NCBI GenBank assembly: GCA_027922465.2
Contig: BQMF02000142.1
Span: forward strand, 744,001-808,000
DNA from: Turritopsis dohrnii
Lineage: Eukaryota; Cnidaria; Hydrozoa; Anthoathecata; Oceaniidae
Direction of reading: 5' to 3'
Length of the DNA: 64,000 nucleotides
In this document: positions 1-64,000 of the stretch, piece after piece
How the letters are laid out: each line of letters starts with the position of its first letter
Position numbering within the stretch: the stretch's first letter is position 1
The notes under the pieces: model-generated
The model's input: only the letters and a program-made list of their open reading frames with translations
Databases searched by the model: none
What the model was told of the DNA's origin: nothing
Translations under genes and position numbers: made by a program

Positions 1-282
1 TGGTAGGCTGTTGTATTGCTTTGCCCCAGTGAATTTGAAGCGCTCCCTTTATTGCTATTTGTGGCCCAACTCTTTTCAATAGGTGAAGGCGTCCAGTAGC
101 TTTCTTGTTAGATGACTTCATGTAGTTACACAGTGATAATGTTTGATCTAGTTTCACTCCAAGATACTTGTAAGCCACTGTAGATGACAACTTGTTATCT
201 CAATGTTCGATAGTCAAAGAGCGATCCTTTACTTTTTGTGAAGTTCCAAAGAGCACAACTTCAGTTTTACCTCACCCCGACG
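1..282 (-). pseudogene. Non-LTR retrotransposon (LINE) reverse transcriptase fragment
   Basis: Read on the minus strand, this stretch encodes the C-terminal side of a LINE reverse transcriptase. A KTEVVLFG block is followed by YKYLGVKLDQTLS, the usual spacing of the post-catalytic RT/thumb region in jockey, CR1 and L2-like elements. At least one in-frame stop lies between these blocks, so the copy is dead. It continues beyond the left edge of the window, and its 5' side is cut at about 283 by a Helitron-type sequence. Family assignment rests on motif spacing only; the clade is not resolved. Confidence 0.7.
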
Positions 283-540
283 CCTGTATCGAGGACAAAA
301 AACGTCAGTTATCCCCATTAGTTCTTCAGATATTTCCCCAAAAACATGGCGTTCGATTGGGGATGCAATACAATGATTATCCCGTGATCATGAAAAAACC
401 TGACATGCTTTCATATACTAATTGTGAAAAGCGTCTCTCGCCTCCATGTGGTTTTACGCGTAACTAAGAAGTTGACCGTGAATTTAAAAGAAATATATCA
501 CTATCTAAAATAAAAGTGTGACACACTTACGCAATTAAGA
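283..540 (-). mobile_element. Short Helitron-type fragment
   Basis: On the minus strand this begins TCTTAATTGCG, preceded by A, as expected for a Helitron 5' end inserted between A and T. It then has the conserved subterminal block (CACTTTTATTTTAGA...GTGATATA) seen in the other Helitrons of this window. The inner half (roughly 290-400) matches 14225-14330 in opposite orientation. No clear hairpin plus CTAG end is present at the junction with the LINE, so the 3' end is degenerate or truncated. The right end (540) is firmer than the left. Confidence 0.55.
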
Positions 541-1197
541 TAATGGAATGGCCATCTTTGTCATGAAATATCGATAAATATATCGGTAAATATATAATCT
601 GGTAGGAAATTTAAGGATACGGCATACGTTATGAGTGTAATTATAACAAACTCGATTTTTTTTCCAACAATAAATAAATGTTTGCTATATTATATATCAC
701 TGGAAAGCATTTTTTATAAGCTATCAAATAATGTTAAGGTTACTAGAAAATTTTGTATTAGTAAAGAGAAAAAAGGCTTGGAAAATTAACACCCGTCTTC
801 ACAAAAGCCGCTCCATTTACAAAACTACTCAGTTTCCAGTGCTCATTCCACTCTTGATAGAATCACAAAAGATGTGAGTAAAAACGTTTTTTTTATTATT
901 CTTTCCAAAACCCTCATTTCCAAGTTATTTCATATTTCCTGAAAAGTGAATTTTTTCAGTCCAAACTTATATTGTTATATCTTGGGAATGACTAATTTTT
1001 CGGAAAAACAAAAATTCTTTGATGTATGTAACGTATACTGTATCCTTAAGTTGAAAAATTAGTTTTGGAATGAAAATGAATTCAGAACATGGTTTTAGAA
1101 AGTTAATTTTACCATAAAAAGTCAAATAAAAAAGTTTTTGTACATAAAACATAGTGGAGGAGGACACTTTTTAAAGAGTATTGAAATAAAATAGGCC
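541..1197. other. Non-coding A+T-rich sequence
   Basis: I see no convincing gene, repeat boundary or structured element here. If the COQ7 gene extends in this direction, the stretch is probably intronic. Confidence 0.4.
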
Positions 1198-1202
1198 ATT
1201 AT

Positions 1203-2350
1203 CAGTTAGGACCACTCAATCAAAACTTGCAATAAAAAGCATTTCATACCACTTTATCACAACGTTTTCTTCTGATTTGAGAATACAAGATTGAGAATTG
1301 TAAAATCGTGAAAGAAGTAATTATCAATCTGATTTAATTTGTCTGATTTGACTTAGGACTCTTTACTTTGTACATTCACGTTGATATAAATAAATGGTCC
1401 AGAACAAATTATTTGTGTTTTTTCTATGAAGCCCAAGAATATTTGAATAGAATTTATCAAGATACAGATGAAGTTCACCGTAGTATTAAAGGCACAAAAG
1501 ATTGGGAACACAAAAATTTTGCTTTTTTAGGATTCACGACTTTATATGCTGGCGACTTTTAAATATTTTCACAAAAAACATTCCACGGATTTGCAACCAT
1601 TTCTTTGAAGGGTGAAGGGTGCTCATGACTTTTTGTGTTATTTTCGTATTCAAATTGAATCACTTCGTTTCCAGATCCCCAAAATAAGTAAGCAGTGCCG
1701 TAACTCGGGGGTTGCTTTGGGTGCGATCACACCACCTTTTTTACCAAGCAATTTTTTACCAAGCGATATACTACCAAACATTTTTAGAACACTAAGTTTA
1801 AGCTAAGGGGAGGACTGGACGTATAATGACAAAATTTTTATGTTCTGGTGAAGCATGTAAATAACCATTCGTTCATTTGAATTATTCATTCTGAATGTTT
1901 CCCAAAAATTTATTATTGCAATGTTTGGTACTGTTATGTTAATGATTTTAATAATCATTTTGTCGATACGCCAAACAATAGCTCAAATTTAATTTCACAA
2001 CCATAATTGAAACTTATGCTAATATATCGCTAGAAAAGCGGTATATACTCCTCCGAAGACGTATAAATTGTTCGTTTTTTTCTTTCTCCATTTTCTGAAG
2101 AACTAAGCCAAAAGGGAAAATTTGACACGGTAAAACGTTTTGTTTTTGCATAAAGTTTCACCACCCCAAAAATGAAAAGAACTTATTGAATTTTCCCTTA
2201 GAGCTATGTTTCTATGTGGTTGCTATGATAGATCGTCATCATTCAATTGGATGTATTCAAATAGGAGAGTAAAATAAAATTATAGAGGCAATTCTTTATA
2301 ATAAATCACAATTATTTTAGCGACAAATTCTGGCTGAGTGGTCCTAACTG
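1203..2350. mobile_element. Terminal-inverted-repeat DNA element, 1.15 kb
   Basis: CAGTTAGGACCACTCA at 1203-1218 is repeated exactly in inverted orientation at 2335-2350. ATTAT flanks both sides (1198-1202 and 2351-2355), giving a 5-bp duplication. Taking TCAGTTAGG as the end instead would give a 3-bp TTA duplication, as in PIF/Harbinger elements. Two short open frames (about 1368-1562 and 1612-1806, plus strand) do not resemble a transposase, so the copy appears non-autonomous. It lies downstream of the COQ7 exon 1 splice donor and so probably inside a COQ7 intron. Confidence 0.7.
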
Positions 2351-2615
2351 ATTATGATTTCTCACAGTCCATTCTTCTTCACGTCTTGCTGTTAATTGTT
2401 CTTATTACTCTGCTTCATTAAACATTTTATTCAGTTATATGTGGTGAACTTGGTAGGAATTAATGTATATTTGTGTGACAAGAATTTTTGTTTACTTTTT
2501 CTGTCCGTAACAAAAAGGAAGGCTGTCAATAATAAGAAGGAACATTGTCAATTGACTAGGAACATTGGCTAGGAACATTATGGTATTGTAGGATAGTTAA
2601 CAAAATAAAACCTAC

Positions 2616-2918
2616 CTGTATTATTGATGCATATGGCGATCCACGTAAAACTGCCATCTGTCCCGCGTAAATTCTATTTGCTCCTACTTCACCAGCGTGA
2701 TCTACTCTCAAAATTTTTGAAATAAGTCTTTTCTGACGCCTTCTCTCTAATCGATTAGATCTCATGGCATAATTGCTATCGTAGGAACACTTTCTTATAA
2801 CACAAGTTCTTCCAGCCATATACTGATATGCTGCAAAGTTTGATCCACTTAGACGTAATGCCTGCTGGAAACTTCCAGTCTTCAGCATCTTCTTTCCAGC
2901 AACGTGGGCAGCCATCAT
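2616..2918 (-). CDS. COQ7: COQ7 (5-demethoxyubiquinone hydroxylase), first coding exon
   Basis: The exon encodes about 101 residues. It starts with tandem methionines, has a basic N-terminal stretch suitable as a mitochondrial presequence, and ends in ISKILRVDHAGEVGANRIY followed by AGQMAVL. That block is the signature of the COQ7/CLK-1 di-iron hydroxylase and contains the first glutamate iron ligand. COQ7 hydroxylates demethoxyubiquinone in the matrix-side CoQ biosynthetic complex. The frame runs into a CAG/GTAGGT splice donor at 2616/2615, phase 0, so the following open sequence down to 2556 is intron read-through. I could not find the remaining exons (the other Glu and His ligands) on the minus strand of 1-2600; they should lie beyond the left edge. 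Family identification is firm; the upstream start is the better of two adjacent ATGs by position only. Confidence 0.88.
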
Positions 2919-3220
2919 GTTTGTTTATGTTACGAAACGCACCGTAAAAGCCGTTCATGTAACTAGTGACATGAATTTTCGTCTGCTGACGGAGTCAGTT
3001 TTTTCTTTTCAAAAAAAAAATCCCTGTTCCTTTATCTTTTGTGCAATTCTGATAAGTTGTATTTGTCTTGCATATATAAATATAAACAATAACGTCACTT
3101 AACGTTCCATCAAGTGATCTCTTCCAATTATTTCCTCCTCTCTTCAACAAGGACCTCCGCGGAGTAGAATTTCGTTTGGGGAGGAGCTGACTAATTAGGA
3201 CCAAGAAAATTTTGCAAATT

Positions 3221-3523
3221 TTATTGGACTAGAATGGCTAGAACATAAAAAACCCAACAAACGTAAACCGATAAAATTATGGGGAGGGGGGGAGGCACCC
3301 TGCTCCGCGGTCCCTGTTCAATCAAATCCCATATATCTCTTCGTTCGTCATGCTTCGTGTCATGGAGACAGCTGATGGCTCTGGATTGTTCACTGTCTTC
3401 AAAGTTTTTGCGGCAGAAAAAGTTTGAGTTTGGTCCGAATTTAACACAAGCGGCTTTTTCGAAGGAACCTTTTAGGAAACGAAAATAGCTTGTGCTGATT
3501 AAATGGTTCTGATACGTTTCCAA
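3221..3523 (-). CDS. Possible small single-span membrane protein (100 aa)
   Basis: This uninterrupted frame is less A+T-rich than its surroundings. The N-terminal half is basic and rich in Phe and Ser. The middle is charged (DTKHDERRDIWDLIEQGP). A proline-rich turn precedes a single C-terminal hydrophobic span of about 20 residues ending LAILVQ. That layout resembles small inner-mitochondrial-membrane proteins such as respiratory-complex accessory subunits, but I do not recognise the family. It lies upstream of COQ7 on the same strand. It could also be a chance frame; the opposite strand is open over part of the same interval. There is no RNA support. Confidence 0.33.
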   Translation of the reverse strand: METYQNHLISTSYFRFLKGSFEKAACVKFGPNSNFFCRKNFEDSEQSRAISCLHDTKHDERRDIWDLIEQGPRSRVPPPLPIILSVYVCWVFYVLAILVQ

Positions 3524-4317
3524 GGAAATCTTTCTCTCTGATTGATACGATGGAGCAAATGAAAGTAATCAGAGCATTAACCGAATTTTCCTGCTTTACA
3601 TTAATACCTTAAAAATAATCAAATCAAGATTATAAAGAGGCGGATAATCATCGAATTATGAATTCACGTCAGAAACTTCGAGTTGTCAAACTTCGAGTAT
3701 CCTCCATATTGGATTTGATATTCTGTTCGAATGTTTGAACATTTATTTTTTTTATTATTATCATTTTTTTTAACATAGTATATTTCACAAATTATATTGA
3801 ATTACAGTAATATAAAGATAAAAGATAACTGTTGACTATGTTATACCTAATTACATATTTACCTAATGCAGTATATTATTAAAAAAACGGCACTCTGGCC
3901 TTGTCGTCAGACGCAATATCGAAATCGTCAAAAGTTTTAAGCCTGTAAATCTGGCTGCCTCTTACGCATCTAAAATAGATTATAAGCAGACTTCTAAGTT
4001 TTTGGGTTGCATGTATTTCTATTCTCAAGATTATTTTGGAAAAAAAAAAACGTAAACTTAATAAAGTTGCCATTAGGATGTTCGCGCATTGTGGAAATTC
4101 TTAATCAGCAATTTGAAAAAGAACTTCAGTTTTCATATTCTGCAGATATTTTCATATTATTTTGACTCAAGTGCATTTATGGTTTTTCTACGTCATGGTA
4201 GAAAGTAAAAAAATGGTTATTGGAGAAGTGACTTCACAAACGCTCACGAACGTCTTTACTCGAATCACATCATGGATAAAATTTTATTTTTTTTGCCTCC
4301 AAGCTTGAATTATATTA
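3524..4317. other. Non-coding A+T-rich intergenic sequence
   Basis: There are homopolymer runs of A and T and no supportable gene. The stretch ends at the TATGG terminus of the outer IS3-like element. Confidence 0.4.
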
Positions 4318-4535
4318 TATGGAAGCCGATAAGGGTCAGTCGGAGTAAAAAAATCTTCTGGGGAAAAAAAATTTACCTGCCGAAAAACATTTTTTTTGGA
4401 AAAATAATTATTTTTGCCGCGAAAAAAATTTTTAAGGAAACTTCGAAAATTGATAATTGAAAAAAAAACTTTAATGTTCCTACGAAAAATTATTTTTCTG
4501 ATCGAAAAAAATATTTTTATGGATGGCGCCCGCGC

Positions 4536-5236
4536 ATGCTTAGCAATAATTTTTTTATCAAAATAAATGCCAGCCTAGCTGCAAACTGTAAAAACATAGC
4601 TTTCTGTGGAAAATGTCGAGTTGCTGTCAGGTTATTAGACATATTCTGTACAACCTGCGGAAATAAGATTGAAAAGAAGGAATTAAACGTAAAAGAAGAA
4701 GAAGAAAAAGAAAAGGTTTTGCACAATCTTAAAACCTTTAGAGCTCATGTGCAACATCAGAAAAAAATCAGGATTTATTAAGGAGGGAAAGAAGACCAGC
4801 AGTAGTACTGAAGTTAATGCAAATGTTAATATGCAACAGAAAAGATCAGGATTGGAGACAAAGATGGAGGAGTGAAGTTAAAATAAATGTAGGAGTAGTA
4901 CACTCTGATAAGAACGGACATCTATCAAAGAAACGTGGGAGTAAACTGCCAGTGCTTGTTTGTGAAAATTTTATGGTTAACGATGTCTTGAAAGCTGCAC
5001 TCAAAAAAATTTCGGAAAATGATCAATACTTTTGTAGCTTGGATAGTTACACACTTGTTTATCCAGACTTTCTTCGTATTGTAGAAAATATCCCAGGTTC
5101 TAATAAGAAGTTTACAATTGGAGAATACAAGCATTATTTAGGGAAACCTTACTCAAAAATCGACCTGTATGTCTGCCTTCTGACAGATTCATTAGAATGG
5201 CGTTTCAGGAAGGCCAAGGATTTCAAAGACATTTGA
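4536..5236 (+). pseudogene. Truncated paralogue of the zinc-ribbon HECT ligase (HECT domain missing)
   Basis: Two frames make up the relic. The first (4536-4781) has a four-cysteine zinc ribbon, CGKCRVAVRLLDIFCTTCG, then a Lys/Glu-rich linker. The second (4817-5236) aligns with residues 105-207 of the HECT protein at 8910-11050: VGVVHSDKNG against VGIMTRDDFG, then Y-x-LVYPD against Y-x-LLYPDG, then KPYSKIDLYVCL against KPYSQIIFYLCM. The change of frame near 4790 indicates a frameshift. The frame stops at 5236, and neither HECT lobe nor catalytic cysteine appears in the 575 bp before the convergent integrase. This is therefore an internally deleted copy. A truncated product with zinc ribbon plus middle domain could still be made, but no evidence here shows it. 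Confidence 0.72.
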
Positions 5237-5812
5237 TAGTCACTGATCTAGAAGCATTGATATTTTTTTGTTATAAATTTTGTTCTTTTACTTTTTATTT
5301 CAATGATAATCAGTCCAGTGGTTAGTTTTGTTATTTGAACTGGTTGGTATGGGCAAGAAGTTTTGTCTTAAAACTTAAAAAGTTAGATGAAGTGACCAAT
5401 ATCTACACATAATGAGTGGTATTATACCAAGGATGCACTTATGTTTGTTTCTTAATGGCATCTGCAACAATTTCTAAGTTCATTGTGGGACCTCCACAGT
5501 TTCTTTCTTCATTTTTTACGTTTTATTTTGTTTAGACATTTTTCATGTATACTTGTTTTTTTAAAAAAAAATCTGTCTTTCATGTATGTGGTGGATAAAT
5601 CCCATAGTTTGTTGGGCGTTTTAGTATCTATTCAAATATCATGAAAAAGTAAACAAAGAAAGTATGTGTGACATAAACATTCCCATTACCTTATTAATTT
5701 TCACGCAGGAACGGTTGCGCGTAATTTTGATACTAATTTTCGCGCATTTTCGGGCTTCTGTGTGAAAATTAGTACGTCCAAAAATTTCTACCATTAAAGA
5801 TTTCAAAAGATG
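5237..5812. other. Spacer between convergent genes of the outer element
   Basis: The spacer is non-coding and presumably the remnant left after deletion of the HECT domain and 3' regions. It includes a strong palindrome at 5731-5774. Confidence 0.4.
5731..5774. repeat. Inverted repeat / hairpin, TACTAATTTTCGC arms
   Basis: TACTAATTTTCGCGC is followed after a short GC-richer loop by GTGTGAAAATTAGTA, giving a stem of about 11 bp with further partial pairing. It may be the core of a very small foldback MITE or a 3' structural signal between the two convergent genes. Confidence 0.5.
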
Positions 5813-6841
5813 TTAAAACTGATTCATAATCCTAGTGTACATAATCTTTGCCTGAATCCAATCTCTCGGTGGATATTCCAGGGTTAACTCGTCTACAATG
5901 TAATTGAAGTAATCTAACAAATCTTCATTCTCTAAATTTCTTCCCTCTTCTGCATTTTTCATAAGTTCTATTTCATTTTCCAAGTGTTTAAGTTCCTGAT
6001 CATAAACAGTAATGCCTTTGTTCTCGAAACCTTTAGTTTGTGGCAAAAAATACAATTGATTGGGTACTCCAGACACACCGCTGACTTTCCGTACTTACTG
6101 ACTTTCCGTATGTATGACCTTTTTCGTTATTTGTCAGAGTACATTGCAAAGCAGCTAAAATGCCGTTTTCTGTCCCACAGTCGGTTCGTACGTTAAATGG
6201 AGCTTTTAGAGTTTCTTTCACTTGTTCCATAAAGTACTTAGCTGGAATGTAAGGATCATTGTTATTTCTACAAACATTAAGCCAAAGAATTTTTCTTGAA
6301 AATCCGTCTATGCAACCATGAATAGGTAGACCATACGGTTTTAGTTTATCATACCCGTCAATATGCCAAACTGCGTCAGGACCAGAACAGAAATAAACAC
6401 GTCTCTTTAATCGTCTTGATTTTCTTCTTTTTGTTCCTTCTGGATCCAGGTCTCTTAAAATGGCCATAACTTTATCTCTGGAGATATTTATTTGGTAAGT
6501 ACATCGAAGTTTACACTGCATTCTACGATAGCCAAGTAAAGATCCAGGGCCCTGTAATTCTCTTCTTATTATTTCTCTGACTCGATCTTCATTGACAGGG
6601 ACATCTGTCTTTCTCAACTCGAAACTTTGAAACTTGACAGACTTAGATTTATGGAGTGATACTTGCTTAGAAATTGTAGAATAATGTTATATTGGTATCC
6701 CTTTGAATGATAATGCTTTATGATCTCTTCTTCAGATTTCAAATCCATTGGTATTTCTTCATTGTATCGTTGTTTTGTTCCGCAACAACCACAAAAAACA
6801 TCATCACTTTTCAGTTCACTTCCACATCGAAAGCAATACAT
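5813..6841 (-). pseudogene. IS3-like DDE integrase relic with N-terminal zinc ribbon (outer element)
   Basis: Read from 6841 downwards, the frame starts MYCFRCGSELKSDDVFCGCC, a CxxC...CxxC zinc ribbon. An HTH-like segment and an integrase core follow, with the first catalytic Asp in AVWHIDGYDKLKPYGLP and the second in VRTDCGTENG. A frameshift occurs near 6617. A deletion of roughly 85 codons near 6060-6090 removes the segment that in the sister copy carries the third acid (RIENFWSHCKR). The C-terminal tail (LYFLPQTKGF ... IVDELTLEYPPRDWIQAK) is retained in another frame. With the DDE triad broken, the copy cannot be catalytic. It is homologous throughout to the integrase at 7149-8406. Confidence 0.85.
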
Positions 6842-6860
6842 GTTTACAAACAATGTGAAA

Positions 6861-7108
6861 TATGGTGGCCGAGAGGGGCCATCAAGAAAAAAATTTCAAA
6901 ATCAAGAAAAAAATTTCAAAATCGAGAACAAAATTTCAAAATCGAGAACAAAATTTCAAAATCGTGAAATAAATTTCATAATCGTGAAAAAAATTTCAAA
7001 ATCGTGAAAAAAATTCAAAATCGTGAAAAAAAATTCAAAATCGACAAAAAAGTTTCAAAGTCGAGAAAAAAATTTTAAAATCGAGGAAAAAATATCAGGA
7101 TGTCAATC
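6861..7108 (+). repeat. Left terminal inverted repeat and subterminal tandem array
   Basis: A terminal imperfect palindrome (GGTGGCC-GAGAGG-GGCCATC) is followed from about 6882 by roughly ten head-to-tail units of 18-20 bp of the type AAAAAAATTTCAAAATCGAG. Such arrays are typical transposase-binding subterminal repeats. Reading through the array gives a meaningless Lys/Phe/Ser-rich peptide, so the integrase start is placed after it, at 7149. Confidence 0.85.
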
Positions 7109-7148
7109 AGAGCCATTGAACACGGAACCAGATTCAGTTCCACGCGTA

Positions 7149-8406
7149 ATGTATTGCCACAACTGTGGAAAAGCTATTGAAGATGAAGGAATATTTTGTT
7201 CTTCTTGTGGATGTAAGAGAAGGATGGAATTTGATTTGACGACCATGAAAACCGTTGTTTGTTCAGAAAAAGAGTTGATCCGATATTACTTTTATGCTGG
7301 TCACCGTATCGATGTAATTGTAAAGTTTTTAGAGCTCCACCATGGAATAAAAATGAGTGTCAGAACACTAAAACGAAGACTTAGTGAATTCGGCTTAAAA
7401 AGAAATGACTCTGAAGTCTCTGACGATGTATTAAGGGAGATCATTGAACATGAAGTCGAAGGTCCGTCATCTATGCGTGGCTATAGAGGCATGTGGCACT
7501 GTTTACGCCAGTCTTATGGAATCTCTGTGGCACGTGATAAAATTATGTTATTATTAAAAGAAATTGACCCTGAGGGGACCCGTGTTAGGAAAGCCAGGAG
7601 ATTAAGAAGAAGAAAATACGTTTCGCCTGGTGCCAATGCAGTGTGGCACAGATGGTTACGACAAACTTAAACCATTTGGCTTTCCCATCCATGGTTGCAT
7701 AGATGGCTTTTCCAGGAAAATCATTTGGCTCAAAGTTTCAAGGTCTAATAACAACCCCATTGTACCAGCTTATTTTTACTTAAAAAGTGTAGTCAAGTTT
7801 GGATTTTGTCCAGAAAATCTTAGAACCGACTGTGGAACGGAAAATGGACTTAGTGCGTCTATTCAATGCAAGTTTGTTTCATCTGTTAATGGGCATACGT
7901 ATGGTTCTTCTCATTACAATCAACGAATAGAGAATTTCTGGTCGCATTGTAAGCGAGGATTTACGTCTTGGTTAATCGATTTTTTCAAAGACCTAGTTTC
8001 AAAGAATGAAATGGTAATCGGTAACTTATTGCACTTAGAATGTGCATGGTTCGTATTCTCTGCTTTAATTCAACACGAACTTGACGAAGTTATTAAACTT
8101 TGGAACTCACATTACATCCGCCGATCTAGACATGATACTATCCCAGGCCGACCTGAAGAACTCTTTTTTCTCCCTGAATTACGTGGATATCTTAACTGTA
8201 AGCGTGCAGTAAGCGTAGAACAAGTAAACCAAGTCTTAACAGAGAACGACTTTCTCGATTGGGCGGAGGATGCAATAGAAGAACATGATGAAGAACTAAG
8301 TGAATATTTTATCTATCTTGTTAACGAGCTAAATCTTATTCACCCGCCTAACGATTGGAATAGTGGTAGAAATTTATATCTAGAACTCATATCACATGCT
8401 GTTTAA
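7149..8406 (+). pseudogene. IS3-like DDE integrase with N-terminal zinc ribbon (frameshifted)
   Basis: The start is chosen at MYCHNCGKAIEDEG because the sister copy also begins MYC and the upstream frame is terminal-repeat sequence. In order: a four-Cys ribbon (C3, C6, C17, C20); an HTH-like block (FLELHHGIKMSVRTLKRRL); an IS3-like pre-integrase block (GYRGMWHCLRQSYGI ... DPEGTRVRKARRLRRRK); then an rve-type core with DGYDKLKPFGFPIHGCIDGF, RTDCGTENG and HYNQRIENFWSHCK supplying D, D and E. The C-terminal domain has GRPEELFFLPELRGY. The frame changes near 7650 exactly at the first catalytic motif (WH-DGYD), where two bases are missing relative to the sister copy. The product would mobilise the element by cutting and joining its TATGG ends. 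An assembly error is an alternative to a real frameshift. Confidence 0.87.
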
Positions 8407-8909
8407 AGATAGTGGAAAGTATTTCGTGGTACGTTGCGGGCATTGAAGACGTAGAATGAATAGGAAAAGTTCATAAAGCAACAAAATCGTCTTTTTTAAC
8501 AAAACAAAAGAAACGTCATAAGTATAGCACTACAACAAACAACTAAACTTGTAGGATAAAATTATCTTATGAGCTATAAAAAGTGACTTGTCATTGTATT
8601 ATATATCAGAATTAGCTTTTCACTTTAGGAAACTGATAAAATGTGGATCTTAACCAATAACAAAACTCAACTTTTGCAGTAGAAATTTCGTCACCTATAA
8701 CTATTTTTACAGAATTTACTTTTATGATTTAGGGCCAGAATTTCTTTTACAAAAATATCTCCCCTTAAAGTATATTCATACAGGCTTATAAAAGATGAAC
8801 TTAAGCAAACAAAAAAATATCAAGTGAAAGTACAAACAGCACAAAATGTTAACAAAATCCAAAGTTATTTTCAAAAAAAGAAACTAAAAAATGTACTTAT
8901 AAACAATGT
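8407..8909. other. Spacer between the convergent integrase and HECT genes
   Basis: This is an A+T-rich interval with no coding potential that I can support. It probably holds the 3' UTRs and poly(A) signals of both genes. Confidence 0.5.
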
Positions 8910-11050
8910 TTAAACTTTCCCAAACCAAGGAGCCATTAGTATATCCTCTATCAAGTTGAGTTTGAACTGCTGGCTAGAGCATGTATATCTGTCATTCACA
9001 GGGAATACCAATGTTCTTGTACATGTATCTGCAGTGACACGCCTACCAGAAATATCATTTGTTGTGGTGTTGAGTGAACAAAACAAATGATTCCTGTGTT
9101 CATAATTGAAGGAGTAACAAACTTTGAACCAGTACAAAATCTAACAACATCTTCTGGAGTAAATGGTTTGGAAATTGTAATTTCATTTCCATCAGCTTCC
9201 AAATCTAGATCAATCACATTCATCCTGGATGCTTCTTCAAGCTGCAAACTCTCAAGCATGCTTGTAAAATTGTAGTAAATATCCTCCTCTAATTCTTTTT
9301 TACTTTTGTTAACTAAATCAGTTTCATCAGTTACACTAGAATAAATAACTTTACCAATCAAGCAATTCACTTCCTCCCATGTTTGGACTTGACACATTTC
9401 TAGCTCTTTCACTGCTTCCTGATAATGTTCTTTCATTAAGTCAATAACCCCAAGAATTTCCATACCTTTCTTCACTTCATTCATTTCTTGAAGACAAATC
9501 GATATCGAACAGTGATATGCAATGTTTGCGATCAGATTCCATTTGTCTGAAAATGACACTGAACTTTTGGTAACACCACAATCAAAACGTTCGGGTAAAT
9601 TGTTCAGTTCCTCTGAGAATAATGCTTCATTTTCACATTGAGATAGTTGTTGTAATTTTTCCTGCAACTCAAAATTAGGCACATCTCCAATATCAGGCTT
9701 TACTGAAGGTCCATCTAGTAGGTATGATGCAACAGCTGGCATAAGGTTTCGAGGGCCTGGGCAGCCTTGTAGAAGGGACAGGGCAATGAGTATCCCAAAC
9801 CGATAGAAATCCCCATTTGCTACCTTTTCAATATCATGCAAAAATGTGAATGATGAATTCCCTTGCATTATAAACCTTGGAGCATCTTCAAACAGAAGAG
9901 AAAAAAATTCTTGCAAAGGTCCTCCCTCATCTACTGCTTCTTCACCAATGAATTGCACTTTAATAGGCTTAATACCTTTTAAGAAGAAACGTTGCAATTT
10001 TTCGTTTGTATCCTGCCATACCTTACGCCGACGAATAACTAGTTTATACTTGTCATCAGGGTCACTTGTAAAAATATCCTGCAATTTCTTCAACTCGTTA
10101 TAGAAATTCGATTTCAAAGTGCTATCTGAACAAGTTGGAACACTGTCATTGACTATTGATCCTTCACTAAATGTATTGAAACTTGAAGCATGCAATGAAG
10201 AAGTTGAGGCTTGGTTTGTAGAGAAATCCTGGTTATCAGGAGGTCGACTTACTGTTTCCAAGTTACTATCTACATCCACAATAGAATCTGACAGGATATT
10301 GTCTGCTTCAAAGTAATCTGGAATAGACATTTGATAGGGTAATGGTGGAGGTTGATAGTGACTGTCATCAAGATAACCGAGTTTAATGTCATCACTACTC
10401 TTGTGCATATCACCTTCGAACTGTGATGTCATACACAAGTAGAATATTATTTGAGAGTACGGTTTACACAATTCTAATTTATAATCCTGTAGTCTAAAAG
10501 GTTTTGGCTCCTCAGATAGTGGAACTCCTGGCAAGCATATAACCTCTTTTCCATCCGGATATAACAAGGAGTATTCCTCTAATTTGCAAAACGTTTGGTT
10601 ATGAGATGCATGCTTATCTATCGAAGCTAACTTTAATTCGGTAGAAGAACACTTTTCAAAAACCTTTATTGGCAATTTTTTTCCACGTACAGGCTTCAAA
10701 TTACCAAAATCATCCCTAGTCATGATACCAACATTCACAAGAACCAACTTTTTACAATCAGCATTACCACTAGAGCTGTGAGGCTTTGAACTTTGATTGG
10801 ATTTAGGTTTCTTGAAATGTGATACAAGTTGTTTACGTTTTTCGTCCTGGTATTCTGAAAGTTTAAGAGGTCTTTTTTCAGCTTTCATCGATGCATCACC
10901 GACAACGTCAGTATTATTCGTTACTAATATATTTGAGCTACTTGAATGGTCAGATTCAACCTTTCTACCGCATCTAAAGCAAAATCTATCCTCACTTTCC
11001 AACGAAAAGCCACAACCGCGACAAAACACACCACAGCTCCTGTTCGCCAT
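8910..11050 (-). pseudogene. HECT-type E3 ubiquitin ligase with zinc ribbon, transposon-encoded
   Basis: The main frame (684 aa from 11050) has a zinc ribbon (C10, C13, C24, C27), a conserved domain at about 105-207 shared with the relic at 4817-5236, and a Ser/Pro/Asp-rich linker. A HECT N-lobe follows (VQFIGEEAVDEGGPLQEFF at about 365-383) and then most of the C-lobe. The catalytic-cysteine motif TADTCTRTLVFP lies in a different frame (Cys codon 9021-9023), which then runs to 8910 with a HECT-like tail. A frameshift near 9060 therefore separates the ligase core from its active site. HECT ligases form a ubiquitin thioester on that Cys before transfer to substrate. Similar proteins are often annotated G2/M-specific E3 ligase-like (G2E3-like) in fish and cnidarians. 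Location within the transposon argues it is element cargo rather than a host gene. Confidence 0.85.
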
Positions 11051-11095
11051 ATTTATTTATAAACCTTGCAAAATTACGGCTCCGAAAGAATTTTC

Positions 11096-11220
11096 AATTT
11101 TAATTTCTTGATTTTGATTTTGAAATTTTTTTCTCGATTTTGAATATTTTTTTTACGATTTTGAAAATCTTTTTCTTGATTTTGAAATTTTTTTCTCGAT
11201 GGCCCTTCTCGGCCACCATA
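11096..11220 (-). repeat. Right terminal inverted repeat and subterminal array
   Basis: This is the inverted counterpart of 6861-7108 and ends GGCCACCATA at 11220. It has about five A-rich units (CAAAATC repeated). It lies directly upstream of the HECT start codon. The next base begins the GTGAAA duplication. Confidence 0.85.
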
Positions 11221-11226
11221 GTGAAA

Positions 11227-12530
11227 GGTCTCGCTTGAAGCGCTGTTAAATGACATGAGAGAAAATATTTTACGCCACGACATTTTTTTTCTCCTCCAAA
11301 AACATTTTCACAGAAAAAAAAAAATTATTTCTCTCAGAAAAAAACTTTTGCTGCTTTACTACTATAGTAGATTTATGAATTACTATAGTAGATTTATGAA
11401 TTATTTATGCAGTGCAGGCAAATTTGAGGGCAAGTCTCAGATAACAAGTTAAGCCCGTTTTCCACTTTGCAGGCAGGATTTCGTTATTATTGTAATTGAC
11501 ACTGAACAATTGCGAAAAATTTCTGGGACCATTCACAAGCTCTCAATAAATTCCAAGATGACGCAAGAACCCAAAAGGAAAAGTCAAATTTATTAGTCGA
11601 TATAACTTGTTAGAACACCTTACTTCACCCATTTGACTTTTTATTAAAAGTCGTTACGTGGAAAACAGCCTTTAGTTTAAAATTTGTTATTTACGTCACA
11701 GATTTTCTTCATTGGTTTATGCTTCGTAATCAAATTTCTTTATTTTTTTAAAAAGTTTATTTTAAAGCCGGGTTACACTAACACAGATTTAGTTATCTAA
11801 AATACCCCACCAAATCTTAAAAAATCGCACTCACCAACTCTTCTTTCGGTTTGAAAAATTAAAAATATTTTTATTTTGACATGAAATATATTTAGATTTA
11901 ACAGTTAATGAAGCATTTCTTTTAGATTAAACTGTTAAATTATTTTAACGTGTAAACCAGCTCTAAAACTTGATGAATATTTATAAGTATTCAAACGAGA
12001 TAAGAAAAGTACTTTGAAGTAAAACTGCAAAGGATGAACTGAGAATTAACAACAAACATAACATCGTTTTTTTAGGAAACTTTATCAGGTTTGTGATTAC
12101 CTACTTTTTTTAAATCTTAATTTTAAAACATAAGCAATGTTTCAAGTAATTTAACAAAATCTTATTTTTTAGATGAACTGTTTTGTAGTGCTCACGCTTT
12201 TAATTTTATCCTGAGTATATATTTGCTATGTTCTTGTCAAACTTTCGGTGTTCCGATGTTTCGTCACAATTTTTTTATGACTAGAACTATCTCGAGAATA
12301 ATCAACAGCTAATAAAGCATACAAGGTTTTCTTTTTATTATATCTTTATTGTGAACCACGAGGGGAAATTCAGATACGGGTATTTGGAGCCATCGCAGCA
12401 GTCAAAGTAGCGAGATTTGATTAGTGAAGGCCGATAACAGAATGTAACAGATTTCTTCACTACGTTGGCAACAAAAATATCATACCAAGGGAAATGATAA
12501 GCATAGCAGCTACTAAATTTCATTAATTTT
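11227..12530. other. Outer-element remnant, then intergenic sequence
   Basis: 11227-11376 has A-rich subterminal-like sequence that probably belongs to the outer IS3-like element. A 21-bp unit (ACTATAGTAGATTTATGAAT) is directly repeated at about 11358-11400. The rest is A+T-rich without a supportable gene, apart from a possible MITE at 11762-11965. Confidence 0.45.
11762..11965. repeat. Possible short MITE
   Basis: AGCCGGGTTACAC near the left end pairs imperfectly with GTGTAAACCAGCT near the right. The resulting 200-bp unit resembles other short elements here whose ends begin AGGCTC..TACAC. No clean target duplication is visible. Confidence 0.35.
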
Positions 12531-12535
12531 TAGAT

Positions 12536-13333
12536 ATGAACACTCAAAACGAATGGTTTCGTCATGTGGAACAAGTAAATAACGCAGTCGGTGCTCCTGC
12601 CCTGGTACAACGTGTAGATGAATTCATTTCCAGCGTGTTTCAGGGAAGGTCGCCTTATTTCCAAGTGGTTCGTAATGGTGATCCAAGATGTCCAGCTGTT
12701 TTCGTACATGACACGAATCAATTACGATATTTCGCCAACTCACCTATCTTGAGCGAAAATCCAAATAGTCCAGTAGTTAAAAACACTGAGAAGTTTGATG
12801 TGAAAGTTGAGGATTTGAGTACATTTCTGAAACTGAAGAATGATCTGACAGAAAAGCCTTTTATGATCCACATGAAATTAACCGCCACTCGAAAATCTGG
12901 TAACACGAAATATTACACACGAGAAAAAGTTGTTGTCACCATATTTCCCAAGCATCCAGACATTGCTGAACTTTTTGAAACTGCCTTTAAATCTGCAGAG
13001 GAAACTCTGCGAAATGGGGAAAAGTTTGCCGTGGAAATTGACTTCTATAGTATTGTTTCCAGATGGTTCAAGGGCACATTGAACCGTGCAACAGGCAAAG
13101 ACGATTGGCGTTGTCAATATGTCGGACAAGATTTCTACTTGACATTTACAAACCATTCAAAGCGAATTAATTTTTGCGGAAATCCTGCCTGTGTCGTTTT
13201 TGGTGTTTTCCTCTGCCCAATTTATTGCATTTCATGGTCAGCGTACAAGTGCTATCGTAGCAAGACCTGCAAAACATACGAGATTGAGTTGACTGGTCAT
13301 GCAGCTTATGATATGGCTGTCACATACAGATAA
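12536..13333 (+). CDS. Uncharacterised 265-aa protein with Cys-rich hydrophobic C-terminus
   Basis: This is a complete frame in one exon. The ATG lies three bases after a good splice acceptor (TTTTTAG at 12533) preceded by a branch-like TACTAA, so an upstream 5' UTR exon is likely. AATAAA follows 40 bases after the stop. The first two thirds are soluble-looking and mixed (HVEQVNNAVGAPALVQRVDE, then repeated short beta-like segments such as KYYTREKVVVTIFPKHP). Near residues 215-240 is a Cys-rich hydrophobic stretch (NPACVVFGVFLCPIYCISWS) that could be a membrane segment or a lipidated hairpin. There is no signal peptide. I do not recognise the family. Base composition is higher in G+C than the flanks, which supports a real gene. 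Confidence 0.75.
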   Translation: MNTQNEWFRHVEQVNNAVGAPALVQRVDEFISSVFQGRSPYFQVVRNGDPRCPAVFVHDTNQLRYFANSPILSENPNSPVVKNTEKFDVKVEDLSTFLKLKNDLTEKPFMIHMKLTATRKSGNTKYYTREKVVVTIFPKHPDIAELFETAFKSAEETLRNGEKFAVEIDFYSIVSRWFKGTLNRATGKDDWRCQYVGQDFYLTFTNHSKRINFCGNPACVVFGVFLCPIYCISWSAYKCYRSKTCKTYEIELTGHAAYDMAVTYR

Positions 13334-13372
13334 AAACTTCAAATGAATGAATTATAACCTGCGTATGCAATG

Positions 13373-13378
13373 AATAAA
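13373..13378 (+). promoter_or_regulatory. Poly(A) signal AATAAA for the 265-aa gene
   Basis: Canonical hexamer about 40 bases downstream of the stop codon at 13333, with T-rich sequence further on. Confidence 0.65.
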
Positions 13379-13578
13379 GATATAGATAAAGGATACATTC
13401 ACTAGTCGTAAAATTTATCTTAAAGATTACAGAAGCAAGGATGACCTTGTGGACTGCTTGTAAATTTATTCCCGGCCACCTGATTGAATAAACTCTTTTT
13501 TTTTCTCTTTTGTTACATATAACACTACATAATATGATATCATATTCTCTCTCCGTGTAAATACATTTATCCATGATA

Positions 13579-14058
13579 TCTTATTATAATAATCCGCGAT
13601 TGTGCATCCCACTTTTATTTTAGAGAGTGACATATTTAACTAAATTTTACGTAGGATTTCCTATATTGGCCGCGTAAAGCCACGCAGCCGCGAGAACGTT
13701 TTTTTCTCTGTAATGACATCAAATTCTACTGTATCGTTGATTTGACGTCAGTTTTTTTATCAGTACATACAACCACTTTTATACGCTTACACGGGACACG
13801 GGTTCATTTTCGAAATAAAAACCGGTAAGAAATGTTTTGCCAAAAGTGTATGTTGATTGCGGGCGTCGTGCGACACAACACAAGATGAACATGGTCGGCA
13901 AACGACGCCGCCTTGGCGGCTATACGCGTACGGTTTATATGGTTTATACGCGTACACGGGATTTGAATAAAGGGATCATTTTCGAAATAAAAACCGGTAA
14001 GAAATGTTTTGCCTGCATGTTGATCGTTGGCGGCGTGCGACGACGCCTTGGCGTCTAG
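13579..14058 (+). mobile_element. Short non-autonomous Helitron (480 bp)
   Basis: It starts TCTTATTATAATAATCCGCG with A before it. It ends with the hairpin GACGCCTTGGCGTC and CTAG, directly followed by T. These are the hallmarks of a Helitron inserted between A and T. There is no coding capacity. A block containing TTTTCGAAATAAAAACCGGT occurs twice inside (near 13807 and 13979), and an internal hairpin GCCGCCTTGGCGGCTA precedes 13923, so the 3' region is duplicated. It is joined without spacer to the next element at 14059. Confidence 0.78.
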
Positions 14059-14597
14059 TCTTATTATACTAATCCGCAATCGTGCATCCCACTTTTATTT
14101 TAGAGAGTGTTGTGTTTTTTTCAAATTTACGGTCAAAATCTTCTTAATCGTGGTCATTTTTTCGTTAGACCATTGATAATTGACGATTAGTATAATAGCA
14201 CGCGGCGTGACGTCAGTTTTTTTTACCTTATCACGGGGGATTCATTGCATTGCATCCCCAATCGAACGCGACGTTTTTGGGGAAATATCTCGAGAATCAA
14301 TAGGGATAACTGACGTTTTTTAGGCTTGGTGACACGGGTGATGTGGTGACGCAACATTTGGGCCTAAATTTTATTTGGTACTGCGGCTATGACGTCATCA
14401 AAACCTTTGATTAACGATATCTCTGCAACGGTTGATCGTAGCGAAACGATCCCATACACTTTTTTGATCAGCTTTTCGAGCTCTACAACATGGGAACACT
14501 TTCCAGTCACAATTTTGTGATTTAATTTTTGGTCACGTATTTTCGACACATCCTTTGCGAAATTATAGCCGTAAAAAACTTTTACGCGAGATACTAG
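14059..14597 (+). mobile_element. Second short Helitron, abutting the first (539 bp)
   Basis: It starts TCTTATTATACTAATCCGCA immediately after the previous CTAG. It ends with the hairpin CGTAAAA-AAC-TTTTACG, seven bases, then CTAG at 14594-14597 followed by T. Its 3' type matches the CGGGATACTAG ends of the Helitrons at 41-52 kb. It is non-coding. The block at 14225-14330 matches 290-400 in reverse orientation. Confidence 0.78.
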
Positions 14598-15232
14598 TAT
14601 TCAATATTTCTCAATATGTTGTGTATTTGAATCTGTTGAAACCCAAATTGATAGGTTGATATATCCCTCGAGAATATTCACCATCGATGGGCTATTTCCT
14701 AACGTTAGATATGTATTCGATAGAATCACTCGATCAGTCATCATATGCTGAAGTTGACGCTAGTTGACGGGGGAGGTGGGGGGTGACACTACTGTTGATG
14801 TCAACCTTCACAATTTTCAAACCCTTGATTTTTCTAATTAAGCAAACGTTTCTCATGAAAATGTTTACACTGAATTATGGTCTTGATGTGATCGGTAGAG
14901 TGCGAAAGTCCTTCGGTGTTGCTATTAGTGGCTTTTTCATTCGAATCGAAAGTTTTTTCGCTCACCTGAAGACAATACATTGCACGAACGTAACACTCGA
15001 GCCCTATTCAGTCATCACCAGAGCAGCTAGAGGTAAAGGAAAGAAAATTTGTTTCTCTGTCTCAAAAAGGGGAGGGGGGTCTCTTTCCAAAAGATGACGT
15101 CAACTCAGGGGGAGGGGGTAAAGCGAAGTTGACGCAGGTTGACAGAGGGGGGAGGGGGGGTCAAAAATCTTGAAAAAATGGTTGACGTCATTTGTGAACA
15201 ATCCCAAACTGAGAAGTGGTTTATACCCGAGA
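14598..15232. other. Intergenic repeat-like sequence with G-rich runs and GACGTCA motifs
   Basis: It contains three G-rich tracts (around 14769-14783, 15067-15080 and 15106-15160) beside repeated TTGACG/TGACGTCA words. It looks like a decayed dispersed repeat. No gene is supported. Confidence 0.4.
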
Positions 15233-15234
15233 TA

Positions 15235-16057
15235 CTTTAATCGGAGAAACTTTCGCGGGAGAAACTTTCGCGAGTTCAAAAATTCACGAAATGTTTTGGA
15301 TGAACTTTCGCGAATTGGAAAAGTCACAATAAATTTTCGCGAGATAAACTCGCGAATGAAGGAATTTTTTGAAATAATTTAGGACAGTTTTTAGAAAACA
15401 AAAGAATTTTCCATGAAGAAAATTGACAAAATGCATGCATTCGAATCTGTATTTTTCGTTTACTACAAATAAAATGAATATAAAATTAATTCAAAAACTA
15501 CAAAGATTGTTCGTCGTCAAGTTCGTTGAAAACGTCATCAAAAACATTTCTTGCACCTTCTGGTCCCCACTCCTCATCGTTGCCATACTCATACTAAGAA
15601 ACCGCGAATCGGAAATAATATACTGCAGGGAAAGGAATTAATTGATATTGTCATTATCGACGACTGAAAAACATTTTTTACATAAATAATATTTGACAGT
15701 CTGTGTATCAAAATATGACTGATTTGTTACAGGAAAAAAAATGTTTTCAAGAAGATCAAATTGGCAAATCTTTCCCTCCCTTATTATATACATAGGTTTT
15801 GAAATAGATCTCCGACATTTTGGTAGCTAAAAAATTTTAAAAATTGCCAAAAAAATCGAAATTTTACTGGATAAACTTTCACGAATTGGAAATAAGAGCA
15901 AAATTTCGCGAGATAAACTTTCGGCCTTGCATTTTTCACTCGCAGACTGAGATAAACTTTCGCGAATGAGCGATGTTAAATTTTTCGCGGGATAAACTTT
16001 TGCGAAAAAGGGTCAAATTCGCGAAAGTTTCTCTCGCGAAAGTTTCTCCGATTAAAG
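15235..16057. mobile_element. TIR element with repeated AAACTTTCGCGA units (823 bp)
   Basis: CTTTAATCGGAGAAACTTTC at 15235 is mirrored by GAAAGTTTCTCCGATTAAAG ending at 16057. TA lies on each side (15233-15234 and 16058-16059), as for Tc1/mariner-type insertions. Both arms continue as direct repeats of AAACTTTCGCGA separated by short spacers. The small central open frame (15423-15641) is not recognised, and there is no transposase. Confidence 0.75.
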
Positions 16058-16350
16058 TATATTCTGATTTTGCAAATAATGAATCAAAACCTGACACCCT
16101 CTGTGCCGCAATGTGAAAATCATGATGGTGAACAGACAGTGAATAAATTTTATGGAGCTCAAAAAGATAATCAAAAAATATATGGCACCGTTTATGGGTC
16201 GATCAAAGATATCAATGACATACCTAAATTTCTAGAGTTACTTTCCCCTTAAATTTAGGTACCTTAGATATTAGCGGGGTTCGGAAAAATCATGTTTCGT
16301 TTACACGAAACTATTTTTCTATAGATTTGTAGGGAATTGTATACAACTTG

Positions 16351-16651
16351 GGGGCTGAATACATGATCCCGGTTAGCTGGGATGAAATTTCATCCCGCCT
16401 TGCCGAGATGAATTTCAACTCGGTGTTACATGCAAAATTTTCATCCCGTTTAGGTGGGACGGGACAAAACTAACCCTTTGTGTTTTGAATTTTTGACAAA
16501 CTACGCATGCTCAAACCTTAAACTTGTCCCGGTTGAAATTTTATCATGTAATCGCGATGGAAAATTTATGAAGATTTGACCAGGAAGCCAAGACCTTGGC
16601 AAGGCGGAATGATATTTCATCCCGGCTAACCGGGATCATGTAATCAGCCCC
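16351..16651. mobile_element. MITE with long inverted repeats (301 bp)
   Basis: Left GGGGCTGAATACATGATCCC and right GGGATCATGTAATCAGCCCC are near-perfect inverted copies. Pairing continues through GGTTAGC and into GGATGAAAT/ATTTCATCC and GGCAAGGCGG. The flanks TTG/TTA leave the target duplication uncertain. It is non-coding. Confidence 0.75.
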
Positions 16652-16978
16652 TTAGTAGAGTTGTTCGTGAATTTTTCCCTACAAAGTCATTAGAAACTTC
16701 ACATCAACACTTTGAAATAAGCGTGCAAAGTAATGATGTTTCTTTAGATACAAGAAAAGGCTTTAAATCTCTAAAGTAACTTTTTATTATTTTAATTCTC
16801 ACAAGTGATTGATTTTTTTCGTGTAACAGGCTCGTCGTCGGTTTTATGCATCTCCCTAATGGGATGGTTTCACACAAAATGTTTCTTACAAGATCGCTTA
16901 TGTAGATTTTCGTGTAATTTGACGTGGCGAATTCACATTCGAAGTCACTGTTCCCTCATTTCGATCTGGAACAAAAAC
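16652..16978. other. Intergenic sequence
   Basis: Nothing coding or structured that I can support. Confidence 0.4.
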
Positions 16979-17143
16979 CAGTGGCGGATCTAGAGGTATT
17001 TCGAAATTTGTGTAGGAGAGCATTAACATAATTTGTGAATACAATTTATATTACCAATGGGATTATTTGAACGCTTTTCTTTTATGGTTAGATTGCTAAC
17101 ACTCTCCTACACAAATTTCGACATACCTCTAGATCCGCCACTG
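16979..17143. mobile_element. MITE, CAGTGGCGGATC ends (165 bp)
   Basis: CAGTGGCGGATCTAGAGGTA and its complement at 17124-17143 form inverted ends that pair for about 40 bp. AAAAC occurs immediately on both sides (16974-16978 and 17144-17148), a candidate 5-bp duplication. A second, interrupted copy is at 44514-45265. Confidence 0.8.
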
Positions 17144-17446
17144 AAAACCTTTTATTTCACATTTCTTACTGTCTACATAAGCCCATTGATGTCTACATAT
17201 TGATGTGCACATTGATTCATGGATATACGACTGTTAAAAGTTGACACAAAGTCTGGGAACGATGAATTATTAATAACTTCAAAATAACCTTTAAGAACCT
17301 GTCAAGCCTACGTATCTCAATTAATCAGAATTTAGAAAAAAATAGAAAAAAATGATTGGTTGTCTTTTGTTCGTGTTTTTTAACAAAGTTGTGTAACTAG
17401 CCTTTCAAAACTGAAATCACCTCTTAGTTATACATGCAGAATTTAA

Positions 17447-18114
17447 GGGCTCAGCGTGCCTTTACTCACATATGCATTGCATAACTTTTTCCGTTATTTC
17501 TTTTTACCATTACATTTTAAGTAAAAATATTTCGTGAATTCGTGTAGAGCAATAAATTTTCTTTCCAACGGTGTATAAAAGGATATATTTACATAAATAA
17601 TAACGAAGAAATTAGTCTGCAAAAACGATCAAAAATACGGACTTTTGTTTGCTTCTTTGAGCTCCAACTTCCGAAGAAAAGAAGGTTTTTTACATGCTTT
17701 TTGTTTGTGGCGATTCCTCACAATTAGTGGAAACAAAGTATGCCCGCGAATCTCAATTTTTTTGTTTTGCGCTATTGGATAGTTGAAAACAATCTCGGAT
17801 TTTGAGCCAATCAAGAATTTTCTCTCAAATTGCGGGCACACTTTTCGTTAACAGGCTTTCATCTACCACTGTGCAAAGTTTTAAAGGAAATGAGCCACTT
17901 GCTCATAGAAGGTAGAACACTAATAATTTTTCATCACATACACGACAATATGACAGCCTTTAATAAATTCACAAAGTGAATGCCCATAACTTTCTCAAAA
18001 ACCATTATTTTTCACTATAACTTTAAATGTAGTGTAATAATAACCTAATAATTGCATTTGTCAAAAAAAAAACTGAAAAAGAAAATTTTCACTTTTGAAA
18101 GGTACGGTGAGCCC
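17447..18114. mobile_element. TTAA-specific DNA element (668 bp), Kolobok- or piggyBac-like
   Basis: GGGCTCAGCGTGCC at the left and GGTACGGTGAGCCC at the right are imperfect inverted ends, each flanked by TTAA (17443-17446 and 18115-18118). TTAA duplications are characteristic of the piggyBac and Kolobok superfamilies. There is no intact transposase. The open frame at 17629-17841 (minus) is not recognised. Confidence 0.68.
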
Positions 18115-18275
18115 TTAAGGAAAATGTTCAGAAATTAACAAAAATAGCGACGTGTGAAATTTTTAAATATTAATCTACATCTACAAAAATACATCTACAA
18201 CAATACATCTACAGCAATACATCTACAAAAATAATATGGTGTTCTTTTGAGAATCCTAAACAACATTTAATTGTT

Positions 18276-19536
18276 TTAATCATCACACCCACCGCCACCA
18301 CCACCACCACCACCGCCATCGCAATTACTTCCGCCGTGATCGTGAGAGCTATGGCTGTATGAAGGCGTATAACTATGTGACGAGGAATGATGGCTGCTGT
18401 AATCATGAGATGACGTCTGGTGGATGCTACCGTAGTCATGATGTGACGAGCTTTCTCTTCCGACATCACTGCTGGCGTACGACGTTGTCGTATGAAGATT
18501 TGTCGAGGTGTCGTGATGGTTGTCATTGTCGGATGATTGAGTATGTGTGGTCTGCGAAGTAACGTGATCATTTCGATCGTCATTTTTCTTACATTCGTTG
18601 TCATTGTAGTAGTCGTAAATGTAATGTTGGTAGCCATAATCGTAACTATCTCTCCTCTTGTCATTCACAATACCTATGATACATCAAAACATTATTGTAA
18701 TCTTTCCAATGGGAAACGTTTGGAACATGTATATATTTATATTGTTTTGCTTTAAATGACGAAGTCATTTTGAACATAAAAGAAAACTCTACACCTGCTA
18801 CATTTAAAATTAAATTTTTATTTCAAGGTCATTCAAGGTCTTCTAAATTCAATTTAAAGTAACATTCAGGATCATTTCTCGGATAAAACACTTTCACTAA
18901 CACATAACAGTAATGGTTCCGTAATCAACAGTAAGTGTTGTTAATTGGGATAACATTAACTATAAGTATCAAATTATACAATGTATATGTTATCCCTATT
19001 CAAGTTTGTAGAATTCCAGAGACATCTCTGCTTGTGCCTTTTAAGCAGCACAAAACAATTATTGTTATTGTTAAAATGACAACAACTTGTATATATACTT
19101 AACTGAAATAATTATATACAGACAGTCAAGAATGAGAAAAATGTCCAAATTTTCAAGGTCATCAAATGACTTTTCAAGGTTATTCAAGGCCCTCAAGGTC
19201 ACTTTTTTAAATTCGAGGTTTTCAAAGTTTTTAAGGTATGCTCCTCAGTAATAAACCCAACCATAGCGTAGAGGTTCTATGATATAGATTATAGAAGAAT
19301 ACTGGATGGATCCTTTAATTACCTCCCTGGTAAATACCTCCAGTGACTTTCCTATTAGTGGCACTTGGTTTCCCTTTATAATGAATTTGATTTCCAGTGA
19401 ATTTCCACTCATCTTGTTCTTTTAGGAGTATTTTGCTAGTGACCTTCCCGTAACTAGCACTTTGTTCCTCTGTATAATTAACTTGATTTCCAAAGAATTT
19501 CCACTCTTCCTCTTCTTTGCAGCAACAACTTCCCAT
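18276..19536 (-). CDS. Predicted lipid-anchored His/Ser/Gly-rich protein, paralogue 1 (two coding exons)
   Basis: Coding exons are 19536-19323 and 18673-18276, joined by a phase-1 intron with GAG/GTAATT donor and ATAG acceptor, giving about 203 aa. The protein starts MGSCCCKEEEEWKF. Met-Gly with Ser at position 3 and adjacent cysteines predicts N-myristoylation and palmitoylation, so a membrane-attached cytoplasmic protein. Exon 2 has two imperfect copies of an EWKF-x-GNQ-x(2)-Y unit. Exon 3 is rich in Tyr, Asp, His and Ser, and ends in a run of Gly and CDD. Start choice is fixed by an acceptor (TTTTCAG) two bases before the ATG. The leader exon and TATA box lie about 5.8 kb upstream. The family is not recognised; it is paralogous to 26664-28211. 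Other small exons within the intron cannot be excluded. Confidence 0.7.
18674..19322 (-). other. Intron of paralogue 1, with clustered CAAGGTCA words
   Basis: Non-coding. TCAAGGTCA or one-mismatch variants recur near 18827-18842, 19154-19164, 19176-19184 and 19192-19201. The word matches the nuclear-receptor half-site bound by SF-1/ERR-type receptors. A decayed interspersed repeat is an equally good explanation. Confidence 0.45.
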
Positions 19537-19850
19537 TTCTGAAAAGGAAACAGCAATTTTTACAGATTATTAAACTCAATACCTTTTGTGACTGTACCCA
19601 TAAAGAAAAGCTAAATAAATGAACATTTAGAATATTCCACATTAAAAAAAAAATCTGTAAAAACTCAAGTGGAAATCAAAAGACAACTACAGTGTGTCCA
19701 CCAGAAAGTGGGCACCTAACTTTCAATAACCATATCTTTTGTTTTTCGTGCTTGTTCTTTTTCAATTTCTATATTACAGAAAGAAAATGTTTTGCTCTTT
19801 CTACCACATATATGACCCTTTTCATAGAAAAACCAATTTTTCAGGAAATA

Positions 19851-20092
19851 CAGTGTGTTTCATAGTGTTGGAAAAAATTTAATTAAATTTTTACATTTTT
19901 TACATTAAAATTTTTACATTTTTCCAAGACATTTTCCTTATTTTTCCAAAAACCACCATTTTTCACAAAACTATACCAGCCGAAAGAACTTGAAAGTGGC
20001 TTTCCATCGATGTAAAATTATTTTGAAATTGGGTATATTCATTTAAAAAAATAACTTTAAAAATTCCATTTCCAACATTATGAAACACACTG
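19851..20092. mobile_element. Nested mariner MITE, CAGTGTGTTTCATAGTGTTG ends (242 bp)
   Basis: The left end CAGTGTGTTTCATAGTGTTG and the right end CAACATTATGAAACACACTG are inverted with a few mismatches. TA is on both sides. It is inserted in the left arm of the larger mariner and is non-coding. Confidence 0.82.
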
Positions 20093-20394
20093 TATAATCG
20101 ATTTTACCATGAAACCATGACATTAAATTGATAACGATCAATTAACGCTTGCTTGAATAGGTGTCAACGACTCGAGTAGCATGGGAAATCATGAAAAGCT
20201 AAGATATTATAATAAAGCTGCGTTTATACAAGGAAAACTTTACGTTTTTACAAGCTCGAAACATTTCTAAAACTCTTTTACAAAGATTTATAAACTTTGA
20301 ATCATATTTTTTGATGGGGATTTCTATCCAGAAACTGTTGTCTAAAAGCCTGAATAACAGCTACATAACTTATTGTTTCATGAAACTTTCTTAC

Positions 20395-21561
20395 AACGAA
20401 AGTTTGCTGCTGGACTGTTAACTGCATGATTGCTGTCATAAACTTTCGTATTATGGTATCCGTGGCATTGCTAACCTATGGTTTAGGTCATACCTTTCTT
20501 CAAGACAACAGTTTGTCTGTTTGTCTGGTTTTAAGTCAACCCTCAAATTTATTTGCCATGGTGTTCCTCAAGGCTCGGTCCTTGGCCCACTGCTGTTTCT
20601 GCTGTATATTAACGACTTACACCTAGCCATCCCTAACTCTGAGGTCTACCACTTTGCCGACGACACTAATCTACTAAATTTTGGTAATACCTTGAAATCA
20701 CTCAGCAAAAAAATTAATATAGACTTGAAACTTCTTTGCCATTGGCTCAATGCCAACAAAATCTCACTCAACACAACCAAAACTGAATTCATTCTATTCA
20801 GACACCAAACAAAACCTCTCAACTATGACCTGAAGATAAAAATTGGTGGTAGGAAACTTTACCCCTCCTCACATATTAAATATCTTGGTGTGATCCTTGA
20901 TGAAAATCTTAACTGGCGCCAACATGTCAGTACCCTTGCGATTAGGCTACGCAGAGCTAATGGAGCACTATGTAAATTAAGACATTATGTACCCAAACGT
21001 ACCTTAATCTCTATCTATCATGCTATCTTTTCATCACATCTACGCTATGCTTGTCAAATTTGGGGTCAGCGTGAGTCAACTAATACTAAACGCATCCTCG
21101 TACTACAAAAGGCTGCTGTCCGAATCCTAACCTTCTCAAATCCTATTGCACCCTCTCGGCCTCTTTTCAACTACCTTAAATTACTGAATATCTTTGACCT
21201 TGTCAAGTCATTGAATATTCTATTTATTCATCAAGCCTTAAATTTTAAACTCCCTCCCAGCGTTCATAGTACTTTCAATTACACTAAACTCTGCCATACT
21301 TTCAACACCAGAGGTAAGTCTCATGGGCACCTACATCAACCTTCAGTTAAAACTCAAGCATTTGGAATTTCTTCAATGAAATTCCAATCAATTATTTGCT
21401 GGAATCATTTGCAAAGTCAATATCCAAATCTTGATCTAGCTTTGCTAAACCATTCTCAACTAAAAACCTTAACCACAAAATTCTTCCTTGAAAAATATAC
21501 CACCTAGTCTCTCTCTCCAGTAGTTTTGTTTCTCATACTTACATCAATTTTTGTTTTTTAT

Positions 21562-21607
<46 letters not shown>

Positions 21608-21790
21608 CGTTTTTTGTCCTATACCTCAATTTCTTAACTTAGTCTATTTCTTTATTTATTTGGTGGCCACCCCCTTTGTTTAGTATTCACTATTGGGGTG
21701 GTCTCCTGCCATGACTTTATTGTAATCCCATTTTCATTAACTTATTTTCCTGGCAAATAAATGTTGTTGATTGATTGATTGATTGATTGA
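20395..21790 (+). pseudogene. 5'-truncated LINE reverse transcriptase (CR1/L2-like)
   Basis: The open frame 20521-21507 encodes the RT palm with HGVPQGSVLGPLLFLLYIND, the catalytic box FADDTNLL, the KTEFILF and YLGVILDENLNWRQHV motifs, and the C-terminal connection domain. In-frame coding continues upstream without a Met (YYGIRGIANLWFRSYLSSRQ from about 20447). A frameshift separates it from a TVNH-like motif near 20420. Endonuclease and ORF1 are absent. The 3' end has a 45-base T run (21563-21607), an AATAAA, and a terminal GATT repeat tail (21767-21790), as in CR1/L2-type elements with short-repeat tails. It is inserted inside the mariner at 19690-22478. Confidence 0.85.
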
Positions 21791-22162
21791 ATGAATTTCG
21801 TAAAAAGTTTGTTTTCTCGCTTATGAAGATTTTGTGTTGGGAATATGAAATTATTATATAAATCATAATAAAAAATTTAAGGTAAGTTTACACAATGAAA
21901 AAAACTTTGTGTCTTTTCAAAAAATTTCATAACAAATTAGCACAACACCACCAACAGCGGTTGTTTCAACGAAACAAAAGATTATATAATTGCTCGTTAA
22001 AAGTCTGTTTTATTGATCATTACAAAATTAACAACTGTATCGAAACAAAAAATACTTAATATTCTTCAAAATAAAAATCTTTATTAAAAACAACTTATAT
22101 TTTTGGAAAGCTCAAGAAATCCTCTTTCCAACGGTATAAAAACCGCTTGTATTGTCAAGGAC

Positions 22163-22413
22163 ATAGAATTAGGGGGGGGGCTTGGGGGCTTGCGCCCCCC
22201 CCCAACTTTTTTGTCAATTATGAGAAATTTGTTTTTGCCTTTCCTAAAAATTGAAAATCATGTTGAAATTATAGATTTGAGTGCTGTTATAGGCAATCTA
22301 GAGGTAGTATTTTTCAAAAAATTTCTTGGCGCAACGGCCCCAACCATGGGCCTCTTTCAACAATAGAGATTTATTGAGCCCCCCCAACTCAAAATGTCTT
22401 GCTACGCCCCTGA
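22163..22413. mobile_element. G-rich hAT-like MITE fragment
   Basis: An 8-9 base G run, GGCTTGCGCCC and matching C runs lie near the left. The right end reads CAGGGGCGTAGCAAG on the minus strand, a terminus type typical of hAT MITEs. The left terminus is degraded. Confidence 0.5.
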
Positions 22414-22478
22414 TTGTTGAAAATTCAAAAAGTTATTTGTGTTTTAAACAAGGTGCCCACTTTCTGGTGGACACACTG

Positions 22479-25307
22479 TATACTAGAAAAAACTATACAC
22501 AACACACATGATTTTATATGCTTATTTGTTTCCCAAGAGGCCCTTTAAAGACAATGAGATAAGATTTCTTATATATATATATTTGAAATCTAAAATTTTT
22601 TGATTTTTAGTTTAGGCAAGTGAGCAGTAAATATGCGAAAAGTGCAAATAGAACGAAGCACTTGTTAGTTCTGTTTTTCTGTAATTTGGCTTTTCTGTAA
22701 TTTACATTACAATGTCTCTCCTTACTACTGGGAAGAGTTTAATGGGAATTAAATGAATCTTTAAGCAGAAAAATGGCTTAAATCAATGTTCATGGCATGG
22801 TATATGTATAATTACTTCCTGTAATTGAAGACCATAACAGTTTAATGGTAGTCCACCAGAGAAAGATACAGCACTTGAAAAACCCAATGATTTATGGAGT
22901 AAGAAAAAGAATTAAGAGATAATTACATAAAATCATGATTTCATGTAAATAAGTTATATATTATAATTAATGAATAAGAATTTATTAAAAACAGTTTGTA
23001 AGTTCTCTTACTTGTCAAACATGCTTTTTTTTTATAAGAACCAGTAAAATCTGATCTGAGACTGGCTGTTCTTGTTTTTGGAGCCTTTTTCAGCCTTGAA
23101 TTGTTCTTATTTTGTTCTTAGCTTTAAGAACAAAGTTTTAGATTTCAGCCTCATTTTGTTCTTATTTTTATATGGAAATTTAAGTATAATAATATAAAAT
23201 AAAATAAATCTTTTTACTGGTTAAAAGCATGGTTGCTGTTCGGCAATGACCCGATATAAGTTTTTAAGGATAATCAATGGTGGCACCATCATTTATATAT
23301 TTTGCACATTTTATTGAAGGTTAAAAAACAATAAACTTCTTAACTATTTACCAGTGAGAGAGTTCCCATCATGAATTGTTCTTATTTAAACTACCCATAT
23401 TCCTTCATCTTGGAAGACTTTCAAACACTATCAAACATGATTTTAATTCACATTATAATATTCTTCTTTAAAGTTACCACACATGCAACTTCCCTGCCAT
23501 CTTTATTATTAAAATTTGCAGCTTAAACTTGTGGAGAAGGCCTTCCAAGTGCCGTGAATTGTTGGAGAACGGAGTTCAAAAAAAACTATTGTTTCATCAG
23601 ATGTGAAATCGCAGCTTCATATTTGAAGGCTAAGAGAAGTGACTGAGAATCAAAACATACAATTGGCAAAAAGATGTAAAAATCATGGAATCAGTCTTTT
23701 CAACTAAAAAAATAATAATAAAACAATATTTTCTAAACAAGTTTCTAATTTCTTTGCAAATTCTCCACCAACCAACTGAAACTTTGTTTTTATTCTGCAC
23801 TTATAGTGATTTATATACAACTTGATTGTTCATGGATAAAACCCAACAAATCAATTCAGAAACTTCACATTAACCCTTTGAATAAGTGTGAAAAGTTTAA
23901 TACAAGCTTTTGAATCTCTGATGTTGACTTGAAACAGTTAAAATAATAATAAAGTAAAATATTTTCGTGCAACAGACCCATCAATTGTTCTATGAATTTA
24001 GTTAATGTCACATGAAGGTGATCATTGAATGACAGATTATTATTTTATTCCCAAAAGCTCATGCTTTTACGCGCTAGGTAGCTAATTCTTTTATTACAAA
24101 TAAATAAAATGTTTAATTACATGTATTTACAAGTAGAGTCAATATACCGCCTTAAAAAAATACATCTATGATTTTTGAAATACTTATTTTATACCAATCT
24201 ATTGCTATAAAAATCTAGAGGAACCAGCACAAATATTTAAATATATTTAAATATTTATAGTCATTTGAAAGGACCACCTTTTCCCCAAGAACACCGAAGT
24301 TGGATAATTTCCCCAAATGATGGTGAAACGTTGAAAAAATACGTTGTTTTTCTTTTCCTGAACCTTCGCTAGATTTTCGGCGTTTTAGATTAAAAGGTGT
24401 TAAAATTAGTAGAGAGGGTAAAATCTATCCATACTCCTGCCAAGCCTCGAAACTTCTGGGAGGGTATCCGAGAAAGGGCCTGTTTATCTTGTGATAGAGA
24501 TCTGTTTAAAATAGATTTTTGCTATCTATAGAACAAGAATTAGCTATCTTTCTTTATTATGCGTTTGTTAAAAACGGGAATTTATCTGTTCAATTTTATT
24601 TCACATTGGGAAGCCTCAATTCAAATCTTAGGATAATGAAGTTTTATCAACAGTGGTTTTTTCTGATTACCTGCGGTAGAGAGTGGAAAGCGTTCTAAAA
24701 CCGAAAGTTGTATGATATTGTGAAGGGAAGTGATAAATCACTTTGTTCTTATTTACCATTCCATATAGTTAAAAATAAAATCGCATAGCAGTAAAGTTCG
24801 GTAAGAATTCTAAAATTCGTTTGGGTCATTGAGTGAATAGACAACTGCTACCTCTCGCTCTTTCGAACACTTTTATGAGAGTTCTCACTTTCGAAAATTT
24901 GTGGCACTTTAGTTGGAACATCCCCATTCCTACACAACTCATGGCCATTCCTAAACAAATCATGGGAAATCTTTAGAAAAACATTCCCAAGGACATTATA
25001 ATTGCCGTTTCCATGCATAGTTAGCGGTGTAGTGAAACCTCATGTTTCTCAAAGTCAGTGATAGAACATCAGGAATGAACAACCAGATCAATATGTAGAC
25101 AAGTGTTTTTCATTCCTGGACCTGCATGAACCTACACAGCACAAAACTGAAGCAATTGTCTTACAGTAGAAGCTACTGAACTTTTCATGAAAAGTACCTT
25201 ATGCTAAAACATGAACATTCCATTCGTTTCTGAAAGGAACAATTTTAATCAGAAACATGAAAATATGAAACAAAACATCAAAAATAATGATAAGTTTCTG
25301 ACCTTAC
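22479..25307 (-). other. Remainder of intron 1 of paralogue 1
   Basis: A+T-rich sequence with no supportable exon. Patches near 23550-25250 resemble 28900-30950 in the second gene (for example GTGATAGAACATCAG and TCTTACAGTA), showing that the introns are duplicated along with the genes. Confidence 0.5.
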
Positions 25308-25390
25308 CTTCTGACCAACTATTGAAGTCTTGACTTGAATATCCACCTAAAATGTGGATTGCACTCAAACGTAATCAAGTTCTTTTTATA
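25308..25390 (-). promoter_or_regulatory. TATA promoter and non-coding leader exon of paralogue 1
   Basis: TATAAAAAG (25390-25382, minus strand) is followed about 30 bases on by a leader exon without ATG, ending TCAGAAG before the donor GTAAGG at 25307. The 80-base block from TATA box to donor is nearly identical to that of paralogue 2 (31021-31103), although the surrounding introns have diverged. The leader contains TCCAC-ATTTTAG-GTGGA and TTCAAGTC-AA-GACTTCAA, which can fold as hairpins. Confidence 0.7.
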
Positions 25391-25421
25391 AGCAGATAAG
25401 CACCAATAGGGTAAGTAACCT

Positions 25422-25614
25422 AAGGCTCTAATTACACTCTGGACATATTTTACATCTAATCCGGCTTTGTATTCTTATAGTGTAATCACAGACTTCTTGC
25501 CGTCAGTTTAGTTACTTCAGCGTCAACAGAAACCACACTGCTTATAAAATGTGAATTGACATTTTCTACCCAAAAAGCATCATAGTATAGATTTTCCAGT
25601 ATAGACAGAGCCTA
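25422..25614. repeat. Short MITE upstream of the paralogue 1 promoter
   Basis: AGGCTCTAATTACACTC at the left and GTATAGACAGAGCCT at the right form imperfect inverted ends. The same element occupies the equivalent place upstream of paralogue 2 (31141-31343), so it predates the gene duplication. Confidence 0.55.
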
Positions 25615-26663
25615 AGAAGCATATCTTATCGAAACATTTATTTTGTTAAAAACTGAAATGCCTGATATCTATCTTGCATAGAAAGAATTCACACTTTATT
25701 TAGAAGCAAGCTGTTAAATTTGTAGCTGGGAGCTTCAAAATGCAAACAAATTCAGCAGCAAAAACGTTATCGGGACAACTGGAAAAGTCTGATCTCGTCA
25801 AACAGTCCTGCTTTAGGTTGTATAAATTCAAGCTCACCCTTTCTTGTACGAAAGTCTTTGTGAAATAAAAAAAAAATGACAGAGAAATGTTGTCGTGATG
25901 TAATTTTTGCGGGAAACGGAAAAGTAGAAGAAGAATGTTAGTTAAATGTTAGCTACAAACCGTATTCTCGGTTTACGAATTAATTTTATGAGACTTTGAT
26001 TATGTGAAAATCGTTTATCGTTTATCTGCGACCAACTGTTATGGAGGTATTGTCGGGCAAAGATTTCACTTGCTCCTTAAAAAAGTGTCAATGATGTCAA
26101 CAATAACAGAATTCGTCAAGAAACAGTAGATATTAAAGTTGCATGCATGTGTTTTCTATTTCAGATTGTTATATGATAAAGAGTGTTAAATTAGCGCCCC
26201 TTCTTCCTTTTTGCACTCGTCTACGGGAAGACCGAAGATTTTTTTCTTTTTCACCAAAAATCTACATACTTTTTAAGAAAGTCCGTGATATCGTGACTTT
26301 AAGTCGAACATTCATTAAGTCGGACATTCATTAAGTCGAACATTCATTAAGTCGAACGATGATCCTGCTTTATTTGACACGATTAATGCAAAGCACTGAA
26401 AAGAATGTTGCTTTTTTTAATGCTATCTTTTTCTTGAGCGGTGACAACAAGCCATGTGTAACTGGATACTCAAAGCTTAAGTTTAAAGTTCATGCAGAAT
26501 CTAGAAACATTATTTAGAAAAAATAGCAATGTGTGCACTTTTAGAGCATTATAGCCTGGAATATCTACAAAAATAATATATAGTGCTGTTTTGTCTTGGA
26601 AAATGTGATGTGGTGTTCTTTTGAGAATCATATACAGCATTTGAAATGTTAATTGTTTCCTTT
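25615..26663. other. Intergenic sequence between the paralogues
   Basis: No gene supported. It holds a 16-bp tandem repeat (see 26301-26357) and the probable 3' UTR of paralogue 2. Confidence 0.4.
26301..26357. repeat. 16-bp tandem repeat, about 3.5 copies
   Basis: AAGTCGAACATTCATT repeats at 26301, 26317, 26333 and partly 26349, with one substitution in the second unit. Confidence 0.85.
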
Positions 26664-28211
26664 CTAATCATCATCACCGCCACCACCACCACCACCACCA
26701 CCACCGCCACCACCTCCACCGCCGCCACCACCACCGCTGCTACCACCGTAATCATAAGAGCTATGGCTGTATGAAGGCGTATAACTATATGACGAGGAAT
26801 GATGGCTGCTGTAATCATGAGATGACGTGTGATTGGAGCTACCGTGGTCGTGATGTGAGGAGCTTTCTCTTCCGACATCACTGCTGGCGTACGACGTTGT
26901 CGTATGAAGATTTGTCGAGGTGTCGTGATGGTTGTCATTGTCGGATGATTGAGTATGTGTGGTCTGTGAAGTAACGTGATCATTTCGATCGTCATCTTTC
27001 TTACATTTGGCGTCATCGTTATCGTCGCCACTATCATCTCCGTCACTTATGCTTTCTTTCCTTTTGCCATTCACACCTATAATATATGAAGCCTGTTTGT
27101 AATGGATATGCCTACTTGAACAGGCATATCAATAACATATATGTCAGCATAGAGCCCAATGTGACCATCTTTTGAATGTTCTGAATCAAAATCTGCAATT
27201 TTCTGAAACTTTCACTCGAAAAATTGGAGAGATTTTTACTGTCTGAATTTTATCAAAGAGAAAAGTTCCCAACGGAACTGCTAATATCATTTTCAGAAAT
27301 TTGCTTGCGGCATGTGTACTTCCAGTAAATGTCGCAATCGCCAGTAAATGTCGCAAACGCCAGTAAGTGTCGCAACAGTAAATGTCGCAAAAAAATTAAA
27401 AATCAACAGTAAATGTCTCAACTTTATAATTTCGATTTCTAGCTAATATCTGCGCTAATACTACAAGTTACTCTATGCTTCAAGATTTCCCAAAGTGAGT
27501 CCTGACCGATTGATTTAAGCAACAGGTCTTTCCTTTTCATACCCTCCACATTATATGATCAAAATCACTTTGTGTAAGTTTGCGACATTTGCTGTTGATT
27601 TTGAAAAACGTTACGACATTTAATTGTTAAAAAAAATTAAAACGAATGAAAATTCTAGTTGCGACACTTACTGTTGAATTGCGACACTTAATGGCAATTT
27701 TGCGACATTTACTGGCGTTTGCGACATTTACTGGCAGTACAGCATGCACTATTTACATTTCGTTTCTTTTCTCAATGAGACACAGAATTGTATTTTATTT
27801 GATGAGACTGCTTCTGCATTGTTATCAAAACAAAAGTAGACTCACAGCGAAGCCGAAGAACTATGCGAAATTATTAGCTCGATATTATTCGTTTAAAAAG
27901 AACACAACGAGGAACAATTGGAACCAAATATTAACGATGAGATTTTTGCTTCACTTCAAAATGAAAACAATGGTTTTGATATTTAGACCAAGTTCCACAG
28001 CAATAACCAGTTGTATGATACATATGATTAACTTAAGAGGAATGCTTTAATTACCTCTTTGTTTTTTTCCTGTGGTTGTTCCCTTGGTTCCAGTGACTTT
28101 TCCGCCAGTGGAAACTTTCCCGCTAGTGGAAACTTTCCCGCTAGTGGAAACTTTCCCATTAGCGCCACTTGAATAACTGGCTGGAGTTCCTTTAGAGCAA
28201 CAACCTCCCAT
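26664..28211 (-). CDS. Predicted lipid-anchored His/Ser/Gly-rich protein, paralogue 2 (two coding exons)
   Basis: Coding exons are 28211-28055 and 27076-26664, joined by a phase-1 intron with the same GAG/GTAATTAAAG donor and ATAG/GTGTG acceptor as paralogue 1, giving about 189 aa. The start is MGGCCSKGTP, placed by a CAG acceptor two bases upstream; a longer frame beginning MSFPFF would lie in the intron. Met-Gly plus a Cys pair again predicts myristoylation and palmitoylation. Exon 2 carries a short GKVSTS-type tandem repeat where paralogue 1 has EWKF-GNQ units. Exon 3 is almost identical to paralogue 1 in its His/Ser/Thr core but has a longer polyglycine run (over 20) and ends DDD. The function is unknown. 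His/Asp clusters could bind metal ions, which is speculation. Confidence 0.7.
27320..27736. mobile_element. TIR element with CAGTAAATGTCGCAA repeats, in the intron
   Basis: TCCAGTAAATGTCGCAA at the left and its inverse at the right bound a 417-bp unit. The word CAGTAAATGTCGCAA or a one-base variant recurs about three times in each arm. GTAC flanks both ends (27316-27319 and 27737-27740). A TA duplication two bases inwards is the alternative reading. There is no transposase. Confidence 0.7.
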
Positions 28212-31020
28212 TTCTGAAAAAAAAGGAAACGACACTTTTTACAAATTGTTAAATCCAATACCTTTTGAAGCCAGTTATTTTATCCGTCAACACGAAGCTG
28301 AATGAATGAACATCTGGAAGTCTTTCACATAAATAAGAAATCCATGTAAACGCAAGACTACAATGCTGGATAAAAATATCGGAAATTATACGAAAATCGG
28401 CATTACCATCCCCAAGTATTTCCTTCTGAAAGGAACACCTCATATCTGAATAACGGATAGTCATTCATAAACATAACTTTTCTTTGTTTGTTCTTTGTAA
28501 AATGCTAATGTGGATCAATGCTAATGTGAACATGTACACGCATCTTTGAAGGTATTTATCTCTACATACTTCAATATGTTTGTTTGGTTCACAGTAGCCT
28601 CTTTAAAAACAGTTCTTTTACGATTTTTTCTATTTTTGTGAAGTTTCTTTGAGTTTATATTAGTTTCGTTACGGTCTAGTTAACAGTACCAGCCTCGCTT
28701 TTATGTTAATTCATCGTTTTACTGAACGTAAATGATTCCTATTTTGATTGTGCGGCGGGTACTGTTGATTAACACGATGTTTTTACTGAAACTCGAGATC
28801 TTTCCGTAGGAACGGACAATTGAAAGTTTACAAAATTTTTAATTTATCAATTTTTTAATGCTATTTGTTTATTACGTCAATGTTTGCTTGAAAAGGGAGT
28901 TCCACAATGTTAAAATACGTCGTCAATAGCAGTTTTATCAGATGTGAAATCACAGCTTAATATTTGTAAGCGATTTAAAACGAGTGCGAATCAAAATATA
29001 CAACTGACAAACAATAAATTTTGTCATCGAATCAGTCTTTTTTTTCTCCTTCGAATATACAATACAGGCAAGTTTCTGATTGCGCAAAAATTCTCTATTA
29101 GCCAAGTGGAACCTTGTTTTTATTATGCAATTACATTTTCGATCCATTTATAGAGATTTTTTAACAATTAGTCTTGTTTCCATGGATACAATCCCTACAA
29201 ACCCATCAGAAATTTCACATCAACAGCATTGATCACTAGAAATAAGTGTGCAAAATATGTGTCTTATTTGAAAATATAAATCTGAGGGGCTGTGGTACTA
29301 AAAGTTGTAACAGACCCATCAATTGTTCTATGAATTAGTTAATGTCACGTGAAAGTGATCATTGAATAGAGCGGGTAAGTTTTAATTCGTTAGTTAATTT
29401 ATCATTGTTTTTACAATATAATTTTTAATTACATTTCAATGTTATGTAGATTGATAGTCCCCTCAAATGAAGCGAAGTCTTCGCAGGATTGTCGGCTTTT
29501 GCTATAAGAACAGGCTGGTCCTAAATCGAAGATAAGTTGGATGATAAGTTAAAAATATTTTAAAATCAGTAGAGATGCTTGTGTAGAGTTGCTAGTGTAG
29601 AGATGCTAGTGTAAATTCTTGCAATCTGGTGCCTTTAACAAGCCTTGATACATCTGGGAGAGTATCGATAGAATCAGTAGAGCATGGACGTATAAAAAGG
29701 GAAGGACTTACAACTTTTATAAATCTATTCAAACAATCTCGCCTCGGTTTATTGAAATGTTGACAAAAGCAGTTTTGAAACTCCCTCAAGTGCTGTTAAA
29801 AATTACATGTTTCCATTGGCTTCCATCATCGTAACAACCAACAAGAAATGAATTTAAAGATTTTATGATTATTTTTTAAGCCAGGTTTTAAACTCTGATT
29901 CCTCATGACTTCTTACAGTCTCTTTGGATATAAGTATATACACAAAATGCTTCCTAACTCCGAGAAATTTATCTTAATTCCAATCCAACATTTTAAAAGA
30001 AGGTTGAGTAGAAGTTTTGTGATACTACAGAATATTGCAGATGTATCTCCAAATAGTATTTTCTCTCAATTCTTTGGTTTTCCACATTTCATTAAACATA
30101 AAGTTTCGTATAAACCCGCCCATGTGAACCAAAATCCAGTGAAATGCGAGGCGAGGATGACATCAAAGAAATGCCGACAGAATAGATTTTAATAATAGAA
30201 ATGAAAGGCTTAAGTATTAGTTGTGAGTCCTTCTCTTTTTATACGTCCATGAGTAGAGATATTGAAGCCTGTTTGTTTATTGATTGAGACCTGCTTATGT
30301 CTTGCATTTATGGTGATTATTAAATAAGGTTTGAGATGTCTTTAAAATAAAGTTTTTGAATCTGTAAAACAAGATCAGTTTTTATTAGGTGTTTTTAAAA
30401 AACAGGAATTTATTTGTTCACTTCATTTCATATAAACTTTTTCCTTCTGCCTTCAAGGGAGAGTGACAAGCGTTATACATAACAGAAAATGGTTTTATGT
30501 TATTATGAACGTAGTTAAACTTTCGATAAAGTAATCACTTTTAATTCTTATTCACCATTTCAAAGAGTTCAAAGTAAAATTTCTGAGCAGGAAAGTTAAT
30601 GGTTTAGAAAATTTAAAAACTTTTCCCAGGTGATTGAGTCGATAGATAACTGTTGCATGACTTTTTCAAAGACTTTAATGAGAACGTTTATGATTATGGC
30701 ATTCCCCATACCTATATCACAGGTAGAAAATCTTGGAATAATAGTTCGCAAGATCATATGGTTACCATTTCCAAGCTTTTATTGTTGCAGTGAGATATCG
30801 GGCCTTCTGAAAGTCTGTGATAGAACATCAGTAATGCTTTTCATACCATGAAACAAATGTGATGACACACCAGAAAAAGGGCAGCAATTCTCTTACAGTA
30901 CAACCTACTGAAATTTTTTGTGAAAACTAAAAGAATGCGTAAATAATCAAAGGAATGGAAATTGTTTCTTTCACATCAGAATGGAATATATGAAACATGA
31001 AAATCAATTTTCTTTCTTAC
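28212..31020 (-). other. Intron 1 of paralogue 2
   Basis: Non-coding between the leader donor (31020) and the acceptor before MGGCC. Parts match the paralogue 1 intron. Open frames here (for example 29905-30192) lack recognisable domains and are probably chance. Confidence 0.5.
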
Positions 31021-31103
31021 CTTCTGATCCACTATTGAAGTCTTGACTTGAATATCCACCTAAAATGTGGATTACACTCAAACGTAATCAAGTTCTTTTT
31101 ATA
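31021..31103 (-). promoter_or_regulatory. TATA promoter and non-coding leader exon of paralogue 2
   Basis: TATAAAAAG (31103-31095, minus strand) lies about 30 bases before the inferred start site. The ATG-less leader ends GATCAGAAG at 31021 before GTAAGAAAG. It is nearly identical to 25308-25390. GATTAC-GTTTGAGT-GTAATC lies near the start site and the two further hairpins lie in the leader. Confidence 0.7.
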
Positions 31104-31140
31104 AGGAGATACGTCCCAATTATATAGAGTTAGTAGTGTA

Positions 31141-31343
31141 AGGCTCGATTTACACTCTACAAATATTCTGAATAAATAATTTATCCTATTTTTATAAAGC
31201 AATAACAGATGGTTGTAATTTTTGTCATCATCGGAGTAATACAAGCATAAAAAAAATTACTATGTTAAAAAAATATGAATTTTCCCCATTTCATTCTCAA
31301 AAGGAATCGTAACATATCACTTCTCGGTGTAGACAGAGCCTAA
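31141..31343. repeat. Short MITE upstream of the paralogue 2 promoter
   Basis: AGGCTCGATTTACACTC and GTGTAGACAGAGCCT form imperfect inverted ends. Orthologous in position to 25422-25614. Confidence 0.55.
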
Positions 31344-32111
31344 GTTGCGGAAAAAGGTAGGGTTTTCCCCATGTAATTCTTATGATCTTATCATAACTTT
31401 TATTTTGTAAAAAACTGATATTCATCTTACATGATAAGCACTCTATGTAAATCTGCCTTTTGCAGCTTCAAGATGGAAAACGATTAAAAAAAAATATCAA
31501 GGATAACTGGAAAAGTCTGGTAGAACTGGTAACTCACTTTTTCATGTACGAAAGTCTCTGTGAAAAAATAGAGAAGTTTTATAATTTGGTTACAATATTG
31601 TGGATACGATGAAAACCAGGCTTTAATCTGTTTTGTCAAATAACTGCCGCAGGAAAATATAAAGGTGACGTTTTGACGTCAGAAACTATCGACTATTATG
31701 ATCGCAAAGGATTGACGTCACGGAGGTAATAACACAAACTACGAATCACGCTTTAGAAATCTGTTATTCATTCTCAGTCTCATACTGAGGAAAATGATGA
31801 GTCAAAATAAATAAAGTCTCTCAAGGTTCATTTTTCTAACTTCAAACGCACCCATCTCATCATACCAATGATTATACAGATCACTGGCCTGCTTGAATCT
31901 TTTAATAAAGATGAAACTTAAGGTCCATGCGTCATAATGCCATACTTTCTCAAACATTTTAATTCGGTGTTTAAACAGAAATTCGGGAAAATTTAAAAAG
32001 GTTGTTATTGAAATGCAAGCAACTATAAAACTAAGTTAAAGATGCATTGCCACTGCTGGATCACAATGACGATTATGAGCACTGCTCTATTACCACAAGG
32101 TAATGCAAATA
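31344..32111. other. Intergenic sequence
   Basis: No gene seen. It ends at the TA target of a pogo-like MITE. Confidence 0.4.
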
Positions 32112-32261
32112 CAGTGGACCCTCAATAATTTGATTTTCCATTACTCGAACTGATTCAGTAAGTCCCTCTAAGCTCAAACCTAGCAACATCACTCTCTCGA
32201 ACTTTCCATAATTCGAACGATTTGTTTCCCCTTCGAGGTTCGAGTTAAAGAGAGTCTACCG
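32112..32261. mobile_element. Pogo-like MITE (150 bp)
   Basis: CAGTGGACCCTCAATAATT at the left and GAGAGTCTACCG at the right are imperfect inverted ends with TA outside each (32110-32111 and 32262-32263). Multiple TTCGAAC/GTTCGAG words lie inside, as in pogo/Tigger-type elements. The duplicate block starts inside it (32147). Confidence 0.65.
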
Positions 32262-32437
32262 TAATAACAAATCGTGCAATCTGGATTTTGAGCAATCCTA
32301 TTGGTTAAAGACAGTTTAATACGGCTGCATAATCGTCGTGTCGAAATCAACTCCTTAATGCTGCGAAAATTCGACTCTATAAAGTGAAAAACAAATAAAG
32401 TGCAAGTTTTGCAGACTGGCGAATAAAACTTTTGAAT

Positions 32438-32617
32438 GGCCCCTTGGGACATCAGCAACATGAAAAATCTGTTGCTGCAACATTTTTATGGGTGAAATTT
32501 GTTGCAGCAACAAGCAAACATACTATGGAGTCACGAGCAACAAATGTCTTGTTGCTATGGTAACAAAACAGATTTTTGTTGCAACAGTACGAAAAATGTT
32601 GCTCGTGTCCCCTTAGC
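32438..32617. mobile_element. MITE with TTGTTGC-rich arms, copy 1
   Basis: Imperfect inverted ends (CCCCTTGGGACATCAGCAAC and GTTGCTCGTGTCCCCTTAGC) and repeated TTGTTGC/GCAACAA words. A related but different element is inserted at 37050-37521. The same copy is present in the other duplicate. Confidence 0.6.
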
Positions 32618-33184
32618 TTAACAATCTTGCCTGATTGAATTGTTTAAAATCAGTTAAGCAATAGTTAGCACGATAATAACTATGAGCGTCTGAAGCCATG
32701 CCGAATTTGGTGTGGTTGTTTTGATGTAGGATAATAAAACCTGTAAACCAACTGTCGCATTTTTGCTGAATTTTATCAGAATAAAAGAAATTCAATTCGA
32801 GGCTGTAATTACGCGGCCGTATAAAGCTGTCACAAAGAACGAGTTAATAACCGCCCTCGTAGTTAGTACATGATAGCTTGTTATCTAGAATTATTTCTAT
32901 TGTTTCCTTTAATCGTTTAATCTTTTGTTGACGCAAATTGGCCGTAAAGGAACAATACCACGCTCATCTATAATTTGAATTGTAATTTGCGATATTACGT
33001 TAAACTTGTTGATCCAAAGAAGTTATACAAGGTTTACACCATGAAGTTTCGATTAACTGAGATTATTAATTGAACTGTATGCTAATTGATCATCTAAACT
33101 TCATTAGTCCATCAATACTGAATATTGCCATTTAGAAAACGCTTCTTTTGACAGTAGAGCTAGCTTTCTTGTGTGTTTGAAATC

Positions 33185-34996
33185 ATGAAGCTTTTACTTT
33201 CGTTACTGCTATTTTCAACACTTCTGCTGGCGTGTGTCCACGGTACGTAACGGATAAGAAAGGTTTTGATTTTATTGACACAATATAGGTAAATGAAAAC
33301 TCATTTTCTGGATTCTTACTTCAGGTTGCGGTCGCCTACCTACTGGTCGATTGATATGCATCGACAGTGCTATTCCAAGGGATGCAGGTAACTCTACTAG
33401 CTACTAATTGTTATTACTGAACAGACAGAGTTGATTTAGGGCGTGGTTTGTTCTACAACTAATACTTACTGCACTCAATAAACTCTGCTATTCCACGTCT
33501 TCATAAACATAAATAACATGACTGCGATAATAAAATATAAGATCAACTGAGTAAAGGCTAAATGATGGGCGTGGCTGAGTAAAGGCTAAATGATGGGGCG
33601 TGGCTGACTGTCAATACAGAAAATGGAATATCGTAAATGTTAGATAAAATGAAAGAGGGTTAAGTTTCATAAAATGGAATAGAAGATTAAAGCGTGTCGA
33701 TGACCTAAATTTTGTGGTAATCTCAGTTTATGATATGTTGAGTCAAAGTAAACCATTGAAGTTGAGGTTCAAATAAAAGTTAATTGGAAAGAGATCTGTT
33801 TTCGATGCGTCGCATGTACGTTTCTGGCTGCGTTCTTTGTGGTATGTAGTTGGATATTTAATGGTATACTTTGTTCTTTGTGGTTTAGGTCAATGGCATC
33901 AAGTTCATCAAAACATAAGAGCAAAACATCGAGGTAAAGAAATATAATGTATCTTTTGAGTGTAGTCCTATATGAGGACAATAATATCAGTGAAAACCCC
34001 AGTTTTAGCTTAGACATGATAAGATGACTCGCTTAACAGTCGAAATATCTGTTCATTTTGCTGACGTCATTAGTAAGTAATAAAATGATACATTCAATAA
34101 AACAATGAATAACATCAAAACGGCTACTATTGAAAAGACCAGAATCATGTCTAAATTGAAAGTCTGGTTATTTATCTTATGTTTTTGCGTCAGGAAAGTG
34201 TGGTGCACATCATGAAAGTTTTATATATTGTATAATATATTTCACACATTATATCTAAGAATAATTCAAAGATGTGTTTATAAAATAATCCAAGTAGAAG
34301 CAACAATGATTAATCCATTTTGACAATCGGTATATTTTGGTATTTGATACCATTTTAACTTTAATTAACATTTTGATGACACAATGTTTTTTTCCAAACG
34401 AATATTCTTCCGCTTCTTAGATTATGCTGATGAAGCAACAAATGACATGAGGAGAATTATGTCACTTATTGCAAAAGTAAGTTAATTATGAATAAATGCT
34501 AATAGAATGCTGTCTATGTAATTGATAGTTAACTGCGGTGGAAAGACGTTTCTTGTTTGAAGAAGCGAGACATCATGTAAATGTCCTTGGTGTCCCAAAT
34601 CAAAAGAACACAAAAGAAGGGTTAGTATTTCGTCAGTTGAATAAGAAGTATTTCTTGTATTTTTAGAGTAGTCAAAAGTGATCATGCAAGACACCACAGA
34701 TCAAAGTATTGATCATCAAATAAGAAGAATTTTTTGTTTGTTTGAAGTAATTTGATATGCAAGAGGAAAATGTTAAAAACGACCTGCATCTTTTCTACCC
34801 GGTGACATATTAAAGGAAGTTATAAAGCCAAACCCAACTATGCAGTTACACATTCCCCCAGTAGGCAAATTTGAAACCGTGAAGGAGTGCTTGTCTGTAA
34901 AAGTATGCACACTATTGCAATAAAAATACTCTTCTTCGCAGTGACTTTTTGACAATTTGCCCGCTGGGCCTTTTTACAAGCATCTGTAAATATTGA
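33185..34996 (+). CDS. Small secreted four-cysteine protein, copy 1 (six exons)
   Basis: Predicted exons are 33185-33242, 33325-33387, 33889-33933, 34421-34476, 34529-34620 and 34942-34996. All have GT-AG introns with matching phases and give 122 aa. Exon 1 is a signal peptide (MKLLLSLLLFSTLLLACVHG). The mature chain starts near GCGRLPTGRLICIDS and contains four cysteines, two near the N-terminus and two near the C-terminus (LTICPLGLFTSICKY), with a charged helical middle (EATNDMRRIMSLIAK). Such a layout suggests one or two disulphides closing a secreted peptide. I do not recognise the family and make no functional claim. The 52-base intron before exon 5 is short but has good borders. There is no obvious TATA box and no close poly(A) signal. 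Confidence 0.68.
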
Positions 34997-36949
34997 CTAA
35001 CATGATTAACATTATACTAGGTTTCATAGGGTACTTAAGTGATACTTCCAGAAATTGATGATTCTCGTTTACCCACAAGAACTGTCCATTTGTTGAATGT
35101 GTTTTTCTTCAAGCTGATCCTCGATGTGATGCTTAATACATGTCTGTGATTTATCAAGTCTGAACCTGTTGTTGCATATAAATACATTGTTACTTATACT
35201 CTGGAAGCCCCAGTTATTTCGCATTTTCATATTCCACTTCAATGGGCTTCAAAGCAGCGTATCAGCCCATTACGAGCCATTGACGGATTGCACACTGGCC
35301 TTTGTGCAACTTAGAGCAATGCTATACGTATCTCTGTCGGTAAGTCAACTACTAGTTGCAAGTCGGCTGGCAGAAGGACCAACCATTACGAATGGAAGTC
35401 AAGGACTGAAAACTCTCAGTTATTCATTTATTTATTTACCAACAATGCAACAGTGCTTAGACGTTTTAAACGTTCGCTCGTGTTTTAAATGGTTTAGTTT
35501 TTTTGTAGAAAGATTTTTCAAAAGTTTGTTCGTTAGACTTAATGACGCATTTCTGTTTGTCATCACATCAAGAAATTTTTGATTCTTGACATTGTGATTC
35601 GTTTATTCGAAATCTTTTCTTTAAAACCATGTAATTGCTATGTTCCGCGCATCATATTGACGGTGAGAGAGCAGTTTGAATGTGATGAGACGCAGAAATG
35701 TACGTAATAAAGTGAAATGATCTTTTAAATCAATATTTCAAAACAATTAACATAACCTAAAAGAAAAGAAATCGTTCTTAGTTCGGTTACTATTCGACTA
35801 GTTATGAACTTCATAAATGAAATGTTAGCGTCAAAGAAGTACTTTGGACAAGATTGGTGTTAAATTGTGCATGAAAAGCCGTTTTACCGTTATGTTTTAC
35901 CGGGGAAAATTGATGTCATTCTGTTTATTTGCATCGAAAATTCGCAGGAATTTCCATTTTAAGAGATTCGTTGTTTGCTGAATTTTTGAAGATCTATCAG
36001 AAAATAAAATAAAATCACCACAACTTTTTTTATTCCATGTTATTCCGCGTCCGGAAATCCTTGAAAGCGAATAAAGGCACCTTTCTTTTTTGTTTGTTTA
36101 ATATTTGATTGGCGCACGCAGCTAATCTCTAAAACGTCCATGTAACGGATGGCTGCTGCTGTCCGAGTGTCGTTCTTGCCAAATTGGAAATTGGAAATCC
36201 ATTGGTTCATACAATCGCCGTCTCAATGTTGATTGGTGCATAAAGCGCCACTATTACGAAAGGGTGTTTATTATCTTTAATATTGCGCTAGTTTATTGGC
36301 TAAAATTTCCGCCATGTGATCATCTGGGTATTTTCCGACTTTCTTTTGCATGCCGTTAGCATAATGGTGTACTAGCAGCGTGACCGAAGAAGCCCACTTA
36401 GGTTTCCAAAAGTTAATTGATCAATGTGGAATAAATTTAAAAGAAGATTTAGACTTACAAAACCACAAATGAAGGGTAGAAATTTATTATCATATAATTG
36501 TAGTTATCCAATGATTCTACTGTGTTCATTTTTTTCTAAAAACAAGTTCTCAATGTTTTGTAAAAAACAGTAACGTAAAGCGGGGTGTCTTCGATCATTT
36601 TTGCCACTATTTTAAAGGTAACTTCCGAAATACTAAACCATTACTTCTGAAACTTTGGAATCATTACATTACATATTTCTTCTATTTCAGTGCAACATTT
36701 CACATTAACTAAACTTGTAATTCCAGAGAAATTTTGATCAGCTTATGAGAATGACAATGTTTTTAAAGCGCCGCTATTACAATATTAACAGACCACCATT
36801 TGTCATCCGCGGTAAATGTTCCACCGTAAGAGATCGTTAATGTTAGTAAAATGTTAGTAAAACAAAAGATATTTATGGCGTTCACACATGTGTGACACTC
36901 GTTAATATGAAACGAAATTAACATTGAAATTTCATTGTATCTCACACAA
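34997..36949. other. Unique spacer between the duplicated blocks
   Basis: A 137-codon frame at 35169-35582 is hydrophobic and unrecognised, probably chance. I see nothing else. Confidence 0.4.
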
Positions 36950-37049
36950 GAACTGATTCAGTGAGTCCCTCTAAGCTCAAGCATAGCAACTCTATAACTC
37001 GAACTTTCCATAATTCGAACGATTTGTTTCCCCTTCGAGGTTCGAGTTA

Positions 37050-37521
37050 AGCTTCGGGGACACGGGCAACATTTTTCATGCGATTACAACAAAAATCTGT
37101 TTTGTTGCAATCGCAAGACATTTGTTGCTCGTGTCCGCATAGTATATTTGTTTGTTGCTGCAACAAATTTCACCCATAAAAATGTTGCAGCAACAAAAAA
37201 AAATATCAAATCAGTTTGATATTTTTTGTTGTTGCTGCAACACATTTTTCATGTTGCAAGATCGTTTTGTAAAATGTTGCTAGTGTCCCCACATTTGCAA
37301 TATGCTTTTATACAAAACCTTTGTTTTAATCCAATGATATTTGTTTATTTTTGCTGACATGTAAAAACAAGTTTGCTTCCATAATCATAACAACATGGCT
37401 TCCGACGAGAGCACGCAGTATTTTGTTGCAAGAAACTCAACATAGGCGACACTACGTGCGGCTGCAACAAAAAATATTTTGTTGCAATCGCTTGAAAAAT
37501 GTTGCCCGCGTTCCCGAAGCT
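37050..37521. mobile_element. Harbinger-like MITE present only in copy 2 (472 bp)
   Basis: AGCTTCGGGGACACGGGCAA and its inverse (TTGCCCGCGTTCCCGAAGCT) bound the insert, flanked by TTA on both sides (37047-37049 and 37522-37524). Copy 1 has the intact empty site (GAGTTAAAGAGAG, about 32243-32255) with a single TTA. The paired filled and empty sites confirm a 3-bp duplication, as in PIF/Harbinger. Arms are rich in GCAACA/TTGTTG words. Confidence 0.9.
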
Positions 37522-37714
37522 TTAGATAGAGTCTACCGTAACAACAAATCATACAATCTGGATTTTGAGCAATCCTATTGCTTAAAGACAGTTTAATACG
37601 GCTGCATAATCGTCGTGTCGAAATCAACGCCTTAATGCGGCGAAAATTCGACTCTATAAAGTGAAAAACAAATAAAGTGCAAGTGTTGCAGACTGGCGAA
37701 TAAAACTTTTGAAT

Positions 37715-37896
37715 GGCCCCTTGGGACATCAGCAACATGAAAAATCTGTTGCTGCAACAATTTTATGGGTGAAATTTGTTGCAGCAACAAACAAACCTAC
37801 TATGGAGTTACGAGCAACAAATGTCTTGTTGCTATGGTAACAAAACAGATTTTTGTTGCAACAGTACGAAAAATGTTGCTCGTATCCCCTTAGCTT
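37715..37896. mobile_element. MITE with TTGTTGC-rich arms, copy 2
   Basis: Equivalent of 32438-32617 within the second duplicate. Confidence 0.6.
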
Positions 37897-38465
37897 AACA
37901 ATCTTGCCTAATTGAATTGTTAAAAAACAGTTAAGCAATAGTTAGCACGGTAATAACTATAAGCGTCTGAAGCCATGTCGAATTTGGTGTAGTTGTTTTG
38001 ATGTAGGATTATAAAACCTGTAAACCAACTGTCGCATTTTTGCTGAATTTTATCAGAATAAAAGAAATTCAATTCGAGGCTGTAATTACGCGGCCGTATA
38101 AAGCTGTCACAAAGAACGAGTTAATAACCGCCCTCGTAGTTAGTACATGATAGCTAAGTTAATATCTAGAATTATTTCTATTGTTTCCTTTAATCGTTTA
38201 ATCTTTTGTTGACGCAAATTGGCCGTAAAGGAACAATACCACGCTCATCTATAATTTGAATTGTAATTTGCGATATTACGTTAAACTTGTTGATCCAAAG
38301 AAGTTATACAAGGTTTACACCATGAAGTTTCGATTAACTGAGATTATTAATTGAACTGTATGCTAATTGATCATCTAAACTTCATTAGTCCATCAATACT
38401 GAATATTGCCATTTAGAAAACGCTTCTTTTGACAGTAGAGCTAGCTTTCTTGTGTGTTTGAAATC

Positions 38466-40260
38466 ATGAAGCTTTTACTTTCGTTACTGCTATTTTCAAC
38501 ACTTCTGCTGGCGTGTGTCCACGGTACGTAACGGATAAGAAAGGTTTTGATTTTATTGACACAATATAGGTAAATGAAAACTCATTTTCTGGATTCTTAC
38601 TTCAGGTTGCGGTCGCCTACCTACTGGTCGATTGATATGCATCGACAGTGCTATTCCAAGGGATGCAGGTAACTCTACTAGCTACTAATTGTTATTACTG
38701 AACAGACAGAGTTGATTTAGGGCGTGGTTTGTTCTTCAACTAATACTTACTGCACTCAATAAACTCTGCCATTTCACGCCTTCATAAACATAAATAACAT
38801 GACTGCGATAATAAAATATAAGATCAACTGAGTAAAGGCTAAATGATGGGGCGTGGCTGAGTAAAGGCTAAATGATGGGGCGTGGCTGAGTGTCAATACA
38901 AAAAATGGAGCATCGTAAAGGTTAGGTAAAATGAAAGAGGGTTAAGCTTCATGAAATGGAATAGAAGATTAAAGCGTGTCGATGACCTAAATTTTGTGGT
39001 AATCTCAGTTTATGATATGTTGAGTCAAAGTTAACCATTGAAGTTGAGGTTCAAATAAAAGTTAATTGGAAAGAGATCTGTTTTCGATGCGTCGCATGTA
39101 CGTTTCTGGCTGCGTTCTTTGTGGTATGTAGTTGGATATTTAATGGTATACTTTGTTCTTTGTGGTTTAGGTCAATGGCATCAAGTTCATCAAAACATAA
39201 GAGCAAAACATCGAGGTAAAGAAATATAATGTATCTTTTGAGTGTAGTCCTATATGAGGACAATAATATCAGTGAAAACCCCAGTTTTAGCTTAGACATG
39301 ATAAGATGACTCGCTTAACAGTCGAAATACCTGTTCATTTTGCTGACGTCATTAGTAAGTAATAAAATGATACATTCAATAAAACAATGAATAACATCAA
39401 AACGGCTACTATTGAAAAGACCAGAATCATGTCTAAATTGAAAGTCTGGTTATTTATCTGATGTTTTTGTGTCAGGAAAGTGTGGTGCACATCATGAAAG
39501 TTTTATATATTGTATAATATATTTCACACATTATATCTAAGAATAATTCAAAGATGTGTTTATAAAATAATTCAAGTAGAAGCAACAATGATTAATCCAT
39601 TTTGACAATCGGTATATTTTGGTATTTGATACCATTTTAACTTTAATTAACATTTTGATGACACAATGTTTTTTTCCAAACGAATATTCTTCCGCTTCTT
39701 AGATTATGCTGACGAAGCAACAAATGACATGAGGAGAATTATGTCACTTATTGCAAAAGTAAGTTAATTATGAATAAATGCTGGTAGAATGCTGTCTATG
39801 TAATTGATAGTTAACTGCGGTGGAAAGACGTTTCTTGTTTGAAGAAGCGAGACATCATGTAAATGTCCTTGGTGTCCCAAATCAAAAGAACACAAAAGAA
39901 GGGTTAGTATTTCGTCAGTTGAATAAGAAGTGTTTCTTGTAATTTTAGAGTAGTCAAAAGTGATCATGCAAGACACCACAGATCAAAGTATTGCTCATCA
40001 AATAAGAAGAATTTTTTGTTTGTTTGAAGTAATTTGATATGCAAGAGGAAAATGTTAAAAACAACCTGCATCTTTTCTACCCCGTGACATATTAAAGGAA
40101 GTTATAAAGCCAAACCCAACTATGCAGTTACACATTCCCCCAGTGAAGGAGTGCTTTTCTGTAAAAGTATGCACACTATTGCAATAAAAATACTCTTCTT
40201 CGCAGTGACTTTTTGACGATTTGCCCGCTGGGCCTTTTTACAAGCATCTGTAAATATTGA
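38466..40260 (+). CDS. Small secreted four-cysteine protein, copy 2 (six exons)
   Basis: Predicted exons are 38466-38523, 38606-38668, 39171-39215, 39703-39758, 39811-39902 and 40206-40260, with the same phases and splice sites as copy 1. The encoded 122-aa protein is identical to copy 1. I find only two coding differences, GAT to GAC in exon 4 and ACA to ACG in exon 6, both silent. Non-coding differences (indels and substitutions in introns and upstream) are more frequent. Both copies therefore look intact and recently duplicated. Confidence 0.68.
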
Positions 40261-41182
40261 CTAACATGTACGTACAGAAAGTATAATATGGCAATATAAA
40301 ACATTTGGTTTGTTCGTGTTTTTATAAACACGATATTATCGATAAAGGAATAAGGAAAAGAAAAACAGAATATAGCGGTGAAGAACAGAATTTCTTTCAG
40401 ACATATTATAATTTTCTTTACATTCAGCCTCTATACTTCACATATATACCAAAAATGTCCAGGCTAAACTCTTGAATACGACGTAGAGCGATGACCAATG
40501 TGAGCGGTGAAAATTTTGATGTTTTTCGTCGTTAATTTCGGAAAAAAGTGATTGTTTCGCTTGAAGACGATCCTGATGATATTCCACAATAAGAATCTAA
40601 AAGAAAATCTTAAAAAATGTGAAAAACGGTATGTTTCAGGGGCGGATCTAGGATTTTTTAAGGGTTAGGTAAATTTTTTTTGCCAAACACACATAAGGGT
40701 GCAATCGATGAAATTTACGCCAGTTTACGCCCAATCTAATACATACTTTTCGAAATGTAAAAAATATTAACTCGAATTCATTCGTCCTAACGTAAGGAGT
40801 TCTATAATGCAAGCCTGTATTGTTGCACTAATGGAACAAGGGAAATAAACAAAAGAAAACTAATTGAGTATGAATGGAATGTATTGAACTACTTTATGTA
40901 GGCCAAAATAATATTTTCTGCCAGATTGGAGGTTAAGTAAATAACCAATAAATTACTTCATCTGTTATTTTCTTCATTTTCTTGATTGCTTGTACATGAA
41001 CAGGAAGAATCGATCAAATGAAAACATACTTGTAATGAATCAAATAAATAAATTTTCTATCACCTATACCATGATAGATTGGAGCACTCAGATAAATACA
41101 TGATATTTCATCATCTATGTACTGGTCAAGATGGTCAGATAGAAAGAAAAGAAAAGAAATTATGTTAAGAAATACAGTAAAA

Positions 41183-43989
41183 CTAGTATCCCGGGTAAAA
41201 ACTTTTTACCGAACTTAACTTTGAAAACATGAGGTCAAATCTGCCATTCCTGTGGTACGTACGCGTCACTCGCCACCCATGTTCAGTATGCGTTGTGTCA
41301 CAGAATTTAACTCGTGTATATAAAAGTTTCTTTTCAGGCATTAATTTGTTATTACATTCAGAAGTGGATTCAGAAGATTAAAAACAGAAACAAATAGCAA
41401 CTTAACTTCGAAAACATTAGGTCAAATCCACCATACCAGTGTACGTACCCCATGACGAAAAAATAAATCATAGAATCGCAACTCAAAAACATCCCAGGCG
41501 GCGTCGCTCGCCACCCATGTTCAGTATGCGTTGTGTCGCAGAATTTAACTCTTGCAAAAGTTTCTTTTCAGGCATTAATTTTTTAATTCATTTCTTACAT
41601 TCAGAAAATTTATAACAGAAACAAATAGCAACATGGCTCAGAATATATATTCATTACGCAGAAGAGAAGTAACTTTAATGTAAAAAAACGCAATATATAA
41701 CACAGAACCGTTTACCCAGACATACAAAACCAAACATCGAATAATATTACAAAAATGATACCTTCCAACTTTTTCTTTTGTTCAAAAGTTACTACTGGAC
41801 TGCAACCATTAATCACAGTTACCATTTGTTATTACATTCAGAAGATTAAAAACAGAAACAAATAGCAACATGGCTCAGAATAATATATTTATACGCAGAA
41901 GAGAAGTAACTTTAATGTAAAAAAAATGGCAATATATAACACAGAACTGTTTACCCAGACATACGAAACCAAACATTGAATAACATTACAAAATGTGAAT
42001 TGAAAACAAATTGATACCTTCCAACTGTGTTTCTTTCGTGCGGAAGTTACATTATACAGCAACCATTAATGAATTTTTGAAACGATATATAGTCTGTTCT
42101 TCCCAAAACCATCAACGTCATGATTAAAACCATGAGTTTCATTTCTTTATGCTTTTTTTTATTATTACCTAAAAAATTAATACTTGAATTGTAATACCGA
42201 AAACCTAATCATGCTATAAGAATATTGAAATAAACAACAACAACAACAACAAAAAAAAATGCAATTCAACTACGCATTTATCCTAAAAACAATAACTCAA
42301 AACAACAAAACACCGTAATAGTAATTGTAATACTGTAATACCGAAAACCTTATCATGCTATAAGAATATTGAAATAAACAACAACAACAAAAAGTGAAAT
42401 TCAACTACGCATTTATCCTTAAAACAAAAATTTACCCAGAAGATAAAAAGTCACAAATAAAATCATAATGCCAAACTTATAATATACCCAGGTACGTAAA
42501 CGATTACCATAACACAAAATAATGCATAAACATTTCATTGCACAGTAATAACTAATGAACTTCTTAAATACATAATCCATTCACATCTACCTTATGAATA
42601 ATAATCAAAAACACAAACGTGATGACAGAATTTATATATCTAAAGAGTTTATAAAAAATTGAAAACAACCACATTTTTAATCTGAGTTAAAATCTCCTCT
42701 GGCTAATTCACAACAGTTAAACAACCCTTTATTCTTATTTATCCAGCATACCAACTGTGTTATAACTAAATAGATTTATACTATTTTAACTTTAGCTGAA
42801 CTTTAAACAAAATGGGATACCTTTCACTGCCAATTCACATGTTAGTAAACTAAACAGCATTGATCATCTTCTGTAGACATTTTCAAACACTTCTAAACTC
42901 TTTACTTCTATATTCATACCTATAAACAAATTACTAATACTTTATTTACTTTCCAGCACAAACATACATAGGTATTTATAAAACACTTTCGCTACCATTT
43001 TTTTTTAAGTGAATACATAAAACTGCTCTCTTCGTTGTTTGGAAAAACTGCTAAACTTTCTGTATTTTCCAGTAGATTTTGTACTTTTTGGCAGGCAGAC
43101 AAAAGCATCAAGCATCGATATAAATTAGATACAATAGATACAATCAGACAGCATAACACATTCCCCACTTCCACAGCGTCATGAGAAATAAAAACATTCA
43201 TAGCTGTAGGACCATTTTTAATGTAATAATAGCGCGCGTTACCAAAACAAATTTCTCTCGGCTTCCTTTTCATCCAGCAGCATATACACATTCTAAACGA
43301 CAGAATAACTGAGACATCCACTCAAAGCTAAATCAATTAATCTTTCAAAACTAAATTAAAACCATTCCTTACTGTGTAAATAAACATGAAACTGCATTTC
43401 TCCACTGCACTTTCTTCTGTATAGCGATATTTGATAACTAAAACGTAAACAAACATTTAAAAACCTGTTCTTTTATTAATCTAAATTATTAAACAATAAA
43501 AGTCTTATCGTTCTGCACAGCCAATTTTTAAAAACTTCACTGCACTTCTTCTGTATAAAAGTTTTATAATAATACCTTTTGTTCGTTCGATCTTTCTGCA
43601 GCTAATTTGTTTCTTCATCAGTTCTTTCGTCGATTTGCTGCCTAAAACAATCAAATTTAAATCAAAATATTCGTATACAAAAAGAAACACGTCTTCTTCG
43701 CGAAGTTTCTTGCTCACGAAATGATCGTTGACAAATTTCGAACGATTAACATTGCATTGCTCGCACTCCTCCAAAGACGCTTTTCGGCTGATTTCCACTG
43801 CGCAAGCCAAAAATAACAAAACGGAGGAGCATATACTAATCGCGAAAAATAAAAAAAATCACTCTCGCTTTGGCGTGGTTTTACGACGAAAAGGGAAAAA
43901 ATAAGAAGGTTTTGACCGTGAAAAAAACAAAAACACAACACTCTCTAAAATAAAAGTGGTATGCACAAATGCGAATTAGTATAATAAGA
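41183..43989 (-). mobile_element. Non-autonomous Helitron (2.8 kb)
   Basis: On the minus strand it starts TCTTATTATACTAATTCGCA with A before it. It ends with the hairpin GGTAAAAA-G-TTTTTACC, CGGGATACTAG, then T. The A/T insertion site, lack of target duplication and 3' hairpin are diagnostic of Helitrons. No Rep/helicase is present. Internal sequence repeats include three partial copies of a block with CATGTTCAGTATGCGTTGTG (41279, 41517 and a shorter one near 41825) and a doubled block near 42190/42340. Open frames at 42992-43321 and 43505-43819 recur in sister copies but have no known domain. Confidence 0.82.
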
Positions 43990-44513
43990 TGACCAAAATC
44001 AAAGTTGCAGACAAGCTCCTTGATCATTATCCGGCAGCAAAATAAAAACAGGTTTTTGCACTAGGTGTTCATCAAATCAAATAGTATACCCTACTCTAAA
44101 AATGATCCATGGTTAAATAATTAATGTCAACCACAATATAGTAAAAGATGGTGTTTCCAGAAATCCCTGAGACAAGTCCAAGAACCTATATATAAAACTA
44201 CTCAACAACAGATAAATTATGTACTGCTTCCTCTTAAATAAGAGCTACAACATTTTTTCCAGAATTTAATGTAGCATAGGAAACAAGAAGTCAAACTAAA
44301 ACATTATGTAATTACCTTTTTCAAAAGATGTATAATTATGTATAAGAATAAGATTTTTATTCTTTGTTTATGTGTATAAACTCTCAATATATTATAACTT
44401 CATTTTCTTATCACTCACGCCCTTTCTCTCTATAGTAAATTAAAAAGATATAGTATTAATGATAACTTGCGATGAGAAGTTTAAACTATACACTATCTTA
44501 TTACAGTGGCGGA
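43990..44513. other. Interior of the 40.6-46.9 kb element
   Basis: A+T-rich, non-coding. Confidence 0.4.
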
Positions 44514-45265
44514 TCTAGAGGTATGTCGAAATTTGTGTAGGAGAGTATTAGCAATCTAACCATAAAAGAAAAGCGTCCAAATAATCCCATTGGTAATATA
44601 AATTGAATTCAAAAATTATGTTAATGCTCTCCTACACAAATTTCGACATACCTCTACAGTGTGTCCACCAAAAATGTATCGGCTCGTAAAACATAAATTA
44701 ACATTCTCACAATTTTTTATAGAATTTTTACTAGAACTTAAATTTTCTTTGTTATTTCTTTTGAGATTGAAACTACCGGAACGTTTCTTAACAATGGAAG
44801 GTAGTTAACAGACGAATTTCTCAACAATGCATTTCTTTTTACTTTTGGGAGATAGTAGTAACTTATGAAATTTTTATTATTAATACTGCTCTGTTTATTT
44901 TATAACAAAACATTGATTGTTATGGTGAAAATTATTCCCCCAGCAAAACTTGATAGATTCACTTTAAAGTTTTATTTTCATAAAATGTATCTTTTTGTGA
45001 CAATAAGCTTTTTTATTGCAAATATTTTGTTCACAATAAATTCTGTTGTTCCTCTGTTCCCAAAAGTAAAAAGAAATGCATTGTTGAGAAATTCTTCTAT
45101 CAACTACCTTCTATTGTAAAAAAGCGTTCCGGTAGTTTCAATGTCAAAAGAAACAACAAAGAAAATCTAAGTTCTAGTAAAATTTCTATAAAAAATCGTG
45201 AGAATGTTAATTTACGTTTTACGAGCCGATACATTTTTGGTGGACACACTGTAGATCCACCACTG
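44514..45265. mobile_element. CAGTGGCGGATC MITE interrupted by a mariner
   Basis: Same family as 16979-17143, here in opposite internal orientation. The right arm is split: its last bases (GATCCACCACTG) lie after the nested element, ending at 45265. Confidence 0.8.
44657..45251. mobile_element. Mariner MITE with very long inverted arms (595 bp)
   Basis: It starts CAGTGTGTCCACCAAAAATG and ends with the complement, with TA on both sides. The arms pair for roughly 190 bp (44657-44845 with 45060-45251), with few mismatches, around a short centre holding a small unrecognised frame (44865-45119). The outermost 14 bases match the 19690-22478 element. Confidence 0.85.
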
Positions 45266-46402
45266 TTATATACATCATAAAATATGCATTTCATAAATTG
45301 AATGTAAGATTTCGAAAATTAAATATACATATATATCTCAGAAACTGGTAAGTAATACTAACAAGAGGCTTTTTGATCTCTATCATATTGGTTGTTCATA
45401 TCATTTTGGACACAGGATCCTTTTAAAGTTCTTTAATTCAAAACCAGACAGTCATCTCGAACCAAGAAAAATTATACTGAACTGTACAAATAAATTACCA
45501 GGTAGAGATACTGGTGCTAAAAAAACATGCAGCTGCCTATGCAAAACAACTCAAAAAAATAACAATGACTTTGTGTATTATAAACTCAGTCATTCAAACG
45601 TAACTCCATAACATTTACAGATGCATTTTTGGTTAACAGAAACAGATACCAAAAATATATCATTAATCAATAAAGAATAGATGAGTTTCTTAGTGACGTA
45701 ATGTTTATAAACACCAGTGTTCTTTGCTCGATAATTACGGTATATTGCAACAAAGAATATCATTAATCAAGTCATTTTCCTGTGAGTATGCGCACGCAGC
45801 CTCACAGGAAATAAAAGTCTTTTTATACACTTCAAAATGTTGTCACTTTATTTGGTTCTCTGGAGTCCCCTTAAAGACAATCGACATTAGAAAGTTTCAA
45901 TACACATTAGCACTTCCTATCTATTTTCGTACATTGTATTTGATTTTTAGTATGTACAAGGTATAAAAGTGTAATTAACATTGGAAACTCGTCTATAGGC
46001 TTCGGTTCAGTTGACACAAACAAACTTATTATACATAGCTGAGCTAATAATTAACTGTCAACGAATTATGGTGCTAATAATCCATGCTAATCATTTATAT
46101 TACATAAAATAATAAAACACTTGCTTTAAAGCAGCCACAATGTTTTCATTTCGCAAAAGCAAAAGAAGAGACATAACTCGAAAAAAAAATGCTTTTCCTA
46201 GATTTTGAAGTCAGTTTTCAACAGATGTATTAAGTGAATTCAAAATTTCCTAATTAATACTTCATTATGCTATCCATAGTCACAATACTAGTTCTTGTGA
46301 CTATGTGCTATCAAAAGCTGCAACGATGTTTTCTAGCGAATCCATGTTGAACTGGGTCTAATTCGAAGGTCCCCACGGTCGTTCTGTGCAGATTTGGTGA
46401 CC

Positions 46403-46563
46403 ATTCATTCAATAAAGTGTGTAAACCCATGGTTGTACCTTAGGCAAATTTTCTTCTGGTTCATTCATTTAAAGTGTGTAAACCCATGGCTCCTTAGGCA
46501 AATTTTCTTCCAGTTCATTCTTTAAAGTGTGTAAACCCGGGGCTCCTTAGGCAAATTTTCTTC
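46403..46563. repeat. Tandem repeat, three units of about 55 bp
   Basis: The units contain AAAGTGTGTAAACCC and CTTAGGCAAATTTTCTTC in order, with spacing changing slightly between copies. Confidence 0.85.
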
Positions 46564-46681
46564 GCCTAAGGTGAGCGTTAGGCACTAGTCTGTGTTGTCA
46601 ATGTGACTATGAGAAGGCGTTCTCGGGGCAGAGATCACTACCTATAAACTCAAGCTGTAAAAAACATTAATTTTTAACATC

Positions 46682-46768
46682 ATGGCGCGCGCCGCGCCGC
46701 CTCGCCGGGAGAATAATCCTATTTGGGAAAGAAGAAAGGATCGGGCGGATTGGATGCGGGAATCTTGA
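46682..46768 (+). other. Short GC-rich open frame (28 codons)
   Basis: ATGGCGCGCGCCGCGCCGCC begins a 28-codon Arg/Ala/Pro-rich frame ending ADWMRES. Its base composition contrasts sharply with the A+T-rich surroundings, so it may be a fragment acquired from elsewhere. Too short to call a gene. Confidence 0.3.
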
Positions 46769-46896
46769 TATTTTCGATTATTTTCTGATTATTGTAGTAA
46801 TACAATACCTTTTTCATACAATTTTATGAAAAACATTATTTAACTGATTTTGGGTTAGGCACTTGCCTAAGTTGCCTAACCCTGGATCCGCCCCTG

Positions 46897-48245
46897 TGTT
46901 TTTTGGAAAATGTCTGGGATTTTTTTAAGCCTTTCTAAATACAAAGGATCGTTTGTTTGATGGGTGGGCTGTAGTGCTTTTCCAAGCTCTGGATACGTAC
47001 AGCTCAGTTCAGTTTCCTCTTCAGCTCCAACAACAACAAAAATATCTGTCTACTATATACACCTGCATCATTTTATGTTTGATGTTTCTCTCTAGCTATT
47101 TTGGCATATTTACTTGTATAGTTTTTGACTGTTTTATCAATGTCCTGGACATCATCTTTTAACACAAAATTCTGCTTTCATTTTCATAATCAAAATCTTT
47201 GTTTACTTTTTGTGTTTGGGAAGTCTTTTTGTAATTAGAAAGATTGCCCGTATATATTGAAAAACGTACATAATCACTGTGATATCTTAAAGCATCTAAA
47301 TTTAATGTTATTTTGTTCATTAAGTTTAGTGGCAGTTGACGCAAGTTTTTATGGTGTCAGTTATGCTTTCATAATCCCCTGGGGTGTATGCGTAGTTAAA
47401 AATTTAATGTTTTTTAAGTTTAATGCATGTTTGTAAATTAACATATTAATGACATATTGTCAATGAAACTCAAGCACAAATTTCTGTTTTCAGTTATGTA
47501 TGTTGATTTTGTATGTATAATATATATATATATGCATGTGTTTTGCATGGCAGGGTCGTAATTTCTGGGGAGGCTAGGGGGGCTGAAGCCTCTCCAATAT
47601 TTTTGGGTTGAAAAAAAAAACGTTTTTAAAACACTAAAAAGCTAGAATTTGGAATGATTTTAAGAAAAATTGAAGTAAAGTATTAGGGAAAGCTTTTCAT
47701 GAGGAGGCTCCAACGAACTCTCCTTAAAGAATTATCGAATACAAACAATTGCAGTGGTTTGAATTTAATTCCCTTGTGAATGCTAGCTAATTCAAGTTAC
47801 TGCAACCTATTGCATTAAAATAGCCCCATCTTGTTGCGCCAATCTTAAACCCAGCGGGCTCTTGTTACTTGTTTTTAAATCACATTATGCTACCAAGAAT
47901 AACTGGTTTAGGGATGTCTTCCTGCTCAGTGACGATTTGCTCGTGCGACATTTCCGGTCAAATAGCCGCAAAAAATAATGACAATTTATTTTTTACAAAA
48001 AACTTAAAACATGGTGACAATCAAGTAGAGATACAATTGTAACAAATTCATGTTTAGTTACATCAATCAAGTTTACAAATTATTCATCTCTGCGTGATAA
48101 TATCCTTCTTTTAAATATTTTTACTCATTTAAATAGGGATATCGGATAATAAAAATCATCTTAACTTATGTAATCACAGTAGCTACAAGAACTTGAAGTA
48201 TTTCTTTATAAGATTTAGGAAACACAGAAAAGGATTTTTAATCAT
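46897..48245. other. Intergenic sequence with a hAT-like terminus near 47551
   Basis: A TA dinucleotide run lies near 47521. CAGGGTCGTAATTTCTGG at 47551 followed by G-rich AGGCTAGGGGGGCTGAAGCC resembles the end of a hAT MITE, but I cannot find the partner end. No gene seen. Confidence 0.4.
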
Positions 48246-48266
48246 GTGAGGAGAAACACAGCGCCG

Positions 48267-48536
48267 ATGGAACGGGTGACATGGCGTTTTGGGAACAAGA
48301 AATCCGTTTTCGATGATAAAGACATTGACATTCGTGATCCTTCTTACTGGAGGTCGCTGAGAATGAAGGTGAAGAAATTTCCACTGCTTCCAATAGCTAA
48401 TAGTGTCGTCTTTGATGACATATTGTCACTAGATAGACGTCATAGCATAGTTGACGACGAAAAAAGCCCGGCACAGCCGTCACCGATTATGGGTCCTGTT
48501 AACGTGATTAAACCACCTTTTATTCCTACGTACTAG
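48267..48536 (+). CDS. Unrecognised coding fragment truncated by a Helitron
   Basis: The frame from MERVTWRFGNKKSVFDD onwards has normal, charged amino-acid composition and higher G+C than its flanks, suggesting a real exon. It is open upstream for a few codons without ATG, so the fragment could be an internal or first coding exon. The last residues are KPPFIPTY, and the stop codon TAG is supplied by the CTAG terminus of the Helitron starting at 48533. The original C-terminus is therefore lost or displaced beyond the Helitron array. I do not recognise the family. Confidence 0.45.
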   Translation: MERVTWRFGNKKSVFDDKDIDIRDPSYWRSLRMKVKKFPLLPIANSVVFDDILSLDRRHSIVDDEKSPAQPSPIMGPVNVIKPPFIPTY

Positions 48537-49402
48537 TAACCCGTGTAAAATTTTTTTACAGGTTTTAATCGATGTGAGCTGAACACAGAGAAAGGCTTAG
48601 TATAATGAATTTTAGTATGATAAAGTTCCTCAATTGTTTGGAATGTAGAATGTTTAGAATGTAGTATCCCGTGTAGAACAGCGTGTAGAACACGGGTTTT
48701 AATTCATCAAAAATAAAAATACGCGCTGTGCATCCACTTTTTTCACTTTTTACATTTTTCACCCTGTAAAATAAATTGAAGAGGCAATGCAATGGTTCCC
48801 CATGATTAAAAATATGATCTGAAACACATAAAAATATTCGTAATAAATCTTTCACGATACGATATATGCAGTAGTAAAAATAAATTGTGCGTACAGGTAA
48901 ACAACAAAAAGAACTGTAACTGTTCATGTTCAATGTAAATAAAAGCCAAACGCGAAAGTTGTAAAAGTGTCAAAATGTGAATTAAAAACAATTGCGATTT
49001 TCTTTTTACGAACCCAGAGCGTCATATGATTAAAAACCATGATATTCATTTCTTCAATCGCGTATTATTTGAAAAGTAATGACGCAGAAACCATATTAAT
49101 ACTATAAAAAAAAAACAAAACAAACAAACAAAAAGGTTCTAAAGCGTACTTACCCTAAAAACATTAATAAATCTTCGCGCAATACTTTCGTTGTTGTCTA
49201 TTGTTTCTTGATATCGCGAATAATCAAAACATTTGAAACGATTAAATGCAATGCAATGTTTTCCCCTAATACTAATCGTAGAAAAATATTAACCGCCGTG
49301 GTCTGACACTCCATTATGAATAAGTGACCGCAAAAACGACCCGAAATTTTAGAGAGTGAAAGCGTGAAAAAAGCGGATGCACAGCGCGTATTAGGATATA
49401 GA
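48533..49402 (-). mobile_element. Short Helitron at the left end of the array (870 bp)
   Basis: The minus-strand 5' end TCTATATCCTAATACGCGCT is at 49402. The 3' hairpin TGTAAAA-AAA-TTTTACA, CGGGTTACTAG lies at 48533, followed by T. Non-coding. The body matches 51818-52759. Confidence 0.78.
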
Positions 49403-51817
49403 CTAGTATCCCGGGTAAAAACTTTTTACCGAACTTAACTTTGAAAACATTAGGTCAAATCTGTCATTAATGTGGTACGTACGCGTCACTCGCCACCCAT
49501 GTTCAGTATGCATTGTGTCACAGAATTTAACTCGTGTAAAAGTTTCTTTTCAGGCATTAATTTGTTATTACCTTCAGAAGATTAAAAACAGAAACAAATA
49601 GCAACATGGCTCAGAATAATATATTTATACGCAGAAGAGAAGTAACTTTAATGTAAAAAAAAATGGCAATATATAACACAGAACTGTTTACCCAGACATA
49701 CGAAACCAAACATTGAATAACATTACAAAATGTGAATTGAAAACAAATTGATACCTTCCAACTGTGTTTCTTTCGTGTGGAAGTTACATTATACAGCAAC
49801 CATTAATGAATTTTTGAAATGATATATAGTCTGTTCTTCCCAAAACCATCAACGTCATGATTAAAACCATGAGTTTCATTTCTTTATGCTTTTTTTTTAT
49901 TATTACCTAAAAAATTAATACTTGAATTGTAATACCGAAAACCTAATCATGCTATAAGAATATTGAAATAAACAACAACAACAACAACAACAAAAAAATG
50001 CAATTCAACTACGCATTTATCCTAAAAACAATAACTCAAAACAACAAAACACCGTAATAGTAATTGTAATACTGTAATACCGAAAACCTAATCATGCTAT
50101 TAGAATATTGAAATAAACAACAACAACAAAAAGTGAAATTCAACTACGCATTTATCCTTAAAACAAAAATTTACCCAGAAGTCACAAATAAAATCATAAT
50201 GCCAAACTTATATATATACCCAGGTACGTAAACGATTACCATAACACAAAATAATGCATAAACATTTCATTGCACAGTAATAACTAATGAACTTCTTAAA
50301 TACATAATTCATTCACATCTACCTTATGAATAATAATTAAAAACACAAACGTGATGACAGAATTTATATATCTAAAGAGTTTATAAAAAATTGAAAACAA
50401 CCACATTTTTAATCTGAGTTAAAATCTCCTCTGGCTAATTCACAACAGTTAAACAACCCTTTATTCTTATTTATCCAGCATACCAACTGTGTTATAACTA
50501 AATAGATTTATACTATTTTAACTTTAGCTGAACTTCAAACAAAATGGGATACCTTTCACTGCCAATTCACATGTTAGTAAACTAAACAGCATTGATCATC
50601 TTCTGTAGACATTTTGAAACACTTCTAAACTCTTTACTTCTATATTCATACCTGTAAACAAATTACTAATACTTTATTTACTTTCCAGCACAAACATACA
50701 TAGGTATTTATAAAACACTTTCGCTACCATTTTTTTTAAGTGAAATACATAAAACTGCTATCTTCGTTTGGAAAAACTGCTAAACTTTCTGTATTTTCCA
50801 GTAGATTTTGCACTTTTTGGCAGGCAGACAAAAGCATCAAGCATCGATATAAATTAGATACAATAGATACAATCAGACAGCATAACACATTCCCCACTTC
50901 CACAGCGTCATGAGAAATAAAAACATTCATAGCTGTAGGACCATTTTTAATGTAATAATAGCGCGCGTTACCAAAATAATTTCTCTCGGCTTCCTTTTCA
51001 TCCAGCAGCATATACACATTCTAAACGACAGAATAACTGAGACATCCACTCAAAGCTAAATCAATTAATCTTTCAAAACTTAATTAAAACCATTCCTTAC
51101 TGTGTAAATAAACATGAAACTGCATTTCTCCACTGCACTTTCTTCTGTATAGCGATATTTGATAACTAAAACGTAAACAAACATTTAAACACCTGTTCTT
51201 TTATTAATCTAAAATATTAAACAATAAAAGTCTTATCGTTCTGCACAGCCAATTTTTAAAAACTTCACTGCACTTCTTCTGTATAAAAGTTTTATAATAA
51301 TACCTTTTGTTCGTTCGATCTTTCTGCAGCTAATTTTTAAAAACTTCACTGCACTTCTTCTGTATATCTAAATATGATTTTTCATTGTAAACAAACGATA
51401 ATAAAACGTTTTATAATAATAACAATACCTTCGTGCATACAAACCTGTGTTTCTTCGTCAGTTCTTTCGTCGATTTGCTGCCTAAAACAATCAAATTTAA
51501 ATTGAAATATTCGTATACAAAAAGAAACCCGTCTTCTTCGCGAAGTTTCTTGCTCACGAAATGATCGTTGACAAATTTCGAACGAAGACGTTGCATTGCT
51601 CGCACTCCTCCAAAGACGTTTTTCGGCTGATTTCCACTGCGCAAACCAAAATAACAAAACGGAGGAGCATATACTAATCAAAAAAATCGCTCTCGCTTTG
51701 GCGTGGTTTTACGACGAAAAGGGAAAAAATAAGAAGGATTTGACCGTGAAAAAAAAACAAATATATCACTCTCTAAAATAAAAGTGGTATGCACAATCGC
51801 GGATTATTATAATAAGA
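49403..51817 (-). mobile_element. Helitron, second in the array (2.4 kb)
   Basis: The minus-strand 5' end TCTTATTATAATAATCCGCG is at 51817. The 3' end GGTAAAAA-G-TTTTTACC + CGGGATACTAG is at 49403. It is closely similar to 41183-43989 over most of its length but lacks the internal duplications near the 3' end. Both neighbours abut it without spacer. Confidence 0.8.
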
Positions 51818-52759
51818 CTAGTATCCCGTGTAAAATTTTTTTACATGTTTTAATCGATGTGAGCTGAACAGAGAGAGAAAGGCTTAGTATAATGAATTTT
51901 GGTATGATATAGTTCCTCAATTGTTTGGAATGTAGAATGTTTAGAATGTAGTATCCCATGTAGAACAGCGTGTAGAACACGGGTTTTAATTCATCAAAAA
52001 TAAAAATCGCGCTGTGCGTCCACTTTTTTCACTTAATTGAAGATGCAATGCAATGGTTCCCCTTGATTAAAAATATCTAACGTCACTCACTCTTTTAATT
52101 AATAATCTCTAGGTATTCCGGCTAAAGCATATTTAGTTCAACACTGGAGTTATGAACAGAAAAAATTTTAATCAGAAGATCTGAAACACATCAAAATATT
52201 CGTATTAAATCTTTCACGATACGATATATGCAGTAGTAAAAATAAATTGTGCGTACAGGTAAACAACAAAAAGATTAAAATCGCTGTAACTGTTCATGAA
52301 ATCCACACCCCAATGTAAATAAAAGCCAAACGTGAAAGTCGCAAAAGTGTCAAAATGTGAATTAAAAACAATTGCGATTTTCTTCACGAACCCAGAGCGT
52401 CATGATTAAAAACCATGATATTCATTTCCTCAATCGCGTATTGTTTGAAAAGTAATGACGCAGAAACCCTATTAATACTATAAGAAAAACAAAACAAACA
52501 AACAAAAAAGTTCTTAAGCGTACTTACCCTAAAAACATTAATAAATCTTCGCGCAATACTTTCGTTGCTGTCTATTGTTTCTTGATCTCGCGAATAATCA
52601 AAACATTTGAAACGATTAAATGCAATGCAATGTTTTCCCCTAATACTAATCGTAGAAAAATATTAACCGCCGTGGTCTGACACTCGATTATGAATAAGTG
52701 ACCACAAAAACGACCCGAAATTTTAGAGAGTGAAAGCGTGAAAAAAGCGGATGCACAGC
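51818..52759 (-). mobile_element. Helitron with lost 5' terminus (0.94 kb)
   Basis: The 3' end (hairpin TGTAAAA-AAA-TTTTACA, CGGGATACTAG) is intact at 51818. The homology to 48533-49402 stops at GGATGCACAGC near 52759, a few tens of bases short of the expected 5' terminus. It is longer than its relative by an internal insertion near 52080-52180. Confidence 0.72.
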
Positions 52760-52984
52760 CATGTTCAGTATGCGTTGTGTCGCAGAATTTAACTCTTGCA
52801 AAAGTTTCTTTTCAGGCATTAATTTTTTAATTCAGAAAATTTAAAACAGAAACAAATAGCAACATGGCTCAGAATATATATTCATACGCAGAAGAGAAGT
52901 AACTTTAATGTAAAAAAGATGCAATATATAACACAGAACCGTTTACCCAGACATACAAAACCAAACATTGAATAACATTACAAT
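52760..52984 (-). mobile_element. Fragment of a Helitron 3' region
   Basis: It begins within the CATGTTCAGTATGCG block and lacks both the GCCGCC hairpin end and the 5' half. It is joined directly to truncated 51818-52759, consistent with a recombination or deletion between adjacent elements. Confidence 0.65.
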
Positions 52985-55068
52985 CTAGGATAGCCAAGGC
53001 GGCGTCGCTCGCCACCCATGTTCAGTATGCGTTCTGTTGCAGAATTTCACTTGTGTTAAAGTTTTTTACAGGCATTAATTTGTTATTACATTCAGAAGAT
53101 TAAAACACAGAATCGTTTACCCAGACATACAAAACCAAACATTGAATAACATTACAAAAATGATACCTTCCAACTTTTTCTTTTGTTCCAAAGTTACTAC
53201 TGAACTGCAACCATTAATGAATTTTTGAAATGATATAGCTAGTTCTTCCCAAAAACCATCAACATCATGATTAAAACCATGAGTTTCATTTCTTTGTGCT
53301 TTTTTATTATTGCCTAAAAGAATAATATTTCAATTGTAATACCGAAAAAAAAAAAGGAAATTCAAGTACGCATTAATCCTAAAAACAATAACTAAGAACA
53401 AAAATTTACACGGAAGATAAAAAGTCACAAATAAAATCATAAAGCCAAAGTTATAATACCTAGGCATAGTACGTAAACGATTACCATAACACAAAATATG
53501 CATAAACGCGATAAAATATAAACTGAAGAAAAATAAGAAACATAAAGCAATACAACACTTATTTTGCACAGTCATTTAAATTACATAATCCATTCTTCTC
53601 TTAAGTAACCCTCTCAACATTATAACCCATCATGTGCTTCATTTCTATTTTAACAGATGAAAACATTCAAAAAACATATACAAAAAACCTAATCATGCTA
53701 TGCCGAAATCTAAAGAAAAACAAAACAAAGTAAAAGAAACCTTGAAAATATATTAACCTTAAAAATAATAATTAAAAACACAAACGTAATGACAGAATTA
53801 GTATAGCTGAAAAATTTTTAACAGATGAAAACATTCGTGGAGCCATTTTTTATTTCCAGTTCAAAGCTCCTCTCTGCTGGAAAATTAAAAAAACAACAGT
53901 AAACATCCCTCTTATCCTTTGTTTATCCACTAATACTAACTGTGTTTTAACTAAATAGATACTATTTTAACTTTACCTTTCAATACCAATTCACATCATC
54001 ATGATAGTAATACAATATTGATCATGTTCTGTAGCCATTATCAAACACTTCTAAACTCTTTTACTTTCTATATTTCATACCTGTAAACAAATTAATAACA
54101 CTCGATTAACTTTCCAGCATACTTTGCTATTGTAAACATACACTTTCTATTTGTTTTCTACTGCAATTTCACTACCATTTTTATACAGTGAAAGACATAA
54201 AAATGCTTTCTTCGTAACTTCATAACTGTGGAACCATTTTGAAATAAATAAAATAAGGAACAGCTCGTTACCAAAACAAATCAGTAAACTAAACGAAAGA
54301 ACTCATATAATAAGATATCTATTCAAAGCTATAATATTTAATCTTTCAAAACTAAATTAGAACCATTCCTTACTGTGTAAATAAACATCATTTTGTTCTG
54401 CATTTCTTCACTACACTTTCTTCTGTATAGCGATATTTGATAACTAAAACGTAAACAAACATTTAAATACATATACCTAACTTGTTCTTTTATTAATCAA
54501 AAATAAAAGTTTTATAATAATACCTTTTGTTCGTTCGATCTTTCTGCAGCTAATTTTTAAAAACTTCACTGCACTTCTTCTGTATATCTAATAAATATGA
54601 TTTTTCATTGTAAACAAACAACTAACTCACTTACACGCAATAAACACGATAATAAAACGTTTTATAATAATAACAATACCTTCGTGCATACAAACCTGTG
54701 TTTCTTCGTCAGTTCTTTCGTCGATTTGCTGCCTAAAACAATCAAATTTAAATAAAAATATTCGTATACAAAAAGAAACACGTCTTCTTCGCGAAGTTTC
54801 TTGCTCACGAAATGATCGTTGACAAACTTCGAACGAAGAAATTGCATTGCTCGCACTCCTCCAAAGACGTTTTTCGGCTGATTTCCACTGCGCAAACCAA
54901 AAATAACAAAACGGAGGAGCATATACTAATCGCGGAAAGTGTTCTCGCCTTGACGTGGTTTTACGACGAAAAGGGAAAAAATAAGAAGGATTTGACCGTG
55001 AAAAAAAAACAAATATATCACTCTCTAAAATAAAAGTGGTATGCACAAAGCGAATTAGTATAATAAGA
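52985..55068 (-). mobile_element. Helitron (2.1 kb), GGCGGC-hairpin 3' type
   Basis: The minus-strand 5' end TCTTATTATACTAATTCGCT is at 55068. The 3' end is GACGCCGCCTTGGCTATCCTAG-like at 52985, with the second hairpin arm altered. The next base is A rather than T, so this end is degenerate. Internal homology to the other long copies is clear. Confidence 0.72.
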
Positions 55069-57030
55069 CTAGCCGCCAAGGCGGCGTCGCTCGCCACCCA
55101 TGTTCAGTATGCGTTCTGTCGCAGAATTTCACTTGTGTAAAAGTTTTTTACAGGCATTAATTTGTTATTACATTCAGAAGATTAAAAACAGAAACAAATA
55201 GCAACATGGCTCAGAATATATATTTATACGCAGAAGAGAAGTAACTTTAATGTAAAAAAATGGCAATATATAACACAGAACTGTTTACCACAAAATCAAA
55301 CATTACAAAATGTTAATTCAAAACAAATTGATACCTTCCAACTTTTTCTTTTGTTCCAAAGTTACTTCTGGACTGTTATCATTAATGAATTTTGAAATTA
55401 TATATATATAGTCTGTTCTTCCCAAAATCATCATGATTAAAACCATGAGTTTCATTTCTTTATGCTTTTTTATTATTGCCTAAAGGAATAATATTTCAAT
55501 TGTAATACCGAAAATAAAAAAAAAACAAAAAGAAACAAAAAACAAAAAGGAAATTCAAGTACGCATATCCTAAAAACAATAACTAAAAACACAAATTTAC
55601 CCAGAAGATAAAAAGTAACAAATAAAAACATAATGCCAAACTTATACACCCAGGCATATAGTACGTAAACGATTATATACCACCATCATACATAACACAA
55701 AATAATGCATAAACTTGATAAAATATAAACTGAAGAAAAATCCATCCAATAATGCTTCTTTTTTGTAGGACAGTTTCATTGTACAGAACCCTCTCAACTT
55801 CATAATTTAACCATGTGCTTCATTTCTTTAATGGTTTATACACTTTTCTTTTTTCTGACTTAATAAAAGAAAAGATTTCAGTTGAAGAACAGCTAAAATA
55901 ATCACATTCATTGCAACCATAATGAAGCAAACAAAAACAAAAGACATAAAGTTGGCTGGAAGACAGGCAGATAGACAAAGTACCAAGCATCTTAAATTGT
56001 ACAGGAAAATCTAATAAAAGGCAGACATGGTTGACGTTCCCCCCATTTCCACAGCCATGAGAACCATTTTTAATTGATTTGTAAATAAATAAATTACAGC
56101 GCGCGTTACCAAAACAAATTTCGTTCGTTCCGCGTTCCTTTTCATCCAGCATCCAGTTTTCATCCAGCGAAGATACATACTAAATGATAGAATAACTCAT
56201 TATTCATAATTCAAAACTCAATTAATTAATCTTTCAAAACTAAATTAAAATGAAAACCATTCGTTACTGTGTAAAGGAACATCATTTCTTTCTGCATTTC
56301 TTCACTGCACTTTCTTCTGTATAGCCATAACTAAAACGTAAACAAACATTTAAATACATACATAACTTACCTGTTCTTTTATTAATCTAAAATAGAATAA
56401 TAGCAGTAAAAGTTAAGCAATAAACGTTTTATAATAATACCTTCACGTACAGACCTGTTGTTCGTTCGTCAAACGATTAATGAAAATTGATTTTTTCTGC
56501 ATTTCTTCACTGCACTTTCTTCTATATAGCCATATCTGATAACTAAAACAAAGTAAACGAAAACTAAAACAAAGTAAAACGTTGAAACATGTGCTGGATG
56601 TATACTCGTTTTCGTTTTCCACATAAAAAACATTTCAGTATGATTTTACATAATACATACATAAATAATACGTCAATACATTTACTTACGTTCTTTTATT
56701 AATCTAATATAGAAAAACAACAAAAGAAAAGCAAAAAGTTAAACAATAAACGTTTTATAATAATACCTTCGTACAGACCTGTTCGTTCGTCAAACGATTA
56801 ATGAAAATGGATTTCTTATCAACGAACATTGTCGCTATAGTTTGTACGATTTCGGCAACCAATGAAAACGGCGAAAAGACGATCACGTGTCAAAACGTTG
56901 GATTGCAGTGGAAGAGTTTCTTCACTGGCCGGACTGCCGCTATATGACCACGATTAAGAAGATTTTGACCATTAAAAAAACAAAAACAAAACACTCTCTA
57001 AATTAAAAGTAGAGATAGGAAAGTGCCGAT
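55069..57030 (-). mobile_element. Helitron (about 2 kb), right end of the array
   Basis: The 3' end with hairpin GCCGCC-TT-GGCGGC and CTAG is at 55069, abutting the next 5' end. The right (5') end is diverged: the conserved TTTTAATTTAGAGAGTG block is at about 56990-57010 but the TCTTATTATAC start is not recognisable, so the boundary near 57030 is approximate. Confidence 0.68.
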
Positions 57031-57180
57031 TATAGGGCAAAACTATGACGTCATCAGAAATCATATGATTTCGGGAATTTCCCTACTATCAACCTCGAAC
57101 CCAGGGTTTCTTGCCTTTTCGATATACGGATGGCGGCGAAGAAGACCCTGGTCCCGGCTGCTCAAAATCAACAGTATAAG

Positions 57181-57900
57181 TGTGGATTTTAATTTATGCA
57201 ATATTTGCCTCAGTAAGCCCCACATTTTCATAGTTGCTTCTTCGAGTAAGCAAGTTCTGCATAAATTATGTGAAAAATAATAAGTAGACGGCGAACCTTC
57301 TATTAGTATCAAACAGAAAGATCAGAAGAGAGGGTTCACGATTAATAAACATGGAAATGTTGTGAAGCTTTTTGAAAGGCTGCAACTTGCTTTGCTATCG
57401 TGCAACCTTGATAATATTTGCTTCAAACCTAAACAAATTGTTTGTTTTGAACATTTGTTATTTGAAAGAGATGTTATTTATTGCTGTTTTACCAACTGGT
57501 TATGGGAAATCTTGATTTATCAGTTGTATCTTAGCTTTTTACGAAGTAGAAAAATTTCAAACATAGTTATCGTTATTAGTCCCCTAAATTCGACCATTGA
57601 AAACCAGATGAATTTTTTAAACAAGATTGGTATTCCTAAGAGTAATGCAGGAAGAGAATTTGTTACAGATAATATTTTTTTCAGAAGTTAACTGTAGTAA
57701 TTATGAGGAAGAAAATGATATAACATTTTTCCCCGTTGATTCTGGGAGGGAAAGCTTAAATTGTTTTCTGTCATCCTGAGGGGGCTCTTAATGAAAAAAC
57801 TTTAAAACTATTTTGGAGCCAAGTATATCAAGATATAATGTTGTGGCTGTGGTCATTGGTGAAGCACACATTGCATCGAGTCGTGGTAAGAAATACATTG
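57181..57900 (+). pseudogene. RecQ-like helicase fragment inside the Mutator-like element
   Basis: In one frame: a Cys pair (LCNICLSKPH), two adjacent stops, then FKPKQIVCFEHLLFERDVIY, a degenerate ATP-binding loop where the family has a TGYGKS-type motif, and NIVIVISPLNSTIENQMNFL, which is the RecQ motif Ia region. After a further frame break, NVVAVVIGEAH corresponds to the DEAH box with its Asp replaced. Stops, a lost P-loop lysine and a damaged DEAH make it inactive. It is probably captured or element-associated cargo, like the many RecQ-like genes attached to transposons in cnidarians. Confidence 0.72.
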
Positions 57901-58884
57901 TTATTTGAAAATTTCTACTGCATTTTGGTTTTTTATCATAAAAAACATGGTCTTCGACTTCGCTTTGTGGATATCATCAAACATTAAACATAACATATAT
58001 AATTCATATATAAATAAGATATCATCTAGCTCTTTATATAATATTTATAATAAAGTAGTACTGTCAATGTTCCTAATTCAGAATAACAAACAATATGGAA
58101 TGTAAGTCGAAGCAAGTTCAAAATATTTTTAAATTAAAAACACTGCACATCACTGCCGATCAAACTAAAACAAAAAATTCTACACTGTTATAATCATGAT
58201 CTTTATTTATTTTCACCTTTGGAATTAGGAAGTCAGAATTAAGATCAATGACAATTACAAACTAAACTATAAAAATATAAATGTAGCTATTTATTTTACA
58301 TAATATTTGTTTTTTAATTGGGTTTTATATACCAGTAACAGCAAACCTTACATTTTTGCTGCAAAACTGTATTAGACGTTGTACTAAAATCGAATTGTGT
58401 TAACCCTTCATATGCAGTTGTTTCAAGACTGATGGCAAACCTTTTCTGACACAAACTTTTTAAATTGATGTTTTCTTTGAAAATATTTCGTTTTATACCC
58501 AAAAGTATATATGTGTGGGCAATGATCGTTAATGACCCCAACAATGGCCAATGGTTGTTTTGTATTTAAAGCTGACCGGATTTTTTTTCTTGCATCAGTG
58601 TTATTGACATAGTTATGATTTTATCATAGTGTTTATGATATGCAGATGTATGTATGTTGGCTTTTTTATTGGTGTTTAAATTTGTAAAGGAAGATTGTGT
58701 TGTGTCAAAATTAAGATGCTTTTTCGATTCTATTGTAGTAACCATTGATTTTGCAGGTGGTTACGTGCTGGTTTCAGGTGAACCAGCAGACATTCGTTTA
58801 ATGGAAAATTTTTGTCTTTATTCAATTTGACTTCTCTTCTCTGATTTAAGATTTTTTCCAAGAAATATAGTTTCTGAAAAGCCG

Positions 58885-59034
58885 TCACCAACATGTATGT
58901 TTACACCACATACCGTTGAGATTTTCCTGCTTAAGTTTCTTCTTTTCACCAGACACAGATTGTACTTTCAACAAAAAGCTGTTGTCAGTAACAGTGAGTA
59001 AGACTGCACAATCTGCATGTTCCTCCAACTCTAG
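58885..59034 (-). pseudogene. Short coding-like relic, minus strand
   Basis: A 49-codon frame reading LEEHADCAVLLTVTDNSFLL and VSGEKKKLKQENLNG has protein-like composition and lies opposite the helicase relic within the same element. It has no start codon of its own, so it may be an internal exon or remnant. Family unknown. Confidence 0.35.
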
Positions 59035-59547
59035 GTTTTCGAGAATAGACTTTTTTTAGGAGTAATTTTCAATAACTCTTCGTACATTTAACTAAAAAAT
59101 TATATTCATCAGTCAACTGATATGCCACTTGAAAATTATGGGGAAGGAACGGCACAAATTAGTCAGACAACTAAAAGTCACACTGGCAGCCATTTTTAAC
59201 TAAAAAGTATTTTATTAAAATCATTATTATCCTATCAAGTTTGGCCAAAAACACATGTAGATGAAGGGTTGATAAGTTGGAATGTATGCCAATTAAGGAA
59301 AAACAAAAATATAATGGTTTTCCAAAAACAATGAATTTATAAAATTTTCTCTTCCAAACCACGTGCTCGGACTTTCATTCTCGCTTCTGCGTTTACCATT
59401 TTGATAAACAACGCGCTGCTTAAATTATTCGAGAATCCTGCTGAACCAATGAAATCAGAGAACGCAGCAGCCGGGACCAGGGTCTTCTTCGCCGCCATCC
59501 GTATATCGAAAAGGCAAGAAACCCTGGGTTCGAGGTTGCCCTACTAT

Positions 59548-59774
59548 AGCTAATATTATCATCATATAAGATCTTTGTTTTCATAACGCGATACGAGTTA
59601 TGAAACGTGTTATTTTGATTACATAACATAACAAAATTCTCAAATAACAGTTTCTATTATTATAACCACAAATTACTCATAAATGTAAACAATATCATAA
59701 AAATGTAGTAAAAAGCAGTTTGTAGAAGTTTCATTTTTATAACATAAATAAGCTAATAATACATATGACATACA
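59548..59774. other. Short A+T-rich spacer
   Basis: Nothing supportable. Confidence 0.4.
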
Positions 59775-60008
59775 GATCAGAGTAGTCTAGTGGATAAGAA
59801 CGCTAACTTGTAACAACAAGGTCGTGTGTTCGAACCCCACTCGGTCTCTCATGTCCTGGTTGAAAAACTTGCATGAGTGCGCACTTCCCCGCAGTTGCGT
59901 TGGATATATCGCGGTTTGGGTAGACTTCGGTCTGGGTGATTAATCACTGTCAGGTTTCACTGGTCCACAGAGACATTCAGGTTACCGTCAAATCGATCGA
60001 AATTCAAC
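59775..60008 (+). mobile_element. tRNA-derived SINE
   Basis: The tRNA-like head has an A box (TAGTCTAGTGG, 59783-59793) and a B box (GTTCGAACCCC, 59828-59838) with the right spacing. The CTTGTAA anticodon-loop-like sequence suggests derivation from a tRNA-Thr, but the anticodon stem no longer pairs, so it is not a functional tRNA gene. A non-tRNA body follows to the 65-bp repeats. RNA polymerase III would read this promoter. Confidence 0.75.
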
Positions 60009-60201
60009 ATAAACGTCAGGGCTTGAAGGTGTTAGCATGAACCTAAACTACTATGACATGTGGCTGTCGGGATATAAACGTCAGGGCTTGAAGGTGTTAG
60101 CATGAACCTAAACTACTATGACATGTGGCTGTCGGGATATAAACGCCAGGGCTTGAAGGTGTTAGGATGAAGCTAAACTACTATCACATGTGGCTGTCGG
60201 T
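60009..60201. repeat. Three tandem 65-bp repeats
   Basis: Units start ATAAACGTCAGGGCTTGAAG at 60009, 60074 and 60139. Units 1 and 2 are identical over most of their length. Unit 3 has several substitutions. They lie directly downstream of the SINE body and upstream of the viral region. Confidence 0.92.
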
Positions 60202-60239
60202 ACAAAAACCTAAGGGTTCTCTAAAATAGAGTTTTGTTT

Positions 60240-61376
60240 TCAATAATAATAATAATACCATATACTAAACATCGTGGTAATCGCTAAAACCAAAGCTATT
60301 TTCTCTTCTTCATGAGATGGGAGTGAATCTGTTTGACTCACTACTCTTTTGTGAACTTCTTTTTGAGAGCTAGTCACTTTGGGTAAAATATGATGCTCTT
60401 GCATAACATTAATCATTTTGTTTCTTCCGAGGATCAAGTTGTCATTAGATATGAGAATTTTATTATTATAACCAGACACTCCCGACTTGATGTTTAGATT
60501 CATGTCACTAGGTAACATGTAAATACCTTGTCCAACAGAATAATCAACTTTGCTTGAAGCGTAATTTAAAGTATCTTGATAACGTTTAATGTCATCTTGA
60601 ATATCAACTCTGCGGTTAACAATGTCTTCAAAGTTGTTCATAAAAACTCTTTGAGCTGTCAAAGCGCTTGAATTATTACCTAAAATAGAAGAACGAGCTG
60701 AGGCTTGCGAACTAAGAAGAAGATAAGCATATGCTCTAACACTCTCTGAAATTTTTACAAGACCTGTTTTTGTAAAGCCTTTAGATTTTTCTATAATCCA
60801 CCGTGTCATGGAGTCGTCTGTGAAATAACTCAGACCTGGCGTTGGATAGTCTCTACGTCTTTTTTGATACGAGCTATAAAAATATTGCCCTTTGTATTTC
60901 TTAGAATCAGAATCGACACCATATTCACTACAGATTTTTAAAAACTCTTCTTTGTTATAAGGATTATCGTATTGGTTGAAACTATCTTCAAAAGGTAGAG
61001 GTGTCTGCAGACGCTTAATGATTCGTCTAATATGATAATAGACATGAAAACGATATACTGCCCTAATCATAGGAGTAGAGCGACCTTCTTTCAGGTGTTC
61101 AGAACTGACCCCACAAGCACTTGAAGCACACCAAGTGACAAAATTGAGTTGGGTTTGCCATAATTTAAATGGTTGTTCCTGCCAAATTTTCATACGTTGA
61201 TCATTTTCATCCATTTCGTAATTAGTAAATATATTTGGAAAAGTTGCGGGGAAAGAACCGCTCTCAGAGACGATAATTGTTTGTTTGTATAAATCTTTAG
61301 CATTCAATATCTGAAGGTCTTGTCCTCCATTTGGCTTATAAGCCGCATTGGGATTATATTTAAAAATATCCTCCAT
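60240..61376 (-). CDS. Conserved Polinton-like virus protein with C-terminal membrane anchor (378 aa)
   Basis: It starts MEDIFKYNPNAAYKPNGGQD. A conserved-looking core reads KLWQTQLNFVTWCASSACGV, then a basic segment (YYHIRRIIKRLQTPLPFED). A Gln/Ser-rich helical region and a polar tail precede a single hydrophobic span (IALVLAITTMFSIW) and five tyrosines. I recall proteins of this layout beside the same capsid and ATPase genes in other invertebrate Polinton-like elements, but their role is not established. A virion membrane or capsid-associated structural protein is an inference. It is transcribed divergently from 61416. Confidence 0.72.
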   Translation of the reverse strand: MEDIFKYNPNAAYKPNGGQDLQILNAKDLYKQTIIVSESGSFPATFPNIFTNYEMDENDQRMKIWQEQPFKLWQTQLNFVTWCASSACGVSSEHLKEGRSTPMIRAVYRFHVYYHIRRIIKRLQTPLPFEDSFNQYDNPYNKEEFLKICSEYGVDSDSKKYKGQYFYSSYQKRRRDYPTPGLSYFTDDSMTRWIIEKSKGFTKTGLVKISESVRAYAYLLLSSQASARSSILGNNSSALTAQRVFMNNFEDIVNRRVDIQDDIKRYQDTLNYASSKVDYSVGQGIYMLPSDMNLNIKSGVSGYNNKILISNDNLILGRNKMINVMQEHHILPKVTSSQKEVHKRVVSQTDSLPSHEEEKIALVLAITTMFSIWYYYYY

Positions 61377-61415
61377 TATTATTTAATAATATTATCTTCT
61401 ATTTAATACAAGAAA
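61377..61415. promoter_or_regulatory. Divergent promoter region, 39 bp
   Basis: Only 39 bases, almost all A/T with an internal near-palindrome (TATTATTTAATAATATTATC), separate the opposed start codons of the 378-aa and 186-aa genes. A similar A/T word (TTATATATCATAATTAATA) precedes the capsid gene at 62000-62019, suggesting a shared viral promoter motif. Confidence 0.5.
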
Positions 61416-61976
61416 ATGTATATCACGGTAAATCTCGTAAGGGGTGAGAAGACTGTATATCTATCTTACCCCATTCAAAACTTGGATGGCTCAAAAGAAA
61501 TTGCATTGGTTGATATGTTTGCAGACAATGTTACGTATGAAATAACCACAGATCTAACACTGAAACTGTCTGCTGATGGGAAAGCTAAAAAGTTGGTACC
61601 TCAAGGAACATTCACGAGTAGGGAATTGAACGCCTTTTTAGCAGGTGCCTTTTTAAAGGGTGATGCAGAACTTACCTCATTAAGCAAAGACCCTCGAATA
61701 ATCAGAACAAATAAGCTCGCTAAAAAAATCAAAATTAATTTGCATCTCTCTGAACTCGACAACACTCAAAATCTTGAGGATGGTAAGCTAAGTGATATTT
61801 TACTATCCCATCACAAGGCTGAATATAGTGACTTCACATATGTTGAGCCTAAAAACCCTCAGTACAAAAAATTAAAAAATGGTGTATTTCAGTCTCTCAC
61901 GTTGAAAATCACAGATCAACATGGTAATATGCTAAAAGAAGACCTAGGAAGAACCGTTGTTTTGCATATCCGCTAA
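61416..61976 (+). CDS. Candidate minor capsid protein (186 aa)
   Basis: It is an intact beta-rich sequence with no membrane segment: an N-terminal MYITVNLVRGEKTVYLSYPI strand-like start, a basic middle (NKLAKKIKIN) and a C-terminus of the type SLTLKITDQHGNM ... VVLHIR, which resembles the last strands of viral jelly-roll or tail-like structural proteins. It lies between the divergent promoter and the major capsid gene, where Polinton-like viruses often place the penton or other minor capsid protein. That role is inferred from position and composition, not from a recognised motif. Confidence 0.5.
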   Translation: MYITVNLVRGEKTVYLSYPIQNLDGSKEIALVDMFADNVTYEITTDLTLKLSADGKAKKLVPQGTFTSRELNAFLAGAFLKGDAELTSLSKDPRIIRTNKLAKKIKINLHLSELDNTQNLEDGKLSDILLSHHKAEYSDFTYVEPKNPQYKKLKNGVFQSLTLKITDQHGNMLKEDLGRTVVLHIR

Positions 61977-62019
61977 AACGAGATAAAAAGTAATAATTAA
62001 TTATATATCATAATTAATA

Positions 62020-63336
62020 ATGGAGTATGGAAAGAGGTTAAATCCAGAACGTTCACTTAGAACTGCCCGCGGTGTAAAAGGCTCTCGTCAAAAAGTAATT
62101 GTCACACACAATCCGAGTGAGATCGATCAAAATCAGCTATTGTTGGTTAGGTTTCCAAATTTAGGAAGTGATGATGTCATTATCCCAGGAACAACTAATC
62201 TAAGTTTTGATATTGAACTCGAATCGAAAGCTGACTCAAAAAGAACATTGGTCAGTAACATTGGGAGAGCTATCGTTAAAAAGTTGGCTGTCAAGTTCGA
62301 AGGTAACGAGATATTGAGTATCGATGACTTTGATCTTTTCGGGTGTTACAGAGATTTATGGTTAACCAAGTTTGAAAAGAGAAACGCGATAAGACAGGGT
62401 ATCATCATCGACGATGGGTGTACAGAGAATTGTATGAAATTGAGGATTGATGCTTCTGATAAAGACACCACTGATGCAGAAGACAAAGCCATTGCTGACA
62501 CCTATAAAAACAAGTTTGTCATTCCACTCGACTTTGAGATGCTAGATAGTACTATCCCATATTATCAAGCGGGTTTAGGGAATAGGTTATGCTACGAGAT
62601 CACATTTAACGACTATAACCGAGTTATTTATTCTGACCCTCCAACTTCTGCCGCAGGTCAAAAACGTAACCCAGATGGTAAATACAAAATATCTAACATC
62701 TCACTTGAATATGAGCTTGTGACACAACCCACGTTGGCTAGACAAATCGCTTCTGAATATCAAAACATGGCTTTGCTCTATGATAGGGTTTTGCGGCACA
62801 GACAAATTAGAGTAAACAAGTCAGACACAACATGGAATTGGTCATTCAACACACCTGCCAAATCTTTGAAGGGTATCTTAGTTCTATTTGAAGAAGAAGA
62901 ATCCTACAAACGAGAAACCTGTAAATTCTACAATCCAAAGATCAAAAAGGTATCTGTCATCGTCGAGGGTAAGCCTAACCAACTTTTTGCTCAAGGGATG
63001 CAGCCGTTTGAACAATACAATGAGATTTGCAAGTATTTTGCTGAAGGAAAACCAAAAGATAATAGCGTCGGCGAAAACCGAAAGCGCTTAGGATTACACG
63101 ATGTAAAAGTCTCTGATTACTTGACAAACAAGTATGCTCTATGGTTAGATTTCAGAACAATTGATGAGAATGCCTTGCATGGGACCGGTCGAAGGATTGA
63201 AAATGCGAGTGAAGGCATCACTTTACAGATTGAAAAGACCGCTGAAACTGCAGGAAACTTAAACGCATATATATATCTAATAATGGACGCTCAATTAAAT
63301 ATTCAAAACGGTCAATTTATGTCTGCATTATATTAG
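62020..63336 (+). CDS. Major capsid protein of a Polinton-like virus (438 aa)
   Basis: It is an intact frame. The N-terminal domain contains LLLVRFPNLGSDDVIIPGTT, a strand pair, then IVKKLAVKFEGNEILSIDDF and CYRDLWLTKFEKRNAIRQGI, blocks I recognise from capsid proteins of cnidarian and other invertebrate Polinton-like elements. Length and the two-part beta-rich layout fit a double jelly-roll fold, which would form the hexameric capsomers of an icosahedral virion. It is followed four bases later by the packaging ATPase. The ATG is preceded by an A/T-rich promoter-like motif. No stops or frameshifts. Confidence 0.82.
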   Translation: MEYGKRLNPERSLRTARGVKGSRQKVIVTHNPSEIDQNQLLLVRFPNLGSDDVIIPGTTNLSFDIELESKADSKRTLVSNIGRAIVKKLAVKFEGNEILSIDDFDLFGCYRDLWLTKFEKRNAIRQGIIIDDGCTENCMKLRIDASDKDTTDAEDKAIADTYKNKFVIPLDFEMLDSTIPYYQAGLGNRLCYEITFNDYNRVIYSDPPTSAAGQKRNPDGKYKISNISLEYELVTQPTLARQIASEYQNMALLYDRVLRHRQIRVNKSDTTWNWSFNTPAKSLKGILVLFEEEESYKRETCKFYNPKIKKVSVIVEGKPNQLFAQGMQPFEQYNEICKYFAEGKPKDNSVGENRKRLGLHDVKVSDYLTNKYALWLDFRTIDENALHGTGRRIENASEGITLQIEKTAETAGNLNAYIYLIMDAQLNIQNGQFMSALY

Positions 63337-63340
63337 TAAA

Positions 63341-63946
63341 ATGGATACACTTTACATGAAAGAGCCTCACACAGCATTATTCGTTGGACCAACATCGTGC
63401 GGTAAAACAGATCGTGTTGTAAAATTATTAGAAAATCAATACTTTAATCACTTTGATTTCATCGTGATTATATGTCCCACCTTGAGATGGAATCAGACTT
63501 ACAGAGATCGGAAGTGGTTCTGGAATGACAGCTATGTGATTTTAATTGAGCCGGAAGGCCGCTTGTATGAATGGATTGAGAAAATGGACTTTTTCTGTGC
63601 TGGATACAAAACCTTATTTCTGATTGATGATATAATAGCTGATGAAAAATTGGACAAAAAGAGAAACCCTTTGCTCGAGTTGGCAATTAGCGGCAGACAT
63701 CGAAATCATTCGCTATGGTTACTTACACAATCATACACGGCTATACCTAAAGATTTACGACGGCAAGCTAAAATGTTATATGTGTGGTATCCAAAAGATA
63801 GAAACGATCTAGCCACTATTCATGAAGAGAATGATGTGATTGAATCGCAAGAAGAATTGAAAAATGTCAAGGAAAAACTGAAAGGAGGGAAACACACGTG
63901 CCTAGTCATGAGAATGGAACATCCGAGAACGTATGCGATTTGTTAA
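63341..63946 (+). CDS. Genome-packaging ATPase, FtsK/HerA type (201 aa)
   Basis: Walker A is GPTSCGKT at residues 16-23 and Walker B is LFLIDD at 92-97. A sensor-like LWLLTQSY follows further on, with an arginine-rich ELAISGRHRNHS between them. Length matches compact packaging ATPases of the PRD1-adenovirus-Polinton lineage, which pump DNA into preformed capsids. It starts four bases after the capsid stop, so the two are probably transcribed together. The frame is intact and ends before the window edge. Confidence 0.85.
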   Translation: MDTLYMKEPHTALFVGPTSCGKTDRVVKLLENQYFNHFDFIVIICPTLRWNQTYRDRKWFWNDSYVILIEPEGRLYEWIEKMDFFCAGYKTLFLIDDIIADEKLDKKRNPLLELAISGRHRNHSLWLLTQSYTAIPKDLRRQAKMLYVWYPKDRNDLATIHEENDVIESQEELKNVKEKLKGGKHTCLVMRMEHPRTYAIC

Positions 63947-64000
63947 ACAGGTTGACGTTATTTGTTACATGACTCTTGTAACAAAAAATCTGTAAGACTG

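Follow-up and report, generated by a model that had tools for sequence, protein, structure and literature searches.

A predicted HECT-type ubiquitin ligase gene paired with the transposase of an IS3EU-like transposon in Turritopsis dohrnii

Why should a gene for a ubiquitin ligase lie between the ends of a cut-and-paste transposon, and does it belong to the element? To our knowledge, few transposon-borne effector enzymes have been described. The question is raised by a 4,360-bp element (positions 6861-11220) in the window, by which we mean the whole 64,000-nt stretch of T. dohrnii DNA that was analysed (assembly GCA_027922465.2, contig BQMF02000142.1, positions 744,001-808,000 of the forward strand).

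The element and its two genes

The element has inverted TATGG...CCATA ends, and its terminal inverted repeat extends over 61 nt with 92% identity, which exceeds the length given in the initial annotation. When up to two mismatches are allowed, TATGGTGGCCGAGA matches the window twice, in both cases exactly and in inverted orientation at the two ends (6861/11220), compared with a mean of 0.17 matches in shuffled controls, of which 3 in 100 reach two. Between the ends are two convergent genes, one for an IS3-like rva_4 transposase and the other for a HECT-type ubiquitin ligase (Table 1). The locus had been described from its letters as a transposon bounded by inverted ends and a perfect GTGAAA duplication, with both genes inside and converging, and this description is confirmed as a whole. 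In the window copy both genes are broken, because the transposase is frameshifted and the HECT C-lobe is out of frame. An older related relic adjoins the element; its other (right) end was searched for and not found. The initial annotation mentions neither the broken state of the two genes nor this relic.

Table 1. Coordinates of the element, its genes and the adjoining relic (window positions)
Feature	Position	Strand	Details
Older related relic	4318..6853		End-like TATGGAAGCCGATAAGGGTCAGTC at 4318; adjoins element
Relic HECT-type N-terminal part	4536-5236	+	Within older relic
Relic transposase	5819-6853	-	Within older relic
Left target-site duplication	6855..6860		GTGAAA
Left terminal inverted repeat	6861..6921	+	Starts TATGGTGGCCGAGAGGGGCCATC
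Left subterminal tandem repeats	6881..7097	+	20-bp unit, 10.9 copies
Transposase	7149..8406	+	Zinc ribbon, HTH-like part, rva_4/DDE core; frameshift near 7650
HECT C-lobe end	8913..9050	-	Catalytic-type Cys (VTADTC); here in a different frame from the long ORF
HECT ubiquitin-ligase ORF	11050 to 8996	-	684 aa: zinc ribbon, putative ubiquitin-like middle part, HECT N-lobe
Right subterminal tandem repeats	11116..11200	-	~21-bp unit, 4.2 copies
Right terminal inverted repeat	11160..11220	-	Starts TATGGTGGCCGAGAAGGGCCATC
Right target-site duplication	11221..11226		GTGAAA, exact match to left

The assignment of the first gene to IS3-like integrases, made originally from the order of motifs, holds in a Pfam comparison, in which the window protein matches rva_4 with an E-value of 1.1e-25. 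The IS3/IS481-like integrase core scores against rva_4 with an E-value of 1.4e-30 in a Pfam scan, with rve and HTH_21 present below their own cut-offs. The transposase of the element also has a CxxC...CxxC zinc ribbon, a point that bears on the IS3EU criterion that no HHCC domain lies upstream of the core.

The second gene is more diverged. The window protein matches E6AP by phmmer (E-value of 5.8e-4) and has no match to Pfam HECT at an E-value of 1 or better; Pfam HECT is above cut-off in four of the five homologues scanned. The predicted model of one homologue (P0001) matches HECT structures with a best E-value of 4.4e-13, at low TM-scores (0.29 by query and 0.49 by target for the best match). 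In all eight families compared there is a C-lobe-type cysteine (TC or AC). From the domain, detected by sequence or by fold, and from this cysteine, the encoded protein is predicted to be a HECT-type ubiquitin ligase. It resembles the HECT ligases E6AP, Rsp5 and HUWE1 in its N-lobe, in the TC cysteine of the C-lobe and in its predicted fold; unlike these, it is transposon-borne, starts with a zinc ribbon and probably has a ubiquitin-like middle part. A loss of the C-lobe throughout the family was considered and rejected, since two other copies (L044 and L059) run through the C-lobe, so that the frameshift is seen in the window copy only. L059 has an open HECT ORF of 714 aa with the cysteine (TADTC) in frame, and L044 has a Cys to Arg change at this position. 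HECT relatives were found neither in viral contigs nor in prokaryote genomes, in searches from which records near the T. dohrnii genome were possibly left out. A second protein search (alignment A2) gave eight more proteins, of which two are named, an Actinostola protein and lamprey HERC4.

Copies and diverged families

Genome-wide, the 23-nt end has 73 matches with up to two mismatches, against none for the reversed control. Of these ends, 45 are in stretches that we examined as elements and 28 are outside them; the latter include four pairs of variant ends at spacings of 0.1-2.7 kb and a further pair separated by 28.9 kb. Exact 6-bp duplications flank 18 of the 19 end pairs of the first set, every one with a different sequence, and also the twentieth pair (C607, TTAGTG), making 19 of 20, three of which are from related families. 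L041 has no target duplication. Both genes are present, at least in part, in all 21 fetched copies of the window family (17/17, and 4/4 further), and none of these is an integrase-only copy, a count to be read beside the 28 of 73 ends outside the examined elements. The alternative raised by the initial annotation, a stable host HECT gene, is not supported, given that the 6-bp duplication differs from site to site and the private changes look neutral.

Open genes are few among the copies examined. The transposase is open in three of the 21 copies (L042, L045 and L052; 419 aa in L045), the HECT gene is open in L059 only, in which the transposase is frameshifted, and no copy among the 21 is open in both. 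Lesions are common to copies at different sites (L042/L048, L047/L052 and L041/L051/L054), which means that copies with a broken HECT gene have moved. By the same comparison of lesions within the window family, broken transposases have moved likewise; the frameshift in the window's transposase is itself not private, being common to L059.

Diverged families with other ends have the same convergent pair, in three of them within exact duplications. Convergent pairs with exact duplications are found in L056, in a nested element at C607 (CGAACA), and in L065 and L067, the last with an open HECT ORF; in L066 the duplication agrees at five of six bases. L063 and L064 contain both genes in convergent orientation, and their ends were looked for and not found, with an end test that 1 of 40 shuffles passed. 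In four elements (the window's, L056, L066 and the old relic) the two proteins begin with zinc ribbons of one type. No ribbon is seen in either gene of the nested C607 element, and none turned up in the stretches of L063 and L064, neither of which has located ends; the L063 protein has a weak CUE-like start in its place.

The pairing was also counted by neighborhood. Of 38 HECT loci that had not been assigned to the window family, 14 lie less than 8 kb from a listed transposase (0.32 expected), and all 14 are convergent; among 112 Pfam HECT loci, 16 have one within 10 kb (0.77 expected), and 13 are convergent. The remaining loci (24/38 and 96/112) have no listed transposase nearby, the lists comprising the 150 of 1,677 and 100 of 1,799 transposase candidates that were scored. 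Since loci were assigned to the window family by a nearby listed transposase of that family, two window-family loci (C23 and C366), both lacking a listed partner, fall among the 38.

Relation to IS3EU transposons

Elements of the IS3EU/GingerRoot type have TA...TA termini, TAYGG..CCRTA ends, usually 6-bp duplications, and an IS3/IS481-like DDE core (PMC10045372, PMC12730594). The T. dohrnii element is alike in all four respects. The link to IS3EU mentioned in the initial annotation agrees with published features in the ends and the duplication length. The ends, duplications and integrase core fit the IS3EU superfamily in what is a comparison of features rather than a tree. The HECT gene sets the element apart, as HECT is not among the genes described for IS3EU/GingerRoot in the available parts of these papers (PMC10045372, PMC12730594), and the word is absent from the main text of the latter as available. 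No open-access paper was found that treats IS3EU together with HECT, and nothing relevant on HECT as a passenger of transposons was found in the open-access papers searched.

Fungal IS3EU families carry TET/JBP and alpha-kinase genes, with the transposase and alpha-kinase oppositely oriented (PMC12730594, available parts). The T. dohrnii elements are similar in that an effector enzyme gene sits beside the transposase, and a sister family whose ends are almost identical to these carries an alpha-kinase. The differences are that the fungal families have TET and alpha-kinase rather than HECT, and that in T. dohrnii the HECT gene is convergent with the transposase while the alpha-kinase of L057 has the same orientation. 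No HECT was detected by tblastn in the sister family, and HECT is therefore not obligatory.

Selection and the possible role of the ligase

Purifying selection acts on the HECT changes common to several copies, of which 30 of 60 are nonsynonymous or stop compared with a neutral fraction of 0.753 (p 2e-5), in a count that takes the majority codon as ancestor, uses related copies and does not model CpG effects. The HECT singletons look neutral (133/176 nonsynonymous or stop), and the transposase singletons are not clearly so (88/128; ratio 0.72, p 0.055). Across eight families the divergences of HECT and transposase are correlated (r 0.889; 48 of 40,320 permutations give a value as high), a correlation that rests mainly on deep splits. 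When the comparison is confined to the five zinc-ribbon families, r is 0.54, which 15 of 120 permutations equal or exceed.

This IS3EU-like family, of which 21 copies were examined, carries its transposase and convergent HECT gene between the same ends. In our best reading, to which we give somewhat better than an even chance (about 0.55), the ligase is predicted to act in trans and likely tags a host protein by which the element is kept in check. The transposase would use its zinc ribbon and HTH to bind the ends together with the 20-bp subterminal repeats, and its DDE chemistry to insert the element. In several families the HECT protein starts with a zinc ribbon of the transposase's type; it may be recruited to the complex or DNA that the transposase occupies and may ubiquitinate a repair or silencing factor at that place. 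Acting in trans, the ligase would likely aid movement or persistence of the element. It is seemingly not required from the same copy, because HECT-broken copies still spread, and the pattern for the transposase is the same. The original interpretation of the locus, a transposon that carries both genes, is supported overall; its further suggestion is that the travelling ligase may modify host factors or the transposase itself.

The many HECT matches in the genome (139 listed) might suggest that a transposon simply landed beside a host HECT gene, or that the assembly is at fault, but this idea is refuted by the occurrence of both genes within duplicated target sites, site after site, and by the neutral look of the private changes; we give it practically no credence. 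The gene might otherwise be an inert passenger, captured once and functionless for the element, which would accord with the movement of HECT-broken copies and with an open HECT in just 1 of 21. We regard this as improbable, since transposase-broken copies moved in like manner, and against it stand the purifying selection on common changes, the catalytic-type cysteine kept in eight families, the open ORFs of L059 and L067, and the convergent pairing across many families.

It is also conceivable, if rather unlikely, that the ligase targets the transposase of its own element, adjusting the amount of that protein or clearing it from the ends after the cut, and is basically an internal control gene instead of a weapon against the host. 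The convergent pairing and the correlated divergence favor such a role, and the same-type zinc ribbons of four elements could unite the two proteins; yet this fold is generic, and it was seen neither in the nested C607 element nor in the stretches of L063 and L064.

Returning to a host target, we tentatively put forward a broader version, in which we have distinctly less than even confidence: IS3EU-like transposons may have, next to the transposase, an exchangeable place for an effector gene, filled by HECT in many families and by an alpha-kinase in the sister family. The HECT protein would then be a standing weapon, recruited by a transposase-type zinc ribbon, that rewires the ubiquitin system of the host and so overcomes the control of transposition by silencing or repair. 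With a predicted HECT ligase that is under purifying selection in a cut-and-paste element, one can ask what host proteins have to be modified for a DNA transposon to live in a genome. It is also a caution that some HECT matches in genomes of this kind may belong to transposons and not to host ligases.

Structure and copies of the window element

The initial annotation described the element as bounded by inverted ends and a perfect GTGAAA target duplication, and as enclosing two convergent genes, and both descriptions are borne out by the coordinates listed below. GTGAAA occurs on each flank, and 20-21-bp tandem repeats lie immediately internal to both ends. Both genes of this copy contain frameshifts. 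The IS3-like transposase matches Pfam rva_4, the DDE core, with E values of 1.1e-25 (second piece of the window gene) and 1.4e-30 (the open 419-aa version in copy L045).

Coordinates of the window element, its neighbors and selected related loci
Feature	Position	Description
Window element	6861-11220	4,360 bp; based on inverted ends and flanking duplication
Element ends		left TATGGTGGCCGAGAGGGGCCATC; right, inverted, TATGGTGGCCGAGAAGGGCCATC; within 61-nt inverted repeat, 92%
Transposase gene	starts 7149	rightward
HECT gene	starts 11050	leftward
Older relic	window 4318 to 6853	adjoins window element; end-like sequence, HECT-type N-terminal part and transposase relic, convergent
Possible host gene	window 2556-2918 (-)	ORF beside the elements
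C607 nested element (L049/L050)	C607:112358-121631	9,274 bp; within window-family copy; ends TACSGTGGATCARAGGTGACA, exact CGAACA duplication
L057, sister family	C98:51688-56846	ends TATGGTGGCCGAGGAGTG, exact 6-bp duplication
L058, sister family	C214:252612-257762	ends TATGGTGGCCGAGGAGTG, exact 6-bp duplication
L059, window-family copy	C207:326788-332300	transposase frameshift identical to that of window copy
ORF in L044 copy	element 1886-3379	498 aa; copy of 6.9 kb

A 23-nt end pattern gave 73 matches in the 436-Mb genome, compared with 0 for the reversed control; 45 of the 73 fall within the elements examined and 28 outside them. Eighteen fetched loci plus the window form 19 pairs of ends, of which 18 have exact 6-bp duplications, all different from each other, the exception being L041, which has no target duplication. 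With a C607 pair spread over two loci (exact TTAGTG duplication), the total is 19 of 20. Among the fetched pairs, L056 represents a related family, and L057 and L058 belong to a sister family whose ends are variant. The paired window-family set comprises 17 copies, made up of the other 15 fetched pairs together with the window and the copy on C607. This search of the genome for the termini, proposed at the outset, found both genes in all 17, some truncated, and at least in part in four copies recognized by a single end (21/21 overall), contrary to the possibility that most copies carry the integrase only. The HECT gene is open in one of the 21 (L059, 714 aa) and the transposase in three (L042, L045 and L052); none is open in both. 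The ORF in L044 presumably resembles a piggyBac-type transposase.

Related families and genome-wide pairing

The same gene pair occurs in other families. L056 (contig C253), whose ends carry an exact duplication, is 48% identical to the window family in the transposase and 39% in HECT. The two ends of the C607 nested element agree at 45 of 60 bases; the element encodes a 36% identical transposase and, on the opposite strand, a divergent HECT (Pfam E 1.8e-11). L065 and L067 have TACGGAAGCCGAGAAGGGACA ends and exact duplications (GATTTA and TCATTG), with an open transposase ORF of 440 aa in L065 and an open HECT ORF of 648 aa in L067, while L066 has similar ends and a duplication equal at 5/6 bases. 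L063 and L064 hold HECT and rva_4 pairs that are more distant still; element ends were sought in both and not found. The window element starts approximately 20 bp upstream of the relic transposase start (near 6841), which is consistent with insertion into the older relic, whose other end was not found. The nearby possible host gene is an ORF that we take to resemble a COQ7 exon.

L056, L066, the older relic and the window element all have a CxxC...CxxCG zinc ribbon at the start of both proteins, and L065 and L067 each have it in one of the two genes. It was not found in the C607 nested element, the L063 and L064 stretches, or L057.

In the sister family, L057 and L058 have alpha-kinase matches (Pfam E 2.8e-30 for the L057 protein), and tblastn with the window HECT detected no HECT in either. 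Additional alpha-kinase matches occur ~1-1.5 kb from TATGGTGGCCGAGGAGTG-type ends on contig C243, and C74 and C82 have them at distances in the same range from yet another variant of the end. A set of fungal IS3EU elements has TAYGG..CCRTA ends, and in its TET-bearing members an alpha-kinase gene is oriented oppositely to the transposase (PMC12730594), whereas in L057 the two share one orientation. IS3EU termini are described as TA...TA, usually with 6-bp duplications (PMC10045372). In the literature searched, no paper mentions IS3EU and HECT together, and no HECT-bearing transposon was found; Repbase may contain an unpublished HECT ORF.

Pairing was also assessed independently of the ends, using two overlapping HECT lists. 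Places matched by P0001, a homologue of the window HECT (65 of 422 candidates scored), merge into 55 loci, 17 of them inside window-family elements. A listed transposase lies within 8 kb of at least 14 of the remaining 38 (0.32 expected), convergent in all 14 cases. In the Pfam lists (HECT, 129 of 548 candidates scored; rva_4, 150 of 1,677), at least 16 of 112 HECT loci have rva_4 within 10 kb (0.77 expected), 13 being convergent, two tandem and one divergent, the last with a member of a neighboring pair as its nearest gene. Conversely, at least 5 of 77 listed transposases outside the window family have a Pfam HECT within 10 kb (0.40 expected), all five convergent. The lists are partial, so these counts are lower bounds, and the majority of HECT loci are without a partner among the matches listed. 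Multi-copy HECT fragments of ~250 aa (query about 420-682; C128, C595, C1, C182:161915, C2, C4, C67 and C732), with no nearby transposase among the matches listed, possibly represent another mobile family.

Homology, selection and the proposed role of the ligase

The window HECT protein matches E6AP in sequence (E 5.8e-4). Its 13 listed homologues (best 7,992 candidates scored) are 27-40% identical, and five have Pfam HECT. In a separate search one HECT relative is from Actinostola, and named transposase relatives are from Hydra and Xenia (best 120 of 1,544 listed), which would fit a cnidarian-like host. The AlphaFold model of P0001 (mean pLDDT 73.5, pTM 0.56) matches HECT structures, the best hit having an E value of 4.4e-13 and TM-scores of 0.29 relative to the query and 0.49 relative to the target, and its strand/helix order suggests a ubiquitin-like middle domain.

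Co-divergence of the two genes, which the initial annotation proposed to test, shows as a correlation of HECT and transposase distances across eight families (r 0.889, reached by 48 of 40,320 permutations), driven mainly by the deep split, and is not significant within the five zinc-ribbon-group families (r 0.54, 15/120 permutations).

Pairwise comparison of 17 copies gives a mean dN/dS of 0.41 in the HECT N-part, 0.45 in the transposase and 0.06 in the HECT C-lobe, the last from 44 codons with few changes. HECT changes seen in a single copy appear neutral (133/176 nonsynonymous or stop, against a neutral expectation of 0.753), and those common to several copies, which likely predate insertion, are constrained (30/60; ratio 0.33, p 2e-5). 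The corresponding transposase values are 88/128 (ratio 0.72, p 0.055) and 26/42 (ratio 0.53, p 0.037; constrained). Constrained shared changes together with private ones that look neutral read as the signature of a transposon gene, and argue against HECT being a stable host gene.

Some lesions are common to copies at different sites, showing that HECT-broken elements still moved. This makes it likely that the ligase acts in trans, or that it brings a benefit only in the longer term. The main rival explanation is that the ligase would target the transposase itself. In the mechanism we propose, the ligase would instead act in trans on the host, likely removing or altering a factor that restrains the element.
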